The position numbers and the translations under genes were made by a program. Below the pieces are notes generated by a model that did not search any database, was not told where the DNA came from, and worked only from the letters and a program-made list of their open reading frames with translations. This document shows, in pieces, positions 1-37,195 of a stretch of 37,195 nucleotides of DNA (the stretch's first letter is position 1; each line of letters opens with the position of its first letter). Where the stretch lies: contig LJXT01000022.1 in NCBI GenBank assembly GCA_001314815.1, positions 1 to 37,195 of the forward strand, written 5' to 3'. The stretch is from Algoriphagus marincola HL-49. Lineage in GTDB: Bacteria > Bacteroidota > Bacteroidia > Cytophagales > Cyclobacteriaceae.

Positions 1-28
1 TACACCCGGGAGAGTAGGTCGCCGCCTC
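1..28 (+). rRNA. rrf: 5S rRNA, 3' end only
   Basis: The first ~28 bases contain GGGAGAGTAGGTCGCCGCC, the conserved 3' arm of bacterial 5S rRNA. A strong terminator follows directly. The rest of the gene, and presumably the rRNA operon, lies outside the window to the left. The exact 3' end is estimated. Confidence 0.8.
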
Positions 29-36
29 ATTATTCA

Positions 37-76
37 AAACCTCAGCCCCGATTCCTGTCGGGGTTGGGGTTTTTTG
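37..76 (+). terminator. Rho-independent terminator of the rRNA operon
   Basis: A 14-bp stem (AACCTCAGCCCCGA with TCGGGGTTGGGGTT, including G-T pairs) closes a six-base loop and runs into a T tract. It lies directly downstream of the 5S end. The 190 bases between it and the mutS2 stop (77-265) show no gene or clear site. Confidence 0.85.
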
Positions 77-265
77 GTTTTAGGACTTTTTGAAAAAGGA
101 AAAAAAAAGATACTAGAAGTAATAGCTTATAGATGAGATGTGAGTTTTTATATCTTGAATCCTGTCTCTGAAAGTCTGCAATGACTAAGAAAGCATTGCG
201 AAGTAACCTATTCCCTTCAATGTCTTTACTTCATAGGGATTAAAAAAGTATATGGGTTCGCTTTG

Positions 266-2647
266 TTATTTAAGTGATACCAATGTAACTCCAGCTCCTC
301 CTCGATCTGCATGTTCATCCTGCATTTTCTGGACTGGTGGCATTGTTCTAAGGAGGTTGCGAGTAATATCTCTAAGGATACCGTCTCCCTTTCCATGTAC
401 AATTCTAAGCTCCTTGATCCCTAGCATATGACCCTCGTCTATGAAATTTTGTATCAATGGAAGCACTTCTTCTCCTCTTTTACCCCTCAAATCCAAATTG
501 GTAGAAAAATCCATCATTTTTTGATTGGGTAAATAAGTGCCTCCTTTCCGAGTTTTACTTTCTTTTTTCAACTCAGTTTTTGATATTTTCTCTAATCTGG
601 AAAGTTTCACAGTGGATTTTAACTCCCCTATCGATATATCAGCCTCTTTATTTCTTAAGTTCAAAACCTCTGCGATTGCACCGTTATCCTTAACCCGAAC
701 AGCATCCCCAATTGTTATTTCTCCGGAAACCTTTTTATAGACTGGGGTGATTGGTTTTTTCTCAGGTTGAATAGTCTTTTTGAACTCTTCCAGACCTTTT
801 CGTACTTCTTTCGTCTTTTCTTTTTCGGCCTGTTGCTCTTTGATTTCGCGAATGGTGGTTTCTATTTTTTGGTTGGCTTGATCTAAGAGTTGCTTTGCTT
901 GAGATTTAGCATCTTGAAGAATGCTTTTTTTACTTTGTTCCAGTGTCTCCTTTAGCTGATTGTACTCTTGAAGCCTTGTCTTGAGAAGCTTATCTTTTTT
1001 TGTGACTTCACTAAGTAGTGCCTGATATTGATTCTTTTCGTTTTCCAGTTTTGTCAAAAGCCGATCATAATTCACCCGTTCTTCTCCAATTTTAGATTTT
1101 GCATAAGAAAGGATTTCCCTATGAATCCCCATTTTTGAAGCAATTTCAAGTGCAAATGAAGAACCTGGTTTTCCGATCTGAAGCTGGTACATAGGAGTCA
1201 GCTTATCCACGTCATAGCGCATGGCCCCATTGATCATTCCTGGATTTTTCTCTGCCACTTGCTTCAAATTGCCATAGTGGGTCGTGATTACTCCAAAAAC
1301 TCCCTTCTTATTCAGATCTAATAATACCCCTTCGGCAATAGCTCCTCCAAATTGTGGCTCCGTCCCTGTCCCAAATTCATCAATAAACAAGATTGTCTTT
1401 TTATTGGCGAATTCTGTAAAATGGCGCATGCTCATCAAATGCGAGCTATAGGTTGAGAGATCATTCTCCAAGTTTTGCTCATCACCGATATCGATGAAAA
1501 AATTCTGAAAAAGTGTACTTTTTGAATCCGGATGTACCGGAATCAAAAGACCACATTGAAGCATATATTGAAGCAAAGCCACTGTTTTCAGGGAGACAGA
1601 TTTTCCTCCTGCATTCGGACCTGAAATCACTAATATCCGCTCATTTCCCTCCAATCTGATATCAAGCGGTATGATTTTTTTCTGTTGGCTTTTTAATGCC
1701 AACTCCAAAAGGGGATGTCTAGCTTTTGACCAGATCAAAACCCTTTGCTTTTCTAAAAGTGGTTTATGACTTTCTGTTTTCTGGGCAAACTTTGCTTTGG
1801 CTCTGATGAAATCCATTAAACCGAGGAAGTTTGTTGCTTTTTTTAGACCTGGAATAAAGGGTCTGATTCGATCAGTTAGTTCGGTCAAAATCCGAATAAT
1901 TTCCCTTCTCTCCATGTACTCAAGGTCCCGGATCTCGTTGTTGATGTCCAGTGCTTCCTCAGGCTCCATGAAAACGGTCTGTCCGGTGGACGATTCGTCA
2001 TGGATAAAGCCTCTAATTTTCCGTTTGTTTTCGGCTGCAATTGGAATAACCATTCTGCCTGACCGGATCGTGATTCCGATATCATCTACTGTAAAACCCT
2101 TAGCCCGAACTTCCTTGAAAATCCGATCCATTACCTTTCTAAGGCGGGATTCTTCATAGATTATTTGGGACCTGATCAGTTGGAGTTCTTTGCTTGCATT
2201 ACTCCTGATTTGACCTTTTTCATCGATAATCTTCTCTATTTCCTTGAGAAGATTCATGTCCAAATCGATCACCAAGCCTAAAAGTTGGGATAAGCTTGGG
2301 TAGAAATCCCCATGTTTGCCAAAGAAGTTCAAACATCCTTTGACAGTTTGGAGGGAAAGTTTTAGCTCATGAAATTCCTCTTCATCTAAAAATGTCCCCT
2401 CAAGTTTTGCTTTCTCAAGAAATGGACTGATATCTGATATGCTAGAACTTGGAAAGCTCTCTCCTGATTCGAGAATTTTCTTGAATTCATCTGTTTGATC
2501 CAATAATTTCTGGACTAAAGAAAAGTCAGATGAAAAGGATATTTTTTCAACATAATCCCTGCCCAAAGAGGAGTTGCACTCTTCCTTGATTAGGTTTTTG
2601 ATTTTCTGAAAGTTAATTTTTTGTTCGAGATTGGAAGGGTAGAGCAT
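266..2647 (-). CDS. mutS2: Endonuclease MutS2 (MutS family ATPase with Smr domain)
   Basis: 793 aa, the usual MutS2 length. The N-terminal half is the MutS-like core/lever region without a mismatch-recognition domain. The ABC-type ATPase follows with Walker A GPNAGGKS at ~343-350 and Walker B FIDEFGTGTE at ~421-430. Next comes a long charged coiled coil (~525-640). The C-terminal Smr nuclease domain begins at LDLRG (~718) and carries the HGKGDG loop. The family acts on branched DNA or collided ribosomes; which role applies here cannot be read from sequence. Its ATG shares one base with the stop of the upstream lipoprotein gene (TAATG), so the two are translationally coupled. The downstream neighbour is the end of an rRNA operon. 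Confidence 0.96.
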   Translation of the reverse strand: MLYPSNLEQKINFQKIKNLIKEECNSSLGRDYVEKISFSSDFSLVQKLLDQTDEFKKILESGESFPSSSISDISPFLEKAKLEGTFLDEEEFHELKLSLQTVKGCLNFFGKHGDFYPSLSQLLGLVIDLDMNLLKEIEKIIDEKGQIRSNASKELQLIRSQIIYEESRLRKVMDRIFKEVRAKGFTVDDIGITIRSGRMVIPIAAENKRKIRGFIHDESSTGQTVFMEPEEALDINNEIRDLEYMERREIIRILTELTDRIRPFIPGLKKATNFLGLMDFIRAKAKFAQKTESHKPLLEKQRVLIWSKARHPLLELALKSQQKKIIPLDIRLEGNERILVISGPNAGGKSVSLKTVALLQYMLQCGLLIPVHPDSKSTLFQNFFIDIGDEQNLENDLSTYSSHLMSMRHFTEFANKKTILFIDEFGTGTEPQFGGAIAEGVLLDLNKKGVFGVITTHYGNLKQVAEKNPGMINGAMRYDVDKLTPMYQLQIGKPGSSFALEIASKMGIHREILSYAKSKIGEERVNYDRLLTKLENEKNQYQALLSEVTKKDKLLKTRLQEYNQLKETLEQSKKSILQDAKSQAKQLLDQANQKIETTIREIKEQQAEKEKTKEVRKGLEEFKKTIQPEKKPITPVYKKVSGEITIGDAVRVKDNGAIAEVLNLRNKEADISIGELKSTVKLSRLEKISKTELKKESKTRKGGTYLPNQKMMDFSTNLDLRGKRGEEVLPLIQNFIDEGHMLGIKELRIVHGKGDGILRDITRNLLRTMPPVQKMQDEHADRGGAGVTLVSLK

Positions 2648-3000
2648 TAGAATTCTTCTTGGCTATCCGGTTTGGATTCTTTGACGACCAATGAGTCGAT
2701 CACTTGTGTGTAGAGTTCATCCATTTTTTGTGGATACTGCAAATAGTAGCGCATGCTTTCGGTAAAAACAGAATCTGTGACTCCATGTTTTAGAAAAATC
2801 TCTTTTTCTAGCAGGGTGTACAATACTTGGGAAGAATCGTATGAAATCGGCAGTGCACTGGCTATCCCTTCTTGGAGATGGATATCGACCAATACCTCTA
2901 CCATTTTATTTTCTGGTAAAATATGTTTTGGTTTTTCTTCGGATTCGCAAGCAAACAGAATCGCTAAAAGGAATAGTCCCAGTCGGATTACTTTCATCAT
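2647..3000 (-). CDS. DUF4296 family lipoprotein
   Basis: 117 aa. It has a short hydrophobic signal peptide ending in a lipobox-like LFAC (Cys ~18), so it is probably lipid-anchored. The body is a small helical, acidic domain with the MVEVLVDIHLQEG and FTESMRYYLQYPQKM pattern that I recognise as DUF4296, a Bacteroidota-specific family of unknown function. It is the first gene of a two-gene unit with mutS2. The start is ATGATG at 2998-3000, and either Met could be used. No biochemical role can be assigned. Confidence 0.8.
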   Translation of the reverse strand: MMKVIRLGLFLLAILFACESEEKPKHILPENKMVEVLVDIHLQEGIASALPISYDSSQVLYTLLEKEIFLKHGVTDSVFTESMRYYLQYPQKMDELYTQVIDSLVVKESKPDSQEEF

Positions 3001-3102
3001 TCAAAATTAATTTTTTTTAACTGAATAAACCCATACCCTTCCTGTAAGGTAAATTTTATTATTGCCTAGGGTCATTTATCTTAGGCGGTCAAAGCAAGTC
3101 TT

Positions 3103-3984
3103 ATGAATCAGCAGCTCTTTAGCAAGCTTCGAAAATATGAAATTATGATCCGAAAGGTGGCCAATAACCACCTGCAAGGGGATTATCAGTCACTTTTCAA
3201 GGGGGCTGGGCTGGAATTTGATGACCTGCGTCCCTATCAATACGGAGATGACGTAAGAACGATCGAGTGGAAAGTTTCTGCCAAAGGCCACGGAACCTTT
3301 GTAAAGACGTTCAGAGAGGACAAAGATCAGTCTGTTTATTTCCTTTTGGATATTTCCGGCAGTCAGGATATAGGAAGTGAGGGCTCCAAGAAAATAGATC
3401 AAGGGAAAATCATAGCTGGTGTCCTTACTTTGGCTGCATTATTTGAAGGTAGTCAGGTGGGATTGATCAGTTATTCGGATCAAAAAGAAAAGGTGATTCC
3501 ACCGGGAAAAGGAAGTAAGCAAGGAGTAAAGGTGATCAGAGGGATTTTTGACCACGAAAATCAATCTCTCAAAACTGACCTTGACGGGATGTTTACCTAT
3601 TCCTTGAATTTGATCAAAAAGCGTAGTGTCATTATTGTGATTTCGGATTTTATTGACGATGGCTATCAAAGGTCATTTAGGGCGATGGCCGAAAGGCATG
3701 ATTTGGTTGCAATTCAACTCACCGACCCAAGGGAATCAGCACTTCCGGCTTTAGGTATTATTCCTGTGTTTGATAAAGAAAAAGGCAGAACCACCTGGGT
3801 GAATACCGCCTTTGGTGGGTTTAGCAAAAAAATATCCGAGACATTTACGACCGAAAGAGAATCACTGAAAGAGCTTTGTAAGAAAAATCAGATTAATTAC
3901 CTCGCTATCGACACCACTGAAGACATTGTCTTACCTCTAATGGAGCTTTTCAAGTACCGAAATAAATCTATGAAACGTGGCTAA
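3103..3984 (+). CDS. DUF58 domain protein (VWA-like, Bat/MoxR-associated)
   Basis: 293 aa, soluble. The DUF58 signature is clear: the LRPYQYGDDVRTIEWKVSAK block at ~42-61, then a VWA-like fold with MIDAS-type DISGS at 83-87. DUF58 proteins are usually encoded beside a MoxR AAA+ ATPase and the Bat (Bacteroides aerotolerance) proteins, where they are thought to help assemble or remodel envelope complexes. Here no moxR precedes it; the upstream gene is the divergent DUF4296 lipoprotein. The next gene starts 8 bp inside this one, so the trio 3103-5897 is one operon. Confidence 0.92.
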   Translation: MNQQLFSKLRKYEIMIRKVANNHLQGDYQSLFKGAGLEFDDLRPYQYGDDVRTIEWKVSAKGHGTFVKTFREDKDQSVYFLLDISGSQDIGSEGSKKIDQGKIIAGVLTLAALFEGSQVGLISYSDQKEKVIPPGKGSKQGVKVIRGIFDHENQSLKTDLDGMFTYSLNLIKKRSVIIVISDFIDDGYQRSFRAMAERHDLVAIQLTDPRESALPALGIIPVFDKEKGRTTWVNTAFGGFSKKISETFTTERESLKELCKKNQINYLAIDTTEDIVLPLMELFKYRNKSMKRG

Positions 3985-4873
3985 AAAGTTGTTATTCATA
4001 GTATTAGTTTTTCTTCCAAACTTCATTTTCGCGCAAGGGGTCAATGTTGAGGGGTATTTTATGGCTGATTCTGCCAAACTGGGTGAGCGAATAGGTTATG
4101 TGCTCAAGGCGACCTATCCACGTGACAAGCAATTGATCTTTCCGGACTCCACTTACAATTACGAACCATTTGTCTTGCTCGAGAAAAAGACCTATGTCAG
4201 TAGTACTATCGATTCGGTTACGACGGATAGTACAGTTTATTTTGTCTCCAATTTTGCGCTTGATTCTACGGTATATTTGACCTTGCCGGTCTTTGAATTG
4301 AGCAGGTATGATAGTGTGACTCACTACCCCCTGGAGGCTGCCCTTGCAGTCAATTGGCAACTGGATTCCATTCCTGAGCAGTTAGCTTTCCAGGAAAACA
4401 ATGTTTACCAGCCAATTCCCAAGAACTGGAATTGGATATTAATTGGTCTGATTCTCGTTTTGCTTTTAATCGCTCTTGTGGGTGGTTATCTTCTTTTTGG
4501 GAAAAGAATCAAGAAATATCTCACTGAAAGAAATGAAAAAAGAAGGTGGAAAATATTCGAAAAGCGTTGGCATTCAGCAGTTGAAACGCTCATAAATGAT
4601 CAAACTATTGATGCAGCAGATGAACTTTTGGGCCTTTGGAAAGGATACATGGAAACGATCACCAAGCTGCCTGTGAGAGAGTGGACTTCCAGTGAGGTCG
4701 GTGAAAAGCTGGCCGATATCCGGATTTTCAGTTCACTCCGAAGCATAGAAATGATCATCTATGCAGGAACTAAGTCTGAAGTCAAGGAATCTTCAGATTA
4801 CTTATTGACTAAAGCCAAAGAAAACTATCAAGAAAAACTAAAGAATATCAAGCATGATCGAGCAGTTGTCTGA
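3977..4873 (+). CDS. BatD-like single-pass membrane protein
   Basis: 298 aa, GTG start overlapping the DUF58 gene by 8 bp. Visible parts are a signal peptide (residues 1-19, FIFA/Q), a ~130-residue extracytoplasmic domain rich in Ser/Thr/Asp, a transmembrane helix at ~152-175 (starting WNWILIGLILVLLLIALVGG), and a basic then helical cytoplasmic tail. The topology resembles BatD and DUF4381-type proteins found between DUF58 and VWA genes in Bat clusters. The 20-bp overlap with batA and the GTG start fit coupled translation. The family label rests on context and topology more than on motifs. Confidence 0.65.
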   Translation: MAKKLLFIVLVFLPNFIFAQGVNVEGYFMADSAKLGERIGYVLKATYPRDKQLIFPDSTYNYEPFVLLEKKTYVSSTIDSVTTDSTVYFVSNFALDSTVYLTLPVFELSRYDSVTHYPLEAALAVNWQLDSIPEQLAFQENNVYQPIPKNWNWILIGLILVLLLIALVGGYLLFGKRIKKYLTERNEKRRWKIFEKRWHSAVETLINDQTIDAADELLGLWKGYMETITKLPVREWTSSEVGEKLADIRIFSSLRSIEMIIYAGTKSEVKESSDYLLTKAKENYQEKLKNIKHDRAVV

Positions 4874-5897
4874 TTTTTTTAGCTTCTCTTGGTTTTTACC
4901 GGAAACATTCCAGAGCTACGAATGGGAAAAACCTTTTTTACTCAATTTGATTTGGGTAATTCTGGTCTTGATGCTTTTGCGAAAGGCAGTCAAGTTTCTG
5001 AAAAATCCGGTATTAGAATTATCTCTTCCGAAAAGAGTCGCGAAGAATAATCCTTGGACCTATCTCAGGCTTGTGCCATCCCTATTTTTCTTTCTTAGCC
5101 TTGTCATGATCATTATTGCCTTGGCTCGGCCACAGCGCACCAATGAACGTGTCGAGCAATATACTGAAGGGATTGACATCATGTTGGTCATGGATATCTC
5201 GGAGTCGATGGATTTGCAGGATTTTACCCCGAATCGACTGGAGTCCGCCAAAGGGACTGCTTCCGACTTCATCAATGGTCGGATGGGTGATCGAATAGGG
5301 ATTGTGGTTTTTGCGGGAGAGGCTTTTTCCTTAGCTCCATTGACCAATGATTACAAGTTACTCGACGAACTTATTTCTGAAATTGCTTTTGACTTGATGG
5401 AAGCTAAAGGAACGGCTATCGGTTCAGCCATTGCTGCCGGGACCAACCGACTCAAAGATGCGGAATCAGCCTCGAAAGTAATGATTTTACTGAGCGATGG
5501 AGAAAGCAATGCAGGAAACGTGGACCCGCTGTTTGCGGCAGAATTGGCTTCTGCCACGGGAATCAAAATTTACACAATTGCAGTGGGTAAAGATGGAATG
5601 GTACCTTATGGAACGGATTTTTTTGGGCGTCCTCAGATGGTAGAAAGCTACTTGGATGAGACTACACTCAGAGAGATCGCGCAGTTAACCAAAGGAGAGT
5701 TCTTCAGAGCCTCGGATGGTACCGCACTTCAGCAGATTTTTGATCGAATCGATCAGCTCGAGAAAAGTGAGATCATGGAAAACCGGTATCGGGAAACGAC
5801 CGACTATTATCGGGCCTACCTTTTTTGGGCGATTCTTTTCTTCCTGGTTTGGCTCCTTCTGAAGAGTAGTTTCTTGAATAATTTCCTATTGGATTAA
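4854..5897 (+). CDS. batA: BatA-type VWA domain membrane protein
   Basis: 347 aa. Two N-terminal TM helices (~27-45 and ~72-92) precede a von Willebrand A domain with an intact MIDAS motif DISES at 114-118 and the typical DRIGIVVFAGEAF strand. A third TM helix lies near the C-terminus (~322-342). This is the BatA/BatB layout, with the VWA domain held on the periplasmic side. Bat proteins are linked to aerotolerance and envelope stress in Bacteroides, Francisella and Leptospira; the mechanism is unsettled. It is the last gene of the unit: batB, batC, batD and batE do not follow, and the convergent alkB overlaps its 3' end by 12 bp. Confidence 0.9.
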   Translation: MIEQLSDFFSFSWFLPETFQSYEWEKPFLLNLIWVILVLMLLRKAVKFLKNPVLELSLPKRVAKNNPWTYLRLVPSLFFFLSLVMIIIALARPQRTNERVEQYTEGIDIMLVMDISESMDLQDFTPNRLESAKGTASDFINGRMGDRIGIVVFAGEAFSLAPLTNDYKLLDELISEIAFDLMEAKGTAIGSAIAAGTNRLKDAESASKVMILLSDGESNAGNVDPLFAAELASATGIKIYTIAVGKDGMVPYGTDFFGRPQMVESYLDETTLREIAQLTKGEFFRASDGTALQQIFDRIDQLEKSEIMENRYRETTDYYRAYLFWAILFFLVWLLLKSSFLNNFLLD

Positions 5898-6977
5898 GGT
5901 CTCAAAAGTCTTTTGCTTCCAATTCTGTAGTCTTGGATTCATGATCGCAAACCACAGCGGTGGAAAAAATGCCACGATAATCATGGCTGAATAGCCCGCA
6001 GGCAATTGGGGGCTTTCATCATAGTGATTTAGCACTTGATAGGGTTTGTGTGCAAATGCATGATGATCAGAGTGTCGCTGTAGCTGAAATAGGAGGAAGT
6101 TACTCACACGATGACTGGCATTCCAGGAATGCAATGGAGTCACTCGTTCATATAGCCCATTTGAAAGTTGCTTGCGCTCCATCCCATAATGCTCCAAATA
6201 ATTCACTGCCTCTAAAAGGCTAAAGGCTAAGAAGCTTTGGGTGAAAAAGAAAAGCGGCACCTCCCAGACCCATCGATCTAGTGCAATAGAAAACCCAATA
6301 AAGAATAGACTTACAAAAATTAAAGGGGCGAGTGTAAACTGAATCATTTCATTTTTAAGTGACCAAAAAGAAAGTGATTTTCTTTCCAGTCTGCTTTTTT
6401 CTAAAGCCCAGGCACTATGATAGCCATTCCAAACGGATCTCGCCCAAAAGGCATAGAAATTTTCTCCAAAACGACTCGTAGCCGGGTCTTCTGGGGTAGC
6501 TACTTTTACATGATGACCTCGATTATGTTCAATGATGAAATGCATATAACAAACCGTCATGAGAAGAATCTTAGCATAAAACTGGTCGGCTTTTTCTTTT
6601 TTATGACCAAGTTCATGAGCTACTGTAATGCCAATTCCACCCGTCACTAAGGCCATGCCTGTACATAGAGCAAGCCATTCAGTCAGAACCAGCGTCTCAG
6701 TCGCTACTACATAAAATCCCCATACTAGAACGGCCATCTGTACATAAACCCATGAAAAAGTAACTAATTTATAAAACCGCTGCTTCGCAATCTGTGAAAT
6801 GGCTTCCTTGGGGACATTGCTTTGATCAGTGCTGATCGCATAGTCCATGAGTGGTACTGCAACGAACACAAAAAAATGAATCATCCAGATGCCTATTCCA
6901 CCGATGTAATGACCTGCTACCAATAAAATAGGGAGGATTAGAGCACTTAGGAATCCTATACGTTTAATGGTTTTCAT
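5886..6977 (-). CDS. alkB: Alkane 1-monooxygenase / AlkB-type membrane diiron hydroxylase
   Basis: 363 aa integral membrane protein with several hydrophobic helices. The diiron histidine clusters of the AlkB family are all present: HELGHKK (121-127), EHNRGHH (150-156), NYLEHYG (259-265) and LQRHSDHHA (299-307). AlkB hydroxylates terminal carbons of medium-chain alkanes or related lipids using O2 and rubredoxin-delivered electrons. The NYxEHYG motif separates it from ordinary fatty acid desaturases and XylM. No rubredoxin or rubredoxin reductase gene is nearby, so the electron donor is encoded elsewhere. It could act on an endogenous lipid rather than on alkanes. Confidence 0.88.
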   Translation of the reverse strand: MKTIKRIGFLSALILPILLVAGHYIGGIGIWMIHFFVFVAVPLMDYAISTDQSNVPKEAISQIAKQRFYKLVTFSWVYVQMAVLVWGFYVVATETLVLTEWLALCTGMALVTGGIGITVAHELGHKKEKADQFYAKILLMTVCYMHFIIEHNRGHHVKVATPEDPATSRFGENFYAFWARSVWNGYHSAWALEKSRLERKSLSFWSLKNEMIQFTLAPLIFVSLFFIGFSIALDRWVWEVPLFFFTQSFLAFSLLEAVNYLEHYGMERKQLSNGLYERVTPLHSWNASHRVSNFLLFQLQRHSDHHAFAHKPYQVLNHYDESPQLPAGYSAMIIVAFFPPLWFAIMNPRLQNWKQKTFETLIQ

Positions 6978-7059
6978 AAATGAGGGGACTAAGTTTTCCT
7001 AAATTAAATCCTTTGGTAAATAAAATCAAGGGCCCGGAATCATGTATGCGGCTCAATCC

Positions 7060-7073
7060 CTGATTTTTATCAG
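7060..7073 (+). promoter_or_regulatory. Candidate FNR/CRP-family operator upstream of hemN
   Basis: Perfect palindrome CTGAT-TTTT-ATCAG. Its TGAT-N4-ATCA core matches the geometry of FNR-type boxes (TTGAT-N4-ATCAA). It is centred at 7066.5, 75 bp before the hemN ATG and 55 bp before a TAnnTTTG-like element (CAACTTTG, 7118-7125). An equivalent site lies upstream of the cbb3 cluster. It also lies 89 bp from the divergent alkB start, so alkB control is possible. Confidence 0.6.
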
Positions 7074-7117
7074 CTTTCGGACAAAAACTTATCAACTTTT
7101 CTCCAGATAGACTTTCT

Positions 7118-7125
7118 CAACTTTG
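7118..7125 (+). promoter_or_regulatory. Possible -7 element of the hemN promoter
   Basis: CAACTTTG differs from the Bacteroidota -7 consensus TAnnTTTG at one base, and no good -33 TTTG lies at the expected distance. A weak promoter with a palindrome at about -62 would fit activator-dependent transcription. This is inference only. Confidence 0.3.
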
Positions 7126-7141
7126 GGGAAAATAGAATAGC

Positions 7142-8494
7142 ATGCTCAGCCCTCAACTCATTCAAAAATATAATACGCCTGCACCTCGATACACTAGCTA
7201 CCCGACGGTTCCACTTTGGGAAAATAATCTCAATGGTCAAGATTGGGAGGTATTGGTGAAAAGAGCTTTCGGTTTATTTGGTAGCAAAGAAGGAATCACG
7301 CTCTACATTCACTTACCTTTTTGCGAAAGTCTTTGTACCTACTGCGGTTGTAATAAGAGAATCACGAAAAACCATTCAGTAGAATCACCTTACATCGAGG
7401 CACTTTTCACCGAATGGAAAAAATATTTAAGTCTTTTCGAGGAAAAGCCAAAGCTTAACGGAATTCATCTGGGAGGTGGAACTCCGACTTTTTTTAGTCC
7501 AGATTCACTGAGGAAGTTGCTCCTGGAGATCACCCAATCCTGTGACATTGCCGAGGATCGGGAGTTTAGTTTTGAAGGACATCCCAACAATACCACGTTT
7601 GAGCATTTGGAGGCTTTGGCCGATTTGGGATTTGATCGGGTGAGCTATGGCATTCAGGATTTTGATGAGCAAGTTCAGCGATCTATTCACCGGATTCAGC
7701 CCTTTGAGGCAGTGGAAAAAGCTACTCAAAACGCTAGAAACCTAGGATATACTTCGATCAACTTTGATCTGATTTATGGGTTACCTCATCAGACCATAGC
7801 TACTCTGGAAAAGACTTTTGAGCGAGTAGCCGAATTGATGCCTGATCGGATTGCCTTTTACAGCTATGCCCATGTGCCGAGTTCATTTCCAGCTCAAAAG
7901 AGCTATGAGCAGTACCTCCCTAGTGAATTAGAGAAAAGAAACTTGTATGATCGGGGGAAGGAGATTCTTTTGGAACTTGGATACGTAGAGATCGGCATGG
8001 ATCATTTTTCCCGACAAGATGATCCTTTGGCTAAAGCCAAGGATTTAGGAAAGCTTCACCGGAATTTTATGGGGTTCACCACCTCTCCATCCAAGATGTT
8101 GATCGGTCTCGGAGCCAGTAGTATCAGCGATATTCATTTAGCATTTATGCAAAATGAAAAGGGGATTTCTGCCTATCAGGAGGCGATGGAAAGTGAAAAT
8201 TGGCCAATTGTCAGAAGTCATGCAATGAGTGATCAAGATCTGGTAATCAGAAATTTGATTTTGGATCTGATTTGTAAACATGAGGTGATAATCAGCGAAG
8301 AGCTTGATTTATTTTTGGGAAATAAACAATGGGAGCAACTCGCAGAGATGCAGGACGAAGGTTTAATCGAGATTTCGCCTAAAAAACTGAAGGTTACAGA
8401 TGATGGGGTAGGAGTGATCCGTCAAATCTGCAAAGTATTTGACCTTAGGCTGCAATCCCAAAATAAAGAGTTGATTTTTAGTAAGGCTATTTAA
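7142..8494 (+). CDS. hemN: Oxygen-independent coproporphyrinogen III oxidase
   Basis: 450 aa, full HemN length. The radical-SAM motif with the extra HemN cysteine is present as C61-x3-C65-x2-C68-x-C70, followed by the GGGTP SAM-binding turn (~112-116). The protein opens with the typical YNTPAPRYTSYPTVP region, which argues for true HemN over HemW. It decarboxylates coproporphyrinogen III to protoporphyrinogen IX without O2, using SAM, for anaerobic or microaerobic haem synthesis. It is convergent with the cbb3 accessory genes, which need haem, and shares their candidate FNR-type operator. Its 3' end overlaps the convergent DsbD_2-like gene by 4 bp. Confidence 0.96.
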   Translation: MLSPQLIQKYNTPAPRYTSYPTVPLWENNLNGQDWEVLVKRAFGLFGSKEGITLYIHLPFCESLCTYCGCNKRITKNHSVESPYIEALFTEWKKYLSLFEEKPKLNGIHLGGGTPTFFSPDSLRKLLLEITQSCDIAEDREFSFEGHPNNTTFEHLEALADLGFDRVSYGIQDFDEQVQRSIHRIQPFEAVEKATQNARNLGYTSINFDLIYGLPHQTIATLEKTFERVAELMPDRIAFYSYAHVPSSFPAQKSYEQYLPSELEKRNLYDRGKEILLELGYVEIGMDHFSRQDDPLAKAKDLGKLHRNFMGFTTSPSKMLIGLGASSISDIHLAFMQNEKGISAYQEAMESENWPIVRSHAMSDQDLVIRNLILDLICKHEVIISEELDLFLGNKQWEQLAEMQDEGLIEISPKKLKVTDDGVGVIRQICKVFDLRLQSQNKELIFSKAI

Positions 8495-9195
8495 TGGCAA
8501 ACGGTAATCTCCATTTTTTCCGTTCCATAGTCGAAGGTGACCATTTCTGGACTCAGGCCGGGAATCCCTAATCCTAGGCCTCTGAAAATAAAAATGATTC
8601 CCAAGATGACTCCCAAATAGGGGATCGCTTTTTGAAAATTCATCCGGGTTTTCACTGTGATTATCTGGCTTGAGAACATTAAAAACAGTAAGAGTGGGAT
8701 CGTACCTATTCCAAAGAAAAACATGTAAACTGCTCCCAAATAGGGGCTTTGCATGCCAAGTGCTGCGATGAGTGCCATGTAGACCATACCACATGGGAGA
8801 AGCCCATTGGCTAAGCCTGTAGCAAAAAAGGCAGGTTTTCCTCCTCGCTTTAGGAAGTAGGATAGCTTTTGTCTGACCCATCTTACCAAACCTGAAAAAA
8901 TGGATACTTGAAGCAGTTGCTCTGATTTTTTGTAATTGAGTGACAGTAAGACTAAAACTACCCCCATGGCAATAGAGAAACCTTGTTGGATTCCAGCCAA
9001 AGACATGGAAAAGCCAATAAATCCAATGAGAAGGCCTAAAAGGGCGTAGGTAAAACTTCTGCCAAGATTGTAGAGTATTTTATTCCAAATGAATCCGGAA
9101 TTACTGGCATTTCCCACGGCGAGAGCAATAGGTCCACACATTCCTATGCAGTGGAATGAACCTAGAAAACCCAAAAGAAATGCTGTCCAAATCAT
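8491..9195 (-). CDS. Sulfite exporter TauE/SafE-like (DsbD_2) membrane protein of the cbb3 cluster
   Basis: 234 aa from the ATG that overlaps the ccoH stop (ATGA, 4 bp). A start 23 codons upstream is possible but would lie inside ccoH. It is very hydrophobic, with about six TM helices. The N-terminal helix carries HCIGMCGP (H15, C16, C20) and a later helix carries LLPCGMVY, the paired-cysteine pattern of the DsbD_2/CcdA-like superfamily often annotated as TauE/SafE. It sits at the end of the cbb3 cluster, as in other Bacteroidota, where a role in copper handling or thiol transfer for oxidase assembly is likely. Actual sulfite export is doubtful. Confidence 0.82.
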   Translation of the reverse strand: MIWTAFLLGFLGSFHCIGMCGPIALAVGNASNSGFIWNKILYNLGRSFTYALLGLLIGFIGFSMSLAGIQQGFSIAMGVVLVLLSLNYKKSEQLLQVSIFSGLVRWVRQKLSYFLKRGGKPAFFATGLANGLLPCGMVYMALIAALGMQSPYLGAVYMFFFGIGTIPLLLFLMFSSQIITVKTRMNFQKAIPYLGVILGIIFIFRGLGLGIPGLSPEMVTFDYGTEKMEITVCH

Positions 9196-9620
9196 CAGAT
9201 TGTAATTTTCTTCTCTTGATAGAATTCTGTTCCGTTTTCGGTCCAAGTGAGTTGAACTCTCCAATATCCAGGTTTTAGGCTGGCGATGGATATTTGTTTT
9301 TTTCCTGACTCGATGATTTCTACCGGCAGGCTTTGGTCAAGGCTTACATCCGAAGGGCGGTAGAGATTTAGGTTCCCTTTTGCGCCGAGTGGTAGGTCTA
9401 GGATGACTGCTTTAGATTGGGAATCAAAAGCTAAAACTTCCCGATCAAGAAGGAGCGTGGAAGACTCCCTGTCGATCTGTTCTTGGTATTTGATCTCTGC
9501 TTCATAATAATTATCCCTTACCAGCTCAATCCCATCCATTCTTACAGAGATAATCACCATGGTCATGATGATCCCTATGAAAGCAATGATTGAAAGTAAA
9601 ATTCCTTTTCCCCAGTCCAT
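9195..9620 (-). CDS. ccoH: CcoH/FixH-like cbb3 oxidase assembly protein
   Basis: 141 aa with one N-terminal TM helix (~7-28), then an extracytoplasmic beta-rich domain that begins with the FixH-typical segment DNYYEAEIKYQEQID (~36-50). CcoH/FixH is needed for stable cbb3 oxidase assembly, where it interacts with CcoP. It lies 4 bp downstream of ccoG and overlaps the following gene by 4 bp, so it is part of the same transcript. Confidence 0.88.
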   Translation of the reverse strand: MDWGKGILLSIIAFIGIIMTMVIISVRMDGIELVRDNYYEAEIKYQEQIDRESSTLLLDREVLAFDSQSKAVILDLPLGAKGNLNLYRPSDVSLDQSLPVEIIESGKKQISIASLKPGYWRVQLTWTENGTEFYQEKKITI

Positions 9621-9624
9621 AGTA

Positions 9625-11043
9625 TTATTCTTTTGATGTAGGAGCCATAAAGCTCGTTTCTATTTTATCAATTTCTTTATCCGCATGCACCAGGGAAAGT
9701 TGAATTTCTTGCTGTGGGCGGTTTACGCTCTTTTGATCAGTGACGATGAAAAACCGTCCTTCCACTTTGGATTGAGGCTCAAGCACCCAATTTTGTCCGC
9801 CGACGATTTCTACATCCATTCCTTCTACCAAGGAAGAAAGATCCACCGTTTGAGGTTCGAAGGTTTTATTGATGAGGGTGATTTGATAGAGATTTGAAAC
9901 CGTACCATTATCCCGCATCTGATAGGTCATTCCAGGGAATCTTGTCACTGTAGCCTGAAGCTCATCACGAGTAGCAATCAATGATATAAATCCAGCCACC
10001 AAAATAACCAACACAACTGAATACGCTTTGACCCGGTTGGTGATTAGTTTCTGAAAGCCTTGTTGGATACTGTTTTCTGATGCATATCGAATAAGGCCTT
10101 TAGGACGGTCCACTTTGACCATTACTTCATCACAAGCATCAATGCAAGCCGTACAATTGACACACTCCATTTGTACTCCATTTCGTATATCAATGCCTGT
10201 CGGACATACCTGCACACAAAGATTACAGTCTACACAATCTCCAAGAGGAGTTTCTTCGACTTTATTTTTCCGAATCGGTCCTCTAGGCTCTCCCCGTACG
10301 TAATCATACATGACGTTGATAGAGTTATTATCCAAAAGCACTCCTTGTAGTCTACCATAGGGGCAGACCACTGTACATGCTTGCTCTCTAAACCAGGTGA
10401 AGACGAACATGAATATCCCTGAAAATGCAACCAAGCCAATAAAGCCGGCCAAGTTAGCCGTAGGTGGCTGGGTGACGATCTCTCTGACCTGATCGATTCC
10501 GATCAAATAAGCCATCACCAAATGTCCGATCAAAAGAGAGATTAAACCAAAAATTAGAAGCTTTGATCCTTTTTTGATAATCTTTTCACCATTCCAAGGC
10601 ATGGCATCCAAAGCACGCTGTTGATTGGCATCTCCTTCGATCATGTATTCGATCTTGCGGAAAACCATTTCCATGAAAAGTGTCTGGGGACAAGCCCAAC
10701 CACACCATATTCTCCCAAATATCACAGTAAACAAGATGATAAAGACAAAGAATATTAAGAGAAGGAATATCAATAAATGGGTGTCTTGTGGCCAGAAAAC
10801 CGCTCCAAAAATGATGAATTTCCGCTCAAAAATATTGAAAAGAAGCCAAGGTCTGCCACCTACCTGAATGAATGGACCGGCAAATAAAATAGCTAATAGG
10901 ATCCACGACAGATAGGTGCGGTATTTGTAAAAGAAACCCTTTACTTTTTTAGGGTAGACCCAGTTTCGTTTACCATCATCTTGGACAGTTGACAGGGAAT
11001 CCCGGAAAGTATTCGGATCGAGATGTGGATTTTTCTTTGCCAT
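9625..11043 (-). CDS. ccoG: Cytochrome c oxidase accessory protein CcoG (FixG/RdxA)
   Basis: 472 aa. Several TM helices surround WCGWACPQ (~113-120) and QACTVVCPYGR (~221-231). Two [4Fe-4S] ferredoxin motifs follow: C270-x2-C-x2-C-x3-C280-P and C294-x2-C-x2-C-x3-C304. The C-terminal third is an Ig-like extracytoplasmic domain. CcoG is reported to act as a cupric reductase supplying Cu(I) for the cbb3 CuB site. It lies 53 bp downstream of ccoP, and that gap holds a perfect 12-bp hairpin. Downstream coupling to ccoH is tight. Confidence 0.96.
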   Translation of the reverse strand: MAKKNPHLDPNTFRDSLSTVQDDGKRNWVYPKKVKGFFYKYRTYLSWILLAILFAGPFIQVGGRPWLLFNIFERKFIIFGAVFWPQDTHLLIFLLLIFFVFIILFTVIFGRIWCGWACPQTLFMEMVFRKIEYMIEGDANQQRALDAMPWNGEKIIKKGSKLLIFGLISLLIGHLVMAYLIGIDQVREIVTQPPTANLAGFIGLVAFSGIFMFVFTWFREQACTVVCPYGRLQGVLLDNNSINVMYDYVRGEPRGPIRKNKVEETPLGDCVDCNLCVQVCPTGIDIRNGVQMECVNCTACIDACDEVMVKVDRPKGLIRYASENSIQQGFQKLITNRVKAYSVVLVILVAGFISLIATRDELQATVTRFPGMTYQMRDNGTVSNLYQITLINKTFEPQTVDLSSLVEGMDVEIVGGQNWVLEPQSKVEGRFFIVTDQKSVNRPQQEIQLSLVHADKEIDKIETSFMAPTSKE

Positions 11044-11060
11044 AATGAGAGAATAGTTAA

Positions 11061-11089
11061 AGACTGTCAGAGAATCACTCTGACAGTCT
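11061..11089 (-). other. Perfect 12-bp inverted repeat between ccoP and ccoG
   Basis: AGACTGTCAGAG and its exact complement flank a five-base loop (11073-11077). The repeat fills the ccoP-ccoG gap. In the direction of transcription no T tract follows, so it looks more like an mRNA processing or stabilising hairpin, or a leaky attenuator, than a full terminator. Confidence 0.75.
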
Positions 11090-11096
11090 AAATATA

Positions 11097-12017
11097 TTAA
11101 AGTGCAGCAACCACGCTTGTGCTATCAGTCACCACTTCTTCTTGCGTAGGCGTATAAAGTTCCCCTTGTGGGTCTTTTGGACTAGCTGGAGTAGTACCGA
11201 CTAGACTTAGGATGTAACTGGAGACTTGTTGCATTTCCTGTGGAGAAAGCTGATCCTCCCAAGGCACCATCCCTTTGCTGACTACGCCATATTTCACTAC
11301 AGAGAAAACATCGTTGATAGATCCTCCATGGATCCAGTATTGATCTGTCAGGTTTGGACCTACGCCACCCCCGCCGTCTGCAGCATGACAAGCAGCACAG
11401 TTGGCTTCGAAGATTGACTTTCCTACAGCTAATCCAGATTCAGAATCATCAACAGTGACATTCGTCTCGTCTATGGATGCTGCAAGATTTGCCATTCTTG
11501 CTTCTGCAGCTATGGCCTCAATTCTAAGCTCTTCCTGATACTCTTCCACGCCTGTGAGTCCTAAGCCTAGGACAGAATAATAAGTGAAGTATCCTACGCC
11601 GTAGATAATTGTCAATATGAAAACCCACTGAAGCCAAGGCGGCATGAAGTTGTCTAGCTCTGTGATGCCGTCATAGGAGTGATCGGCCATCATTTTTGCT
11701 TTTTCTTCTTTGCCTCCTACAGTATCCATTTTACCAGTGACAAAGCGTTCTTTGAACTTCTCCCACCAGCTTGGTTCATTAGCCAATTCTGGATTTTCAT
11801 TTCGGAATACAGCAACCATAAAGGTCATCAAATAGACCATCAGAACTAGTAAAAGAATAATTACCAGAAGGACTATACCGAGGATAATCAGTAAGGTCAA
11901 TTGTCCAGGATCCATTGCTTGAATATCTGAGTACCAATTGGAGCTTTCTGTTTGTCCAAAAGCAAGCTGAGTGGGTAGCCACCCGATTGTGAATAGAAAT
12001 ATGAGAAACTTTTTCAT
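11097..12017 (-). CDS. ccoP: cbb3 oxidase subunit III, CcoP (mono-haem)
   Basis: 306 aa. Membrane segments lie at ~1-21 (possibly a signal), ~40-72 and ~128-150. A cytochrome c domain follows with a single haem site C207-A-A-C-H211; a Met in GMVPWEDQ is the likely axial ligand. Proteobacterial CcoP has two haems c. This protein has only two cysteines, so it can bind one haem; the region after the first TM is charged linker instead. CcoP passes electrons from periplasmic donors to CcoO. Its ATG overlaps the ccoQ stop by 4 bp. Confidence 0.93.
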   Translation of the reverse strand: MKKFLIFLFTIGWLPTQLAFGQTESSNWYSDIQAMDPGQLTLLIILGIVLLVIILLLVLMVYLMTFMVAVFRNENPELANEPSWWEKFKERFVTGKMDTVGGKEEKAKMMADHSYDGITELDNFMPPWLQWVFILTIIYGVGYFTYYSVLGLGLTGVEEYQEELRIEAIAAEARMANLAASIDETNVTVDDSESGLAVGKSIFEANCAACHAADGGGGVGPNLTDQYWIHGGSINDVFSVVKYGVVSKGMVPWEDQLSPQEMQQVSSYILSLVGTTPASPKDPQGELYTPTQEEVVTDSTSVVAAL

Positions 12018-12199
12018 GGCTGGGATGGGGTTATATCGTCGTCATTTTCCATTGGTAGAGATTTCAGGTGGTCCACTACGTCTTTTGGGATAGACTTTAC
12101 CCAAAAGAAAACCCCCAAGAAAAACGTAACAAAGATGAGCAATGAAATCACTGGATAGATTTCAATATTTTCGATTGATCTTAAAACTTCTTTATGCAT
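12014..12199 (-). CDS. ccoQ: cbb3 oxidase CcoQ-like subunit
   Basis: 61 aa with one TM helix (~15-34, starting YPVISLLIFVTFFLGVFFWV) and a short acidic cytoplasmic tail. Size, topology and position between ccoNO and ccoP identify it as CcoQ, the small subunit that stabilises the cbb3 complex. It starts 12 bp after ccoNO ends and overlaps ccoP by 4 bp. Confidence 0.85.
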   Translation of the reverse strand: MHKEVLRSIENIEIYPVISLLIFVTFFLGVFFWVKSIPKDVVDHLKSLPMENDDDITPSQP

Positions 12200-12211
12200 G
12201 ATTTCTTCGGT

Positions 12212-14338
12212 TTAATTGGATGCGGTAGCATTGATATCTGTCCCAAGTCGCTGTAGGTAAGCGATCAGTGCTACGATTTCTGTGTTTGGAAGTACTTCCA
12301 CGCCGGCATCTTTCAGATTGGTCACAATCTGATCAGCTTGGCTTTCCAAATCTGCCATGGCTTGCTGGTCATACCCTTCAGGGTACGGTACGCCAAGTTT
12401 TTGAAGCGTTCTGATTTTGGCTGGTAGATGTGAGTAGTCCATGATATTCTCTTTCATCCAAGGATAAGGGGGCATCAATGATCCCGGTGACATCGTTCTT
12501 GGATCCTCCATATGGAAGTAGTGCCAAGAATCAGGGTATTTGCCACCTACCCGATGCAAGTCTGGACCAGTTCGCTTAGAGCCCCACAAGAAAGGTCTGT
12601 CATAGACGAATTCTCCCGCCTTTGAATATTCACCATATCGCTCTGTCTCGAATCGGAACGGTCGGATCATTTGTGAGTGACAGCCTACACAACCATTGGC
12701 GATGTATAGATCTCTACCTTCCAACTCTAGTGGAGTATAAGGTTTCACTGAAGCGATGGTTGGTACATTTGACTTAACGAGAATCGTAGGGATGATTTCG
12801 ATTGCTCCACCAATTGCGATGGCGATGGTAGCCAAAACAGTAAAGAATACTGGCTTGCGCTCCCATGCTCTGTGCCAAAATTCTCCCGCAGGATTGTAGT
12901 TTTTAGCCAAAGCTGGTGCCTGATCTTCTTCATAAGCTTGGAAGCTTCCTTTCTTAGCTGTCATGAACATATTGTATACCATGATGATGGCTCCAGTCAA
13001 GTAAAGAAGTCCACCAAATGCTCTTAGCATATACATGGGTACAAGCTCTACAACAGTCTGTAGGAAATTGCCATAAGCCAATCGACCCATTTCATTAAAC
13101 TCACGAAGCATCAAGAACTGGGTAAGAGCCGCTACATACATCGGAAGTGCATAGAAGATGATTCCGAGTGTGCCAATCCAGAAGTGAGTATTGGCAAGTT
13201 TTTGTGAGTAAATGGTGGTTTTGAATAGTCTTGGCCACATCCAATACAGCATTCCGAAGGTTAAGAATCCATTCCACCCCAATCCGCCAATGTGTACGTG
13301 TGCTACGATCCAGTCAGTGTAGTGGGCGATAGCGTTGACATTTTTCAATGATAGCATCGGACCCTCAAAGGTGGACATACCATAGGCTGTCACTGCCACG
13401 ACCATAAACTTCAATACTGGTTCATTCCGCACTTTATCCCAAGCACCTCTAAGTGTCAGGAGACCATTCACCATACCACCCCAAGAAGGAGCAATTAGCA
13501 TCACAGAGAAGACTGTACCTAATACCTGAGCCCACTCAGGAAGAGCAGTGTAGAGCAAGTGGTGAGGTCCTGCCCACATGTAGATAAAGATCAAAGACCA
13601 AAAGTGGATAATGGAAAGCTTGTAGGAATAAACTGGTCTATTCGCAGCTTTAGGAAGAAAGTAATACATCAAGCCAAGGAATGGGGTAGTCAAGAAGAAT
13701 GCTACTGCATTGTGTCCATACCACCACTGAACCAAGGCATCCTGAACACCTGCATAAGCAGAGTAACTCTTCAGGAAGTTGACTGGAAGTGCAAGAGAGT
13801 TGAAGATGTGAAGTACTGCTACCGTCACAAAGGAGGCTAGGTAAAACCAAATGGCCACATACATGTGACGCTCACGACGCTTGATCAGCGTACCGATCAT
13901 GTTGGCACCAAAGGCTACCCAAACTAATGCAATGGCAATATCGATTGGCCATTCTAGTTCGGCATACTCCTTAGAGGTGGTCAATCCTAATGGAAGCGTA
14001 ATGGCTGCTGCCAAAATGATTAATTGCCAGCCCCAAAAGTGAAACCAGCTGAGGCCCTTGTTCCACATAGGGGTCTTCAAGAGTCTTGGCATGGAGTAAT
14101 AAACCCCTGCAAAGATTGCATTACCTACAAAGGCAAAGATCACCGCATTGGTGTGCAGTGGTCGAATCCTTCCAAAGGTCGTGTAAGGGTTGCCTAAGTT
14201 TGCTTCAGGCCAGAAAAGCTGCGTGGCTGCTATGACCCCCACGAGCATCCCCACTATACCCCAGATAATCGTCGCGGCTCCAAAGTACTTGACAATTTTA
14301 TTGTCGTAATGGAACCTTTCCAGTGTAGCGTCATTCAT
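12212..14338 (-). CDS. ccoNO: Fused cbb3 oxidase subunits I and II (CcoN-CcoO)
   Basis: 708 aa. Residues ~1-480 are CcoN, a 12-helix haem-copper core. Likely metal ligands are H62 (low-spin haem b), H209, H259 and H260 (CuB), and H347/H349 (haem b3 and b); Y253 is the probable cross-linked tyrosine. Residues ~495-700 are CcoO, with one TM anchor (~497-517) and one haem c site C550-V-G-C-H554. The oxidase reduces O2 with high affinity and pumps protons. The fusion is usual in Bacteroidota, whereas proteobacteria have separate genes. The start overlaps ccoS by 8 bp. Confidence 0.97.
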   Translation of the reverse strand: MNDATLERFHYDNKIVKYFGAATIIWGIVGMLVGVIAATQLFWPEANLGNPYTTFGRIRPLHTNAVIFAFVGNAIFAGVYYSMPRLLKTPMWNKGLSWFHFWGWQLIILAAAITLPLGLTTSKEYAELEWPIDIAIALVWVAFGANMIGTLIKRRERHMYVAIWFYLASFVTVAVLHIFNSLALPVNFLKSYSAYAGVQDALVQWWYGHNAVAFFLTTPFLGLMYYFLPKAANRPVYSYKLSIIHFWSLIFIYMWAGPHHLLYTALPEWAQVLGTVFSVMLIAPSWGGMVNGLLTLRGAWDKVRNEPVLKFMVVAVTAYGMSTFEGPMLSLKNVNAIAHYTDWIVAHVHIGGLGWNGFLTFGMLYWMWPRLFKTTIYSQKLANTHFWIGTLGIIFYALPMYVAALTQFLMLREFNEMGRLAYGNFLQTVVELVPMYMLRAFGGLLYLTGAIIMVYNMFMTAKKGSFQAYEEDQAPALAKNYNPAGEFWHRAWERKPVFFTVLATIAIAIGGAIEIIPTILVKSNVPTIASVKPYTPLELEGRDLYIANGCVGCHSQMIRPFRFETERYGEYSKAGEFVYDRPFLWGSKRTGPDLHRVGGKYPDSWHYFHMEDPRTMSPGSLMPPYPWMKENIMDYSHLPAKIRTLQKLGVPYPEGYDQQAMADLESQADQIVTNLKDAGVEVLPNTEIVALIAYLQRLGTDINATASN

Positions 14339-14516
14339 TGGACTTTTGTTTTAAAGGTTGATTTTTCGTTGTTTTTTTATGATTGTCAAAGAGAATCCTC
14401 ACCGATGGAGTGTAGTCATCATCAAACTGTCCACCTTTCATTGCTTTGAAGAAAAGAAATAGAAAGGTCACCGCCAGAATCAAACTCAACCCGATTAGAA
14501 TAAATATTACTTCCAT
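14331..14516 (-). CDS. ccoS: cbb3 oxidase maturation protein CcoS
   Basis: 61 aa. One N-terminal TM helix is followed by the family's FFKAMKGGQFDDDYTPSVRILFD block. CcoS is needed to insert haem or copper cofactors into CcoN. It lies 3 bp after ccoI and overlaps ccoNO by 8 bp, the common ccoI-ccoS-ccoNO order of Bacteroidota. Confidence 0.92.
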   Translation of the reverse strand: MEVIFILIGLSLILAVTFLFLFFKAMKGGQFDDDYTPSVRILFDNHKKTTKNQPLKQKSNE

Positions 14517-14519
14517 GCT

Positions 14520-16949
14520 TTAGGGCTTTGATTGCGTTAAGAGTCCTTTGCGCCATGCTAAGAAATTGGTAGAAAGCGTGGTGAAAAGAACTACTGAAAT
14601 ACTTGATAGAGGCATCAAAACAGCACAGATCACAGGGCTCAAAATACCTTGTACTGCCAGGCTGATACCGACAATATTGTATAGGAAACTCAGGGCGAAA
14701 CTTGCCTTGATGACATTCCTGCTTTGCTTGGCAAAAGCCAAAAACTCCGGGATTTTTTCGAAAGAATCAGCGTCTAAAATGGCATCACTTGCTGGGGAAA
14801 AATGGCTGACCCGGTCTGATATCGCTATTCCAACTTCACTTTCCTGCAAGGCTCCGGCATCATTCAATCCATCACCGACCATCAGCGTTTGGCGGCTATC
14901 CTGATTCAACTTTTTGATGTATTGTAGTTTGTCATTTGGTCCCTGCTGGAAATTATAATGGATGTCACTCCCCAGAAGGTTTTGGAGCGATTTCATTTCA
15001 TGACTGTGATCGCCGGAAAGCAGGTGAAGCTCATACTCGTTTTCTAAATGGGATACAACTTCCTTAGCTTTAGCTCGTAAGCCGGATTGGATATGGAAAT
15101 ATCCAAGGATTACTTCCGAGACACTGAAGTAAACCAGATTGCCTGATTCTACCGAAAGCCCGTTTTTGACACCGCAAAATGTCTCGGACCCCACTTTGAC
15201 TGGCTGTCCCAGATACTCTCCCTGAATACCCTGTCCTTTGATTTCGGATACATGCTCTAAAGTCGCCGAGGCTACATCGCCAAGCCAAACATTGATTCGA
15301 TTGCTCAGTGGATGAGTAGATCGTGCCACCAGAGATTTTAGAATAGACTTTGATTCTTCAGAGAGTTTTTCTCCCTGATAAGAAACACTAGCCTTTGCCG
15401 GGTCTGTCAAGGTGCCAGTTTTATCAAAAATAAGCGTGTCCACCAAGGCTAAGCGCTCTACCACACTGGCGTTTTTGAGGTAGAATTTTCCCCTGCCGAA
15501 AATCCTAAGGGTATTTCCTAAAGTGAAAGGAGTGGACATGGCAAGTGCGCAGGGGCAAGCAACTATCAGTACCGAAACAAAGGCTTTTACACCCATGGAA
15601 ACATCCATAGGAATCCACGCCAACAAGGCAATCAAGGCGATGCTAATGACGGTCCAGGTGAAAACTCCAGAAACCTGATTGGAAAGCGGTTCCAGTAGTT
15701 TGTCTTTCGATTTTTCGAAGCTTTCATTGTTCCATAGATCGGTGAGATAGCCCTGAGAAGGTGACTTTTGAACTGTCAATAGAACTGGTTCGCCTTTTTG
15801 CCGACCTCCTGCATAGATCAATTCTCCCTTACGCTTTGGAACTGGCACTTCTTCACCGGTGACAAAGCTGTAATCGACTTGAGCGCTTTCACTCAATAGA
15901 AGAGAATCTGCTGGAATTAACTCTTCATCGCGGACCAAGATTACATCACCAACCTCCAGCCTCGTCAGTGGGATGACTTCTTCTCGATTCTGGACTAATT
16001 TGGTGACAGCAATGGGGAAATAAGACTTGTAATCTCGATCAAACTCAAGTGCAGAGAAGGTTTTTTGCTGGTAGATTTTTCCAAGAAGCAAAAAGAATAA
16101 AAGCCCTCCTAGGCTATCCATGTACCCTGCATTGCCGAAGGCGAAAATTTCCCATAGGCTATATAAAAACAAGGATGCAATGCCCAAAACAATGGGGATA
16201 TCCATATTGATCCGTCGCTGCTTGATGGAGTTCCAGGCGGAGAGGTAATAATCACTTGCAGAATAAGTGACTACGGGAATAGCCAAAAGCACATTAAGAT
16301 AATTGAAAAGGCTTCGGAAGTTTTCTGCTATCAGCTCTACTTCTGAGAAGTACTCAGGAATACTAAACAGCATCATATTTCCAAAGCAAAAACCTGCTAC
16401 AGCGAGTCTTTTTACAGTGCGTCTATCTGCTTTGCCGGTTTTTTCTTTCTTGTCAAGGTGAGATAGGGCTATTTTGGGTTCGTAGCCAATGGTAGAGAGT
16501 AGGCTCACCACTTCTTGAAGATTGATCTTTTCCTTCAAAAACTTGATCTGTACCTTTTTCTTGATGAAATCCACTCGGCTACTGATGATTCCGGGATGGA
16601 TTTGGTATAGATTTTCGAGTAGCCAAATGCAAGAAGCACAATGGATCAAAGGGATATGGAATGTCACGTGACATTCACTTTCGTTTTGGAAGTCTAGAAG
16701 TTTTTGGGCTGTTTCTTCGTCGTTTAGATAGTCAAACCGATTGGCTTTACCTTTCTTTTCCTTCTGACTTTCTCCCGGGAAAGATTCTAAATCATAGTAG
16801 GTACAAAGGTCATTCTCTGACAAAACCTCATACACAAGCTTACAACCTTGGCAACAAAATACCTTTTCGTCGATCTTCAACGAATCATTTTCACATAACT
16901 CACCACAGTGGTAGCAATGTGTTTTTTCGGTAGTTGCTGGGTTAAGCAT
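14520..16949 (-). CDS. ccoI: Copper-translocating P1B-type ATPase CcoI
   Basis: 809 aa from ATG at 16949, which is preceded by the A-rich stretch usual for this phylum; a GTG five codons upstream (16964) is the alternative. Order of parts: a Cys-rich N-terminal metal-binding module (CYHCGELC...CCQGC), a heavy-metal-associated domain with CASC (~104-107), TM helices, an actuator loop with TGEEVPV, the ion-binding CPC in TM6 (~465-467), phosphorylation DKTGTLT (D~509) and the GDGLNDAGAL hinge. CcoI exports Cu(I) for cbb3 assembly. A TGAC-N4-GTCA palindrome lies just upstream. Confidence 0.95.
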   Translation of the reverse strand: MLNPATTEKTHCYHCGELCENDSLKIDEKVFCCQGCKLVYEVLSENDLCTYYDLESFPGESQKEKKGKANRFDYLNDEETAQKLLDFQNESECHVTFHIPLIHCASCIWLLENLYQIHPGIISSRVDFIKKKVQIKFLKEKINLQEVVSLLSTIGYEPKIALSHLDKKEKTGKADRRTVKRLAVAGFCFGNMMLFSIPEYFSEVELIAENFRSLFNYLNVLLAIPVVTYSASDYYLSAWNSIKQRRINMDIPIVLGIASLFLYSLWEIFAFGNAGYMDSLGGLLFFLLLGKIYQQKTFSALEFDRDYKSYFPIAVTKLVQNREEVIPLTRLEVGDVILVRDEELIPADSLLLSESAQVDYSFVTGEEVPVPKRKGELIYAGGRQKGEPVLLTVQKSPSQGYLTDLWNNESFEKSKDKLLEPLSNQVSGVFTWTVISIALIALLAWIPMDVSMGVKAFVSVLIVACPCALAMSTPFTLGNTLRIFGRGKFYLKNASVVERLALVDTLIFDKTGTLTDPAKASVSYQGEKLSEESKSILKSLVARSTHPLSNRINVWLGDVASATLEHVSEIKGQGIQGEYLGQPVKVGSETFCGVKNGLSVESGNLVYFSVSEVILGYFHIQSGLRAKAKEVVSHLENEYELHLLSGDHSHEMKSLQNLLGSDIHYNFQQGPNDKLQYIKKLNQDSRQTLMVGDGLNDAGALQESEVGIAISDRVSHFSPASDAILDADSFEKIPEFLAFAKQSRNVIKASFALSFLYNIVGISLAVQGILSPVICAVLMPLSSISVVLFTTLSTNFLAWRKGLLTQSKP

Positions 16950-16994
16950 GATTTTATTTTTCACAAAAATTTAATAATTAATAGCTGGATTTCA

Positions 16995-17006
16995 TGACGT
17001 TTGTCA
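16995..17006 (-). promoter_or_regulatory. Candidate CRP/FNR-family palindrome before ccoI
   Basis: TGAC-GTTT-GTCA, within the longer ATGAC-N4-GTCAT, has the same 4-4-4 layout as the hemN and cbb3-leader sites but different half-sites. It is centred 51 bp before the ccoI ATG, in the only sizeable gap (71 bp) between the first two genes of the cluster. It could be an internal promoter operator or chance. Confidence 0.35.
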
Positions 17007-17020
17007 TAATTTTTATTGAT

Positions 17021-17650
17021 TTAGAGCGATAAATAAAAAGAAAGTTTGTCGCTCCACATTTTGCCTTTATAAAAGTGAAAAAGCACCTTGGCAAGATCCG
17101 CTTGGTAGTTTTTGGTAGTGACTAGGAGTGTGCAGTCATGCTTAACGGCATATGACCAAAAGTCCCCAATTCGTAAAAAATTGAACTTGATGAAACTTGT
17201 TTCCCGGGTAGATTTTGATACCATTTGAATTAGTTCTTGTTCCTCTTTTATTTTCGATTTGGGGATAAATGAAGGAGAGATGATCGTCGCTTTGCTATTC
17301 CGTATTTTGTTCTGAAATAGTTTGATGTAATTTTTGATAAGGCGAAAAGAGTGTGGGGTGCCATCGTAATGGAAGAGTAAGTGCTGGGTAGAAAAATCAG
17401 GTACAAATAGCAAAACGGGAATTTCGCAGACCTCTTTTTCCAGTGGGACAGGTAATTCTTCCTGATGTAGCCAGTCCAACACCCGGTTGAGATTGACTGT
17501 AATTAAGGAAGGTTCCCCATCTTTTGGATCGCAGAGTATTTCTTCCTGATTGCCCGGCCAAAAGTCTGTTGTCAGAACAGGGCAATTGTATTCGTGGAGG
17601 ATTTCTTCAGGAATATGAAATTTGGTGGCGTAGGATTCTTTGAGCTCCAT
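17021..17650 (-). CDS. Uncharacterised protein heading the cbb3 cluster, weakly USP-like
   Basis: 209 aa, soluble, no signal peptide and no TM helix. I do not recognise it firmly. The central part (PVLLFVPDF...LLFHYDGTPHSFRLIKNYIKLF, ~78-112) recalls the strand-turn-helix of universal stress protein domains. The C-terminal DFWSYAVKHDCTLLVTTKNYQ could be a degenerate Rossmann-like strand-helix. USP-family genes are common in FNR regulons and near cbb3 operons, which supports the guess. It is the first gene after the candidate FNR-type operator, with a 71-bp gap to ccoI. No catalytic motif is visible. Confidence 0.6.
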   Translation of the reverse strand: MELKESYATKFHIPEEILHEYNCPVLTTDFWPGNQEEILCDPKDGEPSLITVNLNRVLDWLHQEELPVPLEKEVCEIPVLLFVPDFSTQHLLFHYDGTPHSFRLIKNYIKLFQNKIRNSKATIISPSFIPKSKIKEEQELIQMVSKSTRETSFIKFNFLRIGDFWSYAVKHDCTLLVTTKNYQADLAKVLFHFYKGKMWSDKLSFYLSL

Positions 17651-17667
17651 AGTTTCTTGAGATTATT

Positions 17668-17675
17668 CAAAACTA
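17668..17675 (-). promoter_or_regulatory. Likely -7 promoter element of the cbb3 cluster
   Basis: TAGTTTTG on the minus strand matches the Bacteroidota -7 consensus TAnnTTTG exactly. No TTTG-type -33 element sits at the right distance, which fits dependence on an activator bound at the palindrome centred 55 bp upstream. The inferred leader is about 12 to 15 nt. Confidence 0.5.
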
Positions 17676-17719
17676 CTGCGCCCTTCCCAGTCACGGTCTG
17701 ACTAAACCCATGAGCAAAC

Positions 17720-17733
17720 CTGATAAAAATCAG
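17720..17733 (-). promoter_or_regulatory. Candidate FNR/CRP-family operator of the cbb3 cluster
   Basis: Perfect palindrome CTGAT-AAAA-ATCAG, the same half-sites as at 7060-7073. It is centred at 17726.5, 76 bp before the first gene and 55 bp before the -7 element. A second, imperfect copy (TGAG-TTTT-ATCA, 17740-17751) lies 19 bp further upstream, about two helical turns away. Confidence 0.65.
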
Positions 17734-17761
17734 TTTATTTGAGTTTTATCAGATTTTGACC

Positions 17762-17786
17762 AAAAAAAAGAGGGTCAAGGCCCTCT
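17762..17786 (-). terminator. Rho-independent terminator of the lipoprotein gene
   Basis: Read on the minus strand, AGAGGG-CCTTGA-CCCTCT is followed by a run of eight T. It closes the 17810-18298 gene and insulates the cbb3 promoter region from it. Confidence 0.85.
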
Positions 17787-17809
17787 AAATGATTGATTTA
17801 TTGATGATT

Positions 17810-18298
17810 TTAATCTTTTACGAGATTGAAAACATAGCTCCCCGCCACTGCCTGAACACCAAAAACTCTAGCGCCTGGGGCGGGAATGTTAAACTCTAGT
17901 CGAAGGTTATTGCCTGTCTGAGTAAAGGAGATTTCCCGTCCTGAAGCGGGCTTGCTTCCTGTCAAAGTGAATTTGTCAAAATTGGTACCGGCAAAGCTCC
18001 AATTCCCAGAATTGTCAAAAAGATCATTATTGTTTCGAGAAGTGTAGGTCCTCGAAGAGCCTGAATTGAGAATTAGTTCAAAATCCTGATAGAGATCCGT
18101 AACATTATTTCCACTTCGAGTCACGGAGCCTCCTCCTGCTATACTCCAAGATTGAGTACCAGTACCCGTAAGGGCTTCGATTGCCAATTCTTCAGGGGTT
18201 TTCTGAGGCGGTTGCGGTGTAGGATCATCACCACCACAAGCTGATGAAAAAATCACCAGAAGCATCAAAGCGAAAAGAGAGGAAAGATTTCTGTTCAT
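17810..18298 (-). CDS. Small lipocalin-like lipoprotein of unknown function
   Basis: 162 aa. The signal peptide ends in a lipobox (SSAC, Cys ~21) followed by GGDDPTPQPP, a Pro/Asp-rich linker typical of Bacteroidota surface or outer-membrane lipoproteins. The body is predicted beta-rich, with repeated short strands (WSIAGGGSVTRSG, FELILNSGSSRTYTS, WSFAGTNFDKFTLTGS). This resembles lipocalin-like or DUF5004-type domains, but I cannot name the family securely. It has its own TTTG-N18-TAATTTTA promoter and a strong terminator, so it is monocistronic. Confidence 0.7.
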   Translation of the reverse strand: MNRNLSSLFALMLLVIFSSACGGDDPTPQPPQKTPEELAIEALTGTGTQSWSIAGGGSVTRSGNNVTDLYQDFELILNSGSSRTYTSRNNNDLFDNSGNWSFAGTNFDKFTLTGSKPASGREISFTQTGNNLRLEFNIPAPGARVFGVQAVAGSYVFNLVKD

Positions 18299-18319
18299 AC
18301 TGATTTTAAATTAGAACTT

Positions 18320-18349
18320 TAAAATTAGCCATATCTGTCTAAGTTCAAA
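18320..18349 (-). promoter_or_regulatory. Candidate promoter of the lipoprotein gene
   Basis: Minus-strand TTTG (18349-18346), an 18-bp spacer, then TAATTTTA (18327-18320). This matches the Bacteroidota -33/-7 layout and is the same TTTG-N18-TAATTTTA arrangement as the porX promoter candidate. Confidence 0.5.
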
Positions 18350-18357
18350 GCTAGGTC

Positions 18358-18978
18358 TCATTTATAATTCTCTAAGACTAGTTTTTGTTCGCAAAAATCA
18401 AATTCGCGAGGCTCGTTTGAGCAGATTACAAGGATTTTATCACCCTGAAATTTTTTAATCATTTCCCGATACCAGTCGATTCCTCTGATATCTAAATTGG
18501 AGGTTGGTTCGTCTAAAAAGACTATACCTACATCCGATATCATAGCCAAGATCAACTTCAGGCGTTGTTTCATCCCAGAGCTGAATTGAGAAACCATTTT
18601 TTGGCTATGCTCTTCCAAATAAGCAAGCCTGATGATTTCCTCAGGCATCATGCCATCGATAGGCTGTTTGAAGCGGAAGTGAAATTGAATTAGCTCTTCA
18701 AGGGTGAACTCCTCTGGTAGCTCCAAATAGGGGGCTGCTATACTAAGGTATCGAAACCAATCCCCTTCATCTACATTTTTGCCTGCAAAATTGAAGTTGA
18801 TTTTACCTGAAGTTAGCGGGATAGATCCAGTAAGGCATTTGAGAAGGGTAGACTTTCCAGAACCGTTACTTCCGGTAATAGCCAACTGATCCTTTGGCTT
18901 CAGAAGTAGGGATAATTCTTTGAATATCCATTCGTATTGGAAGCGCTTTGATGCTTTCTCTACACCTATTTCAAGCAT
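18358..18978 (-). CDS. Orphan ABC transporter ATP-binding protein in the lpx operon
   Basis: 206 aa, a short single nucleotide-binding domain. Walker A GSNGSGKST is at 36-44, the signature FSSGMKQRL at ~136-144, and Walker B VGIVFLDEPT with the D-loop NLD follows. Where the H-loop histidine is expected (ILICTHD in homologues) the sequence reads LVICSNEPREF, so Asn appears to replace His. No permease gene is adjacent. It starts 2 bp after lpxA, so co-transcription with lipid A genes is near certain. Its partner and substrate are unknown; CcmA-like and lipid-export roles are both possible. Confidence 0.85.
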   Translation of the reverse strand: MLEIGVEKASKRFQYEWIFKELSLLLKPKDQLAITGSNGSGKSTLLKCLTGSIPLTSGKINFNFAGKNVDEGDWFRYLSIAAPYLELPEEFTLEELIQFHFRFKQPIDGMMPEEIIRLAYLEEHSQKMVSQFSSGMKQRLKLILAMISDVGIVFLDEPTSNLDIRGIDWYREMIKKFQGDKILVICSNEPREFDFCEQKLVLENYK

Positions 18979-18980
18979 GC

Positions 18981-19760
18981 TTAATGGATGTAACCCTTCA
19001 TGACTCCTCGCTCGGAGGACCTGATGAAATTCAGAATTTCATCCCGTTCTTTGGTTGCAGGTAGGTTAATTTCAATTTCCTCCAGAGCTCTTGAATTATT
19101 CATGCTATTAAGGAAAAGGAACCGATAAACCTCCTGAATATGAGCAATTGACTCAGATGAAAAGCCTCTTCTTCTCAATCCTAAAGAATTGACGCCGGCA
19201 TAGGAGAGAGGTTCTCTCGCTGCTTTGGTAAAAGGGGGTACATCTTTTCGTACCAAAGATCCGCCAGAGATCATTGAATGCATGCCGATTTTGACAAATT
19301 GGTGGATAGCGCTAGAACCACCCACAATAGCCCAGTCGTCGATAGACACATGACCAGCAATTTGCACAGAGTTGGCGATGATTACGTGACTTCCAATCAC
19401 ACAGTCATGAGCCACATGGACGTAAGCCATTAGTAGACAATTGCTTCCAATGACTGTGGTTTGCTTGTCTACAGTCCCTCTGCTTATAGTGACACATTCT
19501 CGGATGGTCGTATTATCTCCAATGACAACCGTAGACTCTTCACCTTGAAACTTGAGATCTTGAGGAATGCCCGCGATAACAGCTCCAGGAAAAATTTTAC
19601 AGTTTTTGCCGATTCTTGCTCCAGGAAAAATAGTGACGTTTGGACCAATCCAAGTACCTTCACCTATCTCGACATTCTCATGAATCATCGTGAAAGGGTC
19701 GATTTGTACATTCTTCCCAATAGTTGACTTGGGATCTATGTGGGCCATTGGACTGATCAT
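18981..19760 (-). CDS. lpxA: Acyl-ACP-UDP-N-acetylglucosamine O-acyltransferase LpxA
   Basis: 259 aa, close to the usual 255-265. The left-handed beta helix of hexapeptide repeats fills residues ~1-185, and the helical C-terminal domain follows. H115 and H118 (HVAHDC) match the conserved histidines, with H118 the general base. It catalyses the first, reversible step of lipid A synthesis, 3-O-acylation of UDP-GlcNAc in the cytoplasm. The start overlaps the lpxC-fabZ stop by 4 bp (ATGA); Met5 is a possible alternative. Confidence 0.97.
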   Translation of the reverse strand: MISPMAHIDPKSTIGKNVQIDPFTMIHENVEIGEGTWIGPNVTIFPGARIGKNCKIFPGAVIAGIPQDLKFQGEESTVVIGDNTTIRECVTISRGTVDKQTTVIGSNCLLMAYVHVAHDCVIGSHVIIANSVQIAGHVSIDDWAIVGGSSAIHQFVKIGMHSMISGGSLVRKDVPPFTKAAREPLSYAGVNSLGLRRRGFSSESIAHIQEVYRFLFLNSMNNSRALEEIEINLPATKERDEILNFIRSSERGVMKGYIH

Positions 19761-21151
19761 GATTCTTTACGAGTTATACTTGCTGTCATTACTGCCTCGC
19801 AGACGAGTGTGTTTCCGACGTAGGCTTCTCCTCTCATTTTAGCGATTCCTCTTCGAATAGGTGCAAGCAATTCACATTTGAATATAAGTGTATCTCCCGG
19901 AAGAACCATCTTTCGGAATTTGCAACTTTCTATTCCCAAGAAATAAGTCCAGTAATTTTCTGGATCGTCTACGGTGCTTAGAACCAGAATCCCGCCAGTC
20001 TGAGCCATGGCTTCTACCTGCAATACTCCCGGCATCACGGGGTTTCCTGGAAAATGGCCTAGAAAGAATGGCTCATTCATAGTCACATTCTTTACACCGG
20101 CTACCACTGTGTCATCCAGATAGATTACTTTATCTAGTAGCTGAAATGGATATCTGTGCGGAAGGATATTGCTGATTTGATTGATATCCATCACCGGCGG
20201 AAGCTTGGGGTCATAGTAAGGGATATGGGAAGAGGATGCCTTTTCCATGGCCCTTTTGATTTTTTTTGCAAAAGCCACATTGGCAGCATGCCCAGGTCTG
20301 GCAGCTAAAATTTGGGCTTTCAGTGGTCTTCCTACCAAGGCAAGGTCACCAACTACATCCAGAAGCTTGTGTCTGGCAGGTTCATTTTTATAACGAAGGT
20401 CCACATTGTTTAGAATCCCCTCTTTTTTGACTTCCACATGTTGCTTGTTAAACATCTTCGCCAGATGCTGCAACTCATCTTTCTCTACGACTCGATCTAC
20501 CACTACGATGGCGTTATTCAAATCTCCACCTTTAATTAGGTTAGAGTTGTAGAGCATTTCCAGCTCATGCAAAAAACAAAAAGTCCTGCAGGAAGCAATT
20601 TCAGATTTGAATTGACTGATATCCGTGATGGAGGCATGTTGGCTTCCTAAAACAGGTGAATTGTAGTCCACCATGACAGTTACTCGGTAATTATCTGTCG
20701 GTAAGGCTACCATTTCCACCTCGCGGGAGGCGTCTTTATACTGAATGCTTTCTTGTACCTCGAAGAATCTTCTCAACGCATTTTGCTCCTCAAATCCTGC
20801 ATCTTCCAGGACTTCGATGAATTGGATGGAAGAGCCATCCATAATTGGAGGTTCGGGACCGTCCAATTGGATCAATACATTGTCAACTTCCAATCCTACA
20901 AGAGCTGCCAGCACGTGCTCTACCGTGTAAACCCTAGCTCCGTTTTGCTCCAAAGTGGTGCCTCGGGAAACATCCACCACCAGGTCACAGTCAGCATCCA
21001 CTGTAGGTCGACCTTCCAGATCTATTCTTTGAAACTTGATTCCGTGATTGGGAGGAGCAGGTAAAAAGGTCATGTTGGAGATGACCCCTGTGTGAAGTCC
21101 CACTCCTGACAGTTCTACTTGCTTCTTTATGGTATGTTGTTTTACTTTCAT
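19757..21151 (-). CDS. lpxC-fabZ: Bifunctional LpxC deacetylase / FabZ dehydratase
   Basis: 464 aa fusion. Residues ~1-305 are LpxC, the Zn-dependent UDP-3-O-acyl-GlcNAc deacetylase, with E78/H79, H261 and D265 at the expected metal and catalytic positions. Residues ~315-464 are FabZ, a hot-dog-fold 3-hydroxyacyl-ACP dehydratase, with H332 (LPHRYPF) and E370 (QVEAMAQ). LpxC commits precursor to lipid A, while FabZ draws 3-hydroxyacyl-ACP into chain elongation, so the fusion fixes the ratio of two competing activities. The fusion is a known Bacteroidota trait. The gene lies 39 bp after lpxD. Confidence 0.97.
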
Positions 21152-21190
21152 CGTGTTGGTTAAGCAGTTAGATAGCTTCGGGGCGCAAAA

Positions 21191-22213
21191 TTAAGCCTTT
21201 TTTTCGAGTTCTTTGATTCTCTTCTCCAGCTCTTCAAGATTTTTGAAGAGAGAATAGGACTTAAGAAACTGCTTCATGTCCATTCCCATGTACCCAAAGA
21301 CTGTCTGTCCAGGCTTTTTGATTGACTTACTTACGCCTGTATTGGCGCCGATGGTGGTCTTTTCGGCAATCTTTATGTGCCCCACAATACCTGCCTTGCC
21401 TGCGAGGACTGAGTTTTTTCCAATTTCTGTAGAGCCGGAAATACCAGCCTGTGCGGCGACGACCGTATTTTCGCCAATGATTACATTATGAGCAATTTGG
21501 ACTAAGTTGTCGATTTTAGCTCCTTTTTGGATCATGGTAGAGCCCATTGTGGCGCAGTCTACGGTCGTATTGGCTCCTATGCTTACATGATCTTCTAAAA
21601 TTACGTTGCCGATTTGAGGGATGGCTTTGTAGCTTCCATCTTCTTGAGGAGCAAAACCAAAACCTTCCGAACCAACTACAGCACCCGGATGAATCTCGCA
21701 ATGATTGCCTAATACCGAACCATCGCAAATTTTGGCACCAGGATGTATGATGCAATTATCTCCAATTGTGACTTGGTTGCCAATATATGCGTGAGGATGA
21801 ATTTTTACCCCATTTCCGATTTGACACTTTTTACCGATGTAGGAAAAAGCCCCTCTGTAGTGACCGTCCCCGATTTGACTGCTTGGATCCATATAGCTCG
21901 GCTCTTCCACACCCGACTGGGAGTTTTTGGTAAACTGAGCGTAGGTTTCGAGGATTTGGGTAAAACTTGAGTAAGCGTCTTTTACTCGGATGAGATTCGT
22001 TTTATAGGGTTTTTTGGGAGTGAAATTTTGAGAGACAATTACAGCAGTAGCCTCAGTTTCGTATAAAAAAGCCTCATATTTTTCATTGGCTAAAAAGCTT
22101 ACCCCTCCTGCCTTACCTTCCTGAATTTTATCCAGTCTATTGACTTTTATTTGAGGGTCTCCCTCGACGGTGCCTTGGAGAAGTTCGGCTAGCTGCCCAA
22201 GCGTAAATTCCAT
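21191..22213 (-). CDS. lpxD: UDP-3-O-(3-hydroxyacyl)glucosamine N-acyltransferase LpxD
   Basis: 340 aa. The N-terminal uridine-binding domain (~1-100) is followed by a long hexapeptide-repeat beta helix (~108-320) and a short C-terminal coiled coil (LFKNLEELEKRIKELEKK) that trimerises the protein. H242 in IAHNVIIG matches the catalytic histidine. It adds the N-linked acyl chain after LpxC. It lies 14 bp downstream of the HD gene, so the lipid A genes are probably read from the promoter in front of that gene. Confidence 0.97.
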   Translation of the reverse strand: MEFTLGQLAELLQGTVEGDPQIKVNRLDKIQEGKAGGVSFLANEKYEAFLYETEATAVIVSQNFTPKKPYKTNLIRVKDAYSSFTQILETYAQFTKNSQSGVEEPSYMDPSSQIGDGHYRGAFSYIGKKCQIGNGVKIHPHAYIGNQVTIGDNCIIHPGAKICDGSVLGNHCEIHPGAVVGSEGFGFAPQEDGSYKAIPQIGNVILEDHVSIGANTTVDCATMGSTMIQKGAKIDNLVQIAHNVIIGENTVVAAQAGISGSTEIGKNSVLAGKAGIVGHIKIAEKTTIGANTGVSKSIKKPGQTVFGYMGMDMKQFLKSYSLFKNLEELEKRIKELEKKA

Positions 22214-22227
22214 AAAGCGTGGTTGTT

Positions 22228-23460
22228 TTAGGGTTTTAAAATTAGGGTTTTAGCCTTACAAACGTAATGCTTCTCAACTATTTTGCTCATGATTTGAATA
22301 TTTGGCAAGTCAGCAGCATCGGCTACATCAACCACTTTTCCTTTTTTCGTCAGGATCGAAATCCTATCCTTGGCTAGATATCCATAATTACTCAAAGTAC
22401 CAGCCGAGAAAAAATATGATAGATGTTCTTTGGGTATTTTAAGTTTTTTTAAGGTCTTTTCTTCAAGGGCTCCGATCTCTTCTTTTTTGAAGGGGGTATT
22501 GGAAAGCTGGATCTTGAAAAGATTTCTGGTCAAAAACATCCTGGAAATATTCGCCAAAACATAGTCAGGGGAGTTTTTCCATAGTTTGATTGCTCCCCAA
22601 ATATCCAAATCATCAAGCTCTAGAAAGATCCGTAGCAATTCCGGATTAGTCTGGAAGTCTGATTCAGTGATTTTGTGACCAAGCAAAAAGTCAAATTCAT
22701 CTGTGATCCCAAAGATTTTGTCCTCTGCCTTTAAGTCCTTTGCTCGCTGAATCAGGTTGATAAGCATTTTTTCAGCGCAGACTGTCGTCTTGTGCAGATA
22801 GACCTGCCAGTACATCAGTCGACGGGCACTCAGAAAGTTTTCGATGGAATAAATCCCTTTTTCTTCGATGACTATCTTGTCATTTTTGACATCCATCATT
22901 TTGATGATCCGATCAGCGCCGATAGTCCCTTCGGATACGCCAGTAAAAAAACAATCCCGCTGCAAATAGTCTAATCGATCAATGTCCAACTGGCTGGAAA
23001 CCAGCTGATGGAAGAACTTTCGCTCATATTGATTTTTGAAAATTTTCAAAGTGAGATCAAGTCTTCCTCCTAATTCTCGATTGAGCATTTCGATTATCAA
23101 AATCGAAAGCTTTTCGTGGGGAATAGATCGGAGAAGGCTGTATTCCAAAGCATGCGAAAACGGTCCATGACCGATATCATGCAGCAAAATCGCAATCAAA
23201 GTGGCTTCAAATTCCTCGTCGGATATTTCAATACCTTTGGTTCGGAGATGGTCTAGCGTCACATGCATGAGATGCATGGCACCCAATGCATGGTGGAATC
23301 GCGTATGTAAAGCACCGGGATAGACAAAATCAGTCAAACCCAATTGCTTGATCCGGCGTAATCTCTGAAAGTATGGGTGGTCAATGATCTCAAAAATCAA
23401 TTCACTTGGAATTGTAATAAAACCATAAACGGGATCATTGAGTATTTTCTGGCTTTTCAA
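22228..23460 (-). CDS. HD domain phosphohydrolase (dGTPase/SAMHD1-like)
   Basis: 410 aa. The HD-superfamily metal ligands are visible: H in RFHHALG (~56-57), H94-D95 in ILLHDIGHGPFSHALE, and a downstream D in LDIDRLDYLQRD (~163). The layout is that of the SAMHD1/dGTPase-like group, which hydrolyses dNTPs or related nucleotides; the substrate here is unknown. The only start with a full N-terminus is TTG at 23460, since an in-frame stop lies 15 bp upstream. It precedes lpxD in the same unit, which is common in Cytophagales, and is divergent from porX with only 58 bp between the two starts. Confidence 0.88.
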   Translation of the reverse strand: MKSQKILNDPVYGFITIPSELIFEIIDHPYFQRLRRIKQLGLTDFVYPGALHTRFHHALGAMHLMHVTLDHLRTKGIEISDEEFEATLIAILLHDIGHGPFSHALEYSLLRSIPHEKLSILIIEMLNRELGGRLDLTLKIFKNQYERKFFHQLVSSQLDIDRLDYLQRDCFFTGVSEGTIGADRIIKMMDVKNDKIVIEEKGIYSIENFLSARRLMYWQVYLHKTTVCAEKMLINLIQRAKDLKAEDKIFGITDEFDFLLGHKITESDFQTNPELLRIFLELDDLDIWGAIKLWKNSPDYVLANISRMFLTRNLFKIQLSNTPFKKEEIGALEEKTLKKLKIPKEHLSYFFSAGTLSNYGYLAKDRISILTKKGKVVDVADAADLPNIQIMSKIVEKHYVCKAKTLILKP

Positions 23461-23470
23461 GGAGGCCTGT

Positions 23471-23500
23471 TTTGTTTACCCAAAAGTAATTATAATTTTA
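23471..23500 (+). promoter_or_regulatory. Candidate porX promoter overlapping a divergent one
   Basis: TTTG (23471-23474), 18 bp, TAATTTTA (23493-23500). On the opposite strand TACTTTTG (23488-23481) matches TAnnTTTG exactly and would serve the HD-lpx operon. The two promoters therefore overlap back to back. Confidence 0.45.
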
Positions 23501-23518
23501 AAAGAATCGGACAACACT

Positions 23519-25075
23519 ATGAACCAAAATGCCTCCATCCTCTGGGCAGATGATGAAATCGACCTGCTCAAACCCCATATTCTTTTTCTAGAACAGAAAG
23601 GTTATCAGATCACCACGGTCAATTCGGGTGTAGATGCTATTGAAGAAATCGAAAAAGGGATGTTTGATGTAGTTTTTTTAGATGAGATGATGCCAGGAAT
23701 GACCGGATTGGAGACACTGCAGCAGATCAAGCAGATCAAGCCCCAGATTCCGGTGGTGATGATCACCAAGAGCGAAGAAGAGCATATTATGAATGATGCG
23801 ATAGGAGGGAAGATCGCTGACTACCTGATCAAGCCCCTTAATCCAAGTCAAATTTGGCTTTCAGTAAAGAAAATCCTTCAAAATCGTCAGCTGATCGATC
23901 AGAAGACTACGATGAATTATCAGCAGGATTTTATGAATATTTCCATGGCAGTTGGAGATGCAGTTGATCATGAAGACTGGGCTAATATTTATACCAAGTT
24001 GACCTATTGGGAGCTCCAAATCGACGAGACTGAGAATAAAAGCATGAAAGAAGTCCTAGAGACTCAAAAGTCAGAAGCAGATGCCAATTTTGCCCGCTTT
24101 ATCAAAGAGTCCTACCTGTCATGGATGGAAGAAAAAAATCAGGAAAAGCCCTTGATTTCTCCGAATGTGATGAGAAAAAAGGTTTTCCCAAGAATTCAAG
24201 GTGGCAAACCGCTATTTTTCATAGTCATTGACAATCTCAGACTGGATCAGTGGGAAGATATGGAATCCCTACTTACTCCTTATTTTTCCATTGCTGAGAA
24301 GGAAACCTATTACAGTATCCTACCAACGACCACTGCTTTTGCCAGAAATGCTCTATTCAGTGGGATGATGCCTTTGGATATGGCTAGATTTTACCCTCAA
24401 TATTGGGAAAATGAAGATACAGATGAAGGCAAAAATAACTTTGAAGAAGAGTGGATTAGGATCAATCTGGAAAAAAATCGGCAAAAAATAAGATTTTCCT
24501 ACACCAAAATTCTGCAGGCTGCTCATGGTAGAAGTGCCGTCGATCAGTTTCATACCATGTTGCAAAATGAGCTAAATGTCCTGGTATATAATTTTGTTGA
24601 TATGGTCTCTCATGCGCGGACGGATATGAAGATGATTCGTGAACTTGCTCCTGATGAATCCGCCTATCGATCACTTACCAAAAGCTGGTTTGAGCACTCG
24701 ACACTTTTTGAGATGCTAAAAAAAATTCAGCAAGCGGGAGCTGATGTAATTATCACCACTGATCACGGGACCAAGCGGGTCAACAAGCCCTATCGAATCA
24801 TCGGCGATAAAAACGTCACGACCAACCTCAGATACAAGCAGGGTAAAAACCTAAATTATGAGCCCGGGAAAGTTTTTGAGGTTTCGAAGCCTGAAGAAGC
24901 CAAACTACCCAAATTGAATGTTTCGAGTGCTTATGTATTCGCTGTGGAGGATTATTTCTTTGCCTATCCCAATAATTACAATTATTATGTCAATTTTTAC
25001 AAGGACACCTTTCAGCATGGAGGGATTTCTCTGGAAGAAATGATTGTCCCGATTGTCTATCTCAAATCAAAATAA
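23519..25075 (+). CDS. porX: PorX: response regulator with PglZ phosphatase domain
   Basis: 518 aa from ATG 23519; an upstream extension would run through the divergent promoter. The N-terminal receiver (~1-122) has D10-D11, phospho-acceptor D55 (FLDEMMPG) and K105. A helical linker follows, then a C-terminal PglZ/alkaline-phosphatase-like domain (~200-515), starting around FFIVIDNLRLDQWE, with TTTAFARNALFSGMMP and TTDHGTKR carrying likely Zn ligands. PorX works with the kinase PorY and sigma factor SigP to control type IX secretion, and its PglZ domain hydrolyses oligonucleotide or phosphodiester substrates. No porY is in the window; tsaE follows. Confidence 0.93.
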   Translation: MNQNASILWADDEIDLLKPHILFLEQKGYQITTVNSGVDAIEEIEKGMFDVVFLDEMMPGMTGLETLQQIKQIKPQIPVVMITKSEEEHIMNDAIGGKIADYLIKPLNPSQIWLSVKKILQNRQLIDQKTTMNYQQDFMNISMAVGDAVDHEDWANIYTKLTYWELQIDETENKSMKEVLETQKSEADANFARFIKESYLSWMEEKNQEKPLISPNVMRKKVFPRIQGGKPLFFIVIDNLRLDQWEDMESLLTPYFSIAEKETYYSILPTTTAFARNALFSGMMPLDMARFYPQYWENEDTDEGKNNFEEEWIRINLEKNRQKIRFSYTKILQAAHGRSAVDQFHTMLQNELNVLVYNFVDMVSHARTDMKMIRELAPDESAYRSLTKSWFEHSTLFEMLKKIQQAGADVIITTDHGTKRVNKPYRIIGDKNVTTNLRYKQGKNLNYEPGKVFEVSKPEEAKLPKLNVSSAYVFAVEDYFFAYPNNYNYYVNFYKDTFQHGGISLEEMIVPIVYLKSK

Positions 25076-25082
25076 TTCAGAT

Positions 25083-25511
25083 TTGGACACAAAAATTTAC
25101 GGAATAGACCAGCTTGATGACATCGCCTCTTGGGTGATAGACAAGGCAGGAGTGGAACGAATTTGGGTATTCAAAGGTGAAATGGGGGCTGGAAAAACGA
25201 CTCTTGTCAAGAGTATCGCTAAGCAGCTAAATGTCGTTGATCCGATAAGTAGTCCGACATTTGGTCTTGTCAATCATTATGAAAGAAATACCGGAGAGGA
25301 AATTTACCATTTTGACTTTTACCGAATAGAAGATCCCGATGAAGTCTTGGATATCGGAATAGAAGAGTATTTTTATAGTGGCAATATTTGCTGGATAGAA
25401 TGGCCAGAAAAGATTGCTCCATACCTTCCAGATGAGCTTTTCTTGATAGAAATAGCTTATCTAGATACACAAACCCGAAAAATAACCCTAGAACATTTCC
25501 AGAATGCCTAG
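25083..25511 (+). CDS. tsaE: tRNA t6A biosynthesis ATPase TsaE
   Basis: 142 aa from TTG 25083, 8 bp after the porX stop and preceded by an A-rich stretch. No ATG exists in frame near the 5' end; a TTG at 25044 inside porX would add 13 residues. Walker A GEMGAGKT is at 32-39. The family block SSPTFGLVNHYE, then YHFDFYRI and IEWPEKI, is complete. TsaE drives the TsaBD complex that makes N6-threonylcarbamoyladenosine on ANN-decoding tRNAs. It is essential in many bacteria, so a rare start codon may limit its level. The end overlaps the next gene by 8 bp. Confidence 0.93.
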   Translation: MDTKIYGIDQLDDIASWVIDKAGVERIWVFKGEMGAGKTTLVKSIAKQLNVVDPISSPTFGLVNHYERNTGEEIYHFDFYRIEDPDEVLDIGIEEYFYSGNICWIEWPEKIAPYLPDELFLIEIAYLDTQTRKITLEHFQNA

Positions 25512-26715
25512 CGAAATCAAAGAAATAGCAGCCGTGGGATTGATACCAAAAGAAGCACCTGCAGCTGTACAGAAAAGGAAAAATCAGATCACGATTGGTC
25601 TGCCAAAAGAAAGGTCCTCCGAGGAAAGAAGGGTGCTTTTGACCCCTGAGGCGGTAGGTCTTCTGAGTAATAATGGGCTTCAAGTCATTATTGAGACTGG
25701 TGCGGGGAAAGCTTCCAAATTCACAGATCAAGATTATTCTGATGCTGGTGCCAAAGTGGTTTATTCTTCCAAGGAGGCTTTACAGGCTCAGTTGGTTTTG
25801 AAAGTTGATGCGCCCGATTTGGAGGAAATAGAGCAGATGAGTCTAGGGGCTTGCTTGATTTCAGCGTTGCAGATTTCCAGACAAAACAAAGAATTTATCG
25901 AGGCATTAAATGCCAGGAAGATCACGGCGATTGCCTTTGAGTATCTGGAAGATAAGGTAGGAGGGATGCCAGTAGTCAGGGCTATGTCAGAAATTGCCGG
26001 AAGTACGGTAATGCTGATTGCAGCGGAATACCTTTCGAGTGTAAATGACGGTAAAGGGCTTATTCTCGGTGGTGTCACAGGAGTGCCGCCCACTCAAGTG
26101 GTGATTATCGGAGCGGGAACCGTGGCAGAATATGCGGCACGAACCGCCTTAGGACTAGGGGCCAATATCAAGGTTTTTGATAATCATATCTACAAGCTTC
26201 GACGCTTGAAGCAGCTTCTTGGCCAGCAGATTTACACCTCAACAATTGACAACTTGACACTGACTCAAGCACTTTCTGAAGCTGATGTAGTCATCGGTGC
26301 TCTCAGAGCTGAGAAAGGCAGAAATAAAATCGTGGTCAGTGAGGAAATGGTGGCTAATATGATGCATGGAAGCATTATCATCGATGTGGGTATTGATCAA
26401 GGCGGATGCTTTGAAACTTCAAAGATGACTACGCATGAAGATCCTACGTATCAGATACATGATGTGACTCATTACTGTGTGCCAAATATTGCTTCAAGGG
26501 TTTCCCGTACAGCCTCATATTCTTTATCGAATATTTTCACGCCAATTGTCTTACAAATGGCAGACCTAGGCGGGGCTGAAGAAATGATTTTTAATTATCG
26601 ATGGTTTCTGAGAGGAGTGTATACCTACCGAGGTAGCTTGACCAATGCTTATTTAGCCAAAAGGTTTGATCTCACTCATAAGGAATTACAACTACTACTA
26701 GCAGCGAGGTATTGA
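25504..26715 (+). CDS. ald: Alanine dehydrogenase / PNT family protein
   Basis: 403 aa. The N-terminal PNT domain (PKERSSEERRVLLTPEAV, ~34-51, and LVLKVDAP with K100) is followed by a Rossmann domain (VIIGAGTVAEYAA). The IDVGIDQGG loop and the H-x-C-V-P-N-I region are also present. Family members oxidise alanine to pyruvate with NAD+ or are transhydrogenase alpha subunits. R43, K100 and the Asp of IDQGG are kept, but Q123 occupies the place of the catalytic His (the H of YLHLA; His96 in the M. tuberculosis enzyme). The protein also has a ~27-residue N-terminal extension. Alanine dehydrogenase is the usual label, but activity should not be assumed. Confidence 0.82.
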   Translation: MPSEIKEIAAVGLIPKEAPAAVQKRKNQITIGLPKERSSEERRVLLTPEAVGLLSNNGLQVIIETGAGKASKFTDQDYSDAGAKVVYSSKEALQAQLVLKVDAPDLEEIEQMSLGACLISALQISRQNKEFIEALNARKITAIAFEYLEDKVGGMPVVRAMSEIAGSTVMLIAAEYLSSVNDGKGLILGGVTGVPPTQVVIIGAGTVAEYAARTALGLGANIKVFDNHIYKLRRLKQLLGQQIYTSTIDNLTLTQALSEADVVIGALRAEKGRNKIVVSEEMVANMMHGSIIIDVGIDQGGCFETSKMTTHEDPTYQIHDVTHYCVPNIASRVSRTASYSLSNIFTPIVLQMADLGGAEEMIFNYRWFLRGVYTYRGSLTNAYLAKRFDLTHKELQLLLAARY

Positions 26716-27192
26716 TTAGCTGAGGAGATTTTGCCTTAAAAGAAACTCCAGTTGCTCATTTGCCTTAATTAGTGCTTGGGTGAGACGCTCATTTTCCCTG
26801 CGAAGAGAAAAGACTTCGTAGGCATTTTTGATGACAGTTCTTAGGTAGTCTTCCTCCCAGGGCTTGGTGAGGTAGTGGTAAACTTGACCTTTGTTGATGG
26901 CATCAATTACCGCTTGTATATCAGTGTATCCGGTTAATAGAATTCTTATCGGGCTTGGATAATGAGGGATGATAGACTCCAGAAATTCCACTCCTGTTTC
27001 TTCAGGCATCCGTTGATCAGTAATGATGATTTCAATATCTTCCTGTTCTAGGATTTTTCTTCCCTCTTCTCCTGAAATGGCAATGAAAATTTTGTAGTCC
27101 CTTCTAAATGTAGCTCGAAACGCTTGGAGGTTGTTTTCCTCATCGTCTACGTATAAAATCCGGATTTTTTCGTCTTTTTTGGTTTCTTCCAT
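26716..27192 (-). CDS. Stand-alone response regulator receiver
   Basis: 158 aa. The receiver spans ~10-130 with acidic pair D16-D17, phospho-acceptor D59 (IITDQRMP), the LLTGYTD strand and K110 in TKPW. A short C-terminal coiled coil follows and no output domain. It closely resembles the receiver of the 32607-33698 protein: both share YxDDExNNLxxFRAT, DQRMP, RILLTGY, AINKG and KPW. Output must be by protein contact, perhaps with the kinases encoded beyond 30503. Its stop abuts the stop of the convergent alanine dehydrogenase gene with no gap, and it is divergent from the ThiF-nitroreductase unit. Confidence 0.9.
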   Translation of the reverse strand: MEETKKDEKIRILYVDDEENNLQAFRATFRRDYKIFIAISGEEGRKILEQEDIEIIITDQRMPEETGVEFLESIIPHYPSPIRILLTGYTDIQAVIDAINKGQVYHYLTKPWEEDYLRTVIKNAYEVFSLRRENERLTQALIKANEQLEFLLRQNLLS

Positions 27193-27527
27193 TTTACACC
27201 CGATTTGGGTCCAGATATTTGAAACCGAAATAATTGTTTTTTTCGATCAAAAACAAACAAAGTGATCTGGATTTTCTACTATTCCTGAATTTCTTCAGTA
27301 TGCCAGAATTCATTTTTCATCAAGCTTGTCAATAACCTGCAGAGAATGAGAATGCTTGATTATATACTTTTTTCGAAAAGCTAAAATTCAAAATAAAAAC
27401 AAAATGCGTTTTTATTAATTATAGTGACTAATTATATGATTTATAAAAAAATAATTTAAAAATATATTTGAGAATTAAAATCAAAAACTAACTTTACAAA
27501 GCACATTACCCTATTTACGCCTATTTC
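27193..27527 (+). promoter_or_regulatory. AT-rich divergent leader with promoter of the ThiF unit
   Basis: 335 bases without a credible gene. TATATTTG (27463-27470) matches the -7 consensus TAnnTTTG, and TTTA lies 19 bp upstream as a weak -33 element; the inferred leader is ~50 nt. The stretch is strikingly A/T-rich and contains several A and T tracts that may bend DNA. Two open frames of 11 and 12 codons (from 27300 and just after 27340) are too short to call. No clear inverted repeat was found. Confidence 0.45.
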
Positions 27528-29798
27528 ATGCTATATTCACCCAAAATAGATCTGGAAACGTGGGCCTATCCTATCATCCTTGATCCAAGGATTTCTTCTC
27601 ATAAAGAACAACTTATAGAGTTGTTGGATGCTCCTCATATTCAGGTAGTTGATCAAATTGACTGCCAAGTGAAAGATTTGGTAAAGGCGAATAGTCCAAC
27701 TCGAACTTTTACAGAAATCGAACTGGATCTCGAGGTTGAAAACTTTTTTAGAGATAGGATTAAGGATGATTTTGGTAACTGGGTTTACTATCTTTGGAAA
27801 AATACAATTGTCCACTTATTGGAAGAAGAGGATTTCATTAAGATCAGGACGGTTAGGAATAATTACAAAATCACTCCGGAAGAACAATCCGAACTTGGAA
27901 CAAAGAAAATTGGAATTGTCGGGCTTTCAGTAGGGCAAAGTGTCGCGATTGCTATGGCTCTTGAGAGAAGTTGTGGGGAGATGCGTCTTGCAGATTTTGA
28001 TACACTGGAGCTCAGTAATCTCAATCGGATCAATGCTAGTTTGACTAGTTTGGGTCAGGAAAAAGTAGTGATCGCGGCAAGAGCGATATCTGAGATAGAT
28101 CCTTACCTAAAGCTTACACTTTATAGGGAGGGAATAACAGAAGAAAATGTTGACGACTTTTTGGATTCAGATGGTGGACTCGATTTGCTCATCGACGAAT
28201 GCGATAGCTTGGATGTGAAAGTTCTCCTCAGGGAGAAAGCTCGTGCAAAGAAAATTCCTGTTCTGATGGAAACCTCAGATAGAGGTATGCTAGACATTGA
28301 GCGTTTCGATTTGGAGCCTGACAGGCCTATTTTCCATGGGATGATGGGGAATATAGAAATGGGTTCTCTCAAGGGACTCAGTAATCAGCAAAAAGTAGGC
28401 ATAGGATTGAAAATTACCGGGATTGAGACACTTTCTCCCCGGATGAAAGCATCTCTTTTGGAAGTAGGACAGACCATTTCCAGTTGGCCACAATTAGCTT
28501 CAGCAGTTTTCTTAGGTGGAGCTTCAGTCGCACATGTCGGTCGAAAACTTCTCCTTGAAGATGAAGTGAAATCGGGAAGATTCTATGTGGACTTAGATGA
28601 ACTTGTCCAAATAGAAATGACTGAGGATGCTGCTCCATATCAATCAATACCTGTCAAAAACCGTGATTTCTTAGCCTCTTTACCCAATAATATCCTTCCT
28701 TCAGGGTACAAGCCATCAGAGGGAGAGCTTTTTGAAATGCTCTCTTTCGCCAATTTGGCGCCTTCCGGAGGAAATATTCAACCCTGGGTTTGGGTGATGG
28801 ATCAAAAAGGAGTTTTGCACCTTTTCCACGATAGAGAGCGAAGTCATTCGCTTTTGGATTACAAGGGTACTGGCTCATTGATCGCTTTTGGTTCCGCCCT
28901 TGAAAATTTGAGGATTTACTGTGGAAAGCATGGTTTTGAGGTTGATATAATTGATCAAGTCCAAAGCTTTGAAGATGATCTGATAGCTAGCATCAGGTTC
29001 GTCAGCAAACAAAATAAAAGTATTGATATTCCTCACCTTGATTTGTACGAAGGGGTAAAAATTAGATGTACAAATCGAAAAAACACTAAAAAGGAAAATC
29101 TGACTCCAGAACAAATTCAGATGGTTTTTGATCTGATACAATCAGAAGGTCTGAAGTTGGATTATCTGGAAGAGGAACAGGAACTAGAGAGGCTTTCAGA
29201 GATCTTGGGTGGAATGGATAGGATGAGGTTGTTTCATCAGCAGGGTTTGCAGGATTTCATTCATGAACTAAGGTGGAATGACAAAGAGGCAAAAGAGAGC
29301 AGTGACGGAATAGATATAGCCACTTTGGAACTTTCAGGGACAGAGAAAGCTGCAATGGGCTTGCTTCGGGATCCTCGCACAGTGAAGTTCTTCAGAAAGT
29401 TTTTGATGGGCTATGGCTTGACTAAAATCAGTCATTCGACCTTGATGGCAAGTTCTGCTATTTTCCTTTTGCAAAGCAAAAAATATACAGCCTCCTCTGT
29501 TTTGGAAGCTGGTAGAATACTACAGCGAATTTGGGTAAAATCTAATATGATGGGGATGAGTTTTCAGCCCGTTACCGCTTCGCTTTTTATTTTTCACAGA
29601 GTGAATCGCGAGAGGGATCATGGCTTTACTGAGAAGGAAGAGCAAATTATCAAAAAACACCATGAAACTCTCAGAAAATTATTCCAGATCGAAAATGGAA
29701 TGGAGGAAATTTTTATGTTTAGGCTAAATTTCGCAGGGGAACCAAGCATGCGTTCCTATCGCCGCGATGTAAGAGAGACCTTAATCATGCAGCAATAA
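27528..29798 (+). CDS. ThiF/E1-like adenylyltransferase fused to nitroreductase (Rv1355c-like)
   Basis: 756 aa. After a ~120-residue N-terminal region comes a ThiF/E1 domain (~125-330). Its nucleotide loop is GLSVGQ, D-x-D is ADFD (~155-158), the SNLNRIN segment (~163-169) and K179 match E1 ATP contacts, and D224 in DECDSLD is the expected catalytic Asp. No CxxC zinc knuckle is seen. From ~395 follows a nitroreductase-like flavin domain, with FANLAPSGGNIQPW (~407-420) binding FMN and GRILQRIWVKSNMMG near the end. The combination resembles the family named after M. tuberculosis Rv1355c (MoeY). E1 proteins adenylate a carboxylate; the substrate here is unknown. Its stop shares a base with the next ATG (TAATG). 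Confidence 0.82.
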   Translation: MLYSPKIDLETWAYPIILDPRISSHKEQLIELLDAPHIQVVDQIDCQVKDLVKANSPTRTFTEIELDLEVENFFRDRIKDDFGNWVYYLWKNTIVHLLEEEDFIKIRTVRNNYKITPEEQSELGTKKIGIVGLSVGQSVAIAMALERSCGEMRLADFDTLELSNLNRINASLTSLGQEKVVIAARAISEIDPYLKLTLYREGITEENVDDFLDSDGGLDLLIDECDSLDVKVLLREKARAKKIPVLMETSDRGMLDIERFDLEPDRPIFHGMMGNIEMGSLKGLSNQQKVGIGLKITGIETLSPRMKASLLEVGQTISSWPQLASAVFLGGASVAHVGRKLLLEDEVKSGRFYVDLDELVQIEMTEDAAPYQSIPVKNRDFLASLPNNILPSGYKPSEGELFEMLSFANLAPSGGNIQPWVWVMDQKGVLHLFHDRERSHSLLDYKGTGSLIAFGSALENLRIYCGKHGFEVDIIDQVQSFEDDLIASIRFVSKQNKSIDIPHLDLYEGVKIRCTNRKNTKKENLTPEQIQMVFDLIQSEGLKLDYLEEEQELERLSEILGGMDRMRLFHQQGLQDFIHELRWNDKEAKESSDGIDIATLELSGTEKAAMGLLRDPRTVKFFRKFLMGYGLTKISHSTLMASSAIFLLQSKKYTASSVLEAGRILQRIWVKSNMMGMSFQPVTASLFIFHRVNRERDHGFTEKEEQIIKKHHETLRKLFQIENGMEEIFMFRLNFAGEPSMRSYRRDVRETLIMQQ

Positions 29799-30499
29799 TG
29801 TTTACATTCAAAGCCTTCAGGGCTATCGATGAACCAGAAATATGTGATCAATTCATCGAGGGTCATGCAAATGTGCTGAAGGAGTATGGAGTAACCAAAG
29901 TAACTTCTTCTAATAACGACTGGAAGTATAACCCATATGTCTTTGTAGTAACTGTTCATGAGAACTCCACAGGAAATGTCGTTAGCGGCCTTCGAATACA
30001 TATAGCCTCAGAGGAATATCCTCTTCCTTTGGAAGGTGCGATTGCACCCGTAGATTCAAGAATTTTTGATCTTGTAGCCAAGTATAGAAATGCAGGTACG
30101 GGGGAGATTGGGGGGTTATGGAATAGTCGCGCGATTTCGGGTTATGGAATAGGGGCAATTTTTCTATCAAGGACCTCGCTTGTTATAGCGGAGCAATTAC
30201 AAGTTCCTACACTTTTTGCGCTATGTGCAGAATATACACTCAAACCTACTCTTCAAAAAGGATTTGAAATAGAAGAAGGGATCGGGAATAGTGGAACTTT
30301 TTTTTACCCAAAACTAGACTTGGTAGCAACATTGGCTATTCTGAGAGATGTGAAAAATTTACCTCATGCCCTTCCGGTGGAGCGGGATTTTATTTTAGAT
30401 CTAAGAAAGAACCTTGAGTGTACAAGAATGGAGGAAACTCTCAAGGGACCGGTAGAGATTACTTATCAATTGAAAATTAAAAGTCCTAATTGGAGATAA
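29798..30499 (+). CDS. GNAT-fold acyltransferase-like protein
   Basis: 233 aa, soluble. I do not recognise a named family. The order of conserved-looking elements fits a GNAT or LuxI/FeeM-like N-acyltransferase. A strand ending in SGLRIHIA (~63-70) is followed by EIGGLWNSR (~103-111), then GYGIGAIFLSRTSLVIAEQL as the acyl-CoA/ACP-binding loop and helix. LFALCAEYTLKPTLQKGFEI resembles the final GNAT strand and the GFE motif. If so, it would transfer an acyl group to an amine. It is translationally coupled to the ThiF-nitroreductase gene and 3 bp from the kinase gene, so all are in one unit. Confidence 0.6.
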   Translation: MFTFKAFRAIDEPEICDQFIEGHANVLKEYGVTKVTSSNNDWKYNPYVFVVTVHENSTGNVVSGLRIHIASEEYPLPLEGAIAPVDSRIFDLVAKYRNAGTGEIGGLWNSRAISGYGIGAIFLSRTSLVIAEQLQVPTLFALCAEYTLKPTLQKGFEIEEGIGNSGTFFYPKLDLVATLAILRDVKNLPHALPVERDFILDLRKNLECTRMEETLKGPVEITYQLKIKSPNWR

Positions 30500-30502
30500 T
30501 TT

Positions 30503-32614
30503 ATGTTGTTTACTATTATTTCTTCACTACTCTTACTTTTTGCTCAAAATCCGATTAAAATAACTGGTGAGAGTGTTTATTTGGATCGTTATGAATATTT
30601 GATTTTAGAGTCAGATGAAGATTTGTCCATAGAAAACGTGGTCAATCGAGATGATTTCTCCTTGCTTGATAATGAAAATAAAAATTTTGGAATTAATAAT
30701 AACGTAATATGGCTTAAGTACCAAGTAGAAAATCAGGGAGAAAATCTCGAGAAGTACCTTTACATAAACAATCCTTCTCTGGACAGCTTGGAGCTATTTG
30801 TGGTTCAAGATGGAAAAGTTCTTGACTCATACCTAGGCGGTCGATTGGTTGATTTTACCAGGAGGTCTATTCCATCAAAATCTATCATATTCAAAGTTGA
30901 TGTTCCAAATGCGGGGCATATTGATTTATATCTCAAAGTAAATAGCGTCAACAAAAAGATTATAACTTCATCAGTAGCATCAAGAGAATTTCTTGAAAGG
31001 CTAATTAATAGAGAAAACATCTTATTTGGGATTTTTACCGGGGTAATTGTTGGTTTATTCTTTTATAATTTATTTTTATTTTTATCAGTTAGGGATAAGT
31101 TATATCTAATTTATGTAATCCATACGGTATTAGTCTGGTTTGCTCAATCCTCCATATTGGGTTATACACAAGAAATACTTTGGCCTAATTTTATCTGGAT
31201 TAATTTAAGGGCTGGAGTTATTTTTTCATCCTTGGTAAGTATTGTGGGTATTTGGTTCCTAAGAGTCTTTCTATCTACCGATAAGTTTGTTCCAAAGCTG
31301 GACAGAGGATTTTATTTTATATACCTAGTGTATGCCTTTATCCTAGTCAATGCATTCTTCTTTTCCATTACTGTTAGTTATCAGACTTTATTGGTTACGC
31401 AGTCCATAGTGGTAATTTTTGTATTGCTTGTCGCATTTTCAATTTTAAAATTAGGCTATCGTCCCGCACGCTATTATTTGTTGGCTTGGTCTGTTTTTAT
31501 GCTCGGTATCTTCCTATTCGTTTTGAGCGAAATGGGTATTATCCCGACAAATGATCTGACTGCATATATCATGCCTTTGGGCTCTGCATTAGAAGTGGTA
31601 TTACTATCCTTCGCTTTGGCAGACAAAATCAATATCCTTAAGAAAGAGAAGGAAGAAGAACAGGCCGAGCGACTGAAAGTCTTGAAGCAAAATGAAGAAC
31701 TAGTCCGGGAGCAAAATTCCCTTTTGGAAGAAAAAGTCAGGGTTCGTACAGATGAATTAGAGCAAGCTTTGAGAAACTTGCAGAGCACCCAAAGTCAATT
31801 GGTCAGTCAGGAGAAGATGGCCTCTCTAGGTCAGCTTACTGCAGGTATTGCCCATGAGATCAATAACCCAATCAATTTCGTGAGTTCTAACATCACGCCC
31901 CTCAAGCGGGATATAAAAGACATTATGGAGGTAATTGATTTTTACCGAACAACCGGAGAATCGGAATTCGCTCCTGAGTCTAAAAAGAAGGCAGCCGATT
32001 TGGAAGAGGAGCTTGAGCTTAATTATGTGCTTGAGGAAGTAGATCAATTGCTGAAAGGGATGGAAGAAGGGGCAAAACGTACGGTTGAAATAGTCAAAGG
32101 GCTTCGACTCTTTTCTCGTGTGGATGAGCAGGATGTCAAAAAAGTGGATCTCCACGATGGTATCAATAGTACCATCATCCTTCTCAATAGTTCTATTCCA
32201 GGCAAAATTCGCATTGTGCGGGATTTTGGAGAGCTTCCAATGGTCGAATGCCTCGCCGGAAAGGTCAATCAAGTATTTATGAACATCATCAATAATGCCG
32301 TTCATGCCTTAAGTGATCATCTTGACACGATCAAAGATCCCAAAATTGAAATACGCACCCGCTCATTGGGGGATTCCGTGGTAGTGGAAATCGAAGACAA
32401 CGGACCGGGTATGCCTGAGCATGTGAAGGAACGTATTTTTGAACCGTTTTTTACCACCAAGTCGGTAGGGAGAGGTACAGGTTTGGGGCTTTCAATAGTT
32501 TATTCTATTATTGAGAACCATAAGGGCACGATGGAGGTAAATACCGAAGTCGGTCAGGGGACAACTTTTATCATTACGCTACCCACCCACCAAAGTAACA
32601 GCAAGAATGAATAG
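30503..32614 (+). CDS. 7TMR-DISM sensor histidine kinase
   Basis: 703 aa. A signal peptide (~1-15) leads to a jelly-roll extracellular sensor of the 7TMR-DISMED2 type (~20-165). Seven TM helices follow (~172-375), then a coiled coil (~378-435) and a HisKA domain with [19 protein letters not shown] (phospho-acceptor H451). The HATPase domain has N-box [10 protein letters not shown]1 DNGPGM (~632-637) and G2 GRGTGLGL (~656-663). DISMED2 domains are thought to bind carbohydrates or other small ligands. The receiver-kinase gene begins 8 bp before this one ends, so they are co-made partners. The first ~1 kb is clearly AT-richer than the kinase part. Confidence 0.93.
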
Positions 32615-33698
32615 CAGTAATATTCGGGTACTTTATATCGACGACGAGGACAATAACCTCAAATCGTTCCGCGCTACCCTTCGAAAAGACTTTAAGATTT
32701 TTACAGCCATCGATGCTTTCGAAGGATTAAAGATCGTTCAGGAAGAAGAAATTCATGTCGTCATTGCTGACCAGCGGATGCCGGGAATGACAGGTACAGA
32801 ATTTTTTGAGAAAATGATCGAAATCAATCCGGACCCTGTGCGGATTTTGCTGACAGGCTATTCAGATATTGCCTCCGTCATCGATGCGATCAATAAAGGT
32901 GAGGTCTATCGTTTTATAGATAAGCCTTGGAATATTGAGCAGATCAAAAATTCGATCAAAAACGCTGCGGACATCTTTTTCATGCGGAGAGAGTTGAAGG
33001 AAAAAAACATCAAACTGGAGAAACTCCACTCAGAGATGAACCAGTTTGTCTACAGTCTTTCCCATGAGCTTAGAGGGCCTTTGATGAGTATTTCGGGCGT
33101 TTCTAAGTTGGCCAAAATGGAGATTAAAGATCCGCATGTCTTAGAGTTCTTTGATATGATCGATACTGCTACCACCAAGTTGGATGACTTTATTTATAAA
33201 ATGCTGGATTTTTATCGATCTACTAAAATTGATCACAAAATTACCGATATCAATTTTAAGGAAGTGGTCAATCAACAAATGGAAGCCTATAAAGCTAAGT
33301 TTGATTTGACACACTTTCATGTAGAATTACAGGTGAGCCAGGAGGAACCTTTTTTCTCAGACGATTCTAAAATTCGAGTGATTTTAAATAATCTCTTCTC
33401 CAATTCGGTTCAGTTTATGAAAAACGAGCATGGAGAAAAGCGAATCGCACTTACGATAGATGTGCGAGATGGTGAAGCTATCGTCATGCTCGAGGATAAT
33501 GGTATCGGCATCGAAGACCGTCATCATCCGGAAGTATTTAATCTTTTCACCCGCGCAACGCAGCAAAATGTAGGCACTGGTTTAGGCCTGTACATGGTCA
33601 AAGAGGCAGTGGAGCAATTGGGCGGAAAGGTAGAGTTAGAATCTATTTTAAATGAGGGAACTACGGTCAGAGTGGTGCTTCCTTCTTTGAATTCGTAA
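32607..33698 (+). CDS. Receiver-histidine kinase hybrid
   Basis: 363 aa, cytoplasmic. The receiver (~6-125) has D12-D13, phospho-acceptor D55 (IADQRMPG) and K106. A coiled coil (~127-145) leads to a HisKA domain with [15 protein letters not shown] (H153). The HATPase has its N-box ([10 protein letters not shown]), G1 DNGIGI and G2 GTGLGLYMV. Receiver-first hybrids usually take phosphate from another kinase and pass the state on through their own transmitter. The partner is most likely the overlapping 7TM kinase. No DNA-binding output lies in the unit, so the final effector may be the stand-alone receiver at 26716-27192 or lie elsewhere. Confidence 0.92.
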
Positions 33699-33727
33699 TT
33701 CTTGCTGGCCTTTTGGCCATGAAAGCC

Positions 33728-33735
33728 TATCTTTG
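33728..33735 (+). promoter_or_regulatory. Possible -7 element of the ppa promoter
   Basis: TATCTTTG matches TAnnTTTG exactly, 34 bp before the ppa ATG. The only TTG upstream is 23 bp away (33702-33704), slightly long. A small TGGCC-TTTT-GGCCA hairpin (33706-33719) between the kinase stop and this element may separate the two transcripts. Confidence 0.35.
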
Positions 33736-33769
33736 TTGCGATAATTTTTTCCAACAAAAAACACATATT

Positions 33770-34309
33770 ATGATTAATCCTTGGCATGATGTAAACATCG
33801 GTAAAGGCGCTCCCGAACAGGTAATGGGCGTAGTGGAAATCCCTAAAGGAAGTAAAGGGAAATACGAACTACACAAAAAGTCCGGAATGCTAATGCTCGA
33901 TAGAGTTCTCTTTTCCGCTGTTCATTATCCGGCAAATTATGGATTTATTCCACAGACCTATTGTGAGGACCATGACCCCTTGGATATCCTGATTATTTCT
34001 CAAATTGATATTCCTTCCATGTGCTTGGTGGAGGCAAAAGTGATCGGAGTGATGCGAATGGTCGATGGAGGAGAAGCGGATGATAAAATCATCGCCGTAG
34101 CTGCAGGTGACCAATCTGTGAATTATATCAATGACATCGATGAGCTTCCTCCGCATTTGATGAAGGAGGTACACCGGTTCTTTGAGGATTACAAAAAGCT
34201 TGAAAACAAGGAAGTGAAAGTGGAGGACTTCTTAGGAAAAGAAGATGCGATCCGAATTATCAATGAAAGTATTGAACTTTACGATAAGCATTTCCGAAAT
34301 CAACGATAA
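33770..34309 (+). CDS. ppa: Inorganic pyrophosphatase (family I)
   Basis: 179 aa from ATG 33770, the usual family I length; a start 19 codons earlier would read through the promoter element. The Mg-binding signature D67-H-D-P-L-D72 and the [11 protein letters not shown] block are intact. It hydrolyses PPi to two phosphates and pulls biosynthetic reactions forward. It is probably transcribed separately from the kinase unit, 71 bp away, and is closed by a clear terminator. Confidence 0.96.
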
Positions 34310-34312
34310 TCC

Positions 34313-34341
34313 AAGGCCTGAGCAATCAGGCTTTTTTGTTT
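34313..34341 (+). terminator. Rho-independent terminator after ppa
   Basis: GCCTGA-GCAA-TCAGGC with a GNRA-type loop is followed directly by six T. It sits 6 bp past the ppa stop and overlaps the last codons of the convergent gene. Confidence 0.88.
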
Positions 34342-34784
34342 TTCACTTCTTTTTTGGCGGATTTTTTCCGAAGGTATTTGACCAGTTCACTGTATGCTTC
34401 GTGCTCGTGGTTGGATACACTGATGGACTGCTGATCGGAGAAAGCCACCGTCAATTGGCGAAATTCTTTTTTGTTGGCCAAAATCACTTCCTCCTCCCAA
34501 GCCAAAATATCTGTGATAGGATAGGCTTTTTGATAGCCTCGCAACGGAAGTTTGACAATGATTTGATCTCTTCCAGCGGTAATAAACCGAAAGCCCGCCA
34601 TCATTTTCACCAGAAGCATCAGCAGAACCAAGGTGATCAAAGAGGCAGCTATCAGGTAAAACCATAGTCCAAAACTTCCTTTGTACGCAAAATCCCGTAG
34701 AATGAAAATCAAACCTGCCAATAAAGCGACTACTATCAGTCCGAGTGAAAAATAGGTGGAGCCTTTGGGTTTAATGACGATCAT
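34326..34784 (-). CDS. Two-TM membrane protein, PH-domain-like
   Basis: 152 aa from ATG 34784; a start 12 codons upstream would extend the overlap with the ACP phosphodiesterase gene from 14 to 50 bp. Two TM helices (~13-30 and ~38-62) are followed by a cytoplasmic beta-rich domain (FRFITAGRDQIIVKLP...YPITDILAWEEEV) and a basic Lys-rich tail. The layout resembles bacterial PH-like (bPH2/YdbS-type) membrane proteins, but the family is not certain. It is translationally coupled to the gene upstream. Confidence 0.65.
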   Translation of the reverse strand: MIVIKPKGSTYFSLGLIVVALLAGLIFILRDFAYKGSFGLWFYLIAASLITLVLLMLLVKMMAGFRFITAGRDQIIVKLPLRGYQKAYPITDILAWEEEVILANKKEFRQLTVAFSDQQSISVSNHEHEAYSELVKYLRKKSAKKEVKNKKA

Positions 34785-35376
34785 GAGTTTTTTTGATTTC
34801 CTGAAGTTTTGCGAATGCAAAAGTCTCCAAATCCTTGAAAAAAGCGAAGAAAATCACTTGAAATTGAGGTTCATATTCCAATAAGGCCAAATGGGCTTCC
34901 TCCATTTTGGAGTCAAATCGGGTGCGCTTGGCCATTCCGGTCAGTGAGCGCCGGATACCTTCCACTTCCCCATAGTGCAGGAGCCAATTGTCCTTTTTCA
35001 TCCAAAAATACATATTGGCAAAGCGCTCCGGAAAGATGTCCTCGTGACCATCGAGGGTATTGTAGGTTTTTTGGATAAAGTCTTCAACAGTTGAAGCTGA
35101 AAATTCTGACCAGTTTTTGATCAAAAAATAATCGAAAAATACGTCTGTAATGACCGTGGAATAGTGTCCAAATTTAGGTCGAAGATAGGATTGCCCTGCT
35201 TTGACTAAAGGGTGAGAATCGGTGAACAGGTCTATTTCGCGATGGAGAAATATGCCTCGCTTGATTTCCTCCTCAAAATTTTCGATTTGTCTCCCTTTCA
35301 CAAAGTCTGCGATAAAATTCCCAACAAGAATTTTTTCTTGATCAAAGGACAGAAAAGCATGTGCTAGAAAATTCAT
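34771..35376 (-). CDS. acpH: ACP phosphodiesterase (AcpH/DUF479 family)
   Basis: 201 aa, typical length. The opening MNFLAHAFLSF...LVGNFIADFVKGRQ and the GIFLHREIDLFTDSHP block (~42-57) are characteristic of AcpH, a relative of HD phosphohydrolases. It removes the 4'-phosphopantetheine arm from holo-acyl carrier protein. It heads a two-gene unit and is divergent from the helicase gene with a 63-bp gap. Confidence 0.9.
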   Translation of the reverse strand: MNFLAHAFLSFDQEKILVGNFIADFVKGRQIENFEEEIKRGIFLHREIDLFTDSHPLVKAGQSYLRPKFGHYSTVITDVFFDYFLIKNWSEFSASTVEDFIQKTYNTLDGHEDIFPERFANMYFWMKKDNWLLHYGEVEGIRRSLTGMAKRTRFDSKMEEAHLALLEYEPQFQVIFFAFFKDLETFAFAKLQEIKKTHDRH

Positions 35377-35439
35377 GAGGGATGTAAAAAAAGGAAACTC
35401 TATAGCTTTTGATTAGTTTCGTCCACAAAATACGCATTG

Positions 35440-37195
35440 ATGGACAAAGTCACGGAGGAATTAAGAAAAGGTCTGAAACTTTTGAAGCAGGAATGGCAAG
35501 AAGATCTGGCTCAATACAAGAAAAAGTTTCTGAATACCTCCCTAGCGGATAAGAAAAAGGAAGGCATTACTTGGCATCCCATTCAGGTCAAGAAGGCTAA
35601 AATCGGAATGGGAGAAAGGCTTTTAGTGGAAATTGAAAGACTGGACTCCAATCAAAACTCTGCCTTTCAGTCCGGAAAATCCGTGGCGTTTTTCTCTACT
35701 CAAGAAGGCTATGCCTCTTCAGAATATCGAATCAATGGCGTGATCAATCAGGTCAGAAAGGACAGCATGATTGTAACTCTTCAGGCGGATGAGTTGCCGG
35801 AATGGATGGACAGCAGTCGTCTGGGGGTAGATTTGCTTTTTGATGAGGCAAGCTATCGGGAAATGGAATTTGCTTTGAAAAAAGTGATTTCTCCCGAAAA
35901 TCTTCGATTGAAAGAACTCAAGGAAATCTTGCTGGGAGATCAAAAACCAAATTTTTCTGAAAAAAGAAGGGGAAATAGCCCATTGCTCAATGATTCCCAA
36001 AATAAAGCTTGTGAAAAAATCGCCAATGCGAAAGACGTAGCGATCATCCACGGCCCTCCGGGAACAGGTAAGACGACCACACTGATTCAGGCTATCCAAG
36101 AGGCAGTGGATGCAAGATTGTCTATTCTTGTTTCCGCTCCGAGTAATGCCGCAGTGGATTTACTGGTCGAAAAGTTGACCGATGTGGGGATTTCCACACT
36201 CAGACTGGGCCATCCCGCACGGGTGGAGGAGAAAATTCTCAATCAGACGATGGATGCACAAACCGCCAATCATGAGTCATACCGGGATTTGAAAAAGCTT
36301 CGAAAGGACATCGATCACTACCTCAAACTAGCCAAGCAATACAAACGAAGCTTTGGACCGGAGGAACGCCGACAGCGGAAAATGCTGTTTGATGAGGTGG
36401 GGCGAATCCGCGAAGCTGCCAAGCATCTGGAGGAGTATATTTCCTTTGATATTTTTCAAAAGACGCAGGTATTTGCCAGTACCTTGGTCGGATCCTCTTC
36501 TAATTACTTGAAGGGGATGATATTCGATGTGGTATTTATCGATGAAGCGGCACAAGGACTGGAAGCTGCCACTTGGATTCCGATTTTGAAAGCAAAAAAG
36601 GTGGTCTTTGCAGGAGATCATTTGCAACTCCCACCCACGATCAAATCCTATGAAGCAGCCAAAGAGGGATTGGCAATCACTTTGATGGAAAAGGTCATTC
36701 AGCGAAAGCCACAAGTGGCCGAACTCCTCCAAGTGCAATACCGGATGAAAGCCGAAATCATGGGCTTTTCCAATGAGTATTTCTATCAGGGGAAATTACA
36801 GGCAGCTGAGAACACGAAGCAGCATTTCTTTGAATATGAAGCAATCTTGGAATGGATTGATACGGCAGGCGCTGCTTATACCGATCGGCAAGAGGAGGAA
36901 AGTCTCAGCACATTCAATCCTGAGGAAACATTATTCGCCTGCAAATATTTGAATGAATTGATCAAGCGAATCGGAATTTCAACATTCAAGGAAAATGGCT
37001 GGACTATCGGTTTGATTGCGCCCTATTCAGCACAGGTCCGTTACTTACGTTCCTTGATTTTTGAGAGCTTTGATTTTCCAAACTTAAAAGCCTTTGCCGA
37101 TTTGATTACCATTGATACCGTAGATGGATTTCAGGGGCAAGAGCGGGACTTGATGCTGATTTCCCTGACTCGATCCAATGAGCGGGGAGAGATCG
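35440..37195 (+). CDS. SF1B (UPF1/IGHMBP2-like) DNA/RNA helicase, 3' end cut
   Basis: The frame is open from ATG 35440 to the last base (585 codons), so the C-terminus is outside the window. An N-terminal beta-barrel-like region (~40-150) precedes helicase motif I GPPGTGKT (205-212), motif II DEAAQ (368-372), motif III GDHLQLPPT, QYRM (~433-436) and motif V/VI region TVDGFQGQERD. This order is that of UPF1-like superfamily 1B helicases, which move 5' to 3'. IGHMBP2-type bacterial homologues of ~630 aa are widespread and poorly studied. It lies 63 bp from the divergent acpH. Confidence 0.93.
   Translation, partial: MDKVTEELRKGLKLLKQEWQEDLAQYKKKFLNTSLADKKKEGITWHPIQVKKAKIGMGERLLVEIERLDSNQNSAFQSGKSVAFFSTQEGYASSEYRINGVINQVRKDSMIVTLQADELPEWMDSSRLGVDLLFDEASYREMEFALKKVISPENLRLKELKEILLGDQKPNFSEKRRGNSPLLNDSQNKACEKIANAKDVAIIHGPPGTGKTTTLIQAIQEAVDARLSILVSAPSNAAVDLLVEKLTDVGISTLRLGHPARVEEKILNQTMDAQTANHESYRDLKKLRKDIDHYLKLAKQYKRSFGPEERRQRKMLFDEVGRIREAAKHLEEYISFDIFQKTQVFASTLVGSSSNYLKGMIFDVVFIDEAAQGLEAATWIPILKAKKVVFAGDHLQLPPTIKSYEAAKEGLAITLMEKVIQRKPQVAELLQVQYRMKAEIMGFSNEYFYQGKLQAAENTKQHFFEYEAILEWIDTAGAAYTDRQEEESLSTFNPEETLFACKYLNELIKRIGISTFKENGWTIGLIAPYSAQVRYLRSLIFESFDFPNLKAFADLITIDTVDGFQGQERDLMLISLTRSNERGEI

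Follow-up and report, generated by a model that had tools for sequence, protein, structure and literature searches.

The closest described relatives of the locus analysed here are TrzAS (Rv1356c-Rv1355c), TyzACB and OxzAB, in which, as here, a ThiF-oxidase fusion stands beside an amino acid N-acyltransferase (PMC12856293, PMC10404671). TrzS (Rv1355c) was reported to cyclise and desaturate N-acyl-Trp to N-acyl oxazolones, and the same study found higher levels of tryptazolones within cells, with acyl-Trp mainly in the supernatant; oxazolones are open to attack by acids and alcohols, and Mtb trzAS adjoins c-di-GMP genes (PMC12856293). In work on the tyz pathway, product identity seemed to be determined by the cyclase and oxidase and not by the acyltransferase (PMC10404671). 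The thalassotalic acid, kyonggic acid and stieleriacine clusters combine N-acyl amino acid synthase (NAS), ThiF and nitroreductase genes, and no oxazolones were seen (PMC12479983). The physiological role of oxazolones has been called 'a major unresolved question' (PMC12856293), and the term 'histidine kinase' has no occurrence in the main text of PMC12856293 or PMC10404671.

The window, a stretch of 37,195 nucleotides from Algoriphagus marincola HL-49, carries such an enzyme pair; unlike TrzAS, TyzACB and OxzAB, the pair is tied here to a 7TM kinase, a receiver-kinase and a receiver. A first-pass annotation of the window had been aware of no described system of this content. The enzymes are already known, as TrzAS/OxzAB, but no description of their link to kinases was found in the literature searched, a set with most subscription papers and preprints outside its scope. 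The co-variation reported below recalls ComQXPA of Bacillus, whose variable region ends within comP. There too, the receptor kinase is polymorphic together with the genes that make its signal, and the variants delimit communication groups, or pherotypes (PMC4408185). Unlike ComQXPA, in which ComX is a modified peptide, the module is predicted to make an acyl amino acid or oxazolone with other enzymes and has a 7TMR-DISM receptor. Like RetS-type 7TMR-DISM receptors, gene 3 has a DISMED2 ectodomain and a 7TM architecture; its sensor half, unlike RetS, varies in step with the synthase. RetS is not known to be encoded beside a synthase. In LuxM/LuxN and AinS/AinR the synthase makes a homoserine lactone by another chemistry, and the receptor too is of another kind than in the module. 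A likeness may lie in an acylated signal that is read by a membrane histidine kinase (for LuxN, PMC8895600). We read the locus as a self-sensing, most likely cell-to-cell module in which a self-made N-acyl amino acid or oxazolone pheromone is detected by its own receptor kinase, and assign this reading a probability of roughly three in four.

Organisation of the locus

Four open reading frames (genes 1-4) lie on the forward strand at 27528-29798, 29798-30499, 30503-32614 and 32607-33698, with junctions of -1, +3 and -8 bp, in agreement with the close packing first described. They follow an AT-rich leader (27193-27527; 335 bp, 26.0% GC against 41.7% in the whole window), also recognised in the first pass, which lies between gene 1 and a divergent receiver-only gene (26716-27192, reverse strand). 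The latter had been missed, so that the four-gene unit, although correct in its four members, was incomplete. The leader contains an element (TTTG at 27467-27470, an 18-nt spacer and TAACTTTAC at 27489-27497) located 30 nt upstream of the gene 1 start codon and termed promoter-like by reference to the Bacteroidota promoter consensus. The pattern TTG-N(16-24)-TAnnTTT[A/G] was present in 40 of 50 leaders of the genus (51 were extracted and one longer than 400 bp was omitted), against a mean of 3.3 and a maximum of 9 after mononucleotide shuffling. Judged from the sequence, genes 1-4 form an apparent operon with a single promoter-like element before gene 1; separate promoters, the finding that was to count against the unit, are disfavoured indirectly by this one conserved element and by downstream genes that overlap or abut.

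The enzyme pair

Gene 1 (27528-29798, forward strand) encodes a ThiF-oxidase fusion that matches the NCBIfam model NF005901, 'Rv1355c family', over residues 12-754 (E 1.9e-224; 747 bits, cut-off 476). In Pfam it matches ThiF (E 8.9e-20), with a nitroreductase match below its cut-off. By these matches the gene 1 product belongs to the Rv1355c family over its full length, in line with its initial description as an E1-nitroreductase. Like TrzS, a member of the same family, it conserves the catalytic residues tested there: the ThiF aspartate D226 and the oxidase arginine R565 correspond to D217 and R540 of TrzS, as mapped through the Mycobacterium dioxanotrophicus homologue L155, in which the two residues keep the TrzS spacing of 323. 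Both components of an oxazolone pair are thus represented, the ThiF cyclase fused to an FDO-type oxidase by gene 1 and the adjacent amino acid N-acyltransferase by gene 2 as modelled below. By a single-sequence model, no oxidase domain was detected in 23 of 69 class loci, counting the remnant locus L152. Plasmid records with a gene 1 homologue came from Actinomycetota only (13 records), and no histidine kinase was annotated directly beside the homologue in the three of these 13 regions inspected; the whole-genome search for gene 1 covered Bacteroidota. A role in E1/ubiquitin-like conjugation or CBASS-like defence was rejected, the full-length family being Rv1355c and the best PADLOC E1-E2 match to the ThiF stretch being partial and low-scoring (41.4 bits); no E2, ubiquitin-like or JAB partner was found among genes 1-4 or the divergent receiver (Pfam, NCBIfam).

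For gene 2 (29798-30499, forward strand; 233 aa), nothing exceeded the cut-off in Pfam or NCBIfam, no autoinducer-synthase family appeared in Pfam at E <= 1 (the sole listing was DUF6978, 0.086), and the best hit of a profile search against PDB sequences had an E of 0.54. Because the sequence searches gave no answer, the identity was taken from the fold: the best match of the predicted structure was FeeM, with AHL synthases among the next, and gene 2 models as an acyltransferase with a GNAT / FeeM / AHL-synthase fold, here called N-acyl amino acid synthase-like (NAS). This bears out the GNAT-like call made earlier. The protein differs from FeeM and the LuxI-type AHL synthases in being 9-13% identical to FeeM/AHL-synthase structures in structural alignments, and membership of the LuxI-type AHL synthase family was rejected, the likeness being one of fold. 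The NAS profile did not match the GNAT gene adjoining a Streptomyces ThiF, and matched only weakly (E 0.002, probability 13.8%) a hypothetical protein, not a verified TrzA, beside a Rhodococcus TrzS homologue.

Kinases and receivers

Gene 3 (30503-32614, forward strand; 703 aa) is a 7TMR-DISM receptor histidine kinase consisting of a beta-sandwich ectodomain, a 7TM bundle, HisKA and HATPase (Pfam 7TMR-DISMED2, 7TMR-DISM_7TM, HisKA under its cut-off, and HATPase). Gene 4 (32607-33698, forward strand; 363 aa) is a receiver-HisKA-HATPase kinase, and both domain assignments agree with the 7TM receptor kinase and receiver-kinase originally named. The model of the gene 3 sensor had a pLDDT of 77.0 and its only good match was the RetS periplasmic (ecto)domain; since the 7TM matches were poor, no ligand pocket is claimed. 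The divergent gene encodes a response regulator of 158 aa (Pfam Response_reg, E 1.3e-18) in which no output domain was matched, and Pfam matched no output regulator in the module. Near the ThiF gene, a receiver-containing gene of more than 300 aa was found in 54 of 69 class loci. A short receiver-only gene, counted in any orientation, lay within 9 kb of the ThiF gene in 61 of these 69 and, within the genus, in 52 of 53; it is upstream and divergent in most and placed elsewhere in some.

Conservation of the module

A search of 395 Bacteroidia genomes yielded 70 with the ThiF gene, the window counted. The 7TM kinase adjoins it in 62 of the 70, and four of the eight misses are contig ends, so that the kinase is kept in 62 of 66 testable class loci. 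The predicted signal synthase is therefore conserved beside a membrane receptor kinase, as would be looked for in a quorum-sensing system, and the enzymes are not scattered without the kinases, the pattern that the first-pass annotation had named as contrary to its proposal. The fetched class loci represent 20 family codes, 18 of which show enzymes and kinase linked, and the module extends across at least 33 genus codes of Bacteroidia. Within Algoriphagus, 53 loci were fetched; 52 of them keep the ThiF, gene-2-like and 7TM-kinase genes together and the remaining one is truncated at a contig end. Flanking genes are common to 50-51 of the 52 typed loci. These counts argue that the association is not due to chance, as does the small number, only three, of matches to the 7TMR-DISM_7TM family in the window's genome. 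Loci differ in gene order (ThiF-NAS or NAS-ThiF), and the genes thus stay together through rearrangement; the four-gene set is a conserved module.

Co-variation of synthase and sensor

Among Algoriphagus loci, a specificity cassette (29798-31600, forward strand, with edges near 29770-29800 and 31580-31640) is exchanged as a unit; it comprises the whole of gene 2 and, of gene 3, the sensor half alone. DNA identity between the window and L044 was 95.0% upstream, 53.3% at 29798-30499, 49.2% at 30503-31580, 92.7% at 31581-33698 and 95.6% downstream. The same pattern was seen in the pairs L043/L044, L040/L046 and L050/L053, and within the compared stretch most of the difference between L043 and L044 lies in the cassette.

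The decisive evidence for the signal-sensor reading is the co-variation of synthase and sensor. Typing of 52 Algoriphagus loci (including one duplicate, L002, from the same record as L043) gave three types, which were the same whether assigned from the synthase or from the sensor, the partition being identical at two of three cut-off pairs and giving 3 vs 4 groups at the third; L043, L044 and L084 are examples of types 1, 2 and 3, and L055 and L091, cut by contig ends, were dropped from typing. The type changed 11 times on the flanking-gene tree, which also included the duplicate, and the seven loci of the genus that lack the oxidase domain are precisely those of type 3. Loci L002-L021 had been found with gene 2 as query, were hence biased to its type, and took no part in the genus co-variation tests, apart from L002 as above; L019 was used in the class test. 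A second genus supplied 15 loci, from which L146 and L133 were removed. In 43 Algoriphagus loci NAS and sensor correlated at 0.94, and the partial r was also 0.94, where permutations gave at most 0.17. The partial r between sensor and oxidase was 0.71, 0.34 and 0.29 in three data sets (each reached by 0 of 300 permutations), compared with 0.13, -0.06 and -0.23 between the sensor and its own kinase in the same sets. The sensor thus tracks the synthase and the oxidase, a domain not adjacent to it, rather than its own kinase domain. Independence of this co-variation from the kinase core is the second feature looked for in a quorum-sensing system, and was weaker class-wide than within the genus. 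In the class-level test (61 of 70 offered loci had all four domains) the NAS-sensor partial r was only 0.41, NAS also tracked the kinase core (0.37, and 0.38 in the other-genera set), and nearest-neighbour agreement did not single out NAS-sensor (28/61, against 34/61 for sensor-ThiF). In loci of the order NAS-ThiF-sensor, NAS proteins could be 62-73% identical while the sensors were 29-40% identical.

Discussion

Gene content, conservation, the fold of gene 2, the conserved catalytic residues and the co-replacement of synthase and sensor are established here; for the chemistry in A. marincola, ligand binding, export, phosphorylation wiring and dependence on cell density, we infer the following scheme. 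Gene 2 would couple an acyl group to an amino acid, and gene 1 would adenylate and cyclise the resulting N-acyl amino acid, a step followed, in forms that have the oxidase domain, by desaturation to an N-acyl oxazolone. The oxazolone or its N-acyl precursor would leave the cytoplasm or stay in the membrane and bind the ectodomain/7TM half of gene 3, whose kinase would phosphorylate the divergent receiver-only protein, the gene 4 receiver or both; these would hand the signal on to downstream targets. Signal types would differ by lineage, with synthase and receptor half exchanged together. The end product may instead be an N-acyl (dehydro)amino acid, since no oxazolones were seen for related NAS/ThiF/nitroreductase clusters. 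The early suggestion of a self-made acylated or oxidised amino acid signal with its own sensor, for a product that is predicted, gains support from the family chemistry of gene 1, from linkage across family codes and from the co-replacement.

The product could also be a membrane lipid or redox compound whose level in the same cell is gauged by the 7TM kinase to control synthesis, with no communication between cells. The greater intracellular abundance of oxazolones (PMC12856293) is consistent with such feedback, and enzymes and kinase in an apparent operon with one promoter-like element fit autoregulation. However, sharply bounded types that change repeatedly between close relatives suit communication groups better than homeostasis, and the exchanged half of gene 3 is, judged from its family and the model, the part in periplasm and membrane (an inferred topology), making this explanation unlikely. 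We consider it more improbable still that the product inhibits growth and the matched sensor triggers self-protection or kin recognition, the swapping reflecting toxin-immunity competition; toxin-immunity pairs likewise swap together, but here the receptor half that is swapped acts through a conserved kinase and receivers and not a protective protein. N-acyl tyrosine derivatives can be antimicrobial (PMC12856293), as this explanation would allow. Least probable is a 7TM kinase that senses an outside cue to regulate the enzymes, its co-variation reflecting only adjacent DNA recombining together: although gene 2 adjoins the sensor half in Algoriphagus and one recombination tract would move both, the tract ends inside gene 3 at the sensor/kinase boundary, the sensor tracks the non-adjacent oxidase domain as well, and the gene association outlasts rearranged order.

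Returning to the pheromone-receptor module, we lean, with less assurance than for the module itself, towards a widespread Bacteroidota quorum-sensing family that uses N-acyl oxazolone pheromones (or a saturated azlactone where the oxidase is lacking) and dedicated 7TMR-DISM receptors, with types kept across species by cassette exchange. The module offers a candidate dedicated receptor and a directly testable role for oxazolones and, if the reading is true, these would be the first receptor and the first physiological role for oxazolone lipids. It is a candidate communication system throughout the genus codes in which it was found, with L043 and L044 as ready-made natural chimeras, and its synthase enzymes and co-evolving membrane sensor look like an undescribed chemical language of a major bacterial group.

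Module organisation and signalling genes

The four tightly packed reading frames claimed by the first-pass annotation, with junctions of -1, +3 and -8 bp, were recovered exactly: gene 1 (27528-29798 (+)), a ThiF-oxidase fusion of the Rv1355c family, gene 2 (29798-30499 (+)), an N-acyl amino acid synthase-like acyltransferase (NAS), gene 3 (30503-32614 (+)), a 7TM kinase, and gene 4 (32607-33698 (+)), a receiver-kinase. The genome measures 3.8 Mb, and gene 2 shares 99% identity with its counterpart in A. marincola DSM 16067 (locus L002). A fifth part, absent from that annotation, is a divergent receiver-only gene at 26716-27192 (-). The AT-rich leader reported before gene 1 was also found (335 bp, 26.0% GC) and carries a motif match to a promoter-like TTTG-N18-TAACTTTAC 30 nt upstream of the gene 1 start; the element TTG-N(16-24)-TAnnTTT[A/G] occurs in 40 of 50 Algoriphagus leaders (3.3 expected from mononucleotide shuffles, maximum 9). 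Given this promoter-like element and the close packing of the genes (1-bp and 8-bp overlaps, a 3-bp gap), co-transcription of genes 1-4 is predicted and likely. Directly 3' of the promoter-like element, in the window (27503-27512) and in leaders of the genus, stands an ATCACCC-like box, possibly an operator or 5' UTR element, whose 8-mer TATCACCC was found in 20/50 genus leaders and is replaced in the window by the variant ACATTACCCT. Upstream of the module, 23438-25075 encodes PorX, the response regulator of type 9 secretion, at full length (NF052313, 815.8 bits against a cut-off of 300); its gene is present in 50 of the 52 typed Algoriphagus loci.

Domain matches bore out the assignment of genes 3 and 4 as two histidine kinases, a membrane sensor and a receiver-kinase. 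Gene 3 contains 7TMR-DISMED2 (E 7.1e-21), 7TMR-DISM_7TM (E 6.7e-47) and HATPase_c, with HisKA slightly below its cut-off (24.2 versus 26.9 bits), and its N-terminal 400 residues were modelled as a leader helix, a beta-sandwich resembling the RetS periplasmic domain and a helical bundle (pLDDT 77.0). Gene 4 has the architecture receiver-HisKA-HATPase, and neither gene matched a DNA-binding output domain. In six relatives (L039, L101, L103, L104, L113 and L119) gene 4 is absent and its place is taken by a receiver protein of 455-476 residues with no match to the gene 4 kinase core, that of L039 being receiver-PAS-HisKA_3-HATPase. In several loci outside Algoriphagus, gene 4 is followed by one more short gene encoding a receiver alone (L033:12663-13085, L034:12326-12733, L038:7592-7990 (-) and L019:13910-14344).

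Conservation across Bacteroidota

In the sample taken across the phylum, NF005901 (E <= 1e-40) was matched in 11 of 395 genomes, and a NAS-like and a 7TM-kinase-like gene adjoin the matching gene in all 11. With the ThiF profile, the gene was found in 70/395 genomes of Bacteroidia (38 of 196 genera), and 69 loci besides the window were fetched. The gene-neighbourhood search proposed in the first-pass annotation found the enzyme-kinase linkage kept: a 7TM kinase adjoins the ThiF gene in 61 of these 69 loci, spanning 18/20 family and 33/38 genus codes, and in 62/70 counting the window. Only three 7TMR-DISM_7TM matches occur in the window's genome, from which we infer a chance adjacency under about 1% per genome. 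Among the eight other loci, four are truncated at contig ends (L107, L120, L133, L151) and four are true absences at the locus: L141 and L152, whose genomes gave no NAS match; L142, whose genome groups NAS, 7TM kinase and receiver at another site (L156); and L149, with ThiF and a weak NAS but no kinase. A receiver-containing gene of more than 300 residues is present in 54/69 loci, a short receiver-only gene in 61/69 and the oxidase part in 46/69 (by a single-sequence model, with which ORF lengths agree). Gene order is NAS-ThiF in L033, L034, L035, L037 and L094 and ThiF-NAS in the remaining complete loci. Within Algoriphagus, gene 1 was found in 54/72 genomes (49/50 of good quality), and NAS and 7TM kinase in 52 of 53 fetched loci, the remaining one stopping at a contig edge.

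Two irregular loci were observed. A single ORF at L152:8672-9781 (-), still adjoined by a receiver gene, fuses the first ThiF half to a histidine-kinase core (Pfam ThiF and HATPase_c) and looks like a deletion scar within the module or an assembly error; at L106:11422-12872 a tandem pair of NAS genes precedes a single 7TM kinase.

Joint exchange of acyltransferase and sensor

Since the Algoriphagus loci were gathered via gene 1, they are unselected for comparison of NAS with sensor. Across 43 loci with all domains, NAS and sensor distances correlate at r 0.94, and the partial r, controlling for ThiF, oxidase, receiver and the two kinase cores, is likewise 0.94 (maximum of 1000 permutations, 0.17). 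The 52 typed loci, which include one duplicate (L002 = L043), fall into the same three types (26, 19 and 7 loci) by NAS and by sensor at single-linkage cut-offs of 0.55/0.42 and 0.52/0.40, the partitions differing at 0.58/0.45 (3 versus 4 groups). Identity between and within types is <=48% and >=57% for NAS, and <=35% and >=42% for the sensor. Type 3 coincides exactly with the set of seven loci that lack the oxidase part. A tree built from three flanking genes requires 11 type changes (minimum 2), its starred branches forcing at least 7 for type 1; it used 50 rows and a quick method, and recombination could affect these linked genes as well.

L043 and L044 share 46% (NAS) and 31% (sensor) identity and 97-100% in every other domain. 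Between the window and L044, DNA identity drops sharply at the cassette of gene 2 and the sensor half (29798-31600), from 95.0% upstream to 53.3% in gene 2 and 49.2% in the sensor half, returning to 92.7% over 31581-33698 and 95.6% beyond; against L043, of the same type, it is 92-97% across all five segments. The drop recurs in the pairs L040/L046 and L050/L053. L085 (type 3) and its neighbour L059 (type 1) are 91-96% identical in kinase cores and receiver and 56%, 42% and 32% in ThiF, NAS and sensor, the NAS of L085 sharing 87% identity with the NAS of L090, a distant locus also of type 3.

The replication sets were a second genus (code g178; 13/15 listed loci, with all domains) and 24 loci of other genera, with sensor-NAS partial r of 0.59 and 0.67. 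Sensor-oxidase partial r was 0.71 (g178), 0.34 (other genera) and 0.29 (Algoriphagus); the sensor's partial correlations with NAS and oxidase were equalled in none of 300 permutations, and those with its own kinase core were 0.13, -0.06 and -0.23. Transfer of one contiguous tract accounts poorly for the oxidase-sensor link, because NAS sits between the two and plain r is lower for oxidase-NAS (0.32, 0.61 and 0.29, same order) than for NAS-sensor (0.68, 0.83 and 0.94) in each set. Such a pattern is expected of a receptor that senses what the two activities jointly make. Against such a receptor, however, NAS also tracks the kinase core (0.38 in other genera, 0.20 in Algoriphagus); class-wide, partial r falls to 0.41 for NAS-sensor (at most 0.18 in permutations), beside 0.37 for NAS-kinase core, and nearest neighbours agree in 28/61 loci for NAS-sensor and 34/61 for sensor-ThiF. 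In the loci of NAS-ThiF order, moreover, NAS proteins are 62-73% identical (except L035) and sensors 29-40%; here the sensor may be the faster-evolving partner, or the type may be set by something other than NAS.

Proposed mechanism and known systems

In the receptor model, the module probably works as follows: gene 2 would select the acyl group and amino acid, gene 1 would cyclise, with the oxidase, where present, introducing a double bond, and the product or a precursor would act on the ectodomain/7TM half of gene 3, which would signal to gene 4 and the receiver-only protein. Some NAS-ThiF-nitroreductase clusters are known for N-acyl (dehydro)tyrosines, with no oxazolone seen among their products (PMC12479983), so the product here may be an N-acyl (dehydro)amino acid instead. 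A ThiF-only relative of gene 1 on a Streptomyces plasmid (L154:5830-7628; 47.2% identity over the matched part) is followed by a GNAT gene, with no histidine kinase annotated directly beside it.

Every part belongs to a known family or fold; no description of their combination and co-variation was found in the literature searched. The joint polymorphism resembles that of ComQXPA pherotypes, as outlined in PMC4408185. The module would represent synthase plus receptor kinase signalling of an already-known kind, with a predicted new signal class and receptor. In Actinomycetota the same enzymes are described beside c-di-GMP genes (PMC12856293), and in L153 a GGDEF gene lies near a homologue of TrzS, the Rv1355c-family enzyme; by this analogy, the signalling role of these enzymes may be general.
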